From Gammaproteobacteria bacterium (GTDB lineage: Bacteria; Pseudomonadota; Gammaproteobacteria; S012-40), in assembly GCA_029881255.1 (NCBI GenBank), contig JAOUMY010000011.1:62001-126000 (forward strand): DNA of 64,000 bases, in the 5' to 3' direction. Below the pieces are notes generated by a model, which saw only the letters and a program-made list of their open reading frames with translations, was not told the DNA's origin and did not search any database. Below, piece after piece: positions 1 through 64,000 of this stretch (its first letter is position 1; every line of letters starts with the position of its first letter). Both the position numbers and the translations under genes were made by a program.

Positions 1-25
1 TCAATGACTTACAAGGGAGACGACC

Positions 26-877
26 TTGACTACAAATAGCCTCGCTATGAGTATCGCGGCCCCGCAAGGGAATCTGGAAGCTTATATTGCCCAGGTCAAT
101 CAATTCCCCGTCCTGGAAGCACAGGAAGAAGCCGATCTGGCGCGCCGCCTACGCGATGAAAACGATCTCGATGCTGCGCGTCAGCTAATCCTTTCTCAAC
201 TCCGTTTTGTCGTACACATTGCCCGTGGTTATTCCGGATATGGACTCCCCCAGGGAGACCTGATTCAGGAAGGTAATATCGGCCTGATGAAAGCCATCAA
301 ACGTTTCGACCCCGAGCAGGGCGTGCGCCTGATTTCCTTTGCTGTGCACTGGATCAAGGCCGAGATGCACGAATTCATTCTGCGTAACTGGAAGATCGTC
401 AAAGTGGCGACGACCAAGGCGCAACGCAAATTGTTTTTTAATCTGCGTAAATCCAAAAAGCGCTTGGGATGGTTTTCTAACGATGAAGTTCACGCCGTCG
501 CTAATGATCTGGGTGTAAGCCCAGCGCAGGTCAGAGAAATGGAAATGCGCCTGAGCAGTTCTGATCCCTCATTCGACGGCCCGATGGACGACGATGAAGA
601 CAAAGCCTTTGCGCCAGCAGCATACTTGGAAGATCGCAGCATGGATCCTGCACGACTCCATGAGGCGGACGACTGGCAAAGTCAAAATCTGGATAAGCTG
701 GCAGAGGCCTTGGAAAAACTTGACGACCGTAGTCGAGACATTCTCAACAAACGCTGGCTTACAGATGATAAAGCGACTCTGCATGAGCTGGCGGCCGAAT
801 ATAAGGTGTCCGCTGAACGCATCCGTCAATTGGAGAAAAATGCCATCGGCAAACTGAAAACAGCTATGGCGGTCTAA
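26..877 (+). CDS. rpoH: RNA polymerase sigma-32 factor RpoH
   Basis: Heat-shock sigma factor that directs RNA polymerase to promoters of chaperone and protease genes. The 283 residues match RpoH end to end: an N-terminal segment with GNLEAYI, region 2 with [20 protein letters not shown], the RpoH-specific box QRKLFFNLR at about residues 133-141, and a region 4 helix-turn-helix with [13 protein letters not shown] near the C-terminus. Family length is about 284. The start is a TTG at 26 preceded by AAGGGAGA; the next in-frame ATG is at 47 and would still leave the conserved domains intact. A strong terminator follows directly. ftsX, the usual upstream neighbour, would lie outside the window. 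Confidence 0.97.
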
Positions 878-891
878 GTACAATCAAGTAG

Positions 892-922
892 AAAAGCCCG
901 GCCGCAAGCCGGGCTTTTTTTT
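892..922 (+). terminator. Intrinsic terminator of rpoH
   Basis: A 9-bp GC-rich stem AAGCCCGGC / GCCGGGCTT with a 5-nt loop is followed by a run of eight T. It lies 15 bases after the rpoH stop codon. Confidence 0.93.
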
Positions 923-1075
923 CGGCCAATACACCGAAAACGAACGAACTCTGATCAAAATAGCCGGTTCAATTCAAACACACACAGTTTTTGATTCCGT
1001 GAGCCTGCCAGCTTGTACTGCCCCAAAGAATTCGGTAGAGTCTCGAAACCGAATCAAAGGCAGGGACTGGTTAGC

Positions 1076-1492
1076 ATGGATTTACTCGAGCACCCTCGCT
1101 ACAAGGACAGACCAGTACTACTCTTTTTTGAAAAGTATGTGCTTGACGTCCTGGGCGAGCTGGAACGCAAACAGAAAAAAATTCTGGATGAGCTCGATCT
1201 CCAGTCCGTATTCAAAACCAAATCAAGCAAGTGGCGTGACGTCATTGCCGAAGTCCTGAAACTCTCGGACACCATTACCATCGCCATACTCGACGAATGG
1301 TATAAATATATAGATCGACAGGAAATGCGCGGCAAAAATGCCGATGTCGAATTATTTACCCGAAAGTTCGCTGACGCCTATTTCGAAGACAGTAGCAATA
1401 TCGATGTCTGGCCAGACCAGGAATCTCTGGCGGCGGCGCAGAAACGCATCGAGGAAAAACAGCGAGAACTGGAAAAAGAAGATATGTATTAA
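1076..1492 (+). CDS. Hypothetical protein, helical, 138 aa
   Basis: I do not recognise this protein. It is charged and apparently mostly helical, and it ends in a Lys/Glu-rich stretch (EEKQRELEKEDMY) that looks like a short coiled coil. No signal peptide or membrane segment is visible, so it is probably cytoplasmic. The ORF is open from a TTG at 1013, but the ATG at 1076 (MDLLEHPRYKD) is preferred because CAGGGA precedes it and the upstream residues look non-coding. It stands alone between the rpoH terminator and a terminator of its own, so it is a monocistronic unit. Confidence 0.75.
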   Translation: MDLLEHPRYKDRPVLLFFEKYVLDVLGELERKQKKILDELDLQSVFKTKSSKWRDVIAEVLKLSDTITIAILDEWYKYIDRQEMRGKNADVELFTRKFADAYFEDSSNIDVWPDQESLAAAQKRIEEKQRELEKEDMY

Positions 1493-1493
1493 A

Positions 1494-1522
1494 AAAAACC
1501 GGCCTTTGATGCCGGTTTTTTG
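1494..1522. terminator. Bidirectional terminator between convergent genes
   Basis: The stem AAAAACCGGC / GCCGGTTTTT with a 7-nt loop has an A-run on the left and a T-run on the right. It can end transcription of the hypothetical gene on the plus strand and of the pilin-like gene on the minus strand. Confidence 0.88.
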
Positions 1523-1541
1523 TTTCAGCAAGGAAGGCAAA

Positions 1542-1925
1542 TCAATCGTCGATGACGACGACATCACCCACACAGCGGATGGGCTCATAGAGTGATGATG
1601 TTTTCACGGTGCAATCCGTATCCGAATAGGTAACAACTGCCATGCGCGTAGACTCTACATCAAAGTTGAGTCCATCACCGTTATCATTATTACTGACCTT
1701 AGATGCATCCACATATTCCTTCAATTCCTGACCATTGGGAAACGTCAGCAGATCGGCGATAGCCGCTGCATAACTGCTCTTCACCATATCTGTGGATTCT
1801 TTGGCCAGCACCGAATCGCGCTGCATGGAAGTGAGGCGGGGCAGCGCAACCGCAGCTACCAAGGCCATCACCATAATTATCATTAACACTTCCACTATGC
1901 TGATCGAACCACCGTCCCGTTTCAT
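1542..1925 (-). CDS. Type IV pilin-like protein with an atypical leader
   Basis: A short basic leader (MKRDGG) runs into a hydrophobic helix ending VAAVALPRL, the pattern of class III-signal pilins and especially MshA-type pilins. A globular domain of about 90 residues with two cysteines follows. The processing site is unusual. The canonical G|FTLIE has Glu at +5, whereas here GGSISIVE puts Glu at +6 if cleavage follows the second Gly, or at +5 if it follows Ser. The ATG at 1925 is chosen because GGGGGG lies six bases upstream; a TTG at 1931 is also in frame. No other pilus gene is nearby. A CRP-type palindrome lies about 72 bases upstream. Confidence 0.8.
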   Translation of the reverse strand: MKRDGGSISIVEVLMIIMVMALVAAVALPRLTSMQRDSVLAKESTDMVKSSYAAAIADLLTFPNGQELKEYVDASKVSNNDNGDGLNFDVESTRMAVVTYSDTDCTVKTSSLYEPIRCVGDVVVIDD

Positions 1926-1996
1926 ACGCAACCCCCCGTATTATTACGACATACCCTTATTAATCGTATAATTACGGTGAAATGATTAGCGTTCAG

Positions 1997-2016
1997 TGTG
2001 TGATGCGGCTCACACA
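1997..2016 (-). promoter_or_regulatory. CRP/Vfr-type binding site upstream of the pilin-like gene
   Basis: The sequence TGTGTGA-TGCGGC-TCACACA contains the exact CRP core TGTGA-N6-TCACA with seven-base perfect arms. It lies in the 131-base gap between bioD and the pilin-like gene, upstream of the pilin start, where an activator would act. It is also just past the 3' end of the bio operon. That CRP or Vfr binds here is inferred from the consensus. Confidence 0.75.
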
Positions 2017-2056
2017 ACGCCTAAAAACCAGGTGACAAACCAGAGTTATTCCGGAT

Positions 2057-2758
2057 TTAAACCGCTAAAAGGCTCGAATCTTCCAGTATGCGTTGGATAC
2101 TGAGGTGATCCGCAGCACGTTCGGGATTAATCATGCGATAGGGGGGGATAATGCCAACGAGGGGGGCACTGATGCGTAGGCGTAAACTATCAATAACATC
2201 AGGTAAATAGTCGATATTCCGATCCATGATATTGGCCACCCAGCCGGCCACTTCGAGACCAGTCTTCTGAATGCGATCGATGGTCAACATCGCGTGATTG
2301 ATACAGCCCAAACGGGTACCAATGACCACGATCAAGGGCAGTTGCATGGCCACTGCCAAGTCTTCTACCGTCTCTGTATCATTCAAAGGCACTAACCACC
2401 CGCCGACACCTTCGACGATAACGCAATCAGAAACCTGACTAATACCGCTGAATATACGTGTAATTTTGTCCAGTTCTATGCGCTGCCCGACCTTTTTCGC
2501 CGCCAGATGGGGTGAGACCGGTGGCAAATAGGCATAGGGATTCACGGTCTCATAGCTCAGTTCCACGTTGGAATACTTCATCATCAGCTCGGCGTCTTCG
2601 TTTCTGAGGCCGTTTTCGGTCTCAAAACAGCCAGTCGATACTGGTTTCATACCCGCCACCTTCAGGCCACGTTGCGCCATCGCATGTATGAGTGATGCCG
2701 CTACAATCGACTTGCCGATATTGGTATCTGTTCCTGTAATGAAATATCCGTGTGACAT
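2057..2758 (-). CDS. bioD: Dethiobiotin synthetase BioD
   Basis: ATP-dependent carboxylation and ring closure of 7,8-diaminopelargonate to dethiobiotin, the penultimate step of biotin synthesis, in the cytoplasm. The 233 residues show the modified P-loop GTDTNIGKS at residues 8-16, the KPVSTGC substrate segment and the EGVGGWLVPL motif. Length fits the family (about 225). It is the last gene of bioB-bioF-bioH-bioC-bioD on the minus strand, starting 6 bases after bioC. Confidence 0.96.
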   Translation of the reverse strand: MSHGYFITGTDTNIGKSIVAASLIHAMAQRGLKVAGMKPVSTGCFETENGLRNEDAELMMKYSNVELSYETVNPYAYLPPVSPHLAAKKVGQRIELDKITRIFSGISQVSDCVIVEGVGGWLVPLNDTETVEDLAVAMQLPLIVVIGTRLGCINHAMLTIDRIQKTGLEVAGWVANIMDRNIDYLPDVIDSLRLRISAPLVGIIPPYRMINPERAADHLSIQRILEDSSLLAV

Positions 2759-2764
2759 AAGCTC

Positions 2765-3628
2765 TTATTTCGTGGTTAGTTTTACTGGAATAGGAAAATC
2801 ATTTTTTGTGTTATCGAACACCCGCTCCGGTGCCCAGGCATGCCCGTAAACCACCTCATACGTCGCGGGTATAACATTGTTTCGACGGTATTGCTCATAT
2901 GCTTGAATCATTCCAGACAGCTTCCGCTTGCCGGTCAGTCCTTTTTGGCGACCCGACATGGCATTGCGTGAACCGAGTCTTTTGAGATCTTGCATGAGTT
3001 CTCGCACATCGCCATAGGTGAGCGTGAGGTACTCCATATCCATCACCGGATTGACCATTTGCGCCCTGAGCAAGTCATCACCGACGTCATGCATATCGAC
3101 GAATTCCACCACATGCCGCGTTTTATCTACCGCCGCCCAGGACAGACGTAATTCTTTGAGCGTGTCAGGCCCGAGATAGGCGAACATCAGCAAACCCGTA
3201 GGAGTCAGCACACGGCGAATTTCCTCGAACAGACCGCCAAAGCTACGGCACCACTGGAAGGCCAGACTGGAGAAAACCATATCGACGCTTTGATCGGCCA
3301 GGGGCAAGGCCTCCGCATCGGCACACAAGTACTGATAGTTCCCGCGCCAGCGTTTTAGCCAGCTTTTTTTATGACGCGAAATTTTTAACATTGAGTGGGC
3401 AATGTCCAATTCGATTACGCGCGCCTTCGGATAGCGTTTGCGCAGCAAATCGGCGCTGTATCCGGTGCCTGAGCCAATATCGAGTATGACCTTGGGTTCA
3501 TAGAGTATGACGTCGAGTCTTTCGTCTAGACGATCGGCGACTTCGCGCTGCAACACCGCGGCGGCATCGTAGTGGTTGGCCGCGTGATCAAAACTATTGC
3601 GTATCCATTTCTTATCGATATCTGTCAT
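2765..3628 (-). CDS. bioC: Malonyl-ACP O-methyltransferase BioC
   Basis: SAM-dependent methyltransferase that methylates malonyl-ACP to start pimelate synthesis for biotin. The SAM-binding signature ILDIGSGTGYSADLL lies at about residues 47-61, followed by the acidic strand RVIELDIAHSML and by DMVFSSLAFQWC, characteristic of BioC. The length of 287 residues is normal. It starts two bases after the end of bioH and is translationally coupled to it in the bio operon. BioH later removes the methyl group BioC adds. Confidence 0.95.
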   Translation of the reverse strand: MTDIDKKWIRNSFDHAANHYDAAAVLQREVADRLDERLDVILYEPKVILDIGSGTGYSADLLRKRYPKARVIELDIAHSMLKISRHKKSWLKRWRGNYQYLCADAEALPLADQSVDMVFSSLAFQWCRSFGGLFEEIRRVLTPTGLLMFAYLGPDTLKELRLSWAAVDKTRHVVEFVDMHDVGDDLLRAQMVNPVMDMEYLTLTYGDVRELMQDLKRLGSRNAMSGRQKGLTGKRKLSGMIQAYEQYRRNNVIPATYEVVYGHAWAPERVFDNTKNDFPIPVKLTTK

Positions 3629-3630
3629 GT

Positions 3631-4401
3631 CTAACTACTTTGCAAAAACGTTCGCACCCTTTGGCAAAATTCATCCGGGTGAGAGATAAAAGGCGCATGC
3701 GCGCCGTGTTCAAAAATATAGGCGCTGGCGTGCGGCATACGCTCAGCCATTTCGAGCGCAGCGCTCGGCGGTGCGAGTGTATCGAGCCGACCCGCGAGTA
3801 TCAGGCAAGCCTGGGTAATCATGGGCAGCTGGTCGACGAGCCGGGTGTTATTGAGCAAGGCCAGTCCGCCTTCCAGTGCGTGTAGATCGGGGTAACCATG
3901 GGCTTCCATATGTCTACCCAGTTCTCTCGAAATCTGACGTGCGTCATCCGAGCCCAGGGCCTGTATCGCCAGAAAACGTTTGAGTGTCGCCTTGTAGTCT
4001 TTGGCCAGTCCTTGGGCGAACTGCCCTAGCACCTCTGCCTGCATGGCGGTTGGCCAGTGATCGTCTCGTACATACTGGGCATTGGTGGCGACCAACACCA
4101 GTTTGTCTAAGCGTTGCGCGTGTTCGACGGCGACGTATTGTGCGAGTAGTCCGCCCATAGACCAGCCCAACCAGTGCGCGCGTTGAGGTAGGTGCGGCAG
4201 GACTGCCTCGGCAAGCGAAGCCAGGCTGAAATCATTGCCTTCCAAGGGACTGCGTCCATGACCGGGCAGGTCTAGCATGTGTAGTTCGAAGTGATCGGCG
4301 AGACGCTGAACAAGTGGCTGCCATACACTCGCGTTTAGCCCCCAGCCGTGTACCAGGACTAACGGATCACCCGTGCCGGTCATTTCGACAAACACACTCA
4401 T
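3631..4401 (-). CDS. bioH: Pimeloyl-ACP methyl ester carboxylesterase BioH
   Basis: Alpha/beta hydrolase that demethylates pimeloyl-ACP methyl ester, ending acyl elongation for biotin. The oxyanion region LVHGWGLNASVW is near residues 17-28. The nucleophile elbow is GWSMGG, the acid is in the segment GRLDTLAPP, and the catalytic His is in HGAHAPFISHP. Its 256 residues match E. coli BioH. It overlaps bioF by four bases (ATGA type), which implies coupled translation. Confidence 0.96.
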   Translation of the reverse strand: MSVFVEMTGTGDPLVLVHGWGLNASVWQPLVQRLADHFELHMLDLPGHGRSPLEGNDFSLASLAEAVLPHLPQRAHWLGWSMGGLLAQYVAVEHAQRLDKLVLVATNAQYVRDDHWPTAMQAEVLGQFAQGLAKDYKATLKRFLAIQALGSDDARQISRELGRHMEAHGYPDLHALEGGLALLNNTRLVDQLPMITQACLILAGRLDTLAPPSAALEMAERMPHASAYIFEHGAHAPFISHPDEFCQRVRTFLQSS

Positions 4402-5549
4402 ACCCGCGCCGCCTCAAGCGCCGACAAGAGCTGATCAATATGGTTTTCACTGTGTGCTGCCGTGAGGGTGATGCGCAGACGGGCCGTGCCTTGTGGCACA
4501 GTCGGTGGACGTACTACGCCGACCAATAAACCGCGCTGTTTTAATTTTTCACCCATGGCCAGGCAATCAGATGCCTCACCAAGCACAACGGGTTGAATAG
4601 GTGTTTGCGATGGCATGAGTTGTAAACCCAATTGCTGTGCACCTTGTCGGAAGCGAGAGATCAACGCCTGCAATTGTTCTCGTCTGCTATTGTCCTGTTG
4701 CGCAATACGCAATGCCGCTCGTGTCGCCTCCGCGACCGCTGGCGGTAGTGCCGTGGTGTAGACATAGGTGCGCGCCTCGTTAATGAGGTATTCAATCAGG
4801 TCGGTGCTGCCTGCGATAAAGGCACCAAAACTGCCGATGGCCTTACCCAAGGTTGCCATGTAAACCGACACCTGTTGCTGATCAAGACCGAAGTGATTCG
4901 CGGTACCAGAACCATTTTCACCTAGCACGCCAAAACCGTGGGCATCGTCGATCATCACATCGGCGTTATGTTGATGCGCGAGTTCGACGATATCCGGCAA
5001 GGGTGCGATATCACCGTCCATACTGAACACTGCATCGGTGACAATCAGCTTGTCACTTTCCTCGGCATTGGCCAATTCTGTTGAGAGGCTGGACATGGCG
5101 GCATGCTGGTAACGCCGAAAGCGCGCTTCGCTATATAAACCGCCGTCGATCAAAGAGGCGTGGTTGAGCTTGTCCTCTAACACCAGGGATTTTCGTCCGA
5201 GCAAGGCGGTGATCGCGCCGATATTCGCCATATAGCCGGTGCTAAACAGCAAGGCGCGCTCGCGTCCGGTGGCTGCGGCAAGTTCTTCTTCGAGGGCGTG
5301 ATGGGCATGGCTGTGACCACAGATCAGGTGCGCCGCGCCACTGCCGACGCCGTATTGTTCCGCACCTTTGTGGAAGGCCGCGACAACCTCGGGGTGATTG
5401 GCTAAACCTAAATAATCGTTACTGGCGAAATTGATCAGACGCTGACCATCGACGACGATCTCGGCTCCTTGTGGAGACGTGACAACGCGACGCTGTCGAT
5501 ACAGCGATTGTTCCCGACGCGCCTGCAAAGCGGCGCGAATATCGCGCAT
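4398..5549 (-). CDS. bioF: 8-amino-7-oxononanoate synthase BioF
   Basis: PLP-dependent alpha-oxoamine synthase that condenses pimeloyl-ACP (or -CoA) with L-alanine to form 8-amino-7-oxononanoate. The 383 residues show the N-terminal FASNDYLGLA, the cofactor segment DDAHGFGVLGENG, and the PLP-lysine segment MATLGKAIGSFGAFI. It is preceded at five bases by bioB and followed by bioH with a four-base overlap. Confidence 0.97.
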   Translation of the reverse strand: MRDIRAALQARREQSLYRQRRVVTSPQGAEIVVDGQRLINFASNDYLGLANHPEVVAAFHKGAEQYGVGSGAAHLICGHSHAHHALEEELAAATGRERALLFSTGYMANIGAITALLGRKSLVLEDKLNHASLIDGGLYSEARFRRYQHAAMSSLSTELANAEESDKLIVTDAVFSMDGDIAPLPDIVELAHQHNADVMIDDAHGFGVLGENGSGTANHFGLDQQQVSVYMATLGKAIGSFGAFIAGSTDLIEYLINEARTYVYTTALPPAVAEATRAALRIAQQDNSRREQLQALISRFRQGAQQLGLQLMPSQTPIQPVVLGEASDCLAMGEKLKQRGLLVGVVRPPTVPQGTARLRITLTAAHSENHIDQLLSALEAARV

Positions 5550-5554
5550 GGTAA

Positions 5555-6625
5555 CTAGTTAACGAAATTGATGGGCTGTGCCGGTACAGATGTCGATGCC
5601 AGCGCGGCCGTGCGATCACGTCGCTGCTGTGTATCACCGCGCACATCCAGTTTGAGATCGTCGATCATCTTGAGATCGTCGTGCACCGAACGTCCCTGGG
5701 TGGTGAGGTAGTCGCCTATCATCACGCCCGAGGCGCCAGCCATAAATATCATCGACTGCATATCGCCAAGAAAACCGCGACCACCGGCGATACGAATTTC
5801 GGCCTTGGGCAATAAATAACGATAAGTGGCAATCGCACGCAGGATTTCATACGGCTTCAGCGGCTGACGATCGGCGAAAGGCGTTCCTTTGGCGGGATTA
5901 AGAAAATTCATCGGCACCGACTCTACGCCGAGTTTGCGCAAGGTGTCGGCCAACTCCACTCGTTGCTCAATGGTTTCACCCATACCCAGAATGCCGCCAG
6001 CACACACGCGCAAACCGGCATCAACGGCGTGCTTAATCGTGTCGATGTTTTCCTGATAGGTATGCGTCGTACACACCTCGTCAAAGAAACTCTCGGCACA
6101 TTCAAGATTGTGGTGATAGTTTTCCAGACCTGATTCCTTGAGCATCTCCGCGGTATCACGATCGAGCACACCCAGACTGGCGCAGCGGCCTATATCGCTC
6201 TTGTCTTTCAAAGTGCCGAGATAGGATTTGAGTTGTTCACGTTCTTTTTTCGAGCGTACGCCCCAACCCTTGGAGACGATACCGATATCACTCGCACCCC
6301 AGCTGCGCGCGCGCTCAGCCTGCTCTAGCAAGGTCTGCTCGGGGATATAGTTATACACCGGCGCCTCGGTCTTGTGGTGACCGCTTTGCGAACAGAAGGA
6401 ACAGTTTTCGGAGCAATTACCCGAACGTACGTTGGAGATCGCGCATACCTCGATTTCATTGCCGCGGTAGGTCTTGCGTATGCGATCGGCACCGGCCATT
6501 AACCATGGGACATAGCTGTCATCCAGTTTCATCATCCACACACCCTCTTCGGCGCTCATCTCGCCGCCCTTCAGGACGCGCTGGGTGATTTCATCGATAC
6601 GGGTATAGACGGTGTCCTCTAACAT
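5555..6625 (-). CDS. bioB: Biotin synthase BioB
   Basis: Radical-SAM enzyme that inserts sulfur into dethiobiotin to form biotin. The [4Fe-4S] motif CSENCSFC is visible, along with the GGRGFLG region and other conserved blocks of the family. The ORF opens at an ATG at 6643, but the ATG at 6625 (MLEDTVYTRID) has AGGAAG six bases upstream, which the first ATG lacks. This is the first gene of the bio operon. No bioA lies in the window, so diaminopelargonate synthesis must be encoded elsewhere. Confidence 0.97.
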   Translation of the reverse strand: MLEDTVYTRIDEITQRVLKGGEMSAEEGVWMMKLDDSYVPWLMAGADRIRKTYRGNEIEVCAISNVRSGNCSENCSFCSQSGHHKTEAPVYNYIPEQTLLEQAERARSWGASDIGIVSKGWGVRSKKEREQLKSYLGTLKDKSDIGRCASLGVLDRDTAEMLKESGLENYHHNLECAESFFDEVCTTHTYQENIDTIKHAVDAGLRVCAGGILGMGETIEQRVELADTLRKLGVESVPMNFLNPAKGTPFADRQPLKPYEILRAIATYRYLLPKAEIRIAGGRGFLGDMQSMIFMAGASGVMIGDYLTTQGRSVHDDLKMIDDLKLDVRGDTQQRRDRTAALASTSVPAQPINFVN

Positions 6626-6720
6626 ATTCATCTTCCTATGCATTTCAGGGGAGTTCTGGCGCAGAGTTTAGATCATTAGCGGCAGCTGTCAACCTGGACT
6701 TGAGGCACCGCTTTACCAAT

Positions 6721-6735
6721 GGTTAATAATTAACC
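6721..6735. promoter_or_regulatory. Palindrome between bioB and the sulfotransferase gene, possible operator
   Basis: GGTTAATAATTAACC is a perfect 7-1-7 palindrome in the 203-base divergent gap, about 95 bases upstream of both start codons. It does not match the two-half BirA operator of E. coli closely. It could be an operator for either transcript. The regulator is unknown. Confidence 0.4.
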
Positions 6736-6828
6736 TATCCACCCGTTCCACCTCTTCGTTCTCCTTGTTCGATTCAGGGTTGTTTTCACCAACCCAAGCC
6801 AGGAAGCGGCACAAATTCTGTAACACAT

Positions 6829-8472
6829 ATGCAAAGCCATCACCCCGACCCGGAACCCCCATTGACGCCTAGTGAACTTTGGCAACGTGCATTGAAACAC
6901 CACCAGCAGGGAGAGCTCGAACTCGCTGAAGGATATTATCGACAATTGCTTGAGCGTCATCCCAAGCATGTCGACACCTTGCACTACTATGGATTGTTAC
7001 TCCATCAACAAGGCAAAACGGAACAAGCCCTGGATTATCTACGCCTCGCTCTACAGCAACAAGCAGATGCCGAGGCCATACAGAATAATTTTCTGGCCGT
7101 ACTTTTGTCCCTGGAGGACATCGAACACTATCAAGATAGAAAAACAATACTGGCAGTGGCCGAGCGTTTATTGGCGCGCAAGCCCAACAAAATCGATGTA
7201 CTGAAAAATATCGGCAAAGTCTATTTTCGTCTCGGACTGTTTGAGAAAAGCGCGAGCGTATTGCGACAAGTCGTCGAACTCGATTCAAATGAATTGGAAA
7301 GTCTGAAAATGCTCATCGATTGCTCTGCGAAGCGCGGTGACGATGAACTAGCCCTGCAATACGCCAAACAAGTCCTGACAATCGACCGCGATCAATACCG
7401 CGTCTTCAATATGCTCACGTCTTTACAGCGTTTCAAACAGGCGTGGCAAGAAACCGACTACTACGTAGAAAAAATACAATCCCCTGACACGAACGACACG
7501 ACGCGCGTTTATCTCGGATTTGCCTTGGGAAAAATGTTTGACGACCTGGGTGAATACGAGCGCGCCTTTGGGTGTTATCGCATCGCCAACGACAGTAGCG
7601 AGTGGACCGATGAGTGCAGCATCATCGAACAGCGCTATCAAAACATCGCACACAAATTCGATAACAAACTTGTCGCCTCGCTTGCACCCGGTTCGTCTGA
7701 CAGTGAAATACCGTTGTTTGTGCTCGGCATGCCGCGCTCCGGTTCTACGCTGGTGGAACAAATTTTATCCAGTCATAGCCAGGTTTACCCTGGAGGGGAA
7801 CGCAAGGAGATACGCGAGGCCTTTTATGCGCAGGCCGGTAGTGACATCAATAAATGGATAAACATGGAAGACGAGTTAATACGCCTCGGTCCCCAGGGTG
7901 TATCCCGTATGGCGGCGTTCTATCTGGAGATGGTTCGAAAAACGTCTAACAATTGCCTACGCTTTGTTGACAAAATGCCGCCAAATTTTCTAAACATCGG
8001 TTTGATCAAAATTCTGTTTCCCAAGGCGCGCATCATCTATACACGCCGACACCCGCTCGACGTGATTCTCTCTTGTTACTTTCAGCCGTTTACCGATGGC
8101 AATCGATATGCATTCCGGCTGGATAGCCTGGTGGCGTATTACAATCTGCACAATCGATTCATGCGTTTCTGGAAGGAATATTTCCCCAACATACTCGAAG
8201 TGCGCTACGAAGACATGATTACCCAGGCCGAGGAAAAAACACGCGAGATCATTGGTTTCGCCGGACTAAGCTGGGAAGAAAACTGTCTGCAACATCACAA
8301 GGCCAATAGCCGCGTTCCCCACACCGCCAGTCACTGGCAAGCCAGACAACCTATATACCAATCATCATTGAATCGCTGGCAACATTATCAACAATATCTA
8401 AGTCCATACATGGATCAACTGGAAGACGACGTCTATTTTCCCAAAACTCACCACCAGGCCACATCTGGCTAA
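6829..8472 (+). CDS. TPR-domain sulfotransferase
   Basis: The N-terminal half is a series of tetratricopeptide repeats from about residues 15 to 250, including HHQQGELELAEGYYRQLLER and LGLFEKSASVLRQV. The C-terminal half is a PAPS-dependent sulfotransferase domain. The 5'-phosphosulfate loop is at about residues 295-310 (VLGMPRSGSTLVEQIL) and the 3'-phosphate region near residue 400 (IIYTRRHPLDVILSCYFQ). No signal peptide is seen, so it is probably cytoplasmic. The acceptor is unknown; TPR-sulfotransferases of this type modify proteins, glycans or small molecules. It is divergent from the bio operon and precedes comF, which has a separate function. Confidence 0.9.
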   Translation: MQSHHPDPEPPLTPSELWQRALKHHQQGELELAEGYYRQLLERHPKHVDTLHYYGLLLHQQGKTEQALDYLRLALQQQADAEAIQNNFLAVLLSLEDIEHYQDRKTILAVAERLLARKPNKIDVLKNIGKVYFRLGLFEKSASVLRQVVELDSNELESLKMLIDCSAKRGDDELALQYAKQVLTIDRDQYRVFNMLTSLQRFKQAWQETDYYVEKIQSPDTNDTTRVYLGFALGKMFDDLGEYERAFGCYRIANDSSEWTDECSIIEQRYQNIAHKFDNKLVASLAPGSSDSEIPLFVLGMPRSGSTLVEQILSSHSQVYPGGERKEIREAFYAQAGSDINKWINMEDELIRLGPQGVSRMAAFYLEMVRKTSNNCLRFVDKMPPNFLNIGLIKILFPKARIIYTRRHPLDVILSCYFQPFTDGNRYAFRLDSLVAYYNLHNRFMRFWKEYFPNILEVRYEDMITQAEEKTREIIGFAGLSWEENCLQHHKANSRVPHTASHWQARQPIYQSSLNRWQHYQQYLSPYMDQLEDDVYFPKTHHQATSG

Positions 8473-8515
8473 GATTTCCGCACCTTCTTCACAGTCGATT
8501 GCCCACTCGGGTATA

Positions 8516-9259
8516 GTGCACGCAAAGCCGAATAAAAATGAGAACAACGTGATCCGACTTACCGCACACAAGCTACGGTCTTTACATAAACATTTGCCTT
8601 CCAGTTGCATCTTGTGCACAGACACCACGCCGTTTCGTCAGTTATTGTGCCAAGCTTGCGAGGACGATTTACCGCGCCTGTTACACGGCTGCCAACGTTG
8701 TGGCGAGCCCATAGCAGTGCAAGACGAGGTCTGTGGCCAATGTTTGCATTCCCCGCCTGCCCTGGACCAGGTAGTTGTCTTGTTTCACTACCGTGATCCG
8801 CTGCAACATCTGATACAAAAACTGAAGTTCCGCCAGAGTCTCGCCATCGCCACTTGGGCAGGTAATCAAATCGTGCAGCAAATCGGTATCGACAGCGACG
8901 AGTTACCGGGCTTGATTATCCCGGTGCCACTACACCCCAAGCGCACGCGCTTTCGTGGATTTAACCAGTCATTGGAGATCGCCAAAACCGTGGCCAGACA
9001 GTTGCGACTGCCTATTGATACCCACAGGTGCCGCCGCCAACACCACACACAGCCGCAATCGGAACTGGCGCGCGAGCAACGCCTGAGCAATCTAAAAGAT
9101 GCATTCATTATTGATAAACCCATCAGACAGGCCCATGCGGTGTTAATCGACGATGTGATGACTACCGGCAGTACGCTGAATGAGTTGGCTCGCTGCCTCA
9201 AGCAACAAGGCGTCAAACGAGTGGATGCCTGGGTGGTCGCGCGTGCAACGCGGACATAG
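8516..9259 (+). CDS. comF: ComF family phosphoribosyltransferase-like protein
   Basis: An N-terminal zinc-ribbon-like region with paired cysteines (CILC, CQAC, CQRCG, CGQC) is followed by a phosphoribosyltransferase fold with the PRPP loop VLIDDVMTTGSTLNE near the C-terminus. ComF/GntX proteins take part in DNA uptake in competent bacteria. The cytoplasmic role in other species is less clear. Beside or divergent from the bio genes is a common place for comF in gammaproteobacteria. The start is uncertain: GTG at 8516 or GTG at 8549; neither has a convincing ribosome-binding site. Confidence 0.92.
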   Translation: MHAKPNKNENNVIRLTAHKLRSLHKHLPSSCILCTDTTPFRQLLCQACEDDLPRLLHGCQRCGEPIAVQDEVCGQCLHSPPALDQVVVLFHYRDPLQHLIQKLKFRQSLAIATWAGNQIVQQIGIDSDELPGLIIPVPLHPKRTRFRGFNQSLEIAKTVARQLRLPIDTHRCRRQHHTQPQSELAREQRLSNLKDAFIIDKPIRQAHAVLIDDVMTTGSTLNELARCLKQQGVKRVDAWVVARATRT

Positions 9260-9313
9260 GCAATTGTCACCCGAACCGGTAAACTACGCACCCTGCTTCC
9301 ATTCTGTAACGCT

Positions 9314-10267
9314 ATGACAGCTGCAATTGCCATCAACAATCTGAGCAAGACATATAAAAACGGCTTTGAAGCCCTAAGAGGTATTAACCTTGAGGTTCAG
9401 CCAGGGGATTTCTTTGCCTTGCTCGGCCCAAACGGTGCGGGTAAATCCACCACCATCGGTATTATTTCTTCGCTGGTCAATAAGAGCGGCGGCTCGGTGT
9501 CAATATTCGGCTATGACCTGGACACACAAAAAAACGAGGCTAAAAGCTGCATCGGTCTGGTGCCACAGGAGTTCAACTTCAATGTGTGGGAACCGGCCGA
9601 GGAAATTCTGGTTAACCAGGCGGGTTATTATGGTATCCCACGCCAAGAGGCCTACAAGCGCGCCGAGTCTTTACTAAAAGAACTCGACCTGTGGGGCAAG
9701 CGCCGGGAAATTGGCCGCAATCTTTCCGGTGGTATGAAACGACGTTTGATGATTGCGCGCGCACTGGTACATCAACCTCGCTTACTCATACTCGATGAAC
9801 CCACCGCCGGGGTCGACGTGGAGATCCGCAAGTCCATGTGGAATTATCTGACGCGTATTAATCGCGAAGGTACGACTATCGTACTCACCACCCACTATCT
9901 GGAAGAAGCGGAATGCCTGTGTCGTAACATCGGAATTATTGATCAGGGTGAGATCCTGCATAACACCTCCATGAAGGCCTTGCTAAAACAGCTGAACACA
10001 GAAACGTTCGTGTTGGATACGGAAGGCGATTTTTCGAAAGACTTGGCGCTACAAGATTATCCATTGCGCGTTATCGACGCACACACCTTAGAAATTGATG
10101 TCCGCAAGGAGCAGGATTTAAACCAGGCCTTCGCCCAACTGAGCGCGAAAAATATCAAGGTGATTAGCTTGCGCAATAAGGTTAATCGTCTGGAGGAATT
10201 GTTTATTGGCCTGTTAAACGCGAAAGAAAAACAAACTACGTCGGCTACTGTGACCACAAAGAGATAA
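9314..10267 (+). CDS. yadG: ABC-2 type transporter ATPase (YadG family)
   Basis: ATP-binding subunit of an export-type ABC transporter. The Walker A GPNGAGKST is near residue 40, the Q-loop VPQEFNFN follows, and then the signature LSGGMKRR, Walker B LLILDEPTAGVD and switch His in TTHYLEEAE. It matches E. coli YadG almost block for block and has the same C-terminal extension. The permease follows after ten bases, so the pair forms one transporter. The substrate of YadGH is not established. Confidence 0.94.
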   Translation: MTAAIAINNLSKTYKNGFEALRGINLEVQPGDFFALLGPNGAGKSTTIGIISSLVNKSGGSVSIFGYDLDTQKNEAKSCIGLVPQEFNFNVWEPAEEILVNQAGYYGIPRQEAYKRAESLLKELDLWGKRREIGRNLSGGMKRRLMIARALVHQPRLLILDEPTAGVDVEIRKSMWNYLTRINREGTTIVLTTHYLEEAECLCRNIGIIDQGEILHNTSMKALLKQLNTETFVLDTEGDFSKDLALQDYPLRVIDAHTLEIDVRKEQDLNQAFAQLSAKNIKVISLRNKVNRLEELFIGLLNAKEKQTTSATVTTKR

Positions 10268-10277
10268 CGGCGTAGAC

Positions 10278-11051
10278 ATGAAACTTAGCGAACAATACCA
10301 AGCCTTCAAGACTATCCTGATTAAGGAGTATTTGCGTTTTGTACGCATCTGGGTGCAAACCATACTTCCGCCGGCGATCACCACAACGCTGTACTTTATT
10401 ATCTTTGGCAGTTTGATCGGTTCACAGATCGGCGATATGGGTGGCGTGCGCTACATGGAATACATCGTACCTGGATTGATCCTGATGGCGGTGATTACCA
10501 ATTCCTATTCCAACGTAGTGTCGTCTTTTTTTGGTGCCAGGTTTCAACGCTATGTGGAAGAGATGCTGGTTTCGCCAACACCTAGCTATGTCATTTTGAC
10601 CGGTTATGTAGCAGGTGGCATGGCTCGCGGTGCCGTCGTTGGCCTGGTTGTCACTCTGGTCTCGCTGATTTTTTCCGACATTACGATACAAAATTACGGC
10701 TTAACGACACTGGTAATTATTTTGACATCGAGCATGTTTGCCATAGCCGGATTTATTAATGCCATCTATGCGAACAATTTCGATGATATCTCGATTGTAC
10801 CGACGTTTATACTGACGCCACTCACCTATCTCGGCGGTGTTTTTTATAGCATCAATCTTTTACCCGAATTCTGGCAAACCGTTTCTATGGCGAATCCGAT
10901 ACTGTATATGGTCAATGCCTTTCGCTATGGTATTATCGGCGTCTCCGATGTAGACGTCGTGACCGCACTCGTTATCATCATTGCATTCAACATCGCCCTG
11001 TTCATCTGGGCACTGTCTTTACTCAACCGCGGCGTGGGGATTAGAAACTGA
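10278..11051 (+). CDS. yadH: ABC-2 type transporter permease (YadH family)
   Basis: Integral membrane partner of YadG with about six transmembrane segments. The family hallmarks VRIWVQTILPPAITTTLYFIIFG-like N-terminus and the segment VPTFILTPLTYLGGVFYS are present. Its 257 residues equal the E. coli length. It lies ten bases downstream of the ATPase gene and is co-transcribed with it and with the following small membrane protein. Confidence 0.94.
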   Translation: MKLSEQYQAFKTILIKEYLRFVRIWVQTILPPAITTTLYFIIFGSLIGSQIGDMGGVRYMEYIVPGLILMAVITNSYSNVVSSFFGARFQRYVEEMLVSPTPSYVILTGYVAGGMARGAVVGLVVTLVSLIFSDITIQNYGLTTLVIILTSSMFAIAGFINAIYANNFDDISIVPTFILTPLTYLGGVFYSINLLPEFWQTVSMANPILYMVNAFRYGIIGVSDVDVVTALVIIIAFNIALFIWALSLLNRGVGIRN

Positions 11052-11052
11052 T

Positions 11053-11385
11053 ATGAGCAACGAAGCAGTCATCGAAAAAATCGAAACCATTCAGAAAAAG
11101 CAATTGCGTTACAAGCTGATCTTCGGTTCAGTATTAGGCGTCATCTGTCTGATTTATTTTTTTACCTTCGCCATGTTCGTCGACAAGTTTCCACCGATAT
11201 TCTTTGTCATCGAAATGATTACGGCACCCATCATCTTTGTGATGTTTTTTCTGTTGAATCGTATTTCGTTTGGCTTGATCAAAGGCGGCTTTGCCAAGCA
11301 ATCAGAATTTAGTGCGATTATTGCGGTGATGAAACACGACGACGTCGATACCAAACCAGGAAAAATTCAGGACAGACTGAAATAA
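11053..11385 (+). CDS. Small two-TM membrane protein, unknown function
   Basis: I do not recognise this 110-residue protein. It has a cytoplasmic-looking charged N-terminus (SNEAVIEKIETIQKKQLRYK), two hydrophobic segments at about residues 22-42 and 50-70, and a polar C-terminal tail. The ATG at 11053 overlaps the end of yadH (TGATATG), so it is translated from the yadGH message. An accessory role with that transporter is possible but only inferred from position. Confidence 0.78.
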   Translation: MSNEAVIEKIETIQKKQLRYKLIFGSVLGVICLIYFFTFAMFVDKFPPIFFVIEMITAPIIFVMFFLLNRISFGLIKGGFAKQSEFSAIIAVMKHDDVDTKPGKIQDRLK

Positions 11386-11411
11386 AAAAGGGAGAGCCGA
11401 AGCTCTCCCTT
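11384..11411. terminator. Terminator between convergent yadGH unit and lipoprotein gene
   Basis: The 8-bp stem GGGAGAGC / GCTCTCCC has a four-base loop that reads TTCG on the minus strand, where it is followed by six T. It is therefore a strong terminator for the large lipoprotein gene and a weaker one for yadGH. Confidence 0.9.
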
Positions 11412-11461
11412 GAATCAGTATTGTCAGACTAAGCTGACTTTACTTTTTGTTGTACTGCTTA

Positions 11462-14400
11462 CTACGGCGTACCACCAGTGGTGAACACGTTCAGGTTGAA
11501 CCAGTTCTTACCATCTTCGAAGGAGATGTAGTTCCAGCCGTTGTAGAGAGGAATAGACAGACTGAAGTTACCACTCGCATCAGCAGTCGTTGTCAGTTCC
11601 TGACCAGTATAGTCACCGCCTACCCAGACTCTCACAGTTGAGCTCTTTACTGCAGTACCTGCAACTGTAATCGAGCTGGCAGAACCCGCCTGTACTTCGC
11701 CGTACTGATTATCAAGAACAGTAGTTCCGTTCTTGATGGAGGTCACTACGAGAACTTCTGGCGCATCCGCACAGGTTGAGTTCACCATACCACCTTGCCA
11801 CATCCAGTTACCGTCGTTGGCACCAATATCATTAGAGCCGTTGTAGACGTTAACGGTAGCAGAGTATGCATAGTAGCCTTGACCATCCATAGTAGGATCG
11901 ATGGTAATAACACTGGGTACATCGTTGCTGCTATGCCACTCGTTGTAGTTCAGGTTCCAGTTATTGGACCAAACTTCAACCTGGGAGTTGTTCTTCGTCT
12001 TACCGTGGATAACGATGCTACACGCACCGGCCACGTTGACGTCAAACCACTGTCCAGGTGGATTTGGAGTAAATGTAGACGCACCGTAATCGATACTTGT
12101 GATTACGTGATCTGGAGTATAGACGCTTGCAGGATTACTAGTTGAGATACGAACGCTATACCAAGCACCGGCGCATTCACCAACACACATGCCGTTTTGC
12201 CCGATGTTTAGGTTAATGCTGTTCATACCATCGTACAACGGATTAACACTAATACTGAAAGTTCCATCGGCGTTCAAGGTGATTGGGCCACCAGAAGTAC
12301 TAACCCATTGCTCACCAAACTCTCCAACATTGTGTCCCCAATCCGCTTGAAAATCGGCAACAGTACGACCATTTTGCAGTAGACCTGCAATAGAGCCGTT
12401 CACAGTTACCGACGTAGCAGTACCTGCATCATAGACCGCTTCCCATGTATCCATACGCAACTGTGTTGCTGCTGTTGCACCGTTCATCACGGAAGTGATT
12501 GCGATAGGTGGAACGTAGGTGCTTCCTGCTTCAGTGTGTACACCGATGCGGTTGAAGTTCATCCAGTTGAAATCGTGGAATTCAACACCGTTCCAACCTT
12601 TGAATACAAGCACTTCGGCAGTGAAATTACCTGTAGTTTCATTGAGCGTAACAACACCGTGATCGCGACCGCCTTCAGCCCAGTTTTCGTAGGCGACACC
12701 AAATGGCATTGCAGGATCTGCCGCACCGATTGCCGCAGGATCAACATTACCGCTTACTTTAAGCTTAACTGCCGTCAGCGCTTCAACATCACCCCAGCTG
12801 TTTGGTGTTACCACCGTTTCTGCACCAGTTGCATCGACTGCGTAAATGCTAGTGAAGGAGATCAGCGGTGGGAGACCGCCCGAGGTCATAACCGCAAACT
12901 CTTTCTGTAATCTACAGTTTGGTTGACCTGCGCCAGGCGCTGGCATGGTGTCAGTAGCACAAACACGGATCCAGTTATGCCCCTTGGACAGGTCGATAGA
13001 CACACCAGCAACTTTTGTTGCAGTTCCATCTGGATTATCGGTGAACACCGCCTGCTGATGTTGTGGACGGAAACCATAGGTCTCAACCATCAGATCAGTC
13101 ACTGATATATCAGGAGATTTAACCTTGATCTTGACCTGGCCTGCGCTACCAACATCAAAGCCTTCAAAGGCTGGACTGAACTGGAATTCAACATTGTTCG
13201 TGTCTGTTACTTTGACGCCTAGCTCCTGGAAAACACCGCCTACACCCAGTTTAAACGGATCACTGGATGCGATAACATCAGCCGCTAAGCCTTCGCCACC
13301 AACAACGAAGTCATCCGCTGTCTTGCTGCCATAGGCAACCACTGCCCAGCGATACTTACCGCCTGTGACCAAGCCTTCCATTCTGTTCCAGATACCGAAG
13401 GCTTCGGCATTTTCCAGAACCAGTACGTCACCAAATTTACCTGCGTTTGCAGAAAACTTGAGTGAGATTTCATCTCCGGCAACATGACCTGCACCATTAA
13501 CCAGACCAACCCAACCATGACCACGCATACGTCCGTCTACGACCACAACGGCGTAAGACGATACGTCAGCGGCATTCTTGGGCGCTGTCCAGGTAAATAC
13601 TGGCGCGAGTGTTTCACCCGCAGCTGGTTCAGGTAACTTGGTTTCGTTAGCAGGTTTTAGCAGATCGATCTTCTTCAACGCTGCGATAGAGTCAGGCAAA
13701 GTTTCACCATCAGCACCGCGCGTCATCAACCAACCACCGTTGATCTTCTTCAACTCAGTTGTGAGTATGCCAGGTCCTTCGGAAGCCATCTGACCACATT
13801 CTGCGATCAAGGTATTGGTCGATTCGAACTTAAGTTCGAAAGACATTACCGCTTTATCAGGCTTGCCATTGGCGTCTGTGTCAGCCAAAGCAATATCACT
13901 CACCACATCACCAGTGATGCTCATGTCGCAACGCTCGATCATGGTGAAGAATTGATTCAACATGCCCTGGAACTCCACCAGACTCAAACGACCATCACGG
14001 TTGATATCGTTTTCATCATCACCTTCGCCGTTAACCCAGTAGAAGTCACCGGTCATGTATGAGCTCAACAAGGTAACATTGCGGTCATCCATGGCGTAAA
14101 TCCACTTACCAAGAACGTCTTTAACGCCAGACTTGGCAGTGATTTCATCCGCTGTATCGTCGGCATTAAAACCAGCAGATGTGGATTCCATCGTGAAAGA
14201 AAATTCCACTTTACCCATTTCTAAACCAGCAAGGTCTTTACCGCCAGTAATTTCCAGCTTGTAGCTGGAACCCAGTTGCAAGGCCTCAGTAGGTACGATC
14301 TGGTAGATATATGGATAAGACGGGCTCTTTTCCGCGTTTTTGCCAACATACTGGATACCAGGACGGTCACCCAAACTGCTGCCTTGTAACACTTTCACTA

Positions 14401-15517
14401 ATGCAGTATTGGTATCGATAGGTTCATCAACACCAAAGCGAATGGAAAGCGTAATAGGCGCCGCGTTTTTATCGAAGTCGATAATTGGCGATGCATTTGG
14501 CGCGGTTGTATCAACTGCCGAAGCGGTAAAAGTTGCCGTGACAGTTTCTTCCAAAGATTTGCCATAAACGTTGTTTAACGTTGAGGCAGCCGAACCACCG
14601 GGGAACTCAACAGTATACTCGCTACCCTGAGTCAGATTCGCTGTCGGATTGAAATACGCAGACAACAAGTCAGGCGAAACACGCCAGCTACCATCTACTT
14701 CTGTTCCCGCACTATCCGTCACTTTGATGTTTTGCACAGTACCGCGTGCGATAGACATATTAAAGGTTACGGGGATATCGACGTTCTGTGGCAATGAGAC
14801 ATCAGCGCCACCAAAAGTACCGTCATTGTTAACACTGAGACCTATAACGGTTTCGACTTCTGGTAATGCATCGCTATCCTGTGCGACAAGGTCATTCCCT
14901 GTCACATCACCTGCCATCTTTTTGATTATTGTTTGTACTGCAACATAAAGCTCACCGGTATTCGCATCAAACTTACTTGCGAACAAGGTGTAGTGACCGG
15001 TAGGAATTTCCTGTCCGTCAATCGTCTTGTCCAAGGTGTAAGCACCGGTCGCGTCTGTCAAGGCCTGCGCGATTGGATCCAGATTTTCTGGATGATCCGC
15101 ATCGTATAGTTGCACAGTGGCAAACGACAACTCACCGGAACGCATTGCGAGACCGATGTCTTGTAATACCTTTAGTGTTGGTGTCAACACAGGACCGCTG
15201 TGATTTGTCGGCGCACTACTCTCGTTGGCTAGTTGCCCCTTTGAACGAGCCTGATTCATTTTTGCTTTAGCCGCTGCCATTGCTTTGGCCTTAGCTACTT
15301 CAATCTGACGGGCTGAAGCATTGTTCGCCAAATGTGCCGCAACTCCAGGCTTCGCAGCAACACTATCGACGATGCTCGACAATGTTACCTTACCTGAAAT
15401 CTTGGTCACGGCGGGCTCACCAACTCCCCCATCACCAAATAGATCTGAACAGCCACTCGCGCTAAGCAATAATGCTAGCGCACTAACTGTTATCAGACCT
15501 GATCGTCTAATTGCCAT
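11462..15517 (-). CDS. Very large Ig-like surface lipoprotein, 1351 aa
   Basis: The first 25 residues form a lipoprotein signal with lipobox SASGC, so the mature protein is lipid-anchored from Cys23. A low-complexity Ala/Lys region (about residues 60-95) follows, then a carboxypeptidase-like/CNA-type segment, then Big_5/SbsA-like Ig domains (about residues 240-450). One canonical EF-hand/dockerin-type calcium loop (DINRDGRLSLVE) lies at about residue 510. The C-terminal 400 residues repeat a beta-sandwich unit containing phrases such as IPLYNGWNYISFEDG, LYDGMNSINL and FKGWNGVEF. A strong TAGGAGAAA precedes the ATG. It is monocistronic. Adhesion or matrix binding is plausible but not shown. 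Confidence 0.88.
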   Translation of the reverse strand: MAIRRSGLITVSALALLLSASGCSDLFGDGGVGEPAVTKISGKVTLSSIVDSVAAKPGVAAHLANNASARQIEVAKAKAMAAAKAKMNQARSKGQLANESSAPTNHSGPVLTPTLKVLQDIGLAMRSGELSFATVQLYDADHPENLDPIAQALTDATGAYTLDKTIDGQEIPTGHYTLFASKFDANTGELYVAVQTIIKKMAGDVTGNDLVAQDSDALPEVETVIGLSVNNDGTFGGADVSLPQNVDIPVTFNMSIARGTVQNIKVTDSAGTEVDGSWRVSPDLLSAYFNPTANLTQGSEYTVEFPGGSAASTLNNVYGKSLEETVTATFTASAVDTTAPNASPIIDFDKNAAPITLSIRFGVDEPIDTNTALVKVLQGSSLGDRPGIQYVGKNAEKSPSYPYIYQIVPTEALQLGSSYKLEITGGKDLAGLEMGKVEFSFTMESTSAGFNADDTADEITAKSGVKDVLGKWIYAMDDRNVTLLSSYMTGDFYWVNGEGDDENDINRDGRLSLVEFQGMLNQFFTMIERCDMSITGDVVSDIALADTDANGKPDKAVMSFELKFESTNTLIAECGQMASEGPGILTTELKKINGGWLMTRGADGETLPDSIAALKKIDLLKPANETKLPEPAAGETLAPVFTWTAPKNAADVSSYAVVVVDGRMRGHGWVGLVNGAGHVAGDEISLKFSANAGKFGDVLVLENAEAFGIWNRMEGLVTGGKYRWAVVAYGSKTADDFVVGGEGLAADVIASSDPFKLGVGGVFQELGVKVTDTNNVEFQFSPAFEGFDVGSAGQVKIKVKSPDISVTDLMVETYGFRPQHQQAVFTDNPDGTATKVAGVSIDLSKGHNWIRVCATDTMPAPGAGQPNCRLQKEFAVMTSGGLPPLISFTSIYAVDATGAETVVTPNSWGDVEALTAVKLKVSGNVDPAAIGAADPAMPFGVAYENWAEGGRDHGVVTLNETTGNFTAEVLVFKGWNGVEFHDFNWMNFNRIGVHTEAGSTYVPPIAITSVMNGATAATQLRMDTWEAVYDAGTATSVTVNGSIAGLLQNGRTVADFQADWGHNVGEFGEQWVSTSGGPITLNADGTFSISVNPLYDGMNSINLNIGQNGMCVGECAGAWYSVRISTSNPASVYTPDHVITSIDYGASTFTPNPPGQWFDVNVAGACSIVIHGKTKNNSQVEVWSNNWNLNYNEWHSSNDVPSVITIDPTMDGQGYYAYSATVNVYNGSNDIGANDGNWMWQGGMVNSTCADAPEVLVVTSIKNGTTVLDNQYGEVQAGSASSITVAGTAVKSSTVRVWVGGDYTGQELTTTADASGNFSLSIPLYNGWNYISFEDGKNWFNLNVFTTGGTP

Positions 15518-15915
15518 CGGTAATTTCTCCTAATAGATACTGCTTTAATTCGAATTAATACGGCTTGAATAGATACTCTCGATACAAACCTCCACCTCGA
15601 GCACCAGGAAGTACAAAAACCAGCTTTCAGGCTGGTGGTACTGCGTGATATCGACGCTTTGATGAGTTTTCTTGATAAGCCTTATGGATGGTGAAACAGG
15701 AAATTTTCGTAAATATTCACGTATTTTTATTCATGTTTTACACAAAAAAATAGCTGCCTAACTTTTTTAAGCCGCAAATGTGCGCTCACTAACCAGATAC
15801 ACTACTGACAACCGCTTCTGTTATAAACGGAATTACAGATTAGTTCGTACGAACTATATGAAATTGAGTGTGCCGGAAGAAACACTACAAAGCACATCCT
15901 TTTTACTTCGCGACT
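15518..15915. other. 398-base intergenic region upstream of the lipoprotein gene
   Basis: The region holds the 5' leader and promoter of the large lipoprotein gene. It contains one clear hairpin (15611-15641) and an AT-rich stretch at about 15700-15770. An open frame at 15780-15992 on the plus strand has no ribosome-binding site and overlaps the tatD-like gene, so I do not call it. I compared the leader with the GEMM cyclic-di-GMP riboswitch and found no match. Confidence 0.5.
15611..15641 (-). promoter_or_regulatory. Leader hairpin with U-run, possible attenuator
   Basis: On the minus strand, GTAC-C-ACCAGC, a 6-base loop and GCTGGT-TTTT-GTAC form a hairpin followed by a short T-run. It lies 95-125 bases before the lipoprotein start codon. 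It resembles an intrinsic terminator inside the 5' leader. The T-run is short and the outer GTAC pairs could also close over it. Confidence 0.4.
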
Positions 15916-16677
15916 CTACACTCGGAGTAAATTTTTTACATTTTGATTGGTGGTTTCCAACAGCTCATCGATGGAAACACCTCGCAGATTAGCAACAAGC
16001 TGTACTGTATCAGTCAGGTACTCCGGACTGTTGCGCTCGCCTCGGTGATTTGCAGGGGCAATATCGGGTGCGTCCGTTTCAAACGCGATATGCTCAAGTG
16101 GCAATGTTGTAACAAGTCGGCGCAGCTTTTGCGCCCGATCGTAACTCAGGGTTCCACCAAAGCCGAGCAGAAACCCCAGGTCGATATATTGTTGCGCCTG
16201 TTGTTCACTACCGCTAAAGGCATGCACAAAACCGCCGCGCAATTTCTTGCGTCGCAACAATTTCAACACGTCGTCATGGGCCTTGCGCACGTGTAAAACC
16301 ACGGGCAAATCCTTGCGCTTTGCTAAATCGAGTTGCGCTTCGAACATCGCGAGTTGTCGTGCACGGTCTAAACCGTTGACAAAAAAATCCAAACCGATTT
16401 CCCCGATAGCGACTGGTTTGAAACGCTCAACATAGTCTTCCAGTTGTTCGAGATGTTGCGGAATATGGTCTTCGATATAAACGGGATGCATACCCAAGGC
16501 AGGATAGTAACTCTCTTTGAGGGCTGCTGTTTTTAATACATCATCCCAATTCGATGCCGCAATTGCCGGTATCAACAGATGGGTGACACCGAGCCGATCA
16601 CAATTGGCGATGACTTGCTCGCGATCGTGATCGAACTCGGGACAATCAAGGTGACAATGGGTATCGAAATATTCCAT
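15916..16677 (-). CDS. TatD family metal-dependent hydrolase (YjjV-like)
   Basis: TatD-type nuclease/hydrolase of the amidohydrolase superfamily. The metal ligands are visible in order: DTHCHLD (residues 5-11), GEIGLD, LHVRKAHDD, FVHAFSG and FETDAP. The 253 residues are usual for the family. Related enzymes act as 3'-5' exonucleases or DNases on damaged DNA. It lies 21 bases after prfC and is probably transcribed with it. Confidence 0.9.
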   Translation of the reverse strand: MEYFDTHCHLDCPEFDHDREQVIANCDRLGVTHLLIPAIAASNWDDVLKTAALKESYYPALGMHPVYIEDHIPQHLEQLEDYVERFKPVAIGEIGLDFFVNGLDRARQLAMFEAQLDLAKRKDLPVVLHVRKAHDDVLKLLRRKKLRGGFVHAFSGSEQQAQQYIDLGFLLGFGGTLSYDRAQKLRRLVTTLPLEHIAFETDAPDIAPANHRGERNSPEYLTDTVQLVANLRGVSIDELLETTNQNVKNLLRV

Positions 16678-16698
16678 AGCCTAGTTGATAGGGTGTGT

Positions 16699-18285
16699 TT
16701 AGTGTTCGCGTGTCGCTGCAAAGCGTATATCCGGCCAACGCTCTTCGGTGAGATTGAGATTAACACGCGTCGGGGCGATATAGGTCAGATCACCGCCGCC
16801 ATCAATCGCCAGATTGTCGGCCGCCTTGCGTTTGAACTCTTCGAGTTTCTTGTCATCGTCACAGTAAACCCAACGTGCTGTAGCGACATTGACCGGCTCA
16901 AACAGACAATCCACTTTGTATTCGGTTTTGAGACGTTCCGCGACCACATCGAATTGCAGTATACCTACCGCGCCGAGGATCAAATCGTTATTGTTGACGG
17001 GTTTGAACAATTGCGTTGCCCCTTCTTCACTCAACTGCTCCAGACCTTTTATCAATTGTTTGCTTTTTAGTGGATCACGCAAGCGTGCGCGACGAAACAG
17101 CTCTGGCGCGAAGTTTGGAATGCCCGTAAATTTAATCTTCTCGCCTTCGGTAAAGGTGTCGCCGATTTTTATCGTGCCGTGATTATGCAGACCAATAATA
17201 TCGCCTGGGAAGGCCTCTTCCACATGCTCGCGTTCCTGTGCCATAAAGGTAATCGCATTAGCAATCAACACATCTTTACCGATGCGCACGTGATGAACCT
17301 TTTTGCCTTTTTCATACCTACCGGAACACACACGTAAAAAGGCCACGCGGTCGCGGTGATTGGGGTCCATATTCGCTTGAATTTTAAACACGAATCCACT
17401 GAATTTCTCGTCACTTGGTTCGACTGTACGTGCATCGGTTTCACGCGCCTGAGGCGGCGGTGCATATTGGCATATCGCGTCAAGCAATTCTTTCACACCA
17501 AAATTATTGATCGCCGATCCAAAATACACTGGCGACAACTCGCCACGCAGAAAAGCCTCATGATCATATTCGTGTGAGGCGCCGCGCACTAACTCGATTT
17601 CTTCGCGGAATTCGGCAATCTGCATACCGAACAATTCGTCCAGACGCGGATTGTTCAGACCTTCGATGACTTCGCCTTCCTGTATCTTGCCGCCATGCGT
17701 CGCGCTAAAAATATGGATCGCGTCATTATATAAATGAAAAACGCCACGAAAGGATTTGCCCATGCCAATCGGCCAGGTCATAGGCGCACAACGAATCTTT
17801 AATACATTTTCGATTTCATCCAGCAACTCGATTGGGTCACGGCCTTCACGGTCAAGCTTGTTGATGAAACTGATAATCGGCGTGGTGCGCAATCGACACA
17901 CCTCCATCAGTTTAATGGTCCGGTCCTCGACGCCCTTGGCCGAGTCGATCACCATCAAGGCCGAATCCACCGCCGTGAGGGTTCGGTAGGTATCTTCCGA
18001 GAAATCTTCGTGACCCGGTGTATCGAGCAGATTCACAATGGCGTCTTTATAGGGGAACTGCATCACCGAAGAGGTTACCGAGATACCACGCTCCTGCTCC
18101 ATGGCCATCCAGTCCGAAGTCGCATGCCGCGCGGCCTTACGCCCTTTTACAGTACCGGCGAGCTGAATCGCACCTCCGTACAAGAGCAGTTTTTCAGTAA
18201 TCGTGGTTTTACCGGCATCGGGGTGGGAGATAATCGCAAAGGTTCTCCGACGCCTGATTTGATCAGCCAATGGGCCGTTTTTCAT
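16699..18285 (-). CDS. prfC: Peptide chain release factor 3
   Basis: Translational GTPase that recycles RF1 and RF2 after termination. G1 is [10 protein letters not shown]2/G3 include [10 protein letters not shown] and [13 protein letters not shown], and G4 is FINKLDR. The rest matches RF3 ([24 protein letters not shown]). An upstream ATG at 18321 is open, but [10 protein letters not shown] at 18285 is the family start and has GAAGGA upstream. This gives 528 residues, the usual length. Confidence 0.97.
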
Positions 18286-18401
18286 ATTCTCAATTCCTTC
18301 AGTGTGTACATAAATATGCACACAAACCAGTTCTACCTGATTTACTGTTTTCCCAGCAGAATTACCACCTTAAAACAAGCAAACAGGCGTATAAAAAGTG
18401 C

Positions 18402-18429
18402 ATTATAACTTATGGAGCAAGCTCCATAA
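18402..18429 (-). promoter_or_regulatory. Promoter-like TATAAT with overlapping palindrome upstream of prfC
   Basis: The minus strand reads TATAAT at 18407-18402. TTATGGAGC-AA-GCTCCATAA, a perfect inverted repeat, occupies the spacer side of it at 18410-18429. The position between a -10 and a poor -35 suggests an operator for the prfC transcript. Alternatively the palindrome could be a weak terminator for the decayed gene just upstream. Confidence 0.4.
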
Positions 18430-18433
18430 AAAG

Positions 18434-18850
18434 TTAAGCTCCTACAAACTCGAGTAGTGCCGCAAAATTATGCCCATCGGCCGCTCTAAGAGCAGCGATA
18501 TACTGAGTTCTCCGCTCATTCATATCTTCCAGCCTGTATCCACCAGCCCATTCTATTGCTGGCTCACCCAGAAGTTTGTTCAAAACTGCATCGGCCATGA
18601 CACGTGCATGACGTCCATTTCCATTCGGGAAGGGTTGGATATAAACAAGCCTGTGATGAAACCTAGCCGCTAGCTCTTTCGGCGGATAGGTATCGTTTTC
18701 AATCCAGAAACGAGTATCTTCCAAAAGCTGTCGAAGCTGGATAGCAATCTGAACAGGATCTACACCTATATTCTTTTCCGTCCGACGAAAATTCCCAGCC
18801 CATTTCCAGACATCACCAAATAGTCGAGTATGTAACTCACAAAAGTATGA
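18434..18850 (-). pseudogene. Remnant of mobile mystery protein B (Fic-domain), 5' truncated
   Basis: Reading the frame upstream of the only start codon (TTG at 18724) gives uninterrupted family sequence back to about 18838 (ELHTRLFGDVWKWAGNFRRT, then EKNIGVDPVQIAIQLRQLL). Homology then stops near the end of rimI, with no start codon. About 50-60 N-terminal residues are missing relative to the family. The Fic motif reads QPFPNGNGR, with Gln in place of the catalytic His of HPFxxGNGR. The partner protein A is absent. This is most likely a non-functional residue of a past insertion. The C-terminal part from 18724 is the only portion that could be translated. Confidence 0.82.
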
Positions 18851-18870
18851 GCAGCGCTTAGAGACGACGA

Positions 18871-19332
18871 CTACAAATCCCTGGCGAAAATCAACGCGTC
18901 CTCGCGCCCGCCAACGTCGGGATAATAGTCTTTGCGATTGCCGATTTGATTGAAGCCGAGTCGATCGTAGAGAGCGACGGCTGCTTCATTAGATGGTCGA
19001 ACTTCGAGGAAAATACTGTTCGCATTGCGCCGGCGGGCCTTTTCTATCAGGTATTCCATGACCTCGCCACCGAGCCCTTTATTGCGGCGTCCAGGATCGA
19101 CGCAAACGTTAAACACATGAGCCTCACCCGCGGCGATAGACATGACACCGTAGGCGATTATTGCGCCTTGTTCTTCCAGAACTGTGCATACATAGCCTAC
19201 GCGGATGCAGTCGCGGAATATCCCTTCCGTCCACGGAAAGGCATGCCCCTTACGCTCCAAGGCCATAACGCTTGGCACGTCTTCTTCCGCCATGTCGCGG
19301 AAATGTCGTTGACTTTCCAGTACCGCGCTCAT
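18871..19332 (-). CDS. rimI: Ribosomal protein S18-alanine N-acetyltransferase RimI
   Basis: GNAT acetyltransferase that acetylates the N-terminus of ribosomal protein S18. The acetyl-CoA loop segment NVCVDPGRRNKGLGGEVMEYL is followed by SIFLEVRPSNEAAVALYDRLGF, both diagnostic of RimI. The length of 153 residues is normal. It overlaps the uracil-DNA glycosylase gene by four bases and is cotranscribed with it and leuA. Confidence 0.94.
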   Translation of the reverse strand: MSAVLESQRHFRDMAEEDVPSVMALERKGHAFPWTEGIFRDCIRVGYVCTVLEEQGAIIAYGVMSIAAGEAHVFNVCVDPGRRNKGLGGEVMEYLIEKARRRNANSIFLEVRPSNEAAVALYDRLGFNQIGNRKDYYPDVGGREDALIFARDL

Positions 19333-20123
19333 TGCTGCCCCTTAAAAACCTGCATCGCCAACTTGAGATCGTCCCAGGCGCGACGTTTTTCAAGAGGAGA
19401 ACGCAACAAATAGGCCGGATGATAAGTCACTACCAGAGGAATATTTTCGTATTTGTGAACCTGTCCGCGCAGCCTACCGACTTTTTCATCTGTTTTGAGC
19501 AGGTTTTGCGCCGAAATTCCGCCTACGGACAGAATGATTTTCGGCTTGACCCATTCTATCTGGCGCTTGAGAAAGGACTCACATTTCACCACTTCTTCCG
19601 GGCGCGGGTCGCGATTATTGGGCGGACGGCACTTGAGGATATTGGCGATAAATACCTGCTCACGTTGCAGACCGATGGCGAAAAGCATTTCGTTGAGCAA
19701 TTGTCCGGCGCGTCCGACAAAGGGTTCACCCTGTTGATCTTCATCCTTGCCTGGTGCTTCGCCGATGACCATCAGTTTGGCCTGCACATCGCCGACGCCA
19801 AAAACCGTATGGGTACGACTCTGCGACAATTCACACGCGGAACATTGCGCAACCTCCTGTTGCAAAGAATTCCAATCCCAGGCAGGTGTGATTTGTATTT
19901 CCGGTTCGGGAATGCTTTTTTCTGGCGCAGGAATATCGACGATTTCAATTTCCTCCGACACTAACGCTGCGACAGGCGACAGTGTTTGCTCGACAATTTG
20001 CTCGGCAGGACTTTCTGGCAACGCTTGCGTCGGCCACGCGTCTGCCGAAAAAAAACCGGGACGTGCCTCCCAAGTAGGAATGCCCATGGCCTGCAGATAT
20101 TGTTGTCGCCGTGTTTCACTCAT
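19329..20123 (-). CDS. Uracil-DNA glycosylase, family 4
   Basis: Iron-sulfur uracil-DNA glycosylase that removes uracil from DNA. A CSAC pair starts the cluster-binding set. GEAPGKDEDQQGEPFVGRAGQ is the family 4 catalytic loop region, ILKCRPPNNRDPRP supplies another Cys, and VVTYHPAYLLR carries the conserved His. The N-terminal 90 residues are a proline/glutamate-rich linker common in proteobacterial members. The ATG at 20123 (MSETRRQQYLQAMGI) is chosen because this is the family start. In-frame ATG 20144 and GTG 20147 would overlap the end of leuA. Confidence 0.92.
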   Translation of the reverse strand: MSETRRQQYLQAMGIPTWEARPGFFSADAWPTQALPESPAEQIVEQTLSPVAALVSEEIEIVDIPAPEKSIPEPEIQITPAWDWNSLQQEVAQCSACELSQSRTHTVFGVGDVQAKLMVIGEAPGKDEDQQGEPFVGRAGQLLNEMLFAIGLQREQVFIANILKCRPPNNRDPRPEEVVKCESFLKRQIEWVKPKIILSVGGISAQNLLKTDEKVGRLRGQVHKYENIPLVVTYHPAYLLRSPLEKRRAWDDLKLAMQVFKGQQ

Positions 20124-20136
20124 TTTCGTTGTGGTA

Positions 20137-21681
20137 CTACACATCACCCAGTTGCGGATGCGCCTTGTCTTCCGGGTTAATCAGTTTATTCAAGGCATGG
20201 ATATAAGCCTTGGCCGAAGCAATAACAATATCCGTGTCCGCACCCTGACCATTCACGATACGCCCGGCCTTCTCCAGTCTGACAGTGACCTCGCCTTGCG
20301 CGTCTGTTCCGCTGGTAATGGCGTTGACGTTATACAGTTGCAACTCGGTTTCACTGTGGACAATAGTTTCAATTGCGCGAAACGCAGCGTCTACCGGTCC
20401 ACCGCCTGTCGACTCGCCGATATGCTCCTGGTCATTGACGCGCAAGGTGATTACTGCATTCGGTGTTTCACCAGTCTCAGAACAGACTTTGAGGGATACG
20501 AGTTTGACAGTTTCGTTGACCGATTCGATATCCGCTTCGGTAACCAGCGCCTGTAAATCCTCGTCATAGATATCGTGTTTTTTATCAGCCAGATCTTTAA
20601 AGCGCGCGAACACCTGGTTGAGCTCTTCTTCCGAAACAAAGCTCATGCCCAATTCCTGCATACGCGTCTTGAAGGCATTGCGTCCAGAATGCTTACCCAA
20701 CACCATGCGATTGGCCGACCAACCTACGTCTTCGGCACGCATGATTTCATAGGTCTCGCGACTCTTGAGCACGCCGTCCTGATGGATGCCAGACTCGTGA
20801 GCAAAGGCGTTGGCCCCAACAATAGCCTTATTCGGTTGCACCGCAAAACCGGTGATACTGGAAACCAGTCGTGAGGTAGGCACGATGTGGGTGGTATCAA
20901 TTTGAGTTTCGCAATCGAAGAAATCGCTGCGGGTACGCACGGCCATCACCACTTCTTCGAGAGAGGCGTTACCGGCACGCTCACCCAGACCGTTAATCGT
21001 GCACTCGACCTGGCGCGCGCCATTGGCAACCGCAGCCAAAGAATTGGCGACCGCCAGACCTAAATCATTGTGGCAATGTACGGAGAACACCGCCTTGTCC
21101 GCATTGGGTATACGCTCGCGCAGTGCGCGTATGGTATTGCCGAATTGTTCGGGCATGGCATATCCGACGGTATCGGGAATATTAAGGGTAGTCGCGCCTG
21201 CGTCGATCACGGCTTCGAGTATGCGGCATAGAAAATCGATCTCGGATCGACCTGCATCTTCAGGAGAAAACTCTACATTGTCCGTGTATTTTCGCGCACG
21301 TTTGACGGCCTTGACCGCCTGTTCCACCACCTGATCCGGCGACATACGCAGCTTCATCTGCATATGGATAGGTGAGGTGGCGATAAAGGTATGAATGCGC
21401 GCGCTATTCGCGCCTTTCAACGCCTCACCGGCACGGTCGATGTCTTTATCCAGCGCCCGCGCCAATCCACACACGGTGCTGTCTTTCACCACATCGGCAA
21501 CGGCCTTGACCGACTCGAAGTCCCCGGGGCTGGCAATCGGAAAACCGGCCTCAATCACATCAACACGCATACGTTCCAGGGCCTTGGCTATCCTGACCTT
21601 CTCATCTCTGGTCATGGAGGCGCCCGGACTTTGCTCACCATCGCGCAAAGTGGTGTCAAATATGATTAATTTGTTGCTCAT
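20137..21681 (-). CDS. leuA: 2-isopropylmalate synthase
   Basis: Condenses acetyl-CoA with 2-oxoisovalerate, the first committed step of leucine synthesis. The HMGL-like catalytic start [16 protein letters not shown] is at residues 8-23. HxH metal ligands are in [12 protein letters not shown], and the C-terminal regulatory LeuA domain for leucine feedback follows. The 514 residues are normal. It is the distal member of the conserved ilv-psd-pssA-leuA order and lies upstream of udg and rimI on the same strand. Confidence 0.97.
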
Positions 21682-21806
21682 AAATCACCCAATACTCTGT
21701 ATATCATGAATACCGATGGATACGGCCGCGCAATACATACGCAAACCGAAACCCTTTAGGGCAGGACAATTAGAAGAAAGGACGAATCAGAGCGTCGCGT
21801 ACACGC

Positions 21807-22583
21807 TCAGGAATGATCGTGGTGTTCTTCTTCATTGTTACCTTGGCGGCGCTCAAGCCGTTTCTTGCGTAACAATATCATAGTCATCACCGGACCCGAA
21901 AAGACAAACGCCAGGAATATTAAGAACAGAACTTGTGGAGGGCCAAGCGAGACAAACACGAACACCAGCACTACCAGCAGCATGGTCACAAAGGGTACGC
22001 GTCCTCTGACGTCGAACTCTTTGAAGCTGTAATAACGGAAATTGCTTACCATTAACACACCACCCAGCACCGTAATCACCCAGGACAGAAAGGGGACTTC
22101 GCTGCCGGAGATGCCATAGTCAGCGCCCACCCAAACAGCACCAGCAACCAATGCCGCCGCCGACGGACTGGGAAGACCCTGGAAAAAGCGTTTGTCACTA
22201 CTCGCCGCCTGGGTATTGAAACGCGCCAGACGCAAGGCCGCGCCGGCGGTAAAGATAAAAGCGCCCAGCCAGCCCAGCTTACCCAGGTCCTGTAAGGCCC
22301 ATAAATACATCACCAGACCCGGCGCCAAGCCAAAGGACACCATGTCCGCAAGACTGTCGTATTGAACGCCAAACTCACTTTGCGTATTGGTCATGCGTGC
22401 CACGCGCCCATCGAGACCGTCGAGCACCATAGCGACAAAGATTGCACTCGCGGCTATCGCGAACTCACCTTTAATAGCGTAGATAATGGCGAAGAAACCA
22501 CCAAATAGACAGCCGGTGGTAAACAGATTAGGTAACAGATAAATCCCGCGACGACGCGGTTTCTGCGAGAGGTTTTTTTCCAT
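21807..22583 (-). CDS. pssA: CDP-diacylglycerol-serine O-phosphatidyltransferase
   Basis: Membrane enzyme of the CDP-alcohol phosphatidyltransferase family that makes phosphatidylserine. The motif D-G-x2-A-R-x8-G-x3-D-x3-D is complete in DGRVARMTNTQSEFGVQYDS plus LAD at about residues 58-80. Around it are some eight hydrophobic segments. The tail is basic, then Glu/His-rich (EEEHHDHS). It follows the psd-like gene by 20 bases, so the two are cotranscribed. Confidence 0.95.
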   Translation of the reverse strand: MEKNLSQKPRRRGIYLLPNLFTTGCLFGGFFAIIYAIKGEFAIAASAIFVAMVLDGLDGRVARMTNTQSEFGVQYDSLADMVSFGLAPGLVMYLWALQDLGKLGWLGAFIFTAGAALRLARFNTQAASSDKRFFQGLPSPSAAALVAGAVWVGADYGISGSEVPFLSWVITVLGGVLMVSNFRYYSFKEFDVRGRVPFVTMLLVVLVFVFVSLGPPQVLFLIFLAFVFSGPVMTMILLRKKRLERRQGNNEEEHHDHS

Positions 22584-22603
22584 GCGCGTATTCTACACCT
22601 GAA

Positions 22604-23260
22604 TTACGTGTTTGGCTGCCCTTCTATGATCGAAGCAGCGGAATTGTGTATCAACGTGGCGATCACCGTAACACCGGATGCAACACGACGCCCGGCCTCA
22701 ATTTCGATACGCGTGTTAAGCGGCAAATAGACATCGACCGAGGTTCCGGGAAAGAAAAAACCGCAACGATGGCCCTGACCAATGCGCTCTCCGGGTTGCA
22801 CATAACATTCCGGTCCACGTGGACCGCGTGTTTCAATTCCAAATACGACGTCGTCTTTTTCGTCCGTCTGTATCCAGGAGGCGTGAAAACCACCTGACAA
22901 ATCTGGGTTCCATTGTTCCATTACCTTGCCTTCAATCGGACTACGGATGGAATACACTCCAGAGCGCGACATGCTGATGCTAATGCGTTTTGCATCGCGT
23001 TTAAGCCAGGGGTCTTGCGCATTATCAACACTAGTGACGTATCCATCGACAGGACAGATGACGGCCAGAGGTAAGGGGGGCGATTTGCGAGGAGGATCGC
23101 GATAGAGGTAAAACAGTGCGACTAATAAGACAATAAGCGGCAATGCGTACAGATAATGGACGAAATACACCACCGCAGCAGCCACCGCCGCGACTATGAA
23201 TATAAACCGCCAGCCTTCGCGGGCAACCATAGGATGTCGAGCCGCCACCACTGCCTCCAA
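22604..23260 (-). CDS. Phosphatidylserine decarboxylase-family protein with altered catalytic residues
   Basis: The protein has the architecture of the short archaeal-type Psd: an N-terminal membrane hairpin at about residues 18-52 and then the decarboxylase domain. Its position before pssA is the normal place for psd. Two active-site elements differ. The His of the usual NVHVNR segment is replaced in GVYSIRSPIEG (Tyr103). The self-cleavage site FGSxVD reads PGTSVDVYLP (residues 171-180), so Thr173 occupies the pyruvoyl-forming position and Ser174 is one place late. Activity is therefore doubtful. The start is uncertain: TTG at 23260, or GTG at 23248, which has GGAGG upstream. Confidence 0.85.
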   Translation of the reverse strand: MEAVVAARHPMVAREGWRFIFIVAAVAAAVVYFVHYLYALPLIVLLVALFYLYRDPPRKSPPLPLAVICPVDGYVTSVDNAQDPWLKRDAKRISISMSRSGVYSIRSPIEGKVMEQWNPDLSGGFHASWIQTDEKDDVVFGIETRGPRGPECYVQPGERIGQGHRCGFFFPGTSVDVYLPLNTRIEIEAGRRVASGVTVIATLIHNSAASIIEGQPNT

Positions 23261-23490
23261 TCAAGCAACAAATGCGCGCGACACTATACCCCGAGTCGAC
23301 TCTATAGAAAATAGCCCAAGCTGGATAATCCCTGATAAGCACCGAACCTCAATACCATCATTAGGATAGCAAAAAATCAATTTAACACTGTTTTTCCGAT
23401 TTGAGATTCGATAATGTAAGTCACAAACTGATACTTCGGTATCGGCACAGGGAAGACAAAATAATCGCCAATACAGGGACGGGGAACACC

Positions 23491-24711
23491 ATGAATATTC
23501 AATTCAAGAAATCCGCTATTACCATCGCCATATTGCTTGGTCTCGGCCTGCCGATCAGCCAGGCGCAAACCGCTACAGTCGACAACACACTGGTACAACA
23601 GCATGATGCCAATACCTGGCTGGAAATCGATGCCGCGGGGTTTGAGAATAATTTACAAATTCTGCGAAAAGACGTGCTCAATCACGACACCGCGATATGC
23701 GCAGTAATGAAGTCCGATGCCTATGGGCATGGGGTCTCCTTGCTGATACATTCCGTCATGAAACTGGGCATCGATAGAATCTGCGTCGCCAATAATTCTG
23801 AGGCGCGAAGCGCAAGACTACAGGGGTATCAGGGAAAGATAATTCGCATACGCATTGCTTCAATGAAAGAAATCGAAGAAGGGCTCGCGCTAGACATCGA
23901 AGAAATGTCTGGCAGCCTGACCCAGATAAAAGCCTTGTCACAACTCGGCAATAAACATCAGCGTGATATACGCATCCATTTTAATCTGAATTCTGCCGGC
24001 ATGAGTCGCAATGGTCTGGAGATCGATACCGATATCGGTAAAAAAGATGCATTGGAAATTCTGAAACTACCGCATATCAACATCACCGGCATCATGACCC
24101 ACTTTCCCGACGAAGAGACGGATGCCATCAAAAAAGGTCTGGCGCAATTCAAACTAGATGCGGACTGGATAATGCGCCAGGGCAAACTGGATCGAAAAAA
24201 CATCACCCTGCATTGCGCCAACACCTTTGCCACCACGCGTGTACCGGAAACTCATCTCGACATGGTGCGCGTGGGTTCGATGTTATATGGCATGAACGCC
24301 TCGCATCTGAAAAAAGTAAAACCCGTAATGTCGATGAAGACGACGGTAGGCAGCGTACACAATTACAAAAAAGGCGACACCGTCGTCTACGACCGCACCT
24401 TCACCCTGCAACGGGATTCACAGCTGGCCAATCTGCCTTTGGGATATAGCGACGGCTATAACCGCTCATTTTCCAATCGCGCGCAGGTGTTGATTAACGG
24501 GAAACGTTTTCCGATAGTTGGCAAGATCACCATGAATACCGTGATGGTCGATGTCACCGGCAGCAATATCAAACCAGGGGATGAGGTCGTGCTCTTGGGA
24601 GAACAAGGCCAAGAGTCGATATCGATGAATGAATTGATGGCCTCTTCATATACTTTTTATGGTGAGTTCTTTATGAATGTGGGTTATGCCAATCCACGGT
24701 TTTTGAAATAA
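23491..24711 (+). CDS. Periplasmic broad-spectrum amino-acid racemase (Bsr-like)
   Basis: PLP-dependent alanine-racemase-fold enzyme with a Sec signal peptide (about residues 1-25, ending ISQAQ), which places it in the periplasm. The PLP lysine is in AVMKSDAYGHG. The second catalytic Tyr is in TVVYDRTFT, and the C-terminal beta domain carries PLGYSDGYNR and VGKITMNTVMVDV. Signal-bearing racemases of this type (BsrV family) make non-canonical D-amino acids released to the envelope. The ATG at 23491 has ACGGGGA upstream; the open frame begins at 23401. It is encoded opposite to the flanking psd-pssA-leuA genes. Confidence 0.9.
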   Translation: MNIQFKKSAITIAILLGLGLPISQAQTATVDNTLVQQHDANTWLEIDAAGFENNLQILRKDVLNHDTAICAVMKSDAYGHGVSLLIHSVMKLGIDRICVANNSEARSARLQGYQGKIIRIRIASMKEIEEGLALDIEEMSGSLTQIKALSQLGNKHQRDIRIHFNLNSAGMSRNGLEIDTDIGKKDALEILKLPHINITGIMTHFPDEETDAIKKGLAQFKLDADWIMRQGKLDRKNITLHCANTFATTRVPETHLDMVRVGSMLYGMNASHLKKVKPVMSMKTTVGSVHNYKKGDTVVYDRTFTLQRDSQLANLPLGYSDGYNRSFSNRAQVLINGKRFPIVGKITMNTVMVDVTGSNIKPGDEVVLLGEQGQESISMNELMASSYTFYGEFFMNVGYANPRFLK

Positions 24712-24897
24712 GTCGTACTTCCCCGTGGACAGATGTAAATATATTAAATGGTCGCTTGGACAGACCGCATTTCTCATCCACGGTGACAGTATTTCGAATC
24801 CCGGCACCGCATCGGAAGGATGTATCATTATGAGTTATTCGACACGAATGAAGATATCGAACAATGCAGATAAATCTCTCAAGGTGGTGAAATAATA

Positions 24898-25251
24898 ATG
24901 CGAACGATATTGACGATCTTTTTGATACTTTTCACACCGCCAATTTTTGCACAAAATATAGCAATGCCCGATTGCACGGGAATAGAGAACTACCCTGCCA
25001 GTATGGCATTTGTTCATCTTAAAAATGCCGGTATTACATCTAATGACAAAATAGATTTTTCTCGCACGACGGTTAGTCGACTCGCTTCAGAGAAAAAAGA
25101 ACACAATGTATTCCAACAAGTCCACTTGGTGGCTTATCAGGAGAAGTCTGGCAAGAAATTTTCACTGATAACGTTTAACGATGTATCAAGCGAAGAATGC
25201 TCAATGAGCCAGGCTGAGGTTTACCTTATAGACAGGCGCTTGGACAAGTAA
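24898..25251 (+). CDS. Secreted hypothetical protein, 117 aa
   Basis: I do not recognise this protein. A signal peptide (MRTILTIFLILFTPPIFAQ) is clear, so the mature product of about 98 residues is periplasmic or exported. It has two cysteines that could form a disulfide (DCTG near the N-terminus and EECS near the C-terminus). AAGGTGG lies nine bases before the ATG. The base composition is AT-rich next to the core genes. It lies in the accessory segment between the racemase and the MFS gene. Confidence 0.75.
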   Translation: MRTILTIFLILFTPPIFAQNIAMPDCTGIENYPASMAFVHLKNAGITSNDKIDFSRTTVSRLASEKKEHNVFQQVHLVAYQEKSGKKFSLITFNDVSSEECSMSQAEVYLIDRRLDK

Positions 25252-25291
25252 CGAAAGGGATATCGATCGATATTTCTAAGCGCTTTTTTTG

Positions 25292-26722
25292 TCACGATGA
25301 ATCTGAAATCAGTTTTTGATCTGATTCTTTTTCCAATTTTGTTCGACGACGGCTACCGACGATATCGAAGAAAAACCCGGTTAATGGATTAAAGCGATTG
25401 ATACGAAAAATCAGGCGTATCGGACTGACCCGTCGCTTCCTACGCATTTCGCGTATCCTGGGTAAAAACATAACCACCGTCAGCAGGCGCAATAGAAACG
25501 ACAAAATGAAAATATTGTATAAGGCCGTCAGCCAATCAAACTCGATACCGAACAAAGTAAAATGTTGCGGCAACACGCTGCCAAGTACACCACCGAGCAT
25601 TGCGCCAAAGAACACGCCAAAACCGGCGGCGACATTATGCAAGGCCAGAAAAGTTACTCGACGATTGGCTGGAATCAGTTCGTACAAATAGTTACTCGCA
25701 CTCAGATTGAAGCCAGCCCAGGCAAAGCCGCTCAGCGCCTGGGTAAACAACAGGTAGTAAAAATTACCCGAGAAAATCCACATCAAGGGAATTAGCGGAA
25801 TCAAGGAACCGCATACTATCATGGTCACCCGATTGCCGAACACATCGGAGATTCTTCCCCAGCGGTTCAAGGTCAAAAACTGGATTAACACCGCGGCAGC
25901 GGTACACACCATGAACTCCATATAACTAAAGTGCAGATCGCGCAGCAAATACACGGAAAAAAACGGCGAGGCCACGGCAACCGAAAACTGTATCAAGGCA
26001 AAGAAAAGTGAAAAGTGTAAAAACGTCGAACTACGTAGCCATTGACTCCAGTGGCAATCGTCAACAGGTGCTTCTGTTGCGTTTGAATGCGCAGGTGGGT
26101 CGTACATCATCGCCAGATGGTAAATCGAAACCACCCGTGCCACGCAGGCCACAGTAAAGATAATGAAGTAGCCATTGAGCGTCGCTTCCCGCTCGTCAAA
26201 CCAGTGCAGGATATAGCCGGCAGCGATCAGGGCCACAAACGAGGTCAAACTGGCAATCTTGGTCCGCAGCGCAAAATAGCGCCCGCGTTTGCGCTCATCG
26301 ACCAGATCGCCCATCATGCTCGTCCACTGGGGGATGGTCAGATTGCCCGAGGCATAGTAAAGCACCACGCTGGCAATCATCAGCGGTACGGCATAGTCGG
26401 GAAACCAGAGCGGTAATATGGCCAGAGGCACCCAGGAAAAGCCTTGGCCGATGGCGCCGGCCAGGATAATCCGTTTACGGTGTCCGGTTTTATGGCCTAA
26501 CCACGCCGAGAGTAATTGAATAAACGAGGCCAGCAATGGCGGCACCGAGGCCAGAAACCCGATCTGACTGGTGGATGCCTTGAGGAACACCGCATAGGCG
26601 CTGAAATAGCTCTCCCCCGCCCCCGCCATCACGGAATACGAGGCCCCATCCCGGATGGAATGCCGTAAGGATTTATTTGTTATAGGATCCTTGGAAAATC
26701 TATTAACCACGTTTTTGACCAA
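25292..26722 (-). CDS. MFS transporter, unknown substrate
   Basis: The 476-residue protein has about twelve hydrophobic segments in two halves, with MFS loop signatures such as GHKTGHRKR between helices 2 and 3 and GRISDVFGNR in the second half. A basic tail of about 60 residues is cytoplasmic. It is an inner-membrane carrier whose substrate cannot be read from the sequence. The start is uncertain: TTG at 26722 or GTG at 26710; neither has a good ribosome-binding site. It is the only minus-strand gene in the accessory segment. Confidence 0.88.
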   Translation of the reverse strand: MVKNVVNRFSKDPITNKSLRHSIRDGASYSVMAGAGESYFSAYAVFLKASTSQIGFLASVPPLLASFIQLLSAWLGHKTGHRKRIILAGAIGQGFSWVPLAILPLWFPDYAVPLMIASVVLYYASGNLTIPQWTSMMGDLVDERKRGRYFALRTKIASLTSFVALIAAGYILHWFDEREATLNGYFIIFTVACVARVVSIYHLAMMYDPPAHSNATEAPVDDCHWSQWLRSSTFLHFSLFFALIQFSVAVASPFFSVYLLRDLHFSYMEFMVCTAAAVLIQFLTLNRWGRISDVFGNRVTMIVCGSLIPLIPLMWIFSGNFYYLLFTQALSGFAWAGFNLSASNYLYELIPANRRVTFLALHNVAAGFGVFFGAMLGGVLGSVLPQHFTLFGIEFDWLTALYNIFILSFLLRLLTVVMFLPRIREMRRKRRVSPIRLIFRINRFNPLTGFFFDIVGSRRRTKLEKESDQKLISDSS

Positions 26723-26907
26723 AGATAAAAATTGGAGTGTCTCAGATATCTGTTGGCGGATAGAGTTCCGGGATTCTTGAGGGGATTTACGAAGTGATTA
26801 GTAGAAAGCGCCAGGCTAATTGTGTGATAAAAAGCTGCGTTGACACGGTAAAGATGATGATCAATAGTAATATAATTCTAAGGGATTAAAGCAGGGAGGT
26901 AATCGCA

Positions 26908-27435
26908 ATGTCCGGGAATGCCCAAGCTGCAGTCAATGAAAAATATGCCGGCGAACGATACAAACCGAAAGTGCCAGCTTGCGCCGAATCCAAAATTGAA
27001 TTGAACTTTAATGGCAGTCGCTTGTTGATGACAGTAAAGGGTGACAAAAATCGCTATTTTACTTATCAAGCGGTATCCGGTCGCCCAAATCAAAGCGGTA
27101 AATTCGTTTATTCTGATGAACGACAGAAAAAGGCCTTTGAAGGACCAATACAGCAGGCGGATTACTGGATTAACCCCGACGAGATTTGGGAAAACTCCTG
27201 GTATAAATTCTGGGTCTCAGACGAGGCATGGGGTGAGTTTCGTATCACCATACACCCCTATCCGTCTACCAAGACCCATGGTCGCGGAGGTTTCTTCATC
27301 CACGGCGGAACCGTTAGAGGCAGTGCCGACTGTATCGATTTAACTACCCATATTTCTCAATTTATAAAAGACTTGAAACGTGAGCTTAACGGTCGCCTGA
27401 ACAGTTACGTTCCACTTCGGGTCAGGTATCACTAG
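26908..27435 (+). CDS. DUF2778 / Tlde1-like L,D-transpeptidase-fold protein
   Basis: The C-terminal half carries the DUF2778 signature GGFFIHGGTVRGSADCIDL, with His132 and Cys142 as the likely catalytic pair of an L,D-transpeptidase (YkuD-like) active site. The N-terminal half shows other family blocks (KIELNFNGSRLLMTV, YFTYQAVSGRPN). Characterised Tlde1 proteins are type VI secretion effectors that cut or D-amino-acid-exchange peptidoglycan tetrapeptides. There is no signal peptide, as expected for a secreted effector. AGGGAGGT lies upstream of the ATG. A small membrane protein begins nine bases after the stop. No T6SS genes are in the window. Confidence 0.85.
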   Translation: MSGNAQAAVNEKYAGERYKPKVPACAESKIELNFNGSRLLMTVKGDKNRYFTYQAVSGRPNQSGKFVYSDERQKKAFEGPIQQADYWINPDEIWENSWYKFWVSDEAWGEFRITIHPYPSTKTHGRGGFFIHGGTVRGSADCIDLTTHISQFIKDLKRELNGRLNSYVPLRVRYH

Positions 27436-27444
27436 GCCTTGACC

Positions 27445-27672
27445 ATGCTCAATAAAGGGATAGTGATTGCATTGCTTCTGCTAAGTGGTTTCATCATATA
27501 CATCAATGCTGCAAGCCTGTTTGAGGCATATGGCAGCGGACCACCGTATTTTTCCAGAACCACAAATATGGACAAATGGGTAAATCCCCTGCCGACACTT
27601 GCTGTGCTAGACATCATTTTCGTGATTATTGCCTGGCTAGGCGCAAGGAAATTTATTAAAAGCAAGCGATAG
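27445..27672 (+). CDS. Small two-TM protein, candidate immunity protein
   Basis: The 75-residue product has two hydrophobic helices at about residues 5-25 and 50-66, with a periplasm-sized loop between them (FEAYGSGPPYFSRTTNMDKW). It starts at the ATG at 27445, nine bases after the DUF2778 gene, and would be translated from the same message. A TTG at 27439 is also in frame. I do not recognise the family. A tiny envelope protein directly behind a peptidoglycan-active effector fits an immunity protein, but that role is inferred from position only. Confidence 0.7.
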   Translation: MLNKGIVIALLLLSGFIIYINAASLFEAYGSGPPYFSRTTNMDKWVNPLPTLAVLDIIFVIIAWLGARKFIKSKR

Positions 27673-27732
27673 CGGCTTATGTGTTTTGCGTCCTCAGAGA
27701 CCTCAACATTGCAGACACACCTACACAATATT

Positions 27733-27768
27733 CAAAAAAAAAGCACAGCATTTTAAAATGCTGTGCCT
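27733..27768 (-). terminator. Terminator of the ilvI-ilvH-ilvC operon
   Basis: A perfect 12-bp palindrome, GCACAGCATTTT and its complement, is followed on the minus strand by nine T. It is well placed to end the ilv transcript. Confidence 0.9.
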
Positions 27769-27844
27769 TTCAAACTACTAGACTCACCCCTAAAACTTTT
27801 CTTCCACTACATGTCGACAATACACACAGTGAAGAAATAAAGTC

Positions 27845-28867
<1,023 letters not shown>

Positions 28868-28921
28868 TCACCTCAAAATAATAAAATCAAAATCGTTTCA
28901 AACCACAACGTGGTTTTTTAT

Positions 28922-29419
28922 CTAAAGCTGTAAGGTACGCTCGCCACGGGCAATACCAGAAACACCCGAACGCACAACCTCCAGTATCAAATCACCAGCT
29001 ACCGCTTTGAGAAAGGCATCAAGTTTGTCACCCGGTCCTGTCAGCTCTACGGTATAAGTGGTATCCGTTACATCAATAATATTGCCGCGAAAAATATCTG
29101 CCAGACGCATAATCTCTTCACGCTGACCAGCCGATTCAGTCGTACACTTGACCATCATCAACTCGCGTTCGATATGCGGACCTTCTGTCAGATCGATCAA
29201 CTTGACCACGTCTATCAGCTTGTTTAACTGTTTGGTGATCTGCTCAATTATTTCTTCCGAGCCAGTAGTCACAATCGTCATACGCGAAAGCGAAGCATCT
29301 TCTGTCGGCGCTACTGTCAGTGATTCTATATTGTAACCGCGTGCCGAAAACAATCCCGCCACACGTGACAATGCACCGGCCTCATTTTCCATCAACAGAG
29401 AAATGATATGTCTCATCAT
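28922..29419 (-). CDS. ilvH: Acetolactate synthase small (regulatory) subunit
   Basis: Regulatory subunit with an N-terminal ACT domain ([21 protein letters not shown]-type start, [18 protein letters not shown]), which binds valine for feedback inhibition, and a C-terminal ALS_ss_C domain. The 165 residues equal the family norm. The ATG at 29419 overlaps the ilvI stop codon in an ATGATGA junction, giving tight translational coupling. Confidence 0.96.
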
Positions 29420-31134
29420 GCCAACTCCCTATCCGAAGACATACGCATTTCGTGATGCGCCTTGCCTGCTTCAACCATGGGGTAAACATTCTCAGACTGG
29501 TCTGTAATGAAATCCATAAACACTAAACGATCTTTCATCTTAAAGGCTTCTTTCAAAGCGTCTTCAACATCGCCTGGCTTTTCGATACGCATACCGACAT
29601 GGCCATAGGCCTCGGCCAGTTTCATAAACTCAGGCAAGGCATCCATATAAGACATGGAGTAACGACCTTCATAGGTAAACTCCTGCCACTGACGCACCAT
29701 ACCCAGGTAGCGATTATTCAGATTGATAATCTTCAGCGGCAACATGTATTGCTTACACGTGGACAGCTCCTGGATACACATCTGAATACTGCCTTCGCCG
29801 GTAACCACCGCCACAGGCTTATTCGGATGCGCCAATTGTACGCCCATTGCCGCCGGCAGACCAAAGCCCATAGTGCCCAGACCACCGGAGTTTATCCAAC
29901 GACGAGGCTTATCAAACTTATAAAACTGCGCCGCCCACATCTGGTGCTGTCCAACGTCGGAGGTCACAAAGGCATCGCCCTTGGTGACTTCCCACATTTT
30001 TTCGATAACAAACTGTGGCTTGATCAGTTCACTGCTGCGGTTGTAATACAAACACTCTTTGGCGCGCCACTCTTCGATCTGCGCCCACCACTTGTCCAGC
30101 GATTCCTTGTCCGCTTTTTTGCGTGACGTTTTAAGCGCCTTATTGATATCCGTAAGTACGCGTTTAACATCACCAACAATCGGAATATCGACTTTTACGG
30201 TTTTTGAAATCGACGCGGGATCGATATCCACATGGACTATCTTCGCGGTGGGACAGAACTCGGCGAGTTTGCCGGTAACACGATCGTCGAAACGCGCACC
30301 GATCGCGATCAACACGTCACACTCATGCATAGCCATATTGGCTTCATAGGTTCCGTGCATACCCAACATACCCACGAACTGCTTATCCGTAGCGGGATAG
30401 GCACCCAGGCCCATCAAGGTATTGGTAATCGGATAATTCAAATACTGGGTAAACTCGACCAGCTCTTTCGAGGCATTGCTCAGCACCACGCCGCCACCGG
30501 TATAAACCATCGGGCGACGCGCAGATAAAATCAGCTCAACCGCACGCTTGATCTGTCCCGGATGCCCCTTGACTACCGGATTGTACGAGCGCATACGCAC
30601 ACTCTTGGGATGCTCGTATGGAATCTTGATGCGCGGATCGGTCACATCCTTAGGAATGTCCACCACAACCGGGCCCGGACGGCCAGTCGTCGCAATATAA
30701 AATGCCTTTTTCAGCGTCATCGCCAGGTCTTCGACGTTTTTGACCAGGAAATTGTGTTTAACACAAGGGCGTGTAATACCAACGGAATCCACTTCCTGGA
30801 AGGCATCACTACCGATAACCGGTGTGGGAACCTGACCGGTGATAATGACCATCGGAATCGAGTCCATGTAAGCGGTCGCGATACCGGTGATAGCGTTTGT
30901 CGCTCCTGGCCCAGAAGTTACCAGACACACACCGGGTTTGCCGGTAGAACGCGCATAACCATCGGCCGCATGCGTGGCTGCCTGTTCGTGGCGTACCAGT
31001 ACGTGTTCGACATCGCTTTGATTGTAGATCGCGTCATATATATGTAGTACCGCGCCACCGGGATATCCAAAGACGTATTTAACGCCCTCGTCTTTTAAAA
31101 ATCTGATGAGTATTTCAGCACCGCTGAGTTCCAC
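29416..31134 (-). CDS. ilvI: Acetolactate synthase large subunit
   Basis: ThDP- and FAD-dependent enzyme that joins pyruvate with pyruvate or 2-oxobutyrate, the entry to valine, leucine and isoleucine synthesis. The catalytic Glu lies in [19 protein letters not shown] and mid-domain motifs follow, and the ThDP-Mg segment reads GEGSIQM with [14 protein letters not shown] downstream. The 572 residues are usual. It starts with GTG at 31134 behind AGGAGAA. The leader can fold onto this site. Confidence 0.96.
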
Positions 31135-31192
31135 GCCGTTCTCCTGCGCCTATTGTTGGTTAAGTTTTAACCGGATCAATACCGGAACGGCG
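31132..31192 (-). promoter_or_regulatory. Leader stem that would cover the ilvI ribosome-binding site and start
   Basis: CGCCGTTC in the ilvI leader (minus strand, 31192-31185) is perfectly complementary to GAACGGCG at 31141-31134, which spans the end of the AGGAGAA ribosome-binding site and the first G of the GTG start. Between the arms lie two smaller hairpins, CCGG-TATTGAT-CCGG and GGTTAA-AAC-TTAACC. The same stretch encodes an 11-codon ORF beginning at ATG 31194. A role in translation control is inference. Confidence 0.4.
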
Positions 31193-31260
31193 CATATTAC
31201 TGCAAAAAAAAACCGATGGCACTTTATTTTGTACTCTCTGAGAGAAAAGTGGGGTAAAGA

Positions 31261-31288
31261 TAGATATTATTAGTCTATTCTATGTCAA
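31261..31288 (-). promoter_or_regulatory. Sigma-70 type promoter for ilvIHC
   Basis: The minus strand reads TTGACA at 31288-31283, a 16-base spacer, and TATCTA at 31266-31261. The -35 is a full consensus match and the -10 is weak, which suggests help from an activator. Transcription from here gives a leader of about 120 bases. Confidence 0.6.
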
Positions 31289-31314
31289 TTGTGGGAAATC
31301 GATATCCGTCCATC

Positions 31315-31333
31315 TATTACCAAGGGGGTAATA
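31315..31333. promoter_or_regulatory. Inverted repeat upstream of the ilvI promoter, possible activator site
   Basis: TATTACC-AAGGG-GGTAATA is a perfect 7-bp dyad 27 bases upstream of the ilvI -35 box. Its T-N11-A-like form and position would suit a LysR-type activator, but the regulator is unknown. The divergent DUF3579 gene could also respond to it. Confidence 0.4.
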
Positions 31334-31492
31334 CCGCTTTGTTGTTGATTTGTTGTAGAATATGCGCCTGTTTTTAGGACACCTCTGAGTGAAATTCATC
31401 CTGACGCCTGCATACCGACAACTCATCCAATCCTGGTTGATATCTGCCAGACAGGCGAAGAAACTAATTCCGGTTATATCAACTTGCGATTA

Positions 31493-31795
31493 ATGACAGA
31501 ACCCCTAACCCAACAAGGCGTCATCATCATACAGGGCGTCACCCGCGACGGTCGAAAATTTCGTCCGTCTGACTGGGCCGAGCGCATGAGTGGCATGTTG
31601 TCGACTTTTGGCAAGGACCACCGCATACATTATTCGCCCTTGCTCAAACCGATATCCTTCGGCGGCGCCAAAAGCGTGGCTTTGCATTGCTCGCTTTTAG
31701 AGACGCACCCAGGTATCTACAATCAATTAATTGATTTCGCACGTCGCAACGAGCTGGTAGTCGTTGACGAATCAGGAAAAGAAATCGAGATGTAA
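31493..31795 (+). CDS. DUF3579 domain protein
   Basis: The 100-residue protein matches the DUF3579 family: IIIQGVTRDGRKFRPSDWAERMSG at the N-terminus, then YSPLLKP and a C-terminal FARRNELVV block. The family is small, cytoplasmic and without assigned function. The ATG at 31493 (MTEPLTQQG) is preferred over the TTG at 31484. It ends five bases from the convergent carbonic anhydrase gene. Confidence 0.88.
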   Translation: MTEPLTQQGVIIIQGVTRDGRKFRPSDWAERMSGMLSTFGKDHRIHYSPLLKPISFGGAKSVALHCSLLETHPGIYNQLIDFARRNELVVVDESGKEIEM

Positions 31796-31800
31796 ACCGC

Positions 31801-32430
31801 CTATGCCTCGACGAAAGTCGAGTCGACTTCCTCTTCACCGCTCAGGCAAACACCCAGGTCGCGCAAGATTCCGTCATTGATGTTGTATATCCAGCCATGC
31901 AATGTGAGTTCCTGGCCTCGCGCCCAGGCATTACTCACGACATCGGTTCGCGCAGTATTTAATAACTGGCGCAACACATTCAGTTCGCACAAGGTATCGA
32001 TCTGGTCCAGACGCGTACTGAGTTTATCTATGGTGTCGCGATGCTGCTGCAATACTTCGCGCACGCTGCGCAGCCATTTGTGTATTCTTCCGGATGTGTT
32101 GCCATCCAGAGCTGCCGCCACCCCACCGCACCCATAGTGACCACACACTATAATATGTTTCACCTTGAGCACATCGACGGCGTATTCAATCACCGACAGA
32201 CAATTTGGATCATCAAGATAGACAAGATTGGCCACGTTGCGGTGAACAAATAACTCACCTGGCAACATACCAACAATTTCGTTTGCGGGCACACGACTAT
32301 CTGCGCAACCTATCCATAGGTATTGCGGTGCCTGCTGCCCGGACAATTTGGCAAAAAACTCGGGATCAATTCCCTTTATTTTTTGGGCCCAACGCTTGTT
32401 GTTTTCAAACAGCTCCGGGAGATTTAACAT
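31801..32430 (-). CDS. can: Beta-class carbonic anhydrase
   Basis: Zinc enzyme that interconverts CO2 and bicarbonate in the cytoplasm. The zinc ligands Cys42, His98 and Cys101 and the Asp44-Arg46 dyad are all present (CADSR and GHYGCGG) at the same numbers as in E. coli Can. The 209 residues fit the family. Bicarbonate supply to carboxylases is the expected role. The inositol-phosphatase-family gene lies 29 bases upstream on the same strand. Confidence 0.95.
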   Translation of the reverse strand: MLNLPELFENNKRWAQKIKGIDPEFFAKLSGQQAPQYLWIGCADSRVPANEIVGMLPGELFVHRNVANLVYLDDPNCLSVIEYAVDVLKVKHIIVCGHYGCGGVAAALDGNTSGRIHKWLRSVREVLQQHRDTIDKLSTRLDQIDTLCELNVLRQLLNTARTDVVSNAWARGQELTLHGWIYNINDGILRDLGVCLSGEEEVDSTFVEA

Positions 32431-32459
32431 GCAGCCTCGTATTCCTCAGTAGTTAGTAC

Positions 32460-33245
32460 TTATTTATTTTCCATCAACCACTCGCGCCATTCATCAAACA
32501 AACGTTTGTCTGAGGAAGCGACTGCAGAGCGCGGCTCCATCGTGCCGACAAATACTGGCTCGCCGGAGAGTGTGCAGGCATGCCCACCGCTTTCGAGCAT
32601 GATGAGATAGCCGGCCGCATAATCCCATAACTTTTGCCGCCCATGCAAATACAAATGCCCCCGCCCGCACGCCATCCAGCACCAGTCGAGGGCAACAGAA
32701 CCAAAACTCCGTTGAGAGCTAAACGGTGGCGCTTTGATCATGCGCTCTAATAAAACTTCGGGCAGACGCTTGTAATCAACGATAGCAACAGATTTACGCA
32801 ACGGGACTTCTATAGGATCGTTTTTGATGGGCTGACCATTGAGAAACGCGCCTTTACCCCGCTCGGCCATAAAACATTCTTCGCGCATGGGATCGTAGAC
32901 CACTCCCATTTGCAACTGTCCGTCCTTGATAAACGTCAGCGATACCGAAAAATAGGGAATGCCTGCGGCAAAATTACTGGTACCGTCCAGAGGATCCAAA
33001 ACCCACAAACCCTGGTCAGAGGCCTTAAACAAGTCCTCGTGCTGTTGTTTGCTCATTTCTTCACCGAGAAACGCGTATTGTGGCCACACTTTTTTCAGCT
33101 CCTCGGAAATGCGTTTTTGCATTACCAAATCGGCATCTGTGATGTAGCTACCATCACTCTTCAGCCGATGCGAGACATTCTGATAACGGGGACAGATTTC
33201 CTCAATGGCGACACGTTTAACGATGTTAGCAACAGAATCCAGCAT
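32460..33245 (-). CDS. Inositol monophosphatase family protein (SuhB-like)
   Basis: Mg-dependent phosphatase of the FIG superfamily. The motifs GEEMSK, DPLDGTSNF and LWDYAAGYLI carry the metal-binding acids. The ORF opens at a TTG at 33260, but the ATG at 33245 (MLDSVANIVKRVA) matches the family start. Members hydrolyse inositol phosphates or act like SuhB in ribosome biogenesis; the substrate here is not certain. Confidence 0.9.
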   Translation of the reverse strand: MLDSVANIVKRVAIEEICPRYQNVSHRLKSDGSYITDADLVMQKRISEELKKVWPQYAFLGEEMSKQQHEDLFKASDQGLWVLDPLDGTSNFAAGIPYFSVSLTFIKDGQLQMGVVYDPMREECFMAERGKGAFLNGQPIKNDPIEVPLRKSVAIVDYKRLPEVLLERMIKAPPFSSQRSFGSVALDWCWMACGRGHLYLHGRQKLWDYAAGYLIMLESGGHACTLSGEPVFVGTMEPRSAVASSDKRLFDEWREWLMENK

Positions 33246-33372
33246 ATTATTGATTGACAAAGGATAGAATTAGTCTTGTACTTTACAGTGAAACAGCAGT
33301 TAGGTCGAGCGAATTGCTCGGCGAAAAGCTTAAAAAGTATCGAACGGTTGACGATAAAGGAGGGACGGAAAG

Positions 33373-33717
33373 ATGCCGCTGATGAAAATGGAATGCAATA
33401 TCAAAATAGAAGCGATACAAAAGAATAGCCTTTTGCAGAAGATGTCGGACTTGACCTCTCGAATACTCGGCAAACCAGAGAGTTATGTGATGTGTATTCT
33501 GGAGGACGGCAAAAACATGAGCTTTGCTGGAAATAGCGAACCGGCATGTTATGTGGAGTTTAAAAGCCTGGGCTTGCCAGAAGATAAAACCCAGGATTTA
33601 TCCAAGGCCATTTGCGAACAGATTTCCGAAAACATCGGGATTACATCCGGACGCATATATATTGAATTTTCCAATGCCCAGCGCCATCTTTGGGGTTGGA
33701 ATAACGGGACATTTTAG
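33373..33717 (+). CDS. MIF-family tautomerase (phenylpyruvate tautomerase-like)
   Basis: A bacterial homologue of macrophage migration inhibitory factor. Pro2, the catalytic base after Met removal, is present. GKPESYVMCILEDG corresponds to GKPPQYIAVHV of MIF, NSEPACYVEFKSLG to the SSEPCA region, and the C-terminus WGWNNGTF is diagnostic. The 114 residues equal MIF length. AAGGAGGG precedes the ATG. The natural substrate in bacteria is unknown. It is followed after two bases by a membrane protein gene. Confidence 0.92.
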   Translation: MPLMKMECNIKIEAIQKNSLLQKMSDLTSRILGKPESYVMCILEDGKNMSFAGNSEPACYVEFKSLGLPEDKTQDLSKAICEQISENIGITSGRIYIEFSNAQRHLWGWNNGTF

Positions 33718-33719
33718 AC

Positions 33720-34190
33720 ATGTTTAAAACGTTGCTCTATTTAGGTTTATATGGGTCAATCGCCAGCATTGGCTGGTTTATTTATGATTCAATGGAAAAT
33801 AACGAAAAACCCATGCAGGAAATCCAGGCGCGTATCAATACGCTGACCAACAAACTATCTGAGGGCGACAATAAAGTCATATATCGTTGGAAAGGCGACA
33901 AAGGACAATGGGTTTATGGCAATAAAGTACCCAAAGATCGCGCGCATCTTGCGGAAGAATATGATTACAGAAAAGAGCTGGAATTATTGAGATCCCTGCC
34001 TAAAGAGGCCTTACCAGTTCAATCGAATATACAGGGCGAGGAAAAAGAAGTTCCAACCGGTGAAGGCTTTGTTATTCCCGGCATTCCAAGCCTGGATCAG
34101 GTCGCCAAATTACTGGAAGGCTCAACCAACATAGAACAAAAGCAACAAGAGCGGCTCAATAGAATCGACAGAGCGCTGCAGGAACAGTAG
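33720..34190 (+). CDS. Membrane-anchored protein with DUF4124-like motif
   Basis: One N-terminal transmembrane helix (about residues 4-22) anchors a periplasmic or cytoplasmic domain of 130 residues. The segment VIYRWKGDKGQWVYGNKVPKD resembles the DUF4124 pattern (YRW-D-G-x-x-Y-P). The C-terminus is Gln/Arg-rich and probably helical. Function unknown. The start codon lies two bases after the tautomerase stop, so the two are cotranscribed. Confidence 0.78.
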   Translation: MFKTLLYLGLYGSIASIGWFIYDSMENNEKPMQEIQARINTLTNKLSEGDNKVIYRWKGDKGQWVYGNKVPKDRAHLAEEYDYRKELELLRSLPKEALPVQSNIQGEEKEVPTGEGFVIPGIPSLDQVAKLLEGSTNIEQKQQERLNRIDRALQEQ

Positions 34191-34257
34191 CGCCACACTT
34201 TTTTCGCAACTCCAATCAACGTTATACTGGAGCGCAATTGAAAAGGACTTTGCCACC

Positions 34258-35244
34258 ATGCGCGCGCTCTGGATCGAAAATCGACATATTTCTTTCAAAG
34301 AAAATCTACCACTCCCTGAACCAGCAATTGGCGAAGCGCTAATACGACCTCGTTTAGCAGGTATCTGTGGAACCGACATACAATTATCGAAAGACTATTA
34401 CGAGTTTTGCGGTATACCGGGGCACGAATTCGTTGGTGAAGTCATCGACGCGCCAGAAAACGAAGAATGGACAGGCCGTAGAGTTGTCGGTGAAATCAAT
34501 ATCTCGTGCGAAAAATGCGCGATGTGTTTGCAGGGTTTGAATCGACACTGTGAGCAAAGACGCGTGCTTGGGATACGCAACCAGGCAGGTGTGTTCGCCG
34601 AACGCTTTGTGTTACCCATTCGAAACCTACATGTCGTACCAGATACTATTGATGACGCCGACGCAGTTTATGTGGAACCCCTGGCCGCTATTCTGCGCAT
34701 ACGTGAGCAAGTAAACATAGAAAAACAAACTTCGGTATTAATTATCGGCGCGGGAAAACTGGGACTGTTGGCAGCTTTAGCCTTAAAGCAATATAGCAAC
34801 AACATTTGTGTAATCGCGTTTTACGAATACCAACGTCAGTTGTTGTCACGCATAGGAGTTGAATATCTGGAACACCTGCGTGAGAACCGTCAACTATGGG
34901 ATGTGGTCATCGATGTCACGGGCTCACCAAGTGGTTTTAATGATGCATTATCAGCAGTACGCCCCCAGGGCAGCGTCGTCGTCAAAAGCACTTACGCCGA
35001 CACCATCAAAACTCACCTGTCACGTATAGTCGTCGACGAAATCAGCATCATTGGTTCACGCTGCGGGCCTTTTGCACCTGCGCTTGAATTATTGTCACAA
35101 GGGCTCAAACCTTTGCTACTTACCCATAGCGTCTTCGAATTTGAAAATGCGATTGAGGCCTTTCGTTGTGCGCAGAAAAAAGGTGTGACCAAGGTAATAA
35201 TCGATTTCGCCCGTTTAGAGTGGAATTTTACGCAGCGTTTGTAA
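34258..35244 (+). CDS. Zinc-dependent alcohol dehydrogenase (MDR family)
   Basis: Medium-chain dehydrogenase/reductase. The catalytic zinc ligands are in GICGTD (Cys37) and GHEF (His-Glu), and the structural zinc cysteines are in CEKCAMCLQGLNRHC. The NAD(P) Rossmann loop is IIGAGKLGLLAAL near residue 165. The 328 residues are a little short because the N- and C-terminal edges are reduced. The substrate is not readable. Its last 30 bases overlap the 3' end of the convergent ybbP-like gene. Confidence 0.9.
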   Translation: MRALWIENRHISFKENLPLPEPAIGEALIRPRLAGICGTDIQLSKDYYEFCGIPGHEFVGEVIDAPENEEWTGRRVVGEINISCEKCAMCLQGLNRHCEQRRVLGIRNQAGVFAERFVLPIRNLHVVPDTIDDADAVYVEPLAAILRIREQVNIEKQTSVLIIGAGKLGLLAALALKQYSNNICVIAFYEYQRQLLSRIGVEYLEHLRENRQLWDVVIDVTGSPSGFNDALSAVRPQGSVVVKSTYADTIKTHLSRIVVDEISIIGSRCGPFAPALELLSQGLKPLLLTHSVFEFENAIEAFRCAQKKGVTKVIIDFARLEWNFTQRL

Positions 35245-37722
35245 CGGCGGCTTGGATACAACACCACGACTACCGATCATGCCTGCCAGCCCAACACCGA
35301 CACCGCCGCCAATCAAACCGATCAGCCAGACCTCGACATTAAAATACATGGGCATATTCAACACGAACCTGGCAATGACCAGGGCCAATACACTGGCAAC
35401 TATCGCTGCCAATATACCCGCGAGCACGCCGAGCATAATAAATTCGGAAGACATCGCCTGTAAGATTTGTTTACGCTGCCCTCCCAAGGTTCTCAATAAT
35501 GCATTCTCTAACAGACGCTCATCATGGGTTGCCTGTATACCGGCGTATAACACCATCAGTCCTGCCAACAAGGTAAATACAAACACATATTCCACCGCCA
35601 TCGACACGCGCGCGATAATCGCACGCACATGGGTCATGATTGATGCCACATCAAACACGGTAATCGACGGAAACACTTGCGCCATTTCGTTGAGTACGCG
35701 GTACTGATCGGGTGGCAAATAAAAGTTTGTCATATAGGTTTGCGGAAAACTGTCCACTACACCCGGATTGACGACAACAAAAAAATTGGCTTTGAATGAA
35801 TCCCAGTTAACTTTTCGAATATTGACGACCTCTGCCGTAAATGTGTCTCCTGCAACGCTAAACGTCAGTATATCGCCCATGCCCACACCCAGTGTTTTTG
35901 CAATCCCCTCCTCCATGGAAACCCAGGGCTTGCCCTTATCAGACTCCGTCCACCAGCTACCTTCTAGCAAAATATTGTCGGGCGACATTGCTGTCGAATA
36001 GGACAAATTGAATTCTCGCTCCACCAGTCGTTGTGCGCGCTCATTCGTATAGTCTTTTTCCGAAATCTCCTTTTCGTTCAATCTTATTAAACGCCCACGT
36101 ATCATCGGATAAAACTCTGGTACGGATAATTTTTGCTCACGAAAAAATCGCTGCATGGGCTCAACATTATCGGGCGGGATATTGATAATAAATCGATTCG
36201 GCGCGTCCTGCGGCAAAGTGTCCTGCCATTCATTGAGCAAATCACCGCGAATTATTGTGAGCAGGAGTAAAACCATAATGCCAAGACCAAAGGCAACAAT
36301 CTGTACCACACTGGCCGCTGGACGACGCGCAACATTGGCCATACCGAACAACCATGCGCCACCGCCTCGCTCGCGAGTGGTGCGGATAAAACGCACCAGC
36401 AACCAGGCAACAAATGTCAGAAAAAGCAGTGCGGCGAACGTACCGGCGACCATATAGATACCCAATTGAACATCACCTGCCTGCAATACCATTAACACCG
36501 CTAATACGATTGCACCAAGCGCATACGTCATAAAGCCTGGAGCACCCAGCGCCCCCAGGTCACGGCGCAGCACACGTAAGGCAGGCACGCTGCTCAATTG
36601 CAGCAAAGGCGGCAGCGCGAATCCGAGCAAGGTCACCATGCCGGTGGCAATACCGAGTATTGCCGGCATAAAACCAGGCATGGGGAGATTGACTCCGACC
36701 AATGATCCCAGGACGCTAACCAATAATTGATGTGTAACAAAACCAATCACGCAACCCGTGATGCTACCTAATACACCCAGAATAAGCATTTGTAGAAAAA
36801 AAATACGTGATACCGTCCCATGCGTGGCACCGACGCAACGCATAATGGCGCAATGATCAAGGTGTCGCTGGGCGAAACGACGTGCTGCAAGCGCAATTGC
36901 AACCCCAGCCAGAATAACGCTTGTCAACGCCGCCAGGCCGAGAAATTGTTGCGCACGTTCAAGTGCCGTACGAATTTCTGGTCGCGCGTCCTGGATTCCC
37001 TGTACGCGCACACCTCGCTGCAGGTTGTCATCGACAAATTGGCGAAACGTCTGGACGCGTGAGCTTTCACCACTGATGAGCAGGTTGTAACTAACGCGTG
37101 ACCCTTCCTGCACCAGTTGCGTTGCGAGCAGGTCTTGCTGATTAATCAGAATACGAGGCGCGATTGCCATGATATCGCCACCGCGTCCGGGTTCAGAACT
37201 GAGTATGGCGTCGACGCGAAACTCTTTTGCCCCAAGCGAAACACTATCACCAACTTTTATATTGAGGCTGGAAAACATGCGCGGTTCCAACCAAACGCTG
37301 CCCGGCGCCGGAACACTATCGATTACTTCGTCGGGCGCGAATAACTCGCGTGCAATTCGTAAATTTCCACGCAATGGATAACTTTCATCAACGGCCTTGA
37401 GCGAGCCAAGTTGATTACCCTCGTCACTTACCGCCATACTGGGAAAGCTGACGTTTTCTGAAGTGCGCAATTTCATACGTAAGGCTTCGTCGCGAAACCG
37501 GGTATCAATCGGGTGGTCGCTGCTAATGACGACATCAGCGCCGAGTAACTCATTGGCCTGTTGCTGTAAGGCAAGATGGATACGGTCAGTAAAAAAACCC
37601 ACAGAGGTAATGGCAGCAACCGCGACAAGTATCGCTGCAAGCAGTACACGCAATTCTCCGGATCGCCAATCACGGCGCAAAAAGCGCAAAGCCATTCTGA
37701 ATGTCGGCGCACGTACGCTCAT
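35215..37722 (-). CDS. ybbP: FtsX-like ABC transporter permease (YbbP family)
   Basis: An 835-residue integral membrane protein with two FtsX repeats and large periplasmic domains, as in YbbP. The first helix is near residues 25-45; clusters of helices occur around 255-440 and 460-490, and the final group is in the last 150 residues. It forms a transporter with the ATPase encoded four bases upstream (overlap ATGA). YbbAP with the divergent lysophospholipase/thioesterase TesA is a conserved module, thought to handle hydrophobic compounds in the envelope. Confidence 0.93.
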   Translation of the reverse strand: MSVRAPTFRMALRFLRRDWRSGELRVLLAAILVAVAAITSVGFFTDRIHLALQQQANELLGADVVISSDHPIDTRFRDEALRMKLRTSENVSFPSMAVSDEGNQLGSLKAVDESYPLRGNLRIARELFAPDEVIDSVPAPGSVWLEPRMFSSLNIKVGDSVSLGAKEFRVDAILSSEPGRGGDIMAIAPRILINQQDLLATQLVQEGSRVSYNLLISGESSRVQTFRQFVDDNLQRGVRVQGIQDARPEIRTALERAQQFLGLAALTSVILAGVAIALAARRFAQRHLDHCAIMRCVGATHGTVSRIFFLQMLILGVLGSITGCVIGFVTHQLLVSVLGSLVGVNLPMPGFMPAILGIATGMVTLLGFALPPLLQLSSVPALRVLRRDLGALGAPGFMTYALGAIVLAVLMVLQAGDVQLGIYMVAGTFAALLFLTFVAWLLVRFIRTTRERGGGAWLFGMANVARRPAASVVQIVAFGLGIMVLLLLTIIRGDLLNEWQDTLPQDAPNRFIINIPPDNVEPMQRFFREQKLSVPEFYPMIRGRLIRLNEKEISEKDYTNERAQRLVEREFNLSYSTAMSPDNILLEGSWWTESDKGKPWVSMEEGIAKTLGVGMGDILTFSVAGDTFTAEVVNIRKVNWDSFKANFFVVVNPGVVDSFPQTYMTNFYLPPDQYRVLNEMAQVFPSITVFDVASIMTHVRAIIARVSMAVEYVFVFTLLAGLMVLYAGIQATHDERLLENALLRTLGGQRKQILQAMSSEFIMLGVLAGILAAIVASVLALVIARFVLNMPMYFNVEVWLIGLIGGGVGVGLAGMIGSRGVVSKPPLQTLRKIPL

Positions 37723-38402
37723 GTTGTCTGCACCAGTTCACCGGCCTCAAGCACCAAGCGACGCTGACAACGACTGGCGAGTGCCTGGTCATGCGTCACC
37801 AACACCAAAGTCGTTCCAGACTCGCGGTTGAGTTCAAACAACAAATCCACGATTGTTTGCCCTGTACGCGCGTCGAGGTTTCCAGTGGGTTCATCGGCTA
37901 ACAACAATTTCGGATCTGGCGCGAAGGCACGCGCAATTGCTACCCGTTGTTGTTCACCACCCGACAGTTGACGAGGATAATGATGCACGCGTTTCTCAAG
38001 TCCAACGCGGGTGAGCTCTGCCATCGCCTTGTCACGCGCATTCGGCGCATTTAACAATTCCAGCGGCAACATCACATTTTCCAACGCTGTCAAACTGGGT
38101 AATAACTGGAATGATTGAAACACGAAACCGATGAGTTGTCCGCGCAACAAGGCACGTCCATCTTCGTCAAGCCGGAAAAAATCTTCGCCGTTTAGCACAA
38201 CCTTTCCTGAGCTTGGCACATCCAATCCCGCAAGTATTCCGAGCAAAGTCGATTTACCCGCACCAGACGTACCGATAATTGCGACAGACTCGCCGGTTTG
38301 AATCGTGAATTGAATATCCTTTAAGATGTCCAAACTGCCGTCAGGACTGGCAACGCTTTTGCCCAGTCTTTCGACATTGATAAGAGGTGTTTGTGTATTC
38401 AT
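37719..38402 (-). CDS. ybbA: ABC transporter ATPase (YbbA family)
   Basis: LolD/MacB-type ATPase: Walker A GTSGAGKST, Q-loop FQSFQLLPSLTALEN, signature LSGGEQQRVAIARA, Walker B LLLADEPTGNLD and the His switch LVTHD. The ATG at 38402 (MNTQTPLINVERLG) gives the family length of about 228; the longer open frame to 38474 runs into the divergent tesA. Its start codon shares bases with the tesA start codon (CATG). It pairs with the downstream permease. Confidence 0.94.
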   Translation of the reverse strand: MNTQTPLINVERLGKSVASPDGSLDILKDIQFTIQTGESVAIIGTSGAGKSTLLGILAGLDVPSSGKVVLNGEDFFRLDEDGRALLRGQLIGFVFQSFQLLPSLTALENVMLPLELLNAPNARDKAMAELTRVGLEKRVHHYPRQLSGGEQQRVAIARAFAPDPKLLLADEPTGNLDARTGQTIVDLLFELNRESGTTLVLVTHDQALASRCQRRLVLEAGELVQTT

Positions 38403-39006
38403 GATTTTTCGTGTCGTTTTACTACTCTTCTGTTTAGCGTTTATACCACAAGTCCATGCCAAACCCGTGATCATGGTGTTTGGTGACAGCCTCAGCGCCG
38501 GTTATGGACTACCAACTGGCAAAGGCTGGGTCAATCTGTTGCAACAACGTATCGATCAACGCCAATTAGGTTATGAGGTCATCAACGCCAGTATTAGTGG
38601 TGATACTACTAGTGGGGGCCTAAACCGCCTCAATCAAGCCCTGCAAAAACATCGGCCAGTGCTGGTAATTATTGAACTGGGCGCGAATGATGGTTTGCGT
38701 GGTCTCTCATTAAAAGAAATGCGTCAAAATCTTGAACAGATGGTGGATAAAGTCAAGGCTACGACGGCTCATGTGCTCCTGGTCGGTATGGAAATGCCAC
38801 CTAACTACGGAATTGCCTTTACCCGACGCTTTAAGCAAACCTATGACAACATCAGCGAAGAAAAGTCTGTTCCGCTTGTGCCCTTTCTAATGGAAGGCTT
38901 TGCTTCCGATATGAAATATTTTCAGCGAGATCGTGTTCATCCGAATGTTGATGCGCAAATACTTATTCTCGACAATGTGTGGCCGAGTCTGGAAAAAATG
39001 CTTTAA
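38401..39006 (+). CDS. tesA: Arylesterase / thioesterase I / lysophospholipase TesA
   Basis: Periplasmic GDSL (SGNH) hydrolase. A signal peptide of about 21 residues ends at VHA. Block I GDSLSAGYGLP carries the nucleophile Ser, block III ELGANDGLRG the Asn, and block V DRVHPNVDAQ the Asp-His pair. It hydrolyses acyl-thioesters, arylesters and lysophospholipids. The ATG at 38401 overlaps the divergent ybbA start by two bases, so each ribosome-binding region lies inside the other gene. Confidence 0.95.
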   Translation: MIFRVVLLLFCLAFIPQVHAKPVIMVFGDSLSAGYGLPTGKGWVNLLQQRIDQRQLGYEVINASISGDTTSGGLNRLNQALQKHRPVLVIIELGANDGLRGLSLKEMRQNLEQMVDKVKATTAHVLLVGMEMPPNYGIAFTRRFKQTYDNISEEKSVPLVPFLMEGFASDMKYFQRDRVHPNVDAQILILDNVWPSLEKML

Positions 39007-39008
39007 GA

Positions 39009-39692
39009 CTATGCTGGACCGGATGCCAGGCGATGCGCAGCCCGAGTAGTTTCCGGTAATTTGTAGCGGGTCACACACGCCATGACATAGTGTATGGCGC
39101 TATTCAAACTTATTTTATGACCAGCAGAAACATAAATCGGCGCCACACCCTGGCGGGTTCGCAACACAGCTCCAATGACTTCACCCTTGTCCTCAAGCGA
39201 CACCCACGAACCTTTTTCATTTGGCACTTCTGCATGAGTACCACACAGGCGTGTCTTGCCAACGCCTATCGTCGGAATATCGGTGATCAAACCCAGATGA
39301 CAGGCGATTCCCAATCGACGCGGATGCGCATAGCCCTGTCCATCGCAAAGTATCATGTCAGGCAAACGCTCAAGATTTGCCAGCGCATGCAAAACAGCCG
39401 GAACTTCTCGAAAAGATAACAGTCCAGGGATATACGGAAACAACACCGGCTTGTGTATCACGGAAGATGACAGCCATTCCAGGGAGGGGAATTTCAACGT
39501 CGCGACCGCTGCGCGTATTGTGTTTCCATCTCCCGGAAATCCTGCATCAACTCCCGCGACGACTTCAGGTGGCTCGAAACTATCTTCAAGCAATAATTGC
39601 TCGCGCAACGATTGCTGAATAGCGACGGCTTCTTTTGCAGTCACATCCCAGGCATGCGTTTGTAACCACTTACTATAAATTTTATTACGCAC
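39009..39692 (-). CDS. nfi: Endonuclease V (deoxyinosine 3' endonuclease)
   Basis: Repair nuclease that nicks DNA one base 3' to deoxyinosine. The catalytic acids are in VVAGVDAGF and in MILCDGQGYAHPRRLGIACH, with the family blocks YIPGLLSFREVPAVL and GVGKTRLCG between and after. The 227 residues are normal. It is convergent with tesA (two-base gap). Confidence 0.95.
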   Translation of the reverse strand: MRNKIYSKWLQTHAWDVTAKEAVAIQQSLREQLLLEDSFEPPEVVAGVDAGFPGDGNTIRAAVATLKFPSLEWLSSSVIHKPVLFPYIPGLLSFREVPAVLHALANLERLPDMILCDGQGYAHPRRLGIACHLGLITDIPTIGVGKTRLCGTHAEVPNEKGSWVSLEDKGEVIGAVLRTRQGVAPIYVSAGHKISLNSAIHYVMACVTRYKLPETTRAAHRLASGPA

Positions 39693-39779
39693 GTTTCTTG
39701 ATAAAGCCGATAAATAGGTCTATTAAATTAAGAATACGGGTGATCGGCTTCAACATCCATCTCTTGGAGGAACATACTT

Positions 39780-40061
39780 ATGGATAATCGTTGGACCAGC
39801 CGTATTAAATTATGCATGAATGTTGTTATACATTATTCTCCTTTAGGCCTTATTCGAGGTAAAACTCGCGATATCAGCCTACAGGGAATGTTTGTGGAAT
39901 TACCCAATATTTATCTCGGTAGCGACGAAGACATCGAAATCACGTTTTCGCCACCATTTGGCAAAACACCGCGCCCAGCCTGCGTAAAGGCACGAGTCGT
40001 CCACAGCACCGATAACGGTATTGGCCTAAAGCTTCAGAATTACCAGTTAAGTTACTTCTAA
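39780..40061 (+). CDS. Single-domain PilZ protein
   Basis: A 93-residue cyclic-di-GMP receptor domain. The N-terminal arginine motif RxxxR (RWTSR, residues 4-8) and the DxSxxG motif (DISLQG) are both intact, so ligand binding is expected. CTTGGAGGAAC precedes the ATG. It stands alone with its own terminator. The leader contains an 8-bp dyad AAGCCGAT / ATCGGCTT (39704-39750). Confidence 0.9.
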   Translation: MDNRWTSRIKLCMNVVIHYSPLGLIRGKTRDISLQGMFVELPNIYLGSDEDIEITFSPPFGKTPRPACVKARVVHSTDNGIGLKLQNYQLSYF

Positions 40062-40082
40062 ACTCTCTCCTTTGTCTAACCC

Positions 40083-40113
40083 AGGCGCCGGTTGTTTCTA
40101 ATAACCGGCGCCT
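40083..40113 (+). terminator. Terminator after the PilZ gene
   Basis: An 11-bp GC-rich stem AGGCGCCGGTT / AACCGGCGCCT closes a 9-base loop; an outer CCCAG/CTGGG pairing is also possible. The T-run is weak (TTCTGGGTGTTGTG), so termination may be incomplete. Confidence 0.65.
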
Positions 40114-40232
40114 TCTGGGTGTTGTGTCTTTGCAACAGTTTTCATTTCCTTCAGATTGTCGTCTAATAGCACAATAGACCGGCAACAATTATGCATTGTC
40201 GTATTCCCATAACCAACGAAGGTGATGACAAG

Positions 40233-40907
40233 GTGAAGAACGCTTTTTCCAGATTGATAGTCATTTTTGGCTTTATACTCTGCTCACCGCTGATGGCGGC
40301 TACGTCGTATGTATCAGACGATTTCGAGATTACCTTACGCTCTGAAAAAGGTAGCGGTAAAAAAATCCTGAAAATGTTAGCGACCGGCACGCCGTTGGAA
40401 GTACTGGAAAGAGACGACGAGGAAGGATATGCGCTGGTACGCACCAGTTCGGGAACAGAAGGCTGGGTGCTGACACGATACCTGAGCGCGCAACCTGTCG
40501 CGAAAACTCGCCTTGAAGCAGCCACTGATCGCATGCAGAAAATGCGCACAGAGATTAAGGAGCTGAAAGACCAGGTTGACGAGCTCAAGTCATCTAACGC
40601 AAACCTTGAAAAATCCAGCACCAAACTTTCCAAGAACGAAGAAAAACTGCAAAAAGAAATTGAGACGATTAAAAAGGTTTCTTCCGACCAACTCGCCTTG
40701 TATGAGGAAAATCAGCAGTTGAAAAGTGAACTGCTTACGCTGCGACGCGATATTCAAAATGTGCAACAGGAAAAAATTCGACTGGAAGACGATTCGGCAA
40801 AAGACTGGTTCTTAATAGGCGCCGGTGTTTGCATCGCTGGCATTATTGGCGGACTGGTAATGCCAAATGTCACCTCGCGCCGTCGTTCGAGCTGGAGCTC
40901 ACTATAG
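40233..40907 (+). CDS. SH3-domain/coiled-coil membrane protein (TIGR04211, YgiM-like)
   Basis: A signal peptide (MKNAFSRLIVIFGFILCSPLMA from the GTG) precedes a bacterial SH3 domain of about 65 residues containing ITLRSEKGSGKKILKMLATG and GWVLTRYL. A coiled coil of about 100 residues and a C-terminal transmembrane helix with a basic tail follow. This is the TIGR04211 architecture. The GTG at 40233 behind GAAGGTGATG is preferred over the ATG at 40191 because it puts the signal peptide at the N-terminus. It ends three bases from the convergent kinase gene. Confidence 0.88.
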   Translation: MKNAFSRLIVIFGFILCSPLMAATSYVSDDFEITLRSEKGSGKKILKMLATGTPLEVLERDDEEGYALVRTSSGTEGWVLTRYLSAQPVAKTRLEAATDRMQKMRTEIKELKDQVDELKSSNANLEKSSTKLSKNEEKLQKEIETIKKVSSDQLALYEENQQLKSELLTLRRDIQNVQQEKIRLEDDSAKDWFLIGAGVCIAGIIGGLVMPNVTSRRRSSWSSL

Positions 40908-40910
40908 GCT

Positions 40911-42335
40911 TTAGGCGGCACGGCTTGCCTGGTCCCGGGTTTCAGTCTTCATGGTGAATGTAAACGTTGAACCATATCCTGGTTTGCTTTTCAGGCTAAC
41001 ATTCCCGCCCATGAGAGCGACCAGTTGCATCACGATGGCCAGACCCAATCCGGTTCCGTCATACTCACGCGTTGATGTATTGTCTGCCTGCGAGAAGGAT
41101 TCAAATATCTGTTGTTGCTTATCCGCGGCAATACCTATTCCTGTGTCGGTAATCGCAAATTTGAGAATTTTCTGTCCGCCGACCTGAGTTGTCATCGATA
41201 CATCCAATTCAACTTTTCCCCTCGGCGTGTAAATGACAGCATTACTTACCAGGTTCATGAGAATCTGCTTGAGACGCTCAATATCTCCATATACATCCGA
41301 GGGAATAGCCGATTCTATTGAATAGTTGAGCTGTATACCTTTTTCCTGTGCCTTACTCTCGAATACGAAAAATACTTCGGCAATAAGATCTCTTAGATTA
41401 AAAAGCTCATTGTCCAGTGTCACCTTCCCCGCATCCAGATCCGCATACGCTAAAATCTGATCCATGGTTGAGACCAGTCTGTCAGTACTGTCAGCAATAG
41501 TGCTTAAATTTTCTTTATCATTCTCCGTCATGTGTGGGTTTAGTTGCATCACATATGCAATCCCGGAGATACCATTTAACGGTGTACGTAATTCATGGCT
41601 GATGTTTGACAGAAACTGGCTTTTTGCAATCGTAGCTGCTTCCGCCCTTTCCTTTGCCATACGCAAACTTTCCTCAACTTTTACGCGCTCACGGATCTCT
41701 CCTTCCAACATCCTGGCATATTTATCAGATATGCTTTTTGTGGTGAATATTGGCAAAAATATGGACAGCAAAATCATAAAAGAAAACGCAGCGGAGAAAC
41801 CTAGCACTGCCATGTCGGGAAGTGGTCGGAGAAAGGGGAAATCAAGAAAATGTATGCCGTTCACTAGCAACAAGGCCGAATAGACCTTGGTCATATATTT
41901 TTCCTTTACCGAAATGAAACACTTTAGTGCTGCATATAACATCGGAAAGGCAACGGCGATCGCAGTAGGTGCACTGACCAGGGTAAAGCTAGCACCTGTG
42001 GCATCCAGAGCAATGGATGCGGATACACCTATTGCGAACAACATCAGGAAGCGAGTATAAGGAAGTCGTATCTCTGCTGTCTTTTCCATTATCAGTGCTA
42101 ACAACATGGAACAGACAAAATAGGTAGAAAATGCCAGGGTAATTTCCAGGGCGCTTTTGTCCAGCATCCCCTGCAGACCGAAATTGACAAAGGTTCCTAC
42201 CCACAATCCCATCGACAGAAGATAAAGCCTGTTCTTATAAAAAAACCACAGATTCGTCATCAGTATAAAATTGACGACTATAATTCCCGCATAAAAAAGT
42301 AAAAGTGGTTTTAGTATTTCCATTCTGCCGTCCAT
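40911..42335 (-). CDS. Membrane sensor histidine kinase with 7TM-like input
   Basis: The N-terminal 195 residues form about six or seven membrane helices without a sizeable periplasmic domain. A short coiled coil leads to a HisKA domain with phospho-acceptor His247 ([14 protein letters not shown]) and a HATPase_c domain with DTGIGI and GTGLGL. There is no receiver, and no response regulator is adjacent, so it is an orphan kinase. Its start codon is preceded by an ATG-TAA minimal ORF that uses the better-spaced ribosome-binding site. Confidence 0.92.
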   Translation of the reverse strand: MDGRMEILKPLLLFYAGIIVVNFILMTNLWFFYKNRLYLLSMGLWVGTFVNFGLQGMLDKSALEITLAFSTYFVCSMLLALIMEKTAEIRLPYTRFLMLFAIGVSASIALDATGASFTLVSAPTAIAVAFPMLYAALKCFISVKEKYMTKVYSALLLVNGIHFLDFPFLRPLPDMAVLGFSAAFSFMILLSIFLPIFTTKSISDKYARMLEGEIRERVKVEESLRMAKERAEAATIAKSQFLSNISHELRTPLNGISGIAYVMQLNPHMTENDKENLSTIADSTDRLVSTMDQILAYADLDAGKVTLDNELFNLRDLIAEVFFVFESKAQEKGIQLNYSIESAIPSDVYGDIERLKQILMNLVSNAVIYTPRGKVELDVSMTTQVGGQKILKFAITDTGIGIAADKQQQIFESFSQADNTSTREYDGTGLGLAIVMQLVALMGGNVSLKSKPGYGSTFTFTMKTETRDQASRAA

Positions 42336-42354
42336 TACATGTAAAAGCTCCTTT
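42335..42354 (-). promoter_or_regulatory. Start-stop element before the orphan kinase gene
   Basis: On the minus strand AAAGGAG (42354-42348) is followed at the ideal seven bases by ATG TAA (42340-42335). The TAA shares its last base with the kinase ATG (TAATG). Ribosomes would thus load on a one-codon ORF and then restart. A regulatory effect is inferred. Confidence 0.45.
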
Positions 42355-42608
42355 CATTTTTCGGCGATAATCGACAATTCTTGATTCTGTTTTTATCTAA
42401 CAATTTATCGAGCAATTCCGGCCTCGACAGCTCGGGGTCAGAAAGAATATATTTTGAATGAAAATTCCTACAATTCGATGAGGATTTTGAGCGAAATGAA
42501 AATACACCTGCTGCAGGTAGTGAATACTATGATGATTGTAAAAAATTATTTAACTATAGGCTAAGCACAGATATGACGAACAAATTGAAATACAGTGCTG
42601 AGCGGCCT

Positions 42609-43202
42609 TTATACTAGCTGTCGCCCAGCGAAGGCGTGAGACAAAGTGCCACTATCAAGATGTTCAAGCTCACCACCAACAGGCACACCGTAAGCAATAC
42701 GACTCACCCGTATATTAAAGTTGTGCGCCATTTGTGAGATGTAATGTGCGGTCGTCTCGCCTTCCACAGTAGAAGATAGTGCGAGTATGATTTCGTCCAC
42801 GCCACCTTCTCGCAGACGATTCTCCAACTGCCCGAGTTCGAGTTCGTCGGGACCAATGCCGTCTAAAGGTGACAAGCGCCCCATCAACACGAAATACATA
42901 CCGCGAAATCCGGTCGACTGTTCAATTGCCACCAGGTCTGCCGGACTTTCCACCAGACACAGACTATTCGGATCACGTCGCTCGCTACTGCAGATATCGC
43001 AAATCTCAGTTTCGCTAAAATTTCGACACCGTTGACAGTGACGAATTTTTTCCAGCGCATCGTTAATCGCTATATACAAGGTTCGCGCGCCTTGACGATT
43101 GCGCTCCAGTAAATGCATCGCCATGCGTTGGGCAGTTTTTTGCCCAACGCCTGGCAAGCAGCGCAATGAATCAATCAGATGTTTTAGCGAAGGCGTAGAC
43201 AT
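42609..43202 (-). CDS. recR: Recombination mediator RecR
   Basis: DNA-repair protein that works with RecO and RecF to load RecA. Helix-hairpin-helix LRCLPGVGQKTAQRMA, a four-cysteine zinc finger (CQRCRNFSETEICDIC) and a Toprim domain (SLCLVESPADLVAIE) are present in order. The 197 residues are normal. It is the last gene of dnaX-ybaB-recR. Confidence 0.97.
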   Translation of the reverse strand: MSTPSLKHLIDSLRCLPGVGQKTAQRMAMHLLERNRQGARTLYIAINDALEKIRHCQRCRNFSETEICDICSSERRDPNSLCLVESPADLVAIEQSTGFRGMYFVLMGRLSPLDGIGPDELELGQLENRLREGGVDEIILALSSTVEGETTAHYISQMAHNFNIRVSRIAYGVPVGGELEHLDSGTLSHAFAGRQLV

Positions 43203-43216
43203 GGATTCTATAAGCG

Positions 43217-43540
43217 TTAGAAAGGAAGCTTGAAACCTTCTGGCAGATTCATACCGCCAGTTAATCCGGCCATCTTGTCGCGCGTGGTTTGTTCCAGTAC
43301 GCGATTGGCGTCATTCATTGCCGCTGCAATCAGGTCTTCCAGCATTTCCTTGTCTTCTTCCATCAAAGAAGGATCGATAGTCACGCGACGAACATCGTGA
43401 CGCCCGGTGACAACAACTTCCACCATGCCGCCACCGGCCTTGCCAGTGACTTCCAAGTTGGCTATTTCTTCCTGCGCCTTCTGCAGATTGGCCTGCATTT
43501 GTTGCGCTTGCTTCATCAGATTGCCTAAACCACCTTTCAT
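43217..43540 (-). CDS. ybaB: YbaB/EbfC nucleoid-associated protein
   Basis: Small dimeric DNA-binding protein of the YbaB family. It shows the N-terminal helix [20 protein letters not shown], the beta region [21 protein letters not shown] and the C-terminal helix. The 107 residues equal the E. coli length. It sits between dnaX and recR as in most gammaproteobacteria. Confidence 0.96.
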
Positions 43541-43560
43541 TGCTTTCTCCTCATGTATTA

Positions 43561-45357
43561 CTAGTCTGTCAGTTGTACTGAATCAGGGTCCAGTACCGCA
43601 TCGAATGTTTTAACCATAGATTGAACCGCCGGATCGTCACCAAAACGTTTTACCGCGTCTTGTTTACGCTCGGAAACTTCACGTTCATGTTGTTGCGCAG
43701 GGGTTTCCTGTTCCGCTTTACCTTCCTCAACGCGGACTTGAAACCGCCGACCATAAAATTCGCTCAAGGCCTCTTCCAGTCGTTGAAGCGCAGCGACACT
43801 CGCCAATTGCACATAGGCCGGCGCTATCGTTAGATATAAAGTACTGCCTTCCCGTTTCAAGACCACGCTATTGGCCGCCACCTGGCGCGCCATGCCATTC
43901 AGCGGTAAACGCGCCACGACTTCAGCCCAGGATTGCGGCTTTTCTGTTGTGTCAGCAGCCACGACAGGAGATTCCCGAGTAGTCGCCGTATCGTTTGCAT
44001 ATACCGAATCACCAATTGGTGGCGCATCATCAACGATATTTGTCGGCGCAGCGTCTTCCTGTTGCACGGTGTCCTGACCGCCGAGCGCTGCTTTCAAATG
44101 CTGACGCGCACTGTGTGTCTTCTCATTTTCGATTGATGGACGCTTGGGAGGAATATTTTCCAGCGCAGCGTTTTCAACAGGCGTCTGTTTCAAGGCGGCT
44201 TTTAAACTGGCGCGCGTGTTGGCAGAGTTGGCAACTGGCGTGACACTTTTCGCCACCACCGCAGGTTTTTCTTCCACAACACCTGTCGGTCTAAACGCCA
44301 ACATGCGCAGCATAATCATCTCGAATCCGGCGCGACTGTCATCGATTTGCGGCAAGTCTTTCATCCCCTGCACGGCAATCTGGTAATACAACTGGGTATC
44401 TTCAGGTGAAATAGCGCTGGCCAGCGCCGCAATCACCTCGCCATGTTCTTCGTGTTGTACGCCGGCGATCTGGGTCAAAGCGATTTGATGCATCAAGGAC
44501 ATCAGCTCGGACAATATCACGGAAAAATCCACGCCAAACTGGGCCAGGCGGTGTACTTCTTCCAATAAACCCGCGCCATCTTGCGCGGCCAATGCCTGCA
44601 TCAGACCAAAAACTTCTTCGCGATTGAGCGTGCCCAACATCGCGCGCACTTCTTCATCACGCACTTCACCTCGACCGTGAGCGATCGCCTGATCAAGAAG
44701 ACTCAGGGCATCACGCATACTTCCAGCGGCAGACCGTGCGATCTGCAACAAGGCGCTGGATTCACAAGGGGTGTTTTCCTGTTCCAGTACATATTGGAGA
44801 TGGGACTGGATGCGATCGACCGGTATAAATTTGAGATTAAATTTCAAACAACGGGACAATATCGTCACCGGCAATTTTTGCGGATCCGTCGTCGCCAGTA
44901 AAAATTTCACATGCGGTGGCGGCTCTTCCAGGGTTTTCAGCAGCGCATTAAAGCTGTGATTGGAGAGCATGTGTACCTCGTCGATGAGGTAGACCTTATA
45001 ACGTCCACGGGTCGGCGCGTACTGCACATTCTCCAGTAGCTCGCGGGTATCCTCGACCTTGGTGCGCGAGGCCGCATCCACTTCGAGCAAATCGACAAAA
45101 CGGCCCTCGTCTATCTCGAGGCAGGCACTGCACTGACCACAAGGTGTGGAACTGACCCCGTGTTCACAATTCAGGGACTTCGCAAGGATACGCCCAAGCG
45201 TGGTCTTACCCACGCCGCGCGTGCCGGTAAACAGATAGGCATGATGTAACCTGTTGTTATCCAGAGCATTTATCAAAGCACGCAGGACATGCTCCTGACC
45301 AACAACTTCGCCAAAATGCCGGGGACGCCACTTGCGCGCGAGAACCTGATACGCCAT
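43561..45357 (-). CDS. dnaX: DNA polymerase III subunit tau/gamma
   Basis: Clamp-loader ATPase. Walker A is GTRGVGKTT at about residues 45-53, the zinc module is [10 protein letters not shown], and Walker B/DExx is LIDEVHMLS. The C-terminal linker from about residue 360 is Ala/Thr-rich before the tau domain. The 598 residues are on the short side of tau. I see no A-AAA-AAG slippery site, so a frameshifted gamma form is not indicated. Confidence 0.96.
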
Positions 45358-45451
45358 TACGATCTGTCTTCTGATGACTATTCGGGACCGGCGATTTTAG
45401 CAGAATTCTGTGGAGAATACCGACTTGAACTGCTGAGAAAAAGAAATTGGA

Positions 45452-45563
45452 GGCAACCCATACCAGCCACACCTCGGCGCCCGAGTCCATCGTTACGGCT
45501 GCTCCCTTCCGGGCCTGACCGGGTTCACGATCTATCGTCGCGAGGGGACCGATATGGGTCACC
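45452..45563 (-). ncRNA. ffs: Signal recognition particle 4.5S RNA
   Basis: The minus strand carries the invariant SRP apical segment GTCAGGCCCGGAAGGGAGCA followed by GCC. The ends GGTGACCCATA and TATGGGTTGCC pair to close the hairpin of about 110 nt. A T-rich stretch follows the 3' end. The place just upstream of dnaX is common in gammaproteobacteria. Exact ends are approximate. Confidence 0.95.
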
Positions 45564-45635
45564 ACGGAAACTAACACAAATTTGAAGGTCGCGCATTATC
45601 CGTTATGTAATACGGTGATGCAAGGAAGTCCGAGG

Positions 45636-46205
45636 TTAGTGAGCCATCGCATGCAACTCCACGCAAGCCTCGGGTCGGATGACTGTCCAGGTCTCGCTCA
45701 GGTGATCGACCCGTTGCTGGAGAATTTCACTATCGGAGGCGGTAATCAGACAAAGACGCGCCGTATGCGTTTGCCCCATACGAAACACAAAGGGCTGGTC
45801 CCGGCGTTCCAAACGTCTTTTCGGGCCAGGAGGGATTTTGGCGCCGTGAAATAATACATCGGGTTTCTTTCCGTCTAACATTCCCGCAAGCGAGACATTG
45901 ACAGGACGGATACTGGAAAGATCAAACACGATGTCCTTATCGGGATCAATCTCATCATTGGTCGAAAGATTGGCAGCGCCGGCTTCATTGTAATGAGCCG
46001 CAAGCGTCAAAGGCGATACCTGCATGTGCTGTTCGATTTCCTGTTGCACATCTGACGGCGAACGAACCTGCAGGAAAAACGGGATAGTAATCAAGATAAA
46101 TATGGCAATCGCTACAAATGACACCAAGGTGCTGCGTCTGTTTATGCGTTGCTCACGCTGGAAAGCGCGCGCTTTTTCCTGATCATCTTTATACGGACCC
46201 GGCAC
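45636..46205 (-). CDS. Membrane-anchored hypothetical protein, 189 aa
   Basis: I do not recognise this protein. A basic N-terminus (about 25 residues) precedes one transmembrane helix (LVSFVAIAIFILITIPFFL, residues 27-45), and a domain of about 140 residues follows on the far side of the membrane. It has two cysteines in the C-terminal part. The start is a GTG at 46205 with a GGGGGGAG ribosome-binding site. It is transcribed toward ffs and dnaX but is separate from them. Confidence 0.75.
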   Translation of the reverse strand: MPGPYKDDQEKARAFQREQRINRRSTLVSFVAIAIFILITIPFFLQVRSPSDVQQEIEQHMQVSPLTLAAHYNEAGAANLSTNDEIDPDKDIVFDLSSIRPVNVSLAGMLDGKKPDVLFHGAKIPPGPKRRLERRDQPFVFRMGQTHTARLCLITASDSEILQQRVDHLSETWTVIRPEACVELHAMAH

Positions 46206-46558
46206 AGATCTCCCCCCTCATTCGACAGGCGCCTAGTATAAATGCATTTCCTTACTCAAGCTCTGAAATTTAAACCGCGAATAATGTAAAAGATTGCAAC
46301 GTTTCTTAACAGTTCACCAGGCTATTGATTTCTTGCCAAAAAATCATCTGCCCAAAATTTGAAGCTTTAGCGCAGCGGTCGATAAAGAGACCAAGCTCAA
46401 GTAATCGTGTGCAACTGACGAAAAAGCTTGCCAAGACGATGCTTATTTCTCGCAATAACAAACATTGTCTGGCCGAAAGTGGAAACGTTACTGGTTCAAT
46501 GTCCTCCGGATACTCCGGGATGCGCATTCCTGAGGCCCAAGATTCAAGGTTAGCGAAT

Positions 46559-46909
46559 ATGATGTATGCAGGAAACACCGCCTTAAGTGGCGACTATGAC
46601 AACTATATGGAACGCAGAAAATCCATGCGCCGTCCATCGGAAGGAACAAACGTATTGCTCGACATTTATGAGTTGGGCTATCTGCGTGGAGAGATTTCTG
46701 ACGTCTCATACGAAGGCATGTTCATCAATACACTGCCGACGATTTTATATCCCAATACCAGCGTGGAATTACTGTTCAATATCGACGGTGATGTACGACG
46801 CGCAGAAGCCTATGTCATCAGGCGCAACTCAAAAGGCGTTGGCTTGTGGATAGACCGCCAGCAAAAATGCAATGAGTGGCTGATCGACAACATCCTCCCC
46901 AACTCCTGA
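46559..46909 (+). CDS. PilZ domain protein
   Basis: The domain carries an arginine-rich N-terminal motif (ERRKSMRR) and DxSxxG (DVSYEG), so it should bind cyclic-di-GMP. The frame is open from a TTG at 46325 with an in-frame ATG at 46439, but the upstream residues look non-coding. AAGGT lies nine bases before the ATG at 46559, which gives 116 residues. The true start could be further upstream. It is monocistronic with a terminator. Confidence 0.83.
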   Translation: MMYAGNTALSGDYDNYMERRKSMRRPSEGTNVLLDIYELGYLRGEISDVSYEGMFINTLPTILYPNTSVELLFNIDGDVRRAEAYVIRRNSKGVGLWIDRQQKCNEWLIDNILPNS

Positions 46910-46924
46910 TACCTGGTTTGAAAT

Positions 46925-46958
46925 AACAGCCCGTACCCCAAAAGGATACGGGCTGTTT
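46925..46958 (+). terminator. Terminator after the second PilZ gene
   Basis: An 11-bp stem AACAGCCCGTA / TACGGGCTGTT with an 11-base loop follows the PilZ stop by 15 bases and is trailed by TTTAT. Confidence 0.8.
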
Positions 46959-47077
46959 ATATTTGTACTGTTAAAACTCCAGCCCGCATTTGCTATACTT
47001 CCGCAGCCCAGAGCCGGGCTTTAATCATCAAACCCGTCTTACCCGGTAACAAAATCATTCACAGCAAAAAGGCTATC

Positions 47078-47656
47078 ATGCAAACACCTAATACTCCTAC
47101 GGTCAGCATCAGTCAATCAGTCGCCATCCTGGTCGACGGCAATAACATTGAGCGGTCTATCCATGACGCCAGTGATGATCCCTACACCATGCTTAATTTC
47201 GATACGCTGATACCCAAATTACTCGACAACCGGGGCCTGAATCGTCTCGTCTATTTTCGCGAAGGCCGTTATATCTCAGAGAAGCTACAGGAACGACTGC
47301 ATCAGCACTATCACGGTTCGGTCCAGCCCTGTCACAAAAGCGCGGATATTCCGCTCAGCATCAAGGCCATGCAACTGGCCAGCAAAGTCGATACGATTAT
47401 CATCATGTCGGGCGACTCGGATTACATTGAGTTGGTAAGACACCTAAAAGTAGAAGGCGTACGTGTGGAAATCGCTGCAGTTCCCCATGCAACGTCTAAT
47501 CTTTTGCGCGAGGAAGCAGACTATTTTCATGAAATAGGCAAAGACGATTGGTTTAGCCTGCCGAAAAAATCTCGACCATACCCAAAGAAAACTCAGACGA
47601 CCACTGGCAGTAGTAGCAGCAGTAATTCCAATCCTACGACGTTTCAGGTGGAGTAA
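47078..47656 (+). CDS. NYN domain (LabA-like) PIN-fold protein
   Basis: A predicted RNase of the NYN/LabA type. The acidic metal-binding residues are in AILVDGNNIE (near residue 20) and in TIIIMSGDSDYIELV, followed by GVRVEIAAVP. The last 30 residues are a Lys/Pro/Ser/Thr-rich tail with a serine run. The 192 residues are usual. It probably acts on RNA in the cytoplasm; targets are unknown. Its end overlaps the convergent GIY-YIG gene by 23 bases. Confidence 0.88.
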   Translation: MQTPNTPTVSISQSVAILVDGNNIERSIHDASDDPYTMLNFDTLIPKLLDNRGLNRLVYFREGRYISEKLQERLHQHYHGSVQPCHKSADIPLSIKAMQLASKVDTIIIMSGDSDYIELVRHLKVEGVRVEIAAVPHATSNLLREEADYFHEIGKDDWFSLPKKSRPYPKKTQTTTGSSSSSNSNPTTFQVE

Positions 47657-47891
47657 ACAGACTCAGTTTCGCCTTTCTGTTTAATTGTTTAATCTCATGT
47701 TCGCGTTTCGCTGCGGCGGAACGCGAATGTACTTCTTCTGAATAAACCAAGGTTACCGGCCTGCGCGCCCGCGTGTATTTTGCCGCCTGTGGCGAAGAAT
47801 TATGTTCTTCCACCCGGCGCTCAACATCGGTTGCTATACCCGTGTATAAAGTCTCATCGGCGCAACGAAGTATGTAAACAAACCAACTCAT
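47634..47891 (-). CDS. GIY-YIG nuclease-superfamily protein (UPF0213/YhbQ-like)
   Basis: The 85-residue protein is a single GIY-YIG domain. FVYILRCADETLYTGIATDVERRVEEHN holds the GIY-YIG-like residues (VYI and YTG) and the Arg of the second motif. A basic segment, AAKREHEIKQLNRKAK, follows. YhbQ-type proteins have been proposed to act in DNA repair, without a settled role. Confidence 0.9.
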   Translation of the reverse strand: MSWFVYILRCADETLYTGIATDVERRVEEHNSSPQAAKYTRARRPVTLVYSEEVHSRSAAAKREHEIKQLNRKAKLSLFTPPETS

Positions 47892-47929
47892 CGTCAGTCA
47901 GGATTCCAGGTTCAACAACGGGCACCATA

Positions 47930-48883
47930 CTACAGAATTTCTGCTAGCTTCAACTGAGTGGGATAAGGTTCGAGATACCATTGCCCGGCAATATATTCAT
48001 CTGGATATTGTTGTAAACACTGTTTTATCGATTCGATTGGCACATTCAACGGGAGCTTCCCCGCGTGATATTTTTCAATTGCCTGGAGTACGCGGCGCTT
48101 TTCGACGTCATTCACGCGTGTTTTGAAAAAGCCATAGATATGCGTCAGAACGTTTACGTGGCTGTCACGGGTAACATGCTGTCTTAATACCTGCATCATC
48201 GTCTTAAAGTAATCCTGCGCAACAATGTTGATATCCTGGTCCGACATTTCGGCCACCATTCTTCCCAGTGTTCGATATCCACCTTCATGATGCGCCTGAT
48301 ACAAGAATTTGTGGTGTTGATGAAACATCAATAATGCGCCAGGCGTTATGCCTTGTTGCTGTATGTCTTGCCAACGCTTCATAACAAATATTCGGGTAAG
48401 AAAGTTGTCACGCCTATATGGATCATCAAGCCCCGCTTCATCTTCCACTGGCAAATCAGGGTTTTGCTGCATAATCTGCTGCGCAAACATGCCTACGCCA
48501 TCCTCTTCAAATTCATTTGTTGAGCGAAAGCGTTTCACACCCTGAATTCCACAACTTGGAGAGCCTTTTTTGAAGACAAATCCACTATACGCCGCTGTTT
48601 GTAAGGCGACGGTTACACCGTATTCCCGCAATGCCTGGGTGAAATCGGTGTGCGGCGCATCCACTCCCCTGACGCGGACCGTATCAGCCGCCATCACCAG
48701 CTGTATCGGTGGCCGAGGCACGCCCAAACCGATAGCGACTTCAGGGCAAATCCCAAGCAATTCGACATGGACCGCCAGGGTTTCGGAGAGCCAGGAGTAA
48801 ACCTTGTGCTCCCCGTCATAACGGACCGGCTGACCGAGTAGACAGGCACTGACGCCGATTCGAATTTGCCCCATATATCTCAT
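47930..48883 (-). CDS. DUF523 and DUF1722 domain protein (YbgA-type fusion)
   Basis: The N-terminal DUF523 domain (about residues 8-150) has the family motifs GVSACLLGQPVRYDG, GICPEVAIGLGVPRPP and KKGSPSCG. The C-terminal DUF1722 (YbgA) domain spans about residues 190-305 with FHQHHKFLYQAH and NVLTHIYGFFK. DUF523 carries conserved cysteines and DUF1722 proteins are often found near photolyase genes, but no photolyase is here. The function is unknown. Start is 48883 or the in-frame ATG at 48874. Confidence 0.92.
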   Translation of the reverse strand: MRYMGQIRIGVSACLLGQPVRYDGEHKVYSWLSETLAVHVELLGICPEVAIGLGVPRPPIQLVMAADTVRVRGVDAPHTDFTQALREYGVTVALQTAAYSGFVFKKGSPSCGIQGVKRFRSTNEFEEDGVGMFAQQIMQQNPDLPVEDEAGLDDPYRRDNFLTRIFVMKRWQDIQQQGITPGALLMFHQHHKFLYQAHHEGGYRTLGRMVAEMSDQDINIVAQDYFKTMMQVLRQHVTRDSHVNVLTHIYGFFKTRVNDVEKRRVLQAIEKYHAGKLPLNVPIESIKQCLQQYPDEYIAGQWYLEPYPTQLKLAEIL

Positions 48884-48978
48884 CCCAAGCTACTGAATTT
48901 CAGTCAAGTTTAGCCCGTTTTTGCCGATCTCTATTGAGTTAATACACTGATTTGAAACACTGTAAGGGCCTACTAATC

Positions 48979-51138
48979 ATGAACACTCGATTTCATGGGA
49001 GTACGAGACGCATACGCCTACTGCTTCTCGTCATTTTTCTTGGACTGGCGCAAGGTGTCGCCGCGGAAAACCTACCCATGCTGGACGAAGACCCGTTGCT
49101 CGACGACTTACTCAAGGAGTTGAAACAGGTCACCGCCATCGCCACACGCACCAAACTCAATATCGACTATGTCCCCGGGATGGTCAGCGTACTACATGGG
49201 CATGACCTACTGGAAAGCGGACTGTATACCGTACACGACGCATTGCAAACCGTCCCCGGCATCGAAATCACCGTATCGAACGAAGGTCAGTCGCATTATC
49301 TCATGCGAGGTATCGGTAAGAGCTTTTCGTCTGGCAAGGTGAAAATGCTGGTTAACGGTCGACCGCAAAACGCCACATTGAGCGCGGCGAGTACGGCGTC
49401 AGCCATTCCCGTGCAGATGATTGATCGCATCGAAATCATTCGCGGCCCTGGCTCAGCGATTTATGGTGAATACGCGTTTGCTGGCGTTATCAATATCGTT
49501 ACTCGTCAAGATCAACAGGCCTATTTTTTCGGCAGTCACTTAAACCGCAAAGGCGCAGGCTTTGCCTGGGCCAATACAAACAGCAACCATCCATTCAAAT
49601 ACGCGTTCAATTTTTCTGTTTCGCAACAGGCTGGCGAAAACGTGCAAGCGGGAAATGACTTTTTGAAAGACATTAGTACTGGCAATACTGCTGTAGACGA
49701 TCTGTTCCACAACATTTCGAATTCGCCCGGCACCAGCAACGAATTTGAACAGGCATTTACATCTACGCTCAACATGTCGTACAAAAATGTGAAGTGGGAT
49801 AATATTTTTCTTTCACAGTCGATGGGTGACTACTTCGGTATCGCCAACACATTACCATCAAATGTCACACCAATAAGACAGATTAATACGTTTGCTTCTG
49901 ACTTAGAAACCACTAAGAACCTGAGCGAACACAGCTCGTTGAAGGGAGGTATCGGTGCACGCGCCTATTTCCTGCGCAGCAAAGAACATCAATTTTTCCC
50001 CGCAGGATTTCCAGACACATCAACTTCTAATGGCTCTGGCTACGATAACTATTTTGATAGCGGTGTTCTAGGCGGTCCGAATTACACTGACTATGAAGTC
50101 AGAGGCAATATAGAACTCAACTATTCACGGCAGGAAAGTCACGAGATACTACTCGGTGTATACGCCTCGTTTGCTCAACAGGGCAATACCTGGGCAACAC
50201 GTAACCATGCGCTCTTGCCTGACGGAAACATACAAGAAATTCCACTGACGGAATTTCGCGGTTCCGAAAACTGGCTAACTGAAGGCAACACGCGCACGCT
50301 AGTCAGCTTATACGCGCAGGATCAGTGGCGCGTATGGAAGCCATTCACATTTACGTTCGGCGGACGCATTGATTACTATGCAGAGATTGGTAGCAGCATA
50401 AACCCTCGCATTGCCGGCGTGTACAATATTCAGGATCGTCACGTGTTCAAGGGGCAGTTTTCCCGGGCTTTTCGACCACCGACGTTCATCGAAATGTTTG
50501 CGCAGAACAATCTGGTTACCTCGGGCAATCCCAATATTGAGGCAGAAACGATTGAGTCGACAGAGGTTGGCTATATTTTCAATGGCGCGCTAACGCGAAT
50601 AAGGGCGACGACGTTTTATAGCGTACTCGATGACCTGATCATCTTAGATAGCAATGGTCAGTATCAGAATCTTGAAAGCACAAAAACAGAAGGCGCTGAG
50701 TTTGAGTTTCAACAACGTTTTCCTGGCAATATTACCTTCAATGCCAATGCAACCTACTTGCGGGTTCGAGACACGCTCAGCGATCAACCCATCCCGAATA
50801 TCGCTACCGTCTTCGGCTATGCCGATTTACATTACAAACCCGTTGCCGATACGGCCTTATCGCTCAATACGCAATATATCGGGCCGCGCAAACGCGAAGC
50901 CGGCGATACCCGTGAAGCGTTGTCATCCTATTACCTGCTCAATGCCAGCCTATCCTTGAGCAATCTGTTATCACGGGGACTGGTCTTACGCATAGGCGTG
51001 AAAAACATACTCGATCAAGCGGTTTATCATCCGGCGTCACTCGTCTCATTTTTTCAACAAACTCTGCCCGCCTTTGCAAGCGACTACCCTCGACCGGGGC
51101 GGGAAATCTGGGCCAACCTGAGTTACGAGTTTGACTAA
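48979..51138 (+). CDS. TonB-dependent outer-membrane receptor
   Basis: A signal peptide of about 26 residues ends at VAAEN from the ATG at 48979; the open frame extends to 48952. The plug domain (about residues 60-170) includes VHDALQTVPGIEI, IEIIRGPGSAIYGEYAFAGVINIVTR, and the following beta-barrel ends in an aromatic-type strand (LSYEFD). The substrate is not evident. No ExbB/TonB genes are near. It is followed after two bases by a YfiR-like gene and then a hybrid kinase, which suggests that it works with signalling rather than only with uptake. Confidence 0.93.
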   Translation: MNTRFHGSTRRIRLLLLVIFLGLAQGVAAENLPMLDEDPLLDDLLKELKQVTAIATRTKLNIDYVPGMVSVLHGHDLLESGLYTVHDALQTVPGIEITVSNEGQSHYLMRGIGKSFSSGKVKMLVNGRPQNATLSAASTASAIPVQMIDRIEIIRGPGSAIYGEYAFAGVINIVTRQDQQAYFFGSHLNRKGAGFAWANTNSNHPFKYAFNFSVSQQAGENVQAGNDFLKDISTGNTAVDDLFHNISNSPGTSNEFEQAFTSTLNMSYKNVKWDNIFLSQSMGDYFGIANTLPSNVTPIRQINTFASDLETTKNLSEHSSLKGGIGARAYFLRSKEHQFFPAGFPDTSTSNGSGYDNYFDSGVLGGPNYTDYEVRGNIELNYSRQESHEILLGVYASFAQQGNTWATRNHALLPDGNIQEIPLTEFRGSENWLTEGNTRTLVSLYAQDQWRVWKPFTFTFGGRIDYYAEIGSSINPRIAGVYNIQDRHVFKGQFSRAFRPPTFIEMFAQNNLVTSGNPNIEAETIESTEVGYIFNGALTRIRATTFYSVLDDLIILDSNGQYQNLESTKTEGAEFEFQQRFPGNITFNANATYLRVRDTLSDQPIPNIATVFGYADLHYKPVADTALSLNTQYIGPRKREAGDTREALSSYYLLNASLSLSNLLSRGLVLRIGVKNILDQAVYHPASLVSFFQQTLPAFASDYPRPGREIWANLSYEFD

Positions 51139-51140
51139 AC

Positions 51141-51695
51141 ATGATGCGTAGAACGACTTATCTTCTGGCCACTTTACTGCTCTGCATAGCAGGTGTCGTG
51201 CATGCAGACTCTGACCAGGAGCGTCGTCTCGCGATTTCTATTTCCATATTCCCACGCATTGTTGCAGTCGATGTGGATTTAGAAAAGAAACTGGTACAGG
51301 ACAACATACGCCTCCTGCTTATCTATCGTGATCACGCAGAAAATGCGCAATCCGCGGCATCACTGCTTATGAGCAAAGTTTCCAATATCGCCGGACGAAA
51401 AGTCATCGTCGAGCCTATATCGCTCGAAACCCTCGAATCTGGCGAAGCCCAAGCGTTCAGCGGCGCGCTATTGGTGGAACCACTATCACGCAATGAATTA
51501 GAAAAAGTCATCCAGCTAACATCTGACAAGGGATTACTGCTTTTTTCTCCCTATGAAGGCGACGTGGAATCGGGCGTAATCGCCAGTATTTTTGTCGGCG
51601 CCAAGATCCAACCCTATTTCAATATTACTACCATTAAGAAATCGGGGATCAGGCTAAAACCTGCGATCATGGGAGTTTCCAAGCTGTATGAATAA
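51141..51695 (+). CDS. Periplasmic YfiR/DUF4154 family protein
   Basis: A signal peptide ([22 protein letters not shown]) precedes a domain of about 160 residues with the DUF4154/YfiR pattern: IFPRIVAVD, then [15 protein letters not shown], then a sensor-like C-terminal part with [21 protein letters not shown]. In the known YfiBNR system, YfiR represses a membrane diguanylate cyclase from the periplasm. Here the next gene, overlapping by eight bases, is a hybrid kinase with a periplasmic sensor, a plausible partner. The YfiR assignment is from pattern memory and is moderately sure. Confidence 0.78.
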
Positions 51696-53982
51696 ACTCA
51701 CCACCAAGATCAACAGCCTCTATTTCGGCACACTGTTTTTCCTGCTGATCTCGCTCATTATTGGCTGGGTGGCGATATTCATTCCCTTTGTACACGAAAG
51801 CGAACAAACCAAGGCCGATCTGTTAATGACGCCTTATGTTCCGATCTTCGAACAGTTTCTCGATGAAAAACGCTATGACGAACTGAACATATTGTTTCAG
51901 AAATTGATGCTGCTCAAAGACGAACGCTATGGAACGCCTTTCATACTCAAATTGGCCATGAAACTTGACGACGGTAAAACCTTCACTCAAGTCAACAACG
52001 ACAGACGCAGCATTTTTAAAAACAGTACGCCCATATTTTCTCCAAGCACTTTTGAGCTAACCGGCACGTTGGAAATGACGTATAACGATTTCTTGTACAA
52101 AAAAATCATACGCAATTCCGAACTAACGATTTTTAGCGCCATTTCGATATGCGTTTTACTAATGGTAATTGGACAACGTGCGCTACGACAATTTTTACGA
52201 CCGCTCAGCGTACTTTCCAATTTTCTTGCCGGCACCGAATCCATGGATATCAAAAATATGCCCGGCATCGGAATTAACGCCAGCACGGAGATCATTAATG
52301 TCTGGCACGCCACGGAAATCATGCTGGCACGCATACGCCAGCGAGAGAAAGAGCTAAACGCGGAGCACGAAGTTGCGCAAAATGCACTACGCCTCAAACT
52401 GGAAGCGGAAGATGCGAACAAGGCCAAGAGCCAGTTTCTCGCCAATATGAGTCACGAGCTTCGTACGCCTCTTAACGCCATCATAGGCTATAGCGAATTA
52501 ATGGAAGATGACCTGGTTGAATCCGGTAATCAGGAATTACTCCCGGACTTGCGCAAGATAAGAGATTCGGGTTTGCACCTGCTTTCCCTTATCAACGACA
52601 TTCTCGATCTGTCCAAGATTGAAGCTGGCCGCATGGATATCTATATAGAAGAGATATCGATTACAGACATGTGTCAGACCATACTGGCCACCATCGAGCC
52701 ACTGGCGCAAAAGAACAATAATCACCTCATCACACTGCTTCCGCCTGAGGGAACTAAGATCAATACCGACGTTACCAAACTCAAGCAAAGTATTTTGAAC
52801 CTGCTCAGCAATGCGGCAAAATTCACGCAAGATGGTGAAATCGGTTTCGAAGTCAGAATTTTTGAGGACGAGGAACCAAAGCAGTTACAGGTCACGATTT
52901 CTGACTCCGGTATCGGCATGACCAGTGAGCAACTGGAAAAACTGTTTCTACCGTTTACTCAGGCAGATATTTCCACAACGCGTAAATACGGTGGCACCGG
53001 ACTCGGATTAGCTATTACTCAGAAATTTTGCCAGATGCTCGGTGGTGATATTCGGGTTAACAGCACTGTCAACCAAGGCTCAACGTTCGAAATGCGTCTG
53101 CCTTTATACGACGACAAACGGCAATTTTCCGTAGCGCAATCCGATACACATTTGAGAATAAACTCCATAGACCCTGAACGATTGCGGTTCGCGCTGGAAC
53201 AACCGGCTGTGGATAAAGATGAGCGTCGCAGTAAGGTCAGCACGGTACTGGTTATTGACGACGATGTTTCGACGCTGGATTTGCTCACCACTATTTTGTC
53301 CAAGGACGGATTCAAAGTTCTGACGGCAACCTCAGGTGAAGAGGGATTGGAAATCGCCAGCAATGAATATCCCGATGTCATCTTGCTGGACGTCATTATG
53401 CCGGGGTTCGGCGGCTGGGATGTTTTGGTGCATCTACGCTCCGATCCAACGCTGTCGTCCATCCCCATAATCATGATGTCTTACGAAGACGAGAAAGCCG
53501 CATCGACGGCTATGGGCGTACCCTATTTTTCACTTAAACCGCTGGACCGGGACACCATCTTGGGATACGTCAAATCCTGCGTCAGAAAACAAAAAGAAGC
53601 GTCAGTGCTCATCATTGACAGTCACAAGGAAGTGCGAAAGCTGTATCGTAGCGTGTTCGAAGATCAGGGTTGGCGTGTTTATGAAAGCGCAGACGCAATC
53701 TCAGGATTCGAGATGGCGCGGCGACATTATCCCAAATTGATCATTACGGATGTTATATTACCTGACCTGAGTGGACAGGATGCGATCAGGCAGTTTAAAT
53801 CTGATGAATCGACCAAACATATCCCTATCATCGTGGTGACGATGCTGGAGATGGATGCACCTGAAACCGAAGGTCTGGAGCCACTTATTGCCGGCTACTT
53901 TAAACGTGGCAGCTACTCAATCGAGAAGCTGGTGATGCAGATAGATGGCATATTGAAAGAACAAGTACAGAGATCTGGCTAA
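51688..53982 (+). CDS. Hybrid sensor histidine kinase with two receiver domains
   Basis: Two transmembrane helices (about residues 11-33 and 150-168) flank a periplasmic domain of about 115 residues; a HAMP-like linker and coiled coil then lead to HisKA with His256 ([11 protein letters not shown]). HATPase_c has DSGIGM and GTGLGL. Receiver 1 has phospho-acceptor Asp568 (LLDVIMPG) with DDD and SLKP. Receiver 2 has Asp688 (ITDVILPD), but its acidic pair is reduced to DSH and its Lys region reads YFKRG. It overlaps the YfiR-like gene and has no output domain, so signalling must pass to a partner encoded elsewhere. Confidence 0.93.
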
Positions 53983-54026
53983 AGATTGCCATCTCTTAAA
54001 CCCATGAGAAAACATCTCTCGTCTAT

Positions 54027-54380
54027 ATGCTCGAATTTTCCGATATTCTCGTCATTACGCTACTGGCTGCGATGGCGCACTTCTGGTGGAAGACCATGCA
54101 GGCACGGGAACAGGCAGTGAAACTCGCTCGCGATGCATGCGCGCGCGAGAATGTTCAGTTGCTTGATGCAACCGTTGCCTTGAAAAAGCTCAGTTGGGAA
54201 AAGGCGCCGAATGGCCGTCGTTATGGCTTGCGTTATTTTGGTTTTGAATTCAGTTGCGATGGCACCGACAGACGCGAGGGGTATATTGCCCTACACGGAC
54301 TGAACAAATACTCGCTAGTGATGGACTTACCCGTAAGCGAAGGAGTGACTATAGAGGAAATGCGGGACGGAGACGATTAA
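54027..54380 (+). CDS. DUF3301 domain protein
   Basis: A membrane-anchored protein with one N-terminal helix (about residues 6-22) followed by a small soluble domain with LARDACARENVQLLDATVALK and GRRYGLRYFGFEFSCDG, the DUF3301 pattern. The 117 residues match the family. It has no known role. It follows the hybrid kinase by 44 bases and overlaps the convergent Hfq-like gene by four bases. Confidence 0.88.
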   Translation: MLEFSDILVITLLAAMAHFWWKTMQAREQAVKLARDACARENVQLLDATVALKKLSWEKAPNGRRYGLRYFGFEFSCDGTDRREGYIALHGLNKYSLVMDLPVSEGVTIEEMRDGDD

Positions 54381-54580
54381 TGTTCTGGCAATATGGTTGA
54401 AATCGCTCGTTTGAAAACAATCTGTGAAATATCGTGTGAAACTTCCACAGAATACTGATCGTAGCGAATAATTGTCCCAACTAATTTAATTCCATTCACC
54501 AAGAAAATATTCACAGGGACTTTTCGCGCCACGATGTCCGCTAAAAATTCATCCTGTATGTTTCCTGCCTGCTTGCTCAT
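54377..54580 (-). CDS. Short divergent Hfq-family RNA chaperone
   Basis: The 67 residues from the ATG at 54580 align with Hfq along its core. NIQDEFL corresponds to LQDPFL, NIFLVNGIKLVGTI to Sm1, and SQIVFKRAISTI to Sm2. Several functional residues differ: the rim RRER is VARK, distal Tyr25 is Phe, and the proximal Tyr-Lys-His is Phe-Lys-Arg. The usual C-terminal tail is absent and the usual miaA and hflX neighbours are missing, so this is probably a second Hfq. AGGA abuts the ATG. The open frame runs upstream to 54721 without family similarity. Confidence 0.85.
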   Translation of the reverse strand: MSKQAGNIQDEFLADIVARKVPVNIFLVNGIKLVGTIIRYDQYSVEVSHDISQIVFKRAISTILPEH

Positions 54581-54684
54581 TCCTGAAAATACTCTGATAT
54601 CGACAATTAAGTGGGCGCTTATTATGGTGCTAATACTGCAAAGAGTCCAGTGAAATGCAAGAAAACAAAACAATTTTTCCGAGA

Positions 54685-54700
54685 GTAAGTAATTACTTAC
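54685..54700. promoter_or_regulatory. Perfect 16-bp palindrome between the Hfq-like and receiver genes
   Basis: GTAAGTAATTACTTAC is a perfect 8+8 dyad 105 bases upstream of the Hfq-like start codon and 43 bases after the receiver gene. It looks like an operator for a dimeric regulator. The regulator is not known. Confidence 0.5.
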
Positions 54701-54742
54701 GATTTTATCTTCAAGCAACAATCCATAGAATTACCTTGAAGA

Positions 54743-55150
54743 TCAATCAATTGAACTCAGGATTTTGCGAACGGTTTCTGCCTTGATTGGACTTGCCAAG
54801 ACCTCTTGCACACCAGCCTTGGACGCGAGCAACACAAATTCTTTATCGACTTTTGCACTCACCAATACCACGGACATATCGGGGAATTTTCTTTTGATAT
54901 CGCCGACAACTTGCGCAACATCCAGATCAGGCATATCGGCATCCATAAAGAGCACGCCAACTTTGTGCTTACGTACCAGCTCGAGCAGTGCGCGAATATC
55001 TTTTTCTTTTCCTAAAATCTGAAAACGCATATCACGCAACACACTTTGCATGGTATCCAGATCTTCCTGGGGGAAATTACTCAATATTACTCGACGGCGG
55101 CGCGAATCAATTACTTTTCCTTTTTTGAAGTCGTAGCTTTCGATGCTCAC
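54743..55150 (-). CDS. Stand-alone receiver-like protein, degenerate
   Basis: The 135 residues have a receiver fold with the phospho-acceptor Asp70 kept (FMDADMPDLD). The acidic pair after beta-1 is gone (VILSNFPQED), and the conserved Lys-Pro is Ser120-Pro121 (VLASPIK). A basic N-terminus of 20 residues precedes it. There is no output domain. It may be a pseudo-receiver that works by protein contact. It is read toward the Hfq-like gene, 162 bases away. Confidence 0.85.
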   Translation of the reverse strand: MSIESYDFKKGKVIDSRRRRVILSNFPQEDLDTMQSVLRDMRFQILGKEKDIRALLELVRKHKVGVLFMDADMPDLDVAQVVGDIKRKFPDMSVVLVSAKVDKEFVLLASKAGVQEVLASPIKAETVRKILSSID

Positions 55151-55234
55151 ACCGATTTCCTTTTTTTCAGATTGATTCCGAAAACTGTATCGGTAGAGAT
55201 GCGGCTCGACTTAAGCCATTAGCCCCCTGGCAAC

Positions 55235-55371
55235 CGTCAGGAGGACACAGAGCACGATTGCCGCTGTTTTTCCCTGCAAGAACGCCGAAAACTACGACGA
55301 CGCCCCTGCCGTACCTCGCAAAGAGAAAGGAATATAGTGCGACATACTGCCGACTCTGTGTCCTCCTGACG
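55235..55371. repeat. 137-bp element bounded by 18-bp perfect inverted repeats
   Basis: CGTCAGGAGGACACAGAG at 55235-55252 is repeated in inverted form at 55354-55371. The arms enclose 101 bases without a recognisable gene. The arms could close an RNA hairpin with GGAGGA in its stem, or be ends of a small non-autonomous mobile element. Only AC flanks both sides, so no convincing target duplication is visible. Confidence 0.65.
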
Positions 55372-55430
55372 ACTGCGTATTGGATGCGCTTGCCAATATC
55401 GGCAAAGGCCGACACGCGAATTTTTCTCTA

Positions 55431-55458
55431 CAAAAAAAAGTGGCCCATGTGGGCCACT
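55431..55458 (-). terminator. Strong intrinsic terminator without an obvious upstream gene
   Basis: The 8-bp stem AGTGGCCC / GGGCCACT with a 4-base loop is followed on the minus strand by eight T. Upstream on that strand, from 55459 to about 55690, there is no gene of normal size. Confidence 0.88.
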
Positions 55459-55690
55459 AAAGGTTGCTTTGGTTGGAGCTCGTAAAATTCATGCTTCCCA
55501 CGAGAGTATGTAATGTGTCACTCAAATCAGCTTAAAGCAGTAAACGAAAACAATGACAATCGGTCTTTTCACTGGCCTAAGCCGGTTACTCCTTAACGTT
55601 TACGTTTCCAATTGTTTCGTCGTGATGTCATTATCACGCTTTACCCTTTCACCTGCATTGCTGAGACATTACATTTTGGTAATGATTCTG
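55459..55690 (-). ncRNA. Candidate small RNA or tiny-peptide transcript
   Basis: A transcript ending at the terminator at 55431 must start in this stretch. A possible -10 (TGATAAT, minus strand near 55636) is visible; the -35 is poor. The region contains very short ORFs: 12 codons at 55593-55631 (Arg/Lys-rich) and an 11-codon ORF behind GGGAAGC that stops just before the terminator. A small RNA is the simpler reading. It is based on position and terminator only. Confidence 0.4.
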
Positions 55691-55717
55691 CGTTAAAAAA
55701 TGATTATGATTAGAAGT

Positions 55718-56395
55718 ATGAAGATACTGGTAATCGAAGACGACATTGAAGCTGCAGGCTACCTCATCAAGGGATTGAATGAGAGCGGTCATGTTGTCGA
55801 TCATAGCAGCGATGGTAATGACGGTCTGGGTCAGGCCCTCACCGGCAAGTATGATGTGATGATAGTTGACCGAATGCTGCCTGGACGCGACGGACTTTCT
55901 GTCGTAGCGGCCTTGCGCGCGGCGAACGTCAGTACGCCCGTGTTAATTCTCAGCGCCATGGGCGAAGTGGATGACCGCGTCGAAGGCCTACACGCCGGCG
56001 GCGACGATTACCTGACCAAACCTTATGCCTTTTCCGAATTGCTCGCCAGAATCGAAGTACTGGTACGTAGAAAGCAACCCGATCAGGTCTCGACCAAGAT
56101 TCGTATCGCCAATCTGGAGCTAGACCTGATTAAGCACAAAGTCACTCGCGCTGGAAAAAACATCAATCTGCAACCACGCGAATTCCGACTACTGGAATAT
56201 CTCATGCGTCATCCTGGCCAGGTTATTTCACGCACCATGCTGCTGGAACAGGTTTGGGATTATAATTTCGACCCGCAAACCAATGTCATCGACGTTCACA
56301 TCAGCCGTTTGCGTAACAAGATAGACAAGGGATACGAGCCTCCACTACTGCACACGATACGCGGTTCCGGATATAAACTCAGTGAGACTGGTTAA
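55718..56395 (+). CDS. OmpR-family response regulator
   Basis: DNA-binding regulator with a receiver domain (acidic pair in IEDD, Asp51 in VDRMLPGRDG, Lys in TKPY) and a winged-helix domain (PREFRLLEYLMRHPGQVISR, NVIDVHISRLRNKID). The ATG at 55718 (MKILVIEDD) is preferred over 55700 because it matches the family start. The partner kinase gene overlaps its end by 14 bases. The genes it controls are not known. Confidence 0.94.
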   Translation: MKILVIEDDIEAAGYLIKGLNESGHVVDHSSDGNDGLGQALTGKYDVMIVDRMLPGRDGLSVVAALRAANVSTPVLILSAMGEVDDRVEGLHAGGDDYLTKPYAFSELLARIEVLVRRKQPDQVSTKIRIANLELDLIKHKVTRAGKNINLQPREFRLLEYLMRHPGQVISRTMLLEQVWDYNFDPQTNVIDVHISRLRNKIDKGYEPPLLHTIRGSGYKLSETG

Positions 56396-57746
56396 AACCA
56401 ACGTATTCCGAATCTCTATCAGCTTCGCGGCACTGTTCGCTCTGGTCTCCGCCGTTAGCCTCTTAACCGTTTATCGCGTCACCCTGGAAGAGATAAAGTC
56501 TCAATCCGACCGCGCATTAAAAACTGAAGTCAAAGAACTGCAAGCCATATACGATGAAGGCGACCTCGAAGAAGTCATCGAGATCATCAATTTCCGTAAT
56601 CGCGCCAGCAGCCTGATTCACCATCGCTACGCCCTCACCTTTAACGATGGCACATTTTTGGTTGGAGATGAAAACGTCTTAAAGTCTCTCGGCCAGAACT
56701 ATCAAAATCCCATGAGTTCCGAGGACAAGGAATATATCACTGAAGACGACGCGCATATCCCGGTGAAGATCCTGTTCCATCCCTTGAGTCAGGATTTCCA
56801 GATCGTGATCAGTGAGTCGCAGTACGCGTTCTATGAATTGCGTGAACACACTTTATCTGGCGTAATGATTGCTATTGCCATGACCATAATCCTGGCAGTA
56901 GTGATCGGTTATTACATGGGGCATCTGGTAATGCTGCGTATCAACCGTATCAACACCGGCATCCAGGATTCCATTGCCTCCGGATTTAAAAACAAATTAC
57001 CTCTATCCAAGCGCGAAGATGAGTTTCAGGCCCTGACGGTTAAACTCAATGCCATGCTCGGGCAAATAGAACGCTTGATTAGTGGTATGCGTCAAGTGAC
57101 GAATAATGTTGCGCACGATTTACGTAGCCCCCTCACGCGCATGCGCAGCCGCCTTGAAGTGACGCTGTTGAACGCACGCGATACGGAAGAATATCGCGAA
57201 GCCATGGAAAAGACGATTAACGATATCGGCGAGGTGCTCAAGACATTCAACGCCATGTTGAGCATTGCCCAGGCACAGGCAGGAATAAACCGTGAAACGC
57301 CAAGTACCATCAATATTTCCAATCTGTGCGAAGAATTGGCCGAACTTTACCAGGCTGTTGCAGAGGAAAAACAGTGTGAGCTACTGTGGCGTACAGAAGA
57401 AAAACTTCAGGTCATCGGCAATCGACAGCTTCTTGCACAAGCGATCAGCAACCTGCTTGAAAACGCCATCAAGTTTTCTCCGCCGAATACCGCAGTAACA
57501 TTATCAGCGACCAGTGAAGGAAATAGTGCCATTATCACGGTCGGCGACAATGGCATCGGCATTCCGGAAAAAGATTACGAAAGTGTTTTCGAACCGTTTC
57601 ACCGTCTTGATAGCGCCAGAAGTACGCCGGGAAGCGGACTCGGCTTGAGCCTGGTTAAAGCCGTCATGGATTTACATAAAGGCAGTATTTCATTACACAA
57701 CAACCATCCTGGTTTACGCGTCGAGTTGCGCCTAACTCTGATATAA
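56382..57746 (+). CDS. Sensor histidine kinase of the OmpR-type pair
   Basis: Inner-membrane kinase with helices at about residues 9-28 and 160-182, a periplasmic sensor of about 130 residues, a HAMP domain, HisKA with His245 (NVAHDLRSPLTRMRSRLEV) and HATPase_c with DNGIGI and GSGLGLSL. The VAHDLRSPL form of the H-box is typical of this subgroup. The start is GTG at 56382 inside the end of the regulator gene, so the pair is translationally coupled. Confidence 0.94.
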   Translation: MRLVKTNVFRISISFAALFALVSAVSLLTVYRVTLEEIKSQSDRALKTEVKELQAIYDEGDLEEVIEIINFRNRASSLIHHRYALTFNDGTFLVGDENVLKSLGQNYQNPMSSEDKEYITEDDAHIPVKILFHPLSQDFQIVISESQYAFYELREHTLSGVMIAIAMTIILAVVIGYYMGHLVMLRINRINTGIQDSIASGFKNKLPLSKREDEFQALTVKLNAMLGQIERLISGMRQVTNNVAHDLRSPLTRMRSRLEVTLLNARDTEEYREAMEKTINDIGEVLKTFNAMLSIAQAQAGINRETPSTINISNLCEELAELYQAVAEEKQCELLWRTEEKLQVIGNRQLLAQAISNLLENAIKFSPPNTAVTLSATSEGNSAIITVGDNGIGIPEKDYESVFEPFHRLDSARSTPGSGLGLSLVKAVMDLHKGSISLHNNHPGLRVELRLTLI

Positions 57747-57766
57747 CCACAAACTCGGAGAATTTA

Positions 57767-58312
57767 ATGACAGAATTTGCTGCGCAAACCATTTTGGATT
57801 TTTGGTTTCATCCGGATAACCACTCCGTGTGGTTTCAATCGACGCCCGACGATGACACGCGCATACGCGAACAATTTCTACGCGTCTATGAAGCCGCGAG
57901 TCGGGGAGAATTAGACAACTGGCAGAACACTCCGCAAGGCGCGCTAGCCTTATGCATTATCTTTGATCAATTTCCATTGAACATGTTTCGAGATCAGGCA
58001 CGCAGCTTTGCCACTGAAGCGAGGGCCCGTGCTGTCGCTACCGAGGCGATACATCAGGGTTTTGATCACGACATGGACAAGGAGCAGTTGCTGTTTCTCT
58101 ATTTGCCGTTTATGCACAGTGAAGACCTCGCCGACCAGGACAGAGTCATCGAACTGTTCACGGCGGCCGGACTGGAAACCCGCTGGGCTGAGCATCACCG
58201 CCAGATCGTACAACGTTTTGGTCGTTTTCCTCATCGCAATGCCGCATTAGGACGCCAATGCACAGAAGAGGAGGAGGCCTGGCTAAATTCAGATGACGCT
58301 TTCCATGGTTAG
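57767..58312 (+). CDS. DUF924 family protein
   Basis: The 181 residues match DUF924. They begin with ILDFWFHPDNHSVWF, continue with LALCIIFDQFPLNMFRDQARSF and end with IVQRFGRFPHRNAALGRQCTEEEEAWL. The fold is helical and TPR-like; the function is unknown. It starts 20 bases after the kinase and may be cotranscribed with the two-component pair. Confidence 0.93.
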   Translation: MTEFAAQTILDFWFHPDNHSVWFQSTPDDDTRIREQFLRVYEAASRGELDNWQNTPQGALALCIIFDQFPLNMFRDQARSFATEARARAVATEAIHQGFDHDMDKEQLLFLYLPFMHSEDLADQDRVIELFTAAGLETRWAEHHRQIVQRFGRFPHRNAALGRQCTEEEEAWLNSDDAFHG

Positions 58313-58538
58313 CAACCTTCCACCTATGACTATTTATCTTTTTTAATATCATAAAGTTACCTAACTCCCGAAGGCGCTTGCCCGACAGCAACCATCCCCC
58401 TCGACGCTCTTCACTCTCCTTGCCCGGCTGAAGCTCTTTCTGGCGTCTTGGATAGCGTCCGGAATTCCCCTAAAGAATCTATAGATCAAGACGATACAGC
58501 ATTAGTACCCCCCGCAGTATTAAAACAGATAGCATGAG

Positions 58539-61430
58539 GTGGCTGTGTCCAAGGGTATTAACATACGTCCGACGCCAGTTGCGGCAACCGGTTTGCCAGA
58601 CAACAGGCTGGCAGCCCTTGCCTATATTTCCGCGCAACCGGATCTCGCTTCTCTGATTAAAAACCTTGCACACGTCCTGAGTCCACTCAGCCAAGCGCAA
58701 TTTTGCGCCTTGTCGATTTTCGATGAAGCCGAACAGGAATTATCAACACATCATCTCTTTGGTCACTGTCCCAGTTTTATTGGACAGCGGGCACTCGACA
58801 TTACAAAACGCAGCGACGACGCAAGCTATTACCTGGATAGCTTTGAAGATATGAATCTCCTGACTATCCCGTTAATGGTCAGTGGCAACCCGATAGGCGC
58901 GATTTTTTTCGGTCAGAAAAAAAATAATGAATTTGATGAAAATATCGTCGGCAACCTACACGCTGTTACGTATACGCTTGCACTCGCCGTAGATCGTTTC
59001 ATGCAGGAACAACAGTTCGACACCTTATCCTCAAAACTCTACCGCGAAATTCAGGAACGTCAACGCGACGGTCAGACCTTGATGAATATCGTACAAGGCG
59101 TGGGTGCCGAAATAGGCAACAACTTCTTTCTCTCGGTGGTGGAACATCTGAGCGATGCCCTGTCAGTTCGTTATGCCTATATCGGCGAACTGATCAATGA
59201 TGGCTCGCATATTCGCACTATTGCCGTCTGCAAAGACGGTAAACATATCGACAACTTCGAATATCGAATTGAACGTCACAAAACAAACGCTTGCCAGGGC
59301 AATACCTGTTTTTGTGAAGACTCAGTAAAACATCTACTTCCCGGACAGAACACGCAACAACAGATGCATGTTAAAAGCTGCTGGGCACTCCCGCTCACCT
59401 ACTCCGGCGGCAAGACGATAGGCGTTCTGGTGGTTATGCATGACAAAGAAATTGAACGCGAAGACAATATACTCCCGGTCATGAAAATATTTGCTGCCCG
59501 CACAGTGGCGGAAATGGAGCGTATCAGTACGGAAGAGCGCTTGTTCATGGAAAAGGAACGCGCGCAAATCACACTGAGTTCAATGTCCGATGGCGTAATC
59601 ACAACAGACGCGCATGGCCTTGTCGAATACCTCAATCCCAATGCGGAACGCATGTTGGGCTGGTCGTCTGAGGAAGCATGCCGACAGCCGGTGCAAGACA
59701 TTTTCAATATTCTGGATGAAACGACGGGCAAATCGATATTTGCCCTGCTCAACTCGGATGACTCACAAGCGGCGCTATCCGCGCACCACTCACGTAGCGC
59801 GACACTGCTCACCCGACAAGGCGAAGAACTACATGTCGCCTGCACCTTTGGACCGATCAAGCAACACGATGACAGCATCGTGGGCAACGTACTGGTATTT
59901 CACAATAACAGCACGTTCAAAAATCTGATAGACAAGGTGTCTTACCAGGCCAGTCACGACGCCCTGACGGGAATATACAATCGCCACGAATTTGAGAAAG
60001 TGCTACAGAAATATATCGACGCATCACACAAAGACAAGGTGCAACATGTTTTGCTGTTTTTGGATGTTGACCATTTCAAAGTCATTAACGACACCAGTGG
60101 ACATACCGCAGGTGACGAGTTGCTGAGACAAGTCTCATCACTGATGCTGGAAAGCGTGCAACAAGGTGACCTTGTGGCCCGCATCGGTGGCGATGAATTT
60201 GCCATTTTGCTACAGAACACATCGATTGATGCTGCGAAGAAAGCGGCAGAATCCATACGCCACAAAATACACACCCACCTCTTCGTGCGTGAAGGTAGAA
60301 GTTTCAAAATCAGCGCCAGCATCGGGCTTATGCCGATTAACGCCGATAGCGGTAATCTGTCCGAGGTACTCAGCTCTGCAGACGCCGCCTGCTATCTTGC
60401 CAAGCACCGCGGAAGAAACACCGTCTATATCTATAAGCCAGACGACTTGTCGCAGATGCAATACAAAAATGAAATGCAGTGGGCAACGCGCATACATTTG
60501 GCCATAGAGGAAGATCAGTTTTGCCTGTTCAGGCAAAAAATCATGTCCTTACACGACTCTGGCAGAGACACGCCGCGGCATGAAATTTTGCTCCGTCTAA
60601 GAGAGCCTGATGGAAATATTGTGTCGCCTATGTCTTTCATCCCCATAGCCGAGCGCTTCAAACTTATGCCGGTTATCGATCAATGGGTGATACGCAAAGT
60701 ATTTGAATACTTCCACGTGCAAATGCAAAATGCCGGCGTACAAAACGATTGCTATACCATTAACCTGTCAGGACAATCACTGGAAAGTGACGATGTTTTA
60801 TGCTTGATATTGGGACTAACGGAAGAACTGCATGTTGATCCATCGAAGATTTGTTTTGAGATTACCGAAACCGCTGCCATCGAAAATCTGTCTAACGCCA
60901 AGCGCTTCATACAACGACTCAAAGACGAAGGATTTCAATTCGCGCTTGATGACTTTGGCGCGGGCATGAGTTCGTTCACTTATTTAAAACACTTGCCGGT
61001 AAATTATTTAAAGATTGATGGTGAGTTTATACGAGACATCAAAAACAACAGTGTTGATAAAACCCTGGTTGATTCCATACACCGGATTGCCAGCGCTATG
61101 GGCATAAAGACGATTGCCGAGTTCGTGGAATGCCAGGAGACTCTTGAGCTCCTAAGAGAGCTGGGAATCGATTTTGCCCAGGGTTTTGTCATCGCCAAAC
61201 CACAGCCGTTTTATATTCCAAGTAAAGACTCAACCATACTTGCCTCTACACTGACCTGCCCTGAATGTGGTCACTCCGAAATCACCATCATGCCGACTAA
61301 CAGTTGCCAGTACTATCACGAATGCAAAGGCTGCAACACCATGCTCAAACCTAAGAAAGGCCAGTGCTGCGTGTTCTGCTCCTACGGCACCATGCCTTGC
61401 CCCGACGTTCAAAAGAAAAACAAAAACTAG
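58539..61430 (+). CDS. GAF-GAF-PAS-GGDEF-EAL protein with C-terminal GDCCVxC-type domain
   Basis: A 963-residue cytoplasmic cyclic-di-GMP enzyme. GAF domains lie at about residues 25-160 and 185-325, and PAS at about 335-455. The GGDEF domain has the intact motif RIGGDEF (550-554), and the EAL domain has EIL at 682-684 with DDFGAGMS and KIDGEFI, so both activities look possible. From Cys907 a cysteine-rich tail of about 50 residues follows: CPECGHSE, then CQYYHECKGCNTMLKPKKG and QCCVFCSYG (Cys943, 944 and 947). It matches stand-alone GDCCVxC proteins, with Gln for Asp. The start is GTG at 58539 or 58545. There is no transmembrane helix. Confidence 0.9.
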   Translation: MAVSKGINIRPTPVAATGLPDNRLAALAYISAQPDLASLIKNLAHVLSPLSQAQFCALSIFDEAEQELSTHHLFGHCPSFIGQRALDITKRSDDASYYLDSFEDMNLLTIPLMVSGNPIGAIFFGQKKNNEFDENIVGNLHAVTYTLALAVDRFMQEQQFDTLSSKLYREIQERQRDGQTLMNIVQGVGAEIGNNFFLSVVEHLSDALSVRYAYIGELINDGSHIRTIAVCKDGKHIDNFEYRIERHKTNACQGNTCFCEDSVKHLLPGQNTQQQMHVKSCWALPLTYSGGKTIGVLVVMHDKEIEREDNILPVMKIFAARTVAEMERISTEERLFMEKERAQITLSSMSDGVITTDAHGLVEYLNPNAERMLGWSSEEACRQPVQDIFNILDETTGKSIFALLNSDDSQAALSAHHSRSATLLTRQGEELHVACTFGPIKQHDDSIVGNVLVFHNNSTFKNLIDKVSYQASHDALTGIYNRHEFEKVLQKYIDASHKDKVQHVLLFLDVDHFKVINDTSGHTAGDELLRQVSSLMLESVQQGDLVARIGGDEFAILLQNTSIDAAKKAAESIRHKIHTHLFVREGRSFKISASIGLMPINADSGNLSEVLSSADAACYLAKHRGRNTVYIYKPDDLSQMQYKNEMQWATRIHLAIEEDQFCLFRQKIMSLHDSGRDTPRHEILLRLREPDGNIVSPMSFIPIAERFKLMPVIDQWVIRKVFEYFHVQMQNAGVQNDCYTINLSGQSLESDDVLCLILGLTEELHVDPSKICFEITETAAIENLSNAKRFIQRLKDEGFQFALDDFGAGMSSFTYLKHLPVNYLKIDGEFIRDIKNNSVDKTLVDSIHRIASAMGIKTIAEFVECQETLELLRELGIDFAQGFVIAKPQPFYIPSKDSTILASTLTCPECGHSEITIMPTNSCQYYHECKGCNTMLKPKKGQCCVFCSYGTMPCPDVQKKNKN

Positions 61431-61562
61431 ATCTCCCCAAAACTGCCTCGGCTACACCTCTCGTACAACATAAATCGAACGCATTTACTTTCCATCTACT
61501 GAAAATTTCTATACCAGGCACAGGGCCTCAACCGTCTGGCGCTAAACACTTTCGTCTACTGT

Positions 61563-62489
61563 TTACACCACATTATTCAATACGATTTCGCTGCCGGCGT
61601 GTATATTGAGTTGCCCATCAAAAGCGCTGGAAACATCCTTCGGAAAAATCGCCATCGTGTGTATGGTACGACCATTGATAAACTTGAGGTCAGACGACAT
61701 ATGCCGACACTTGATGCGCAGATCCACATCTGCCTCCGATAACAACTCAAAGTCGAAGGCATCACTGGCGACGATAAAACCCCACTCTGACCAGAAACTG
61801 GGCACGTAGGTATAGTAAGGCTGACGATAGTTAAACAGGCCATCAATATATTTCAGACTATCAACAAAACTGTCATTCTTGCCTACCGATACTGAGCCCG
61901 CCTGTAATGTCATCACGCCACGGTTCGTAAGCAGTTTGGAAACATCATCAATGAATTCATGTGAAATCAAATGCCGACCAAAGTCACGCCTGACCAAACG
62001 ATCACCACTATCAATGACGATGATATCAAAGCGCTCCTGGACATTTCGCACATAGCGCCGACAATCGTCGATTATCAACTCAAGCCGTGGATCATCAAAC
62101 GCACCCTGGTGCCACTCTGGCAGGTGGATATAACACTGGTCAATCAACAACTCATCATTGTCCACCATCACAAGACGTTCTATAGACGGATGACGCAGGA
62201 TTTCACGCGCAACCGCGCCGTCAGCGCCACCGATCACCAATGCGCTTCGCGGACTGGGATGAGACAACATCGCGGGCTGGACCAATGATTCATAATAACG
62301 GTATTCGTCTTTTTCCGACGACTGCAAAACGCCATCCAGAAGCAATATCTTGCCCAGCGCTTGTGTCTGACAAATTGAAATCTGCTGAACTGGTGATCGC
62401 CCGAAAAAAAGACATTCCTGTATATCGATCGATATACGCTCGTGTGTAGACCCTACTTCATAACAATAAGTAGAATGATATAGATTCAT
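61563..62489 (-). CDS. speE: Spermidine synthase family protein
   Basis: A methyltransferase-fold aminopropyltransferase. The N-terminal beta region has LLDGVLQSSEKDEYRYYE, then the decarboxy-SAM loop GGADGAVAREILRH, acidic MVDNDELLIDQC and DDCRRYV, and catalytic-loop DIIVIDSGDR (usually DSSDP). The changes in these motifs leave open another polyamine or a related substrate. The ATG at 62489 (MNLYHSTYCY) has AAAGGGGAAG upstream; the frame is open to 62507. No speD or speA is in the window. Confidence 0.85.
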   Translation of the reverse strand: MNLYHSTYCYEVGSTHERISIDIQECLFFGRSPVQQISICQTQALGKILLLDGVLQSSEKDEYRYYESLVQPAMLSHPSPRSALVIGGADGAVAREILRHPSIERLVMVDNDELLIDQCYIHLPEWHQGAFDDPRLELIIDDCRRYVRNVQERFDIIVIDSGDRLVRRDFGRHLISHEFIDDVSKLLTNRGVMTLQAGSVSVGKNDSFVDSLKYIDGLFNYRQPYYTYVPSFWSEWGFIVASDAFDFELLSEADVDLRIKCRHMSSDLKFINGRTIHTMAIFPKDVSSAFDGQLNIHAGSEIVLNNVV

Positions 62490-62521
62490 GCGCTTCCCCT
62501 TTGTCATTCCTTGAACGCGGG

Positions 62522-62541
62522 GTTTGCCCTAAACGGCAAAC
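62522..62541. promoter_or_regulatory. Inverted repeat upstream of the speE-like gene
   Basis: GTTTGCC-CTAAAC-GGCAAAC forms a 7-bp dyad 33 bases upstream of the start codon. No T-run follows on either strand, so it is more likely an operator or leader hairpin than a terminator. Confidence 0.35.
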
Positions 62542-62627
62542 GCGCCAAAGAACGCCCCTTCCCTGTTATCTTTTGTTATTACCCTTATTAGAGCGGTCGT
62601 ATTCGCCGCGCATGATGTTTCAGCAGC

Positions 62628-63050
62628 TCACGACACCGGATATACCTGGTTAATCAGACTAAATTCTCTGAACAACAAAATCAAGGCAACGACGATGATT
62701 AGCATTCCCATATTGCGCGCATTTTTTTCCTTGATCAGACGCACGGTAAACGGCAACCGCATCCCCTTAGGTGGAAGTTGCGAGGTCAACATGACCTGAT
62801 AGCCAAACCACATGAATAATAAAATGGGAAAACTGCGCGCCACGCCAAAGGCAACCGTCGCAATATACGTCTTCTGCATGTTGTATTTTTCTATCGCCCC
62901 CAATTCCATGTCAGGCGCGCGCAGAGTGAGAAAAAAATCGATAATGGGCTCCAACCACACCAGAAACAGCACGTATATAAAGATCAGAATCAGCCAGTTT
63001 TTTAACAGCCGTCGATCACCATGTACGAATTCTTCGTCGTTGCGTTTCAT
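62628..63050 (-). CDS. Hypothetical membrane protein, 140 aa
   Basis: I do not recognise this protein. It has three likely transmembrane helices (about residues 18-40, 65-90 and 113-132) with a basic stretch between the second and third. AGGAG lies four bases before the ATG. It overlaps the end of the upstream gene by 35 bases, so the two are translated from one message. Confidence 0.75.
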   Translation of the reverse strand: MKRNDEEFVHGDRRLLKNWLILIFIYVLFLVWLEPIIDFFLTLRAPDMELGAIEKYNMQKTYIATVAFGVARSFPILLFMWFGYQVMLTSQLPPKGMRLPFTVRLIKEKNARNMGMLIIVVALILLFREFSLINQVYPVS

Positions 63051-63645
63051 CGTGCTCCTGCATGTCGCTGGTGAGTCGTTGCTCTATCTCACCTTCTGCC
63101 ACCCCAAATTGTCGGGATGCCTGTTCTATTTGTTGTTGCATCGCCGACACAAAGGCCTCGAGTGAATCGTAACTGGAATTATCCACACCTTGATTCAGAC
63201 TTTCAATCGTCTCCAGATCATCGACCAGTTCATCAAACGCATATTCGGCCTCGCCGAGTGACTGCCGGGCTCTAAGCATGTGCTGTTGAACAGTCAGATC
63301 AATCATACTACTGAGACCGGTGAGATCAGCCGAGTTATTCTGCTGACTATCGCCACCCAAATTGAGATAGGCCTCGGGCATACTCAGTTGCGCCGCCCAT
63401 ACCTTTTCAATACCGGGTACGTCGAGATCCATGAGCTGCGGGCCCTTGCCCCCGAATGCGCCCGCAAGACTATTGGTTTTACCTGTCGCCATTGCGCTGC
63501 CAACACTCTTTGGCTGCATATAATCCAGCAGTTCAGACTGGAAATCCTGCGTATAGCGCGACAGTGCATCGTGACGCTTACGTGTCTGGGTATCGTGAAC
63601 AGTGTGTGCGGATGTAGACCCACCCCAATAACGAATCTCAGTCAT
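63016..63645 (-). CDS. Hypothetical protein, 209 aa
   Basis: I do not recognise this protein. It is soluble and acidic, with no signal peptide; the middle to C-terminal part (about residues 115-200) is helical with coiled-coil character (Gln/Glu/Asp-rich). AGAGGTAA precedes the ATG. It is in an operon with the downstream membrane protein and perhaps with the partial gene upstream. Confidence 0.75.
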   Translation of the reverse strand: MTEIRYWGGSTSAHTVHDTQTRKRHDALSRYTQDFQSELLDYMQPKSVGSAMATGKTNSLAGAFGGKGPQLMDLDVPGIEKVWAAQLSMPEAYLNLGGDSQQNNSADLTGLSSMIDLTVQQHMLRARQSLGEAEYAFDELVDDLETIESLNQGVDNSSYDSLEAFVSAMQQQIEQASRQFGVAEGEIEQRLTSDMQEHDETQRRRIRTW

Positions 63646-63746
63646 AACCGTTACCTCTGTGTATCTGCCTGACTAATTCACAATACATGCCATTATAGTA
63701 AGCGCTTACCATTCAGCGAGATATACGCAGCGAAGTCCAGCGACTC

Positions 63747-64000
63747 TTATTCAGCAGGCAAACCCTTGCCGTGCTGACGGCGTGCTTGCGCTGGCATACG
63801 CCGGCGCAGCTCGGCAAGTTCCTCCGCAACCTCACGCGGCAACACCGGCTGCGTGGAACTCGTATAAAACTGGCGCAAATAGGTTTCGTATTCCCTGTAA
63901 CACAGGCGTGCAAAAGCGTGTTCGGGGTAGCGCCGAATACACGCCTTCAAATAGACATCGGTCATGGAAATATCACCGCGCCCTAAAGCTCGATCGAGTA
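63747..64000 (-). CDS. C-terminal part of a larger protein, 5' end outside the window
   Basis: An ATG at 63965 could begin a 72-residue ORF, but it has no ribosome-binding site. The frame stays open upstream to the window edge (LDRALGRGDISMTDVYLKAC), so this is most likely the end of a longer gene. The segment LKACIRRYPEHAFARLCYREYE resembles a helical repeat. The tail is basic (RRRMPAQARRQHGKG). Function unknown. Confidence 0.65.
   Translation of the reverse strand, partial: LDRALGRGDISMTDVYLKACIRRYPEHAFARLCYREYETYLRQFYTSSTQPVLPREVAEELAELRRRMPAQARRQHGKGLPAE

Follow-up and report, generated by a model that had tools for sequence, protein, structure and literature searches.

The window, by which we mean the whole 64,000-nucleotide stretch of DNA that was analysed, carries at positions 58539-61430 of the forward strand a single unbroken frame that starts at GTG and has 963 codons (965 from stop to stop). 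The contig in which it lies, C11, is a long one, and the genome amounts to 4.97 Mb in 44 contigs. Domain profiles divide the gene as follows:

58539..61430, + strand: whole gene, GAF-GAF-PAS-GGDEF-EAL-GDCCVxC, 963 aa (single open frame, domain profiles)
58644..58997, + strand: GAF domain 1, residues 36-153 (Pfam GAF_3/GAF_2)
59133..59456, + strand: GAF domain 2, residues 199-306 (Pfam PF01590)
59574..59903, + strand: PAS domain, residues 346-455 (Pfam PF00989)
59949..60419, + strand: GGDEF diguanylate cyclase domain, residues 471-627 (Pfam PF00990, 142.7 bits)
60495..61202, + strand: EAL phosphodiesterase domain, residues 653-888 (Pfam PF00563, 201.8 bits)
61203..61244, + strand: EAL-to-tail linker, 14 residues (borders of the flanking domains)
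61245..61418, + strand: GDCCVxC cysteine domain, residues 903-960, with nine conserved cysteines (NF041374 full length, alignments)

A preliminary description of the sequence had named two GAF domains and a PAS domain as inputs and had called the GGDEF and EAL (EIL) motifs intact; Pfam recovers all three input domains, and both catalytic signatures are present. The GGDEF signature lies at residue 550, with the RxxD of the I-site lost through a Gln in place of the arginine (VQQGDLVARIGGDEF), and the EAL domain keeps all of its catalytic motifs (EILLR at 682, NLSG at 742, EITET at 774, DDFGAG at 804, LKID at 824, AEFVE at 860 and AQGF at 880). The best solved relative of this enzyme core is RbdA (PA0861), with 423 bits across 428 residues. 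RbdA is likewise a GGDEF-EAL protein, a phosphodiesterase whose cyclase domain can restrain it and whose activity is set by contacts within the EAL dimer (PMC11372557); unlike the window protein, it is membrane-bound, has a periplasmic sensor and ends after the EAL domain, with neither GAF domains nor a cysteine tail (PMC11372557). Given the intact motifs, the closeness to RbdA and the loss of the I-site, net phosphodiesterase activity is to be expected, and the window protein is probably a soluble, cytoplasmic RbdA-like GGDEF-EAL enzyme that acts in that direction.

The second GAF domain has cysteines of its own, C252-x4-C257-x-C259 together with C281, which form a possible separate cysteine cluster. 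Comparison by tblastn finds the same set in two homologues, G003 and G010, so this domain may have provided a thiol- or metal-responsive input before the tail was acquired.

A GDCCVxC domain behind the EAL domain

Residues 903-960 match the profile NF041374, 'GDCCVxC domain-containing (seleno)protein', over its full length (positions 1-58 of 58). The score is 88.2 bits in the whole protein and 94.0 when the tail is taken by itself, where the cut-off is 40. At an E-value of 5e-27 the match is not due to chance, and the family assignment made in the preliminary description stands. Where that description had counted seven or more cysteines, there are nine (907, 910, 923, 929, 932, 943, 944, 947 and 954), all of them invariant across 67 aligned members of the family. 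Inspection of their codons found only TGC and TGT, and hence no selenocysteine in the window copy. The family signature itself is kept in part: all nine cysteines are in place, and the literal GD is not, the window tail reading GQCCVFC. One stand-alone copy reads GHCC, such that the D of the signature is variable within the family, and the NF041374 model does not demand it. Nor does the tail end at QCCVFCSYG as had been stated; the sequence runs on (...TMPCPDVQKKNKN), and it lacks the C-terminal CC that many stand-alone copies have.

The tail is 53-68% identical to the best 80 of 590 relatives in a collection of genome contigs, and therefore cannot have been copied recently from any sequence recovered. 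That every invariant position has been kept, although roughly one-third to one-half of the residues differ from those of its relatives, argues for a retained function. With its spacing CPxC-x18-CxxC the tail looks like a zinc ribbon, and the family profile has a weak match to a zinc ribbon of RNA polymerase II. An AlphaFold model of the tail is only moderate (pLDDT 74) and a Foldseek search with it gave no significant match, so any grouping of the cysteines is a proposal. At three other loci, an in-frame TGA stands at a conserved cysteine position: L231 and L232 have it in place of the Cys codon of MPxxxC, whereas L233 reads GDC-TGA-VFC; these three are candidate selenoproteins, matching the '(seleno)protein' of the family name.

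Members of the family share with the window protein the full-length domain and its nine cysteines, but they are normally proteins of 65-85 aa encoded near merR, merT and merP, whereas the window copy is the C-terminal domain of a signalling enzyme. We examined the neighbourhoods of 80 stand-alone loci, chosen as the best matches to this tail and not as a random sample. The two largest clusters of neighbours, identified by Pfam, are MerT and MerR-type regulators, each at 39 of the 80 loci. At 36 loci a same-strand MerT gene lies upstream and ends no more than 1.5 kb away, a divergent MerR-type gene is found at 33, and 25 have both. Other neighbour clusters resemble CusB/CusA-type efflux systems, metal P-type ATPases, cation diffusion facilitators and arsenic genes. 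Annotated plasmids have the order merR-merT-merP-GDCCVxC, in one case beside an ars cluster. Furthermore, in one genome (G343) the mercury transporter MerC (68.5 bits) is fused in frame to GDCCVxC in a protein of 216 aa (L237:4685-5335, the same as L211:2667-3332); like the window protein this is a GDCCVxC fusion, with a transporter and not a signalling enzyme as the partner. The association of stand-alone copies with heavy-metal genes, which the preliminary description had mentioned, is thereby strengthened: about half of the best loci lie behind MerT/MerR. Together, the MerT and MerR neighbours, the plasmid gene order and the MerC fusion make a good case that the domain is part of mercury and soft-metal handling. 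We therefore regard the tail as a mercury-operon module that most likely binds a thiophilic metal.

The surroundings of the window gene are of another kind. Its neighbours are a two-component pair, a DUF924 gene and a spermidine synthase gene, and not a mer operon, and no metal genes adjoin it. The two-component pair, a response regulator and a histidine kinase, occupies 55700-57746 upstream and is followed by DUF924 at 57767-58312; neither has a known link to the fusion. Nor is a mer operon recognisable anywhere in the host genome: MerC was not found in it, MerA-like proteins appear only below the cut-off, and a search for MerT gave no match, with the control equally silent. With neither a mer operon nor adjoining metal genes, nothing local points to which metal might be involved.

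Distribution of the fusion

The NF041374 profile was run against about 1,100 distinct genomes (56 relatives, 369 from the class, 398 from the phylum and 385 from a second class), and further searches covered the genome contig collection (best 80 of 590 relatives), 54 viral contigs, plasmids (349 records) and phages. The family itself is common, occurring in 16-27% of the Pseudomonadota genomes sampled; the profile search found no copy in the host genome besides the fused one. Within everything searched, the EAL-GDCCVxC fusion occurs in one genome only. No second example was found in the roughly 1,100 genomes, among the best 80 of the 590 contig relatives, in the 54 viral contigs or in the plasmid set, nor is there one in the 12 other genomes of the host's family, and the phage records gave no match to the tail at all. 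When plasmids were searched with the EAL-tail junction, where a true fusion would rank first, the best places covered the EAL half only. The idea that the tail is a generic zinc ribbon common to many EAL proteins, raised in the preliminary description as an alternative, is thus at odds with the sets searched.

The nearest enzyme of similar architecture, the G003 homologue, is 44% identical, has no tail, ends directly after the EAL domain (...PTKCCF) and shares no gene neighbourhood with the window gene. The G010 homologue is broken off by a contig end, which leaves the tail region outside. We found no paper that names the GDCCVxC family, and a literature search combining EAL, zinc ribbon and metal was without result. 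We conclude that the window gene encodes a real domain fusion that is apparently unreported.

Among the long frames that we read at GDCCVxC copies, MerC-GDCCVxC was the only other real fusion. Those in G095, G655, G224, G219, G870 and G759 were rejected, since the upstream part looks out-of-frame or non-coding and a normal start lies right before the domain, and the same evidence led us to reject those in G1081, G1041, G1013, G866, G756 and G966 and at high-GC loci. Separately, GDCCVxC frames at L067 and L143-L148 open with MVRSLQDKLARLDPARRARIEAEANRLHTE directly ahead of the domain, possibly a further fusion or a remnant; this stretch resembles a HigA/XRE antitoxin leader.

Possible roles of the tail

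Cyclic-di-GMP levels respond to metals. A precedent for a mercury-operon module behind an EAL domain is Mrp (formerly Urf2) of the Tn501/Tn21 mer operons, a functional phosphodiesterase that consists of an EAL domain with a C-terminal DUF3330 and is the product of a cadmium-induced gene (PMC6629876). On a Cupriavidus metallidurans plasmid, merR and merT-P-A-D-E are followed by such a gene, with EAL at residues 13-245 and DUF3330 at 261-332. In Mrp as in the window protein, the cysteine module stands close behind the EAL domain (15 residues in Mrp, 14 in the window protein), and DUF3330, like GDCCVxC, also exists as a stand-alone protein. Mrp differs in having no GAF, PAS or GGDEF domain and in being encoded within a mer operon, and its EAL domain is only 29% identical to that of the window protein. 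Homology between the two modules was considered and rejected, since blastp and hhalign find no similarity between DUF3330 and GDCCVxC; the Pfam search of the window protein gave no match to DUF3330 (PF11809). The window protein is apparently an independent, convergent version of the Mrp principle. The preliminary description knew of no described member with this tail; that is right insofar as no second fusion turned up in anything searched, but it overlooked Mrp, and the principle of an EAL domain with a mer-type cysteine tail is not wholly new.

A cyclic-di-GMP enzyme under metal and oxidant control is likewise known in DgcZ (YdeH), which is tuned by metal and by cysteine oxidation and is the only metal-sensing enzyme with mechanistic insight in the review that we consulted (PMC8846402). 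There, the sensor is CZB, a helical domain with three His and one Cys on a cyclase, as opposed to a nine-cysteine domain behind EAL, and the Pfam matches of the window protein include no CZB domain.

We propose that the window protein is a metal- or thiol-tuned cyclic-di-GMP enzyme in which a mercury-operon cysteine module has been added behind the EAL domain, a reading to which we give an even chance. In this scheme the tail would fold as a small zinc ribbon, with C907/C910 joining C929/C932, and a second thiolate group (C923, C943, C944, C947 and C954) would capture a soft metal (Hg, Cd, Cu or Zn) or be oxidised. Occupancy or oxidation of the tail would alter the adjoining EAL domain or the EAL dimer and so change hydrolysis, which would couple the decision between biofilm and planktonic life to metal or thiol stress, with GAF/GAF/PAS serving as separate inputs. 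Since contacts in the EAL dimer decide the activity of RbdA (PMC11372557), a module tethered right behind the EAL domain would be well placed for such an effect. If the metal acted as cadmium does in Cupriavidus (PMC6629876), cyclic-di-GMP would fall and cells would tend towards the planktonic state. Against the proposal count the restriction of the fusion to one genome, the absence of adjoining metal genes and of a recognisable mer operon, the only moderate model of the tail with its lack of a significant fold match, and the altered signature with Q for D and no C-terminal CC.

An unlikely alternative is that the tail senses neither metal nor redox state, and instead binds zinc structurally or is a module for localisation or protein contact, for example docking at a metal transporter. 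Half of the cysteines have the spacing of a zinc ribbon, with the weak RNA polymerase II match to go with it; the family's association with the membrane transporters MerT and MerC would fit a contact or hand-over role; the want of a recognisable mer operon in the host also speaks for this alternative. Five more invariant cysteines beyond one zinc ribbon are left over by this explanation, however, and the family's soft-metal neighbours point beyond structure. We consider it more doubtful that the tail is a tethered metal scavenger or buffer, or a resistance domain fused by chance, that has no allosteric effect on cyclic-di-GMP turnover. Stand-alone copies function with no cyclic-di-GMP domain, and the fused copy may be no more than the sole GDCCVxC of its genome; nonetheless, chance tethering is hard to square with the unrelated cysteine module that Mrp has at the same place behind EAL. 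An accident without function, whether a recent fusion, an error of assembly or a decaying read-through, is very improbable: the fusion is confined to one genome, the non-syntenic G003 homologue stops right after EAL and third-position GC is 0.66 in the tail against 0.53 in the EAL domain (over only 65 codons), but the frame is continuous inside a long contig, and a tail that differs by about a third or more from every relative found while keeping every invariant position is unlike a decaying sequence or a fresh misjoin.

Returning to the metal- or thiol-tuned enzyme, the presence of two unrelated mer-operon cysteine modules at one spot behind EAL supports a putative sensing role that acts on the EAL domain. 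We tentatively take the proposal one step further, to a directly metal- or thiol-gated phosphodiesterase with a captured mer module as its C-terminal sensor, convergent with Mrp-DUF3330, such that mer operons might be a recurrent source of sensors for EAL domains. With this fusion and Mrp in hand, the hypothesis that soft metals or thiol state tune EAL activity from the C-terminal side becomes testable, and the fusion offers a functional handle on the widespread GDCCVxC family.

DUF3330 occurs in other settings as well. A stand-alone version of 70 aa lies behind merE (L240:265-477), and on a Legionella anisa plasmid DUF3330 is fused after a nitroreductase domain (L238:952-1647). In a plasmid search it matched 3,933 records, mostly enterobacterial resistance plasmids; the domain is very widespread, yet only three of the papers searched name it.
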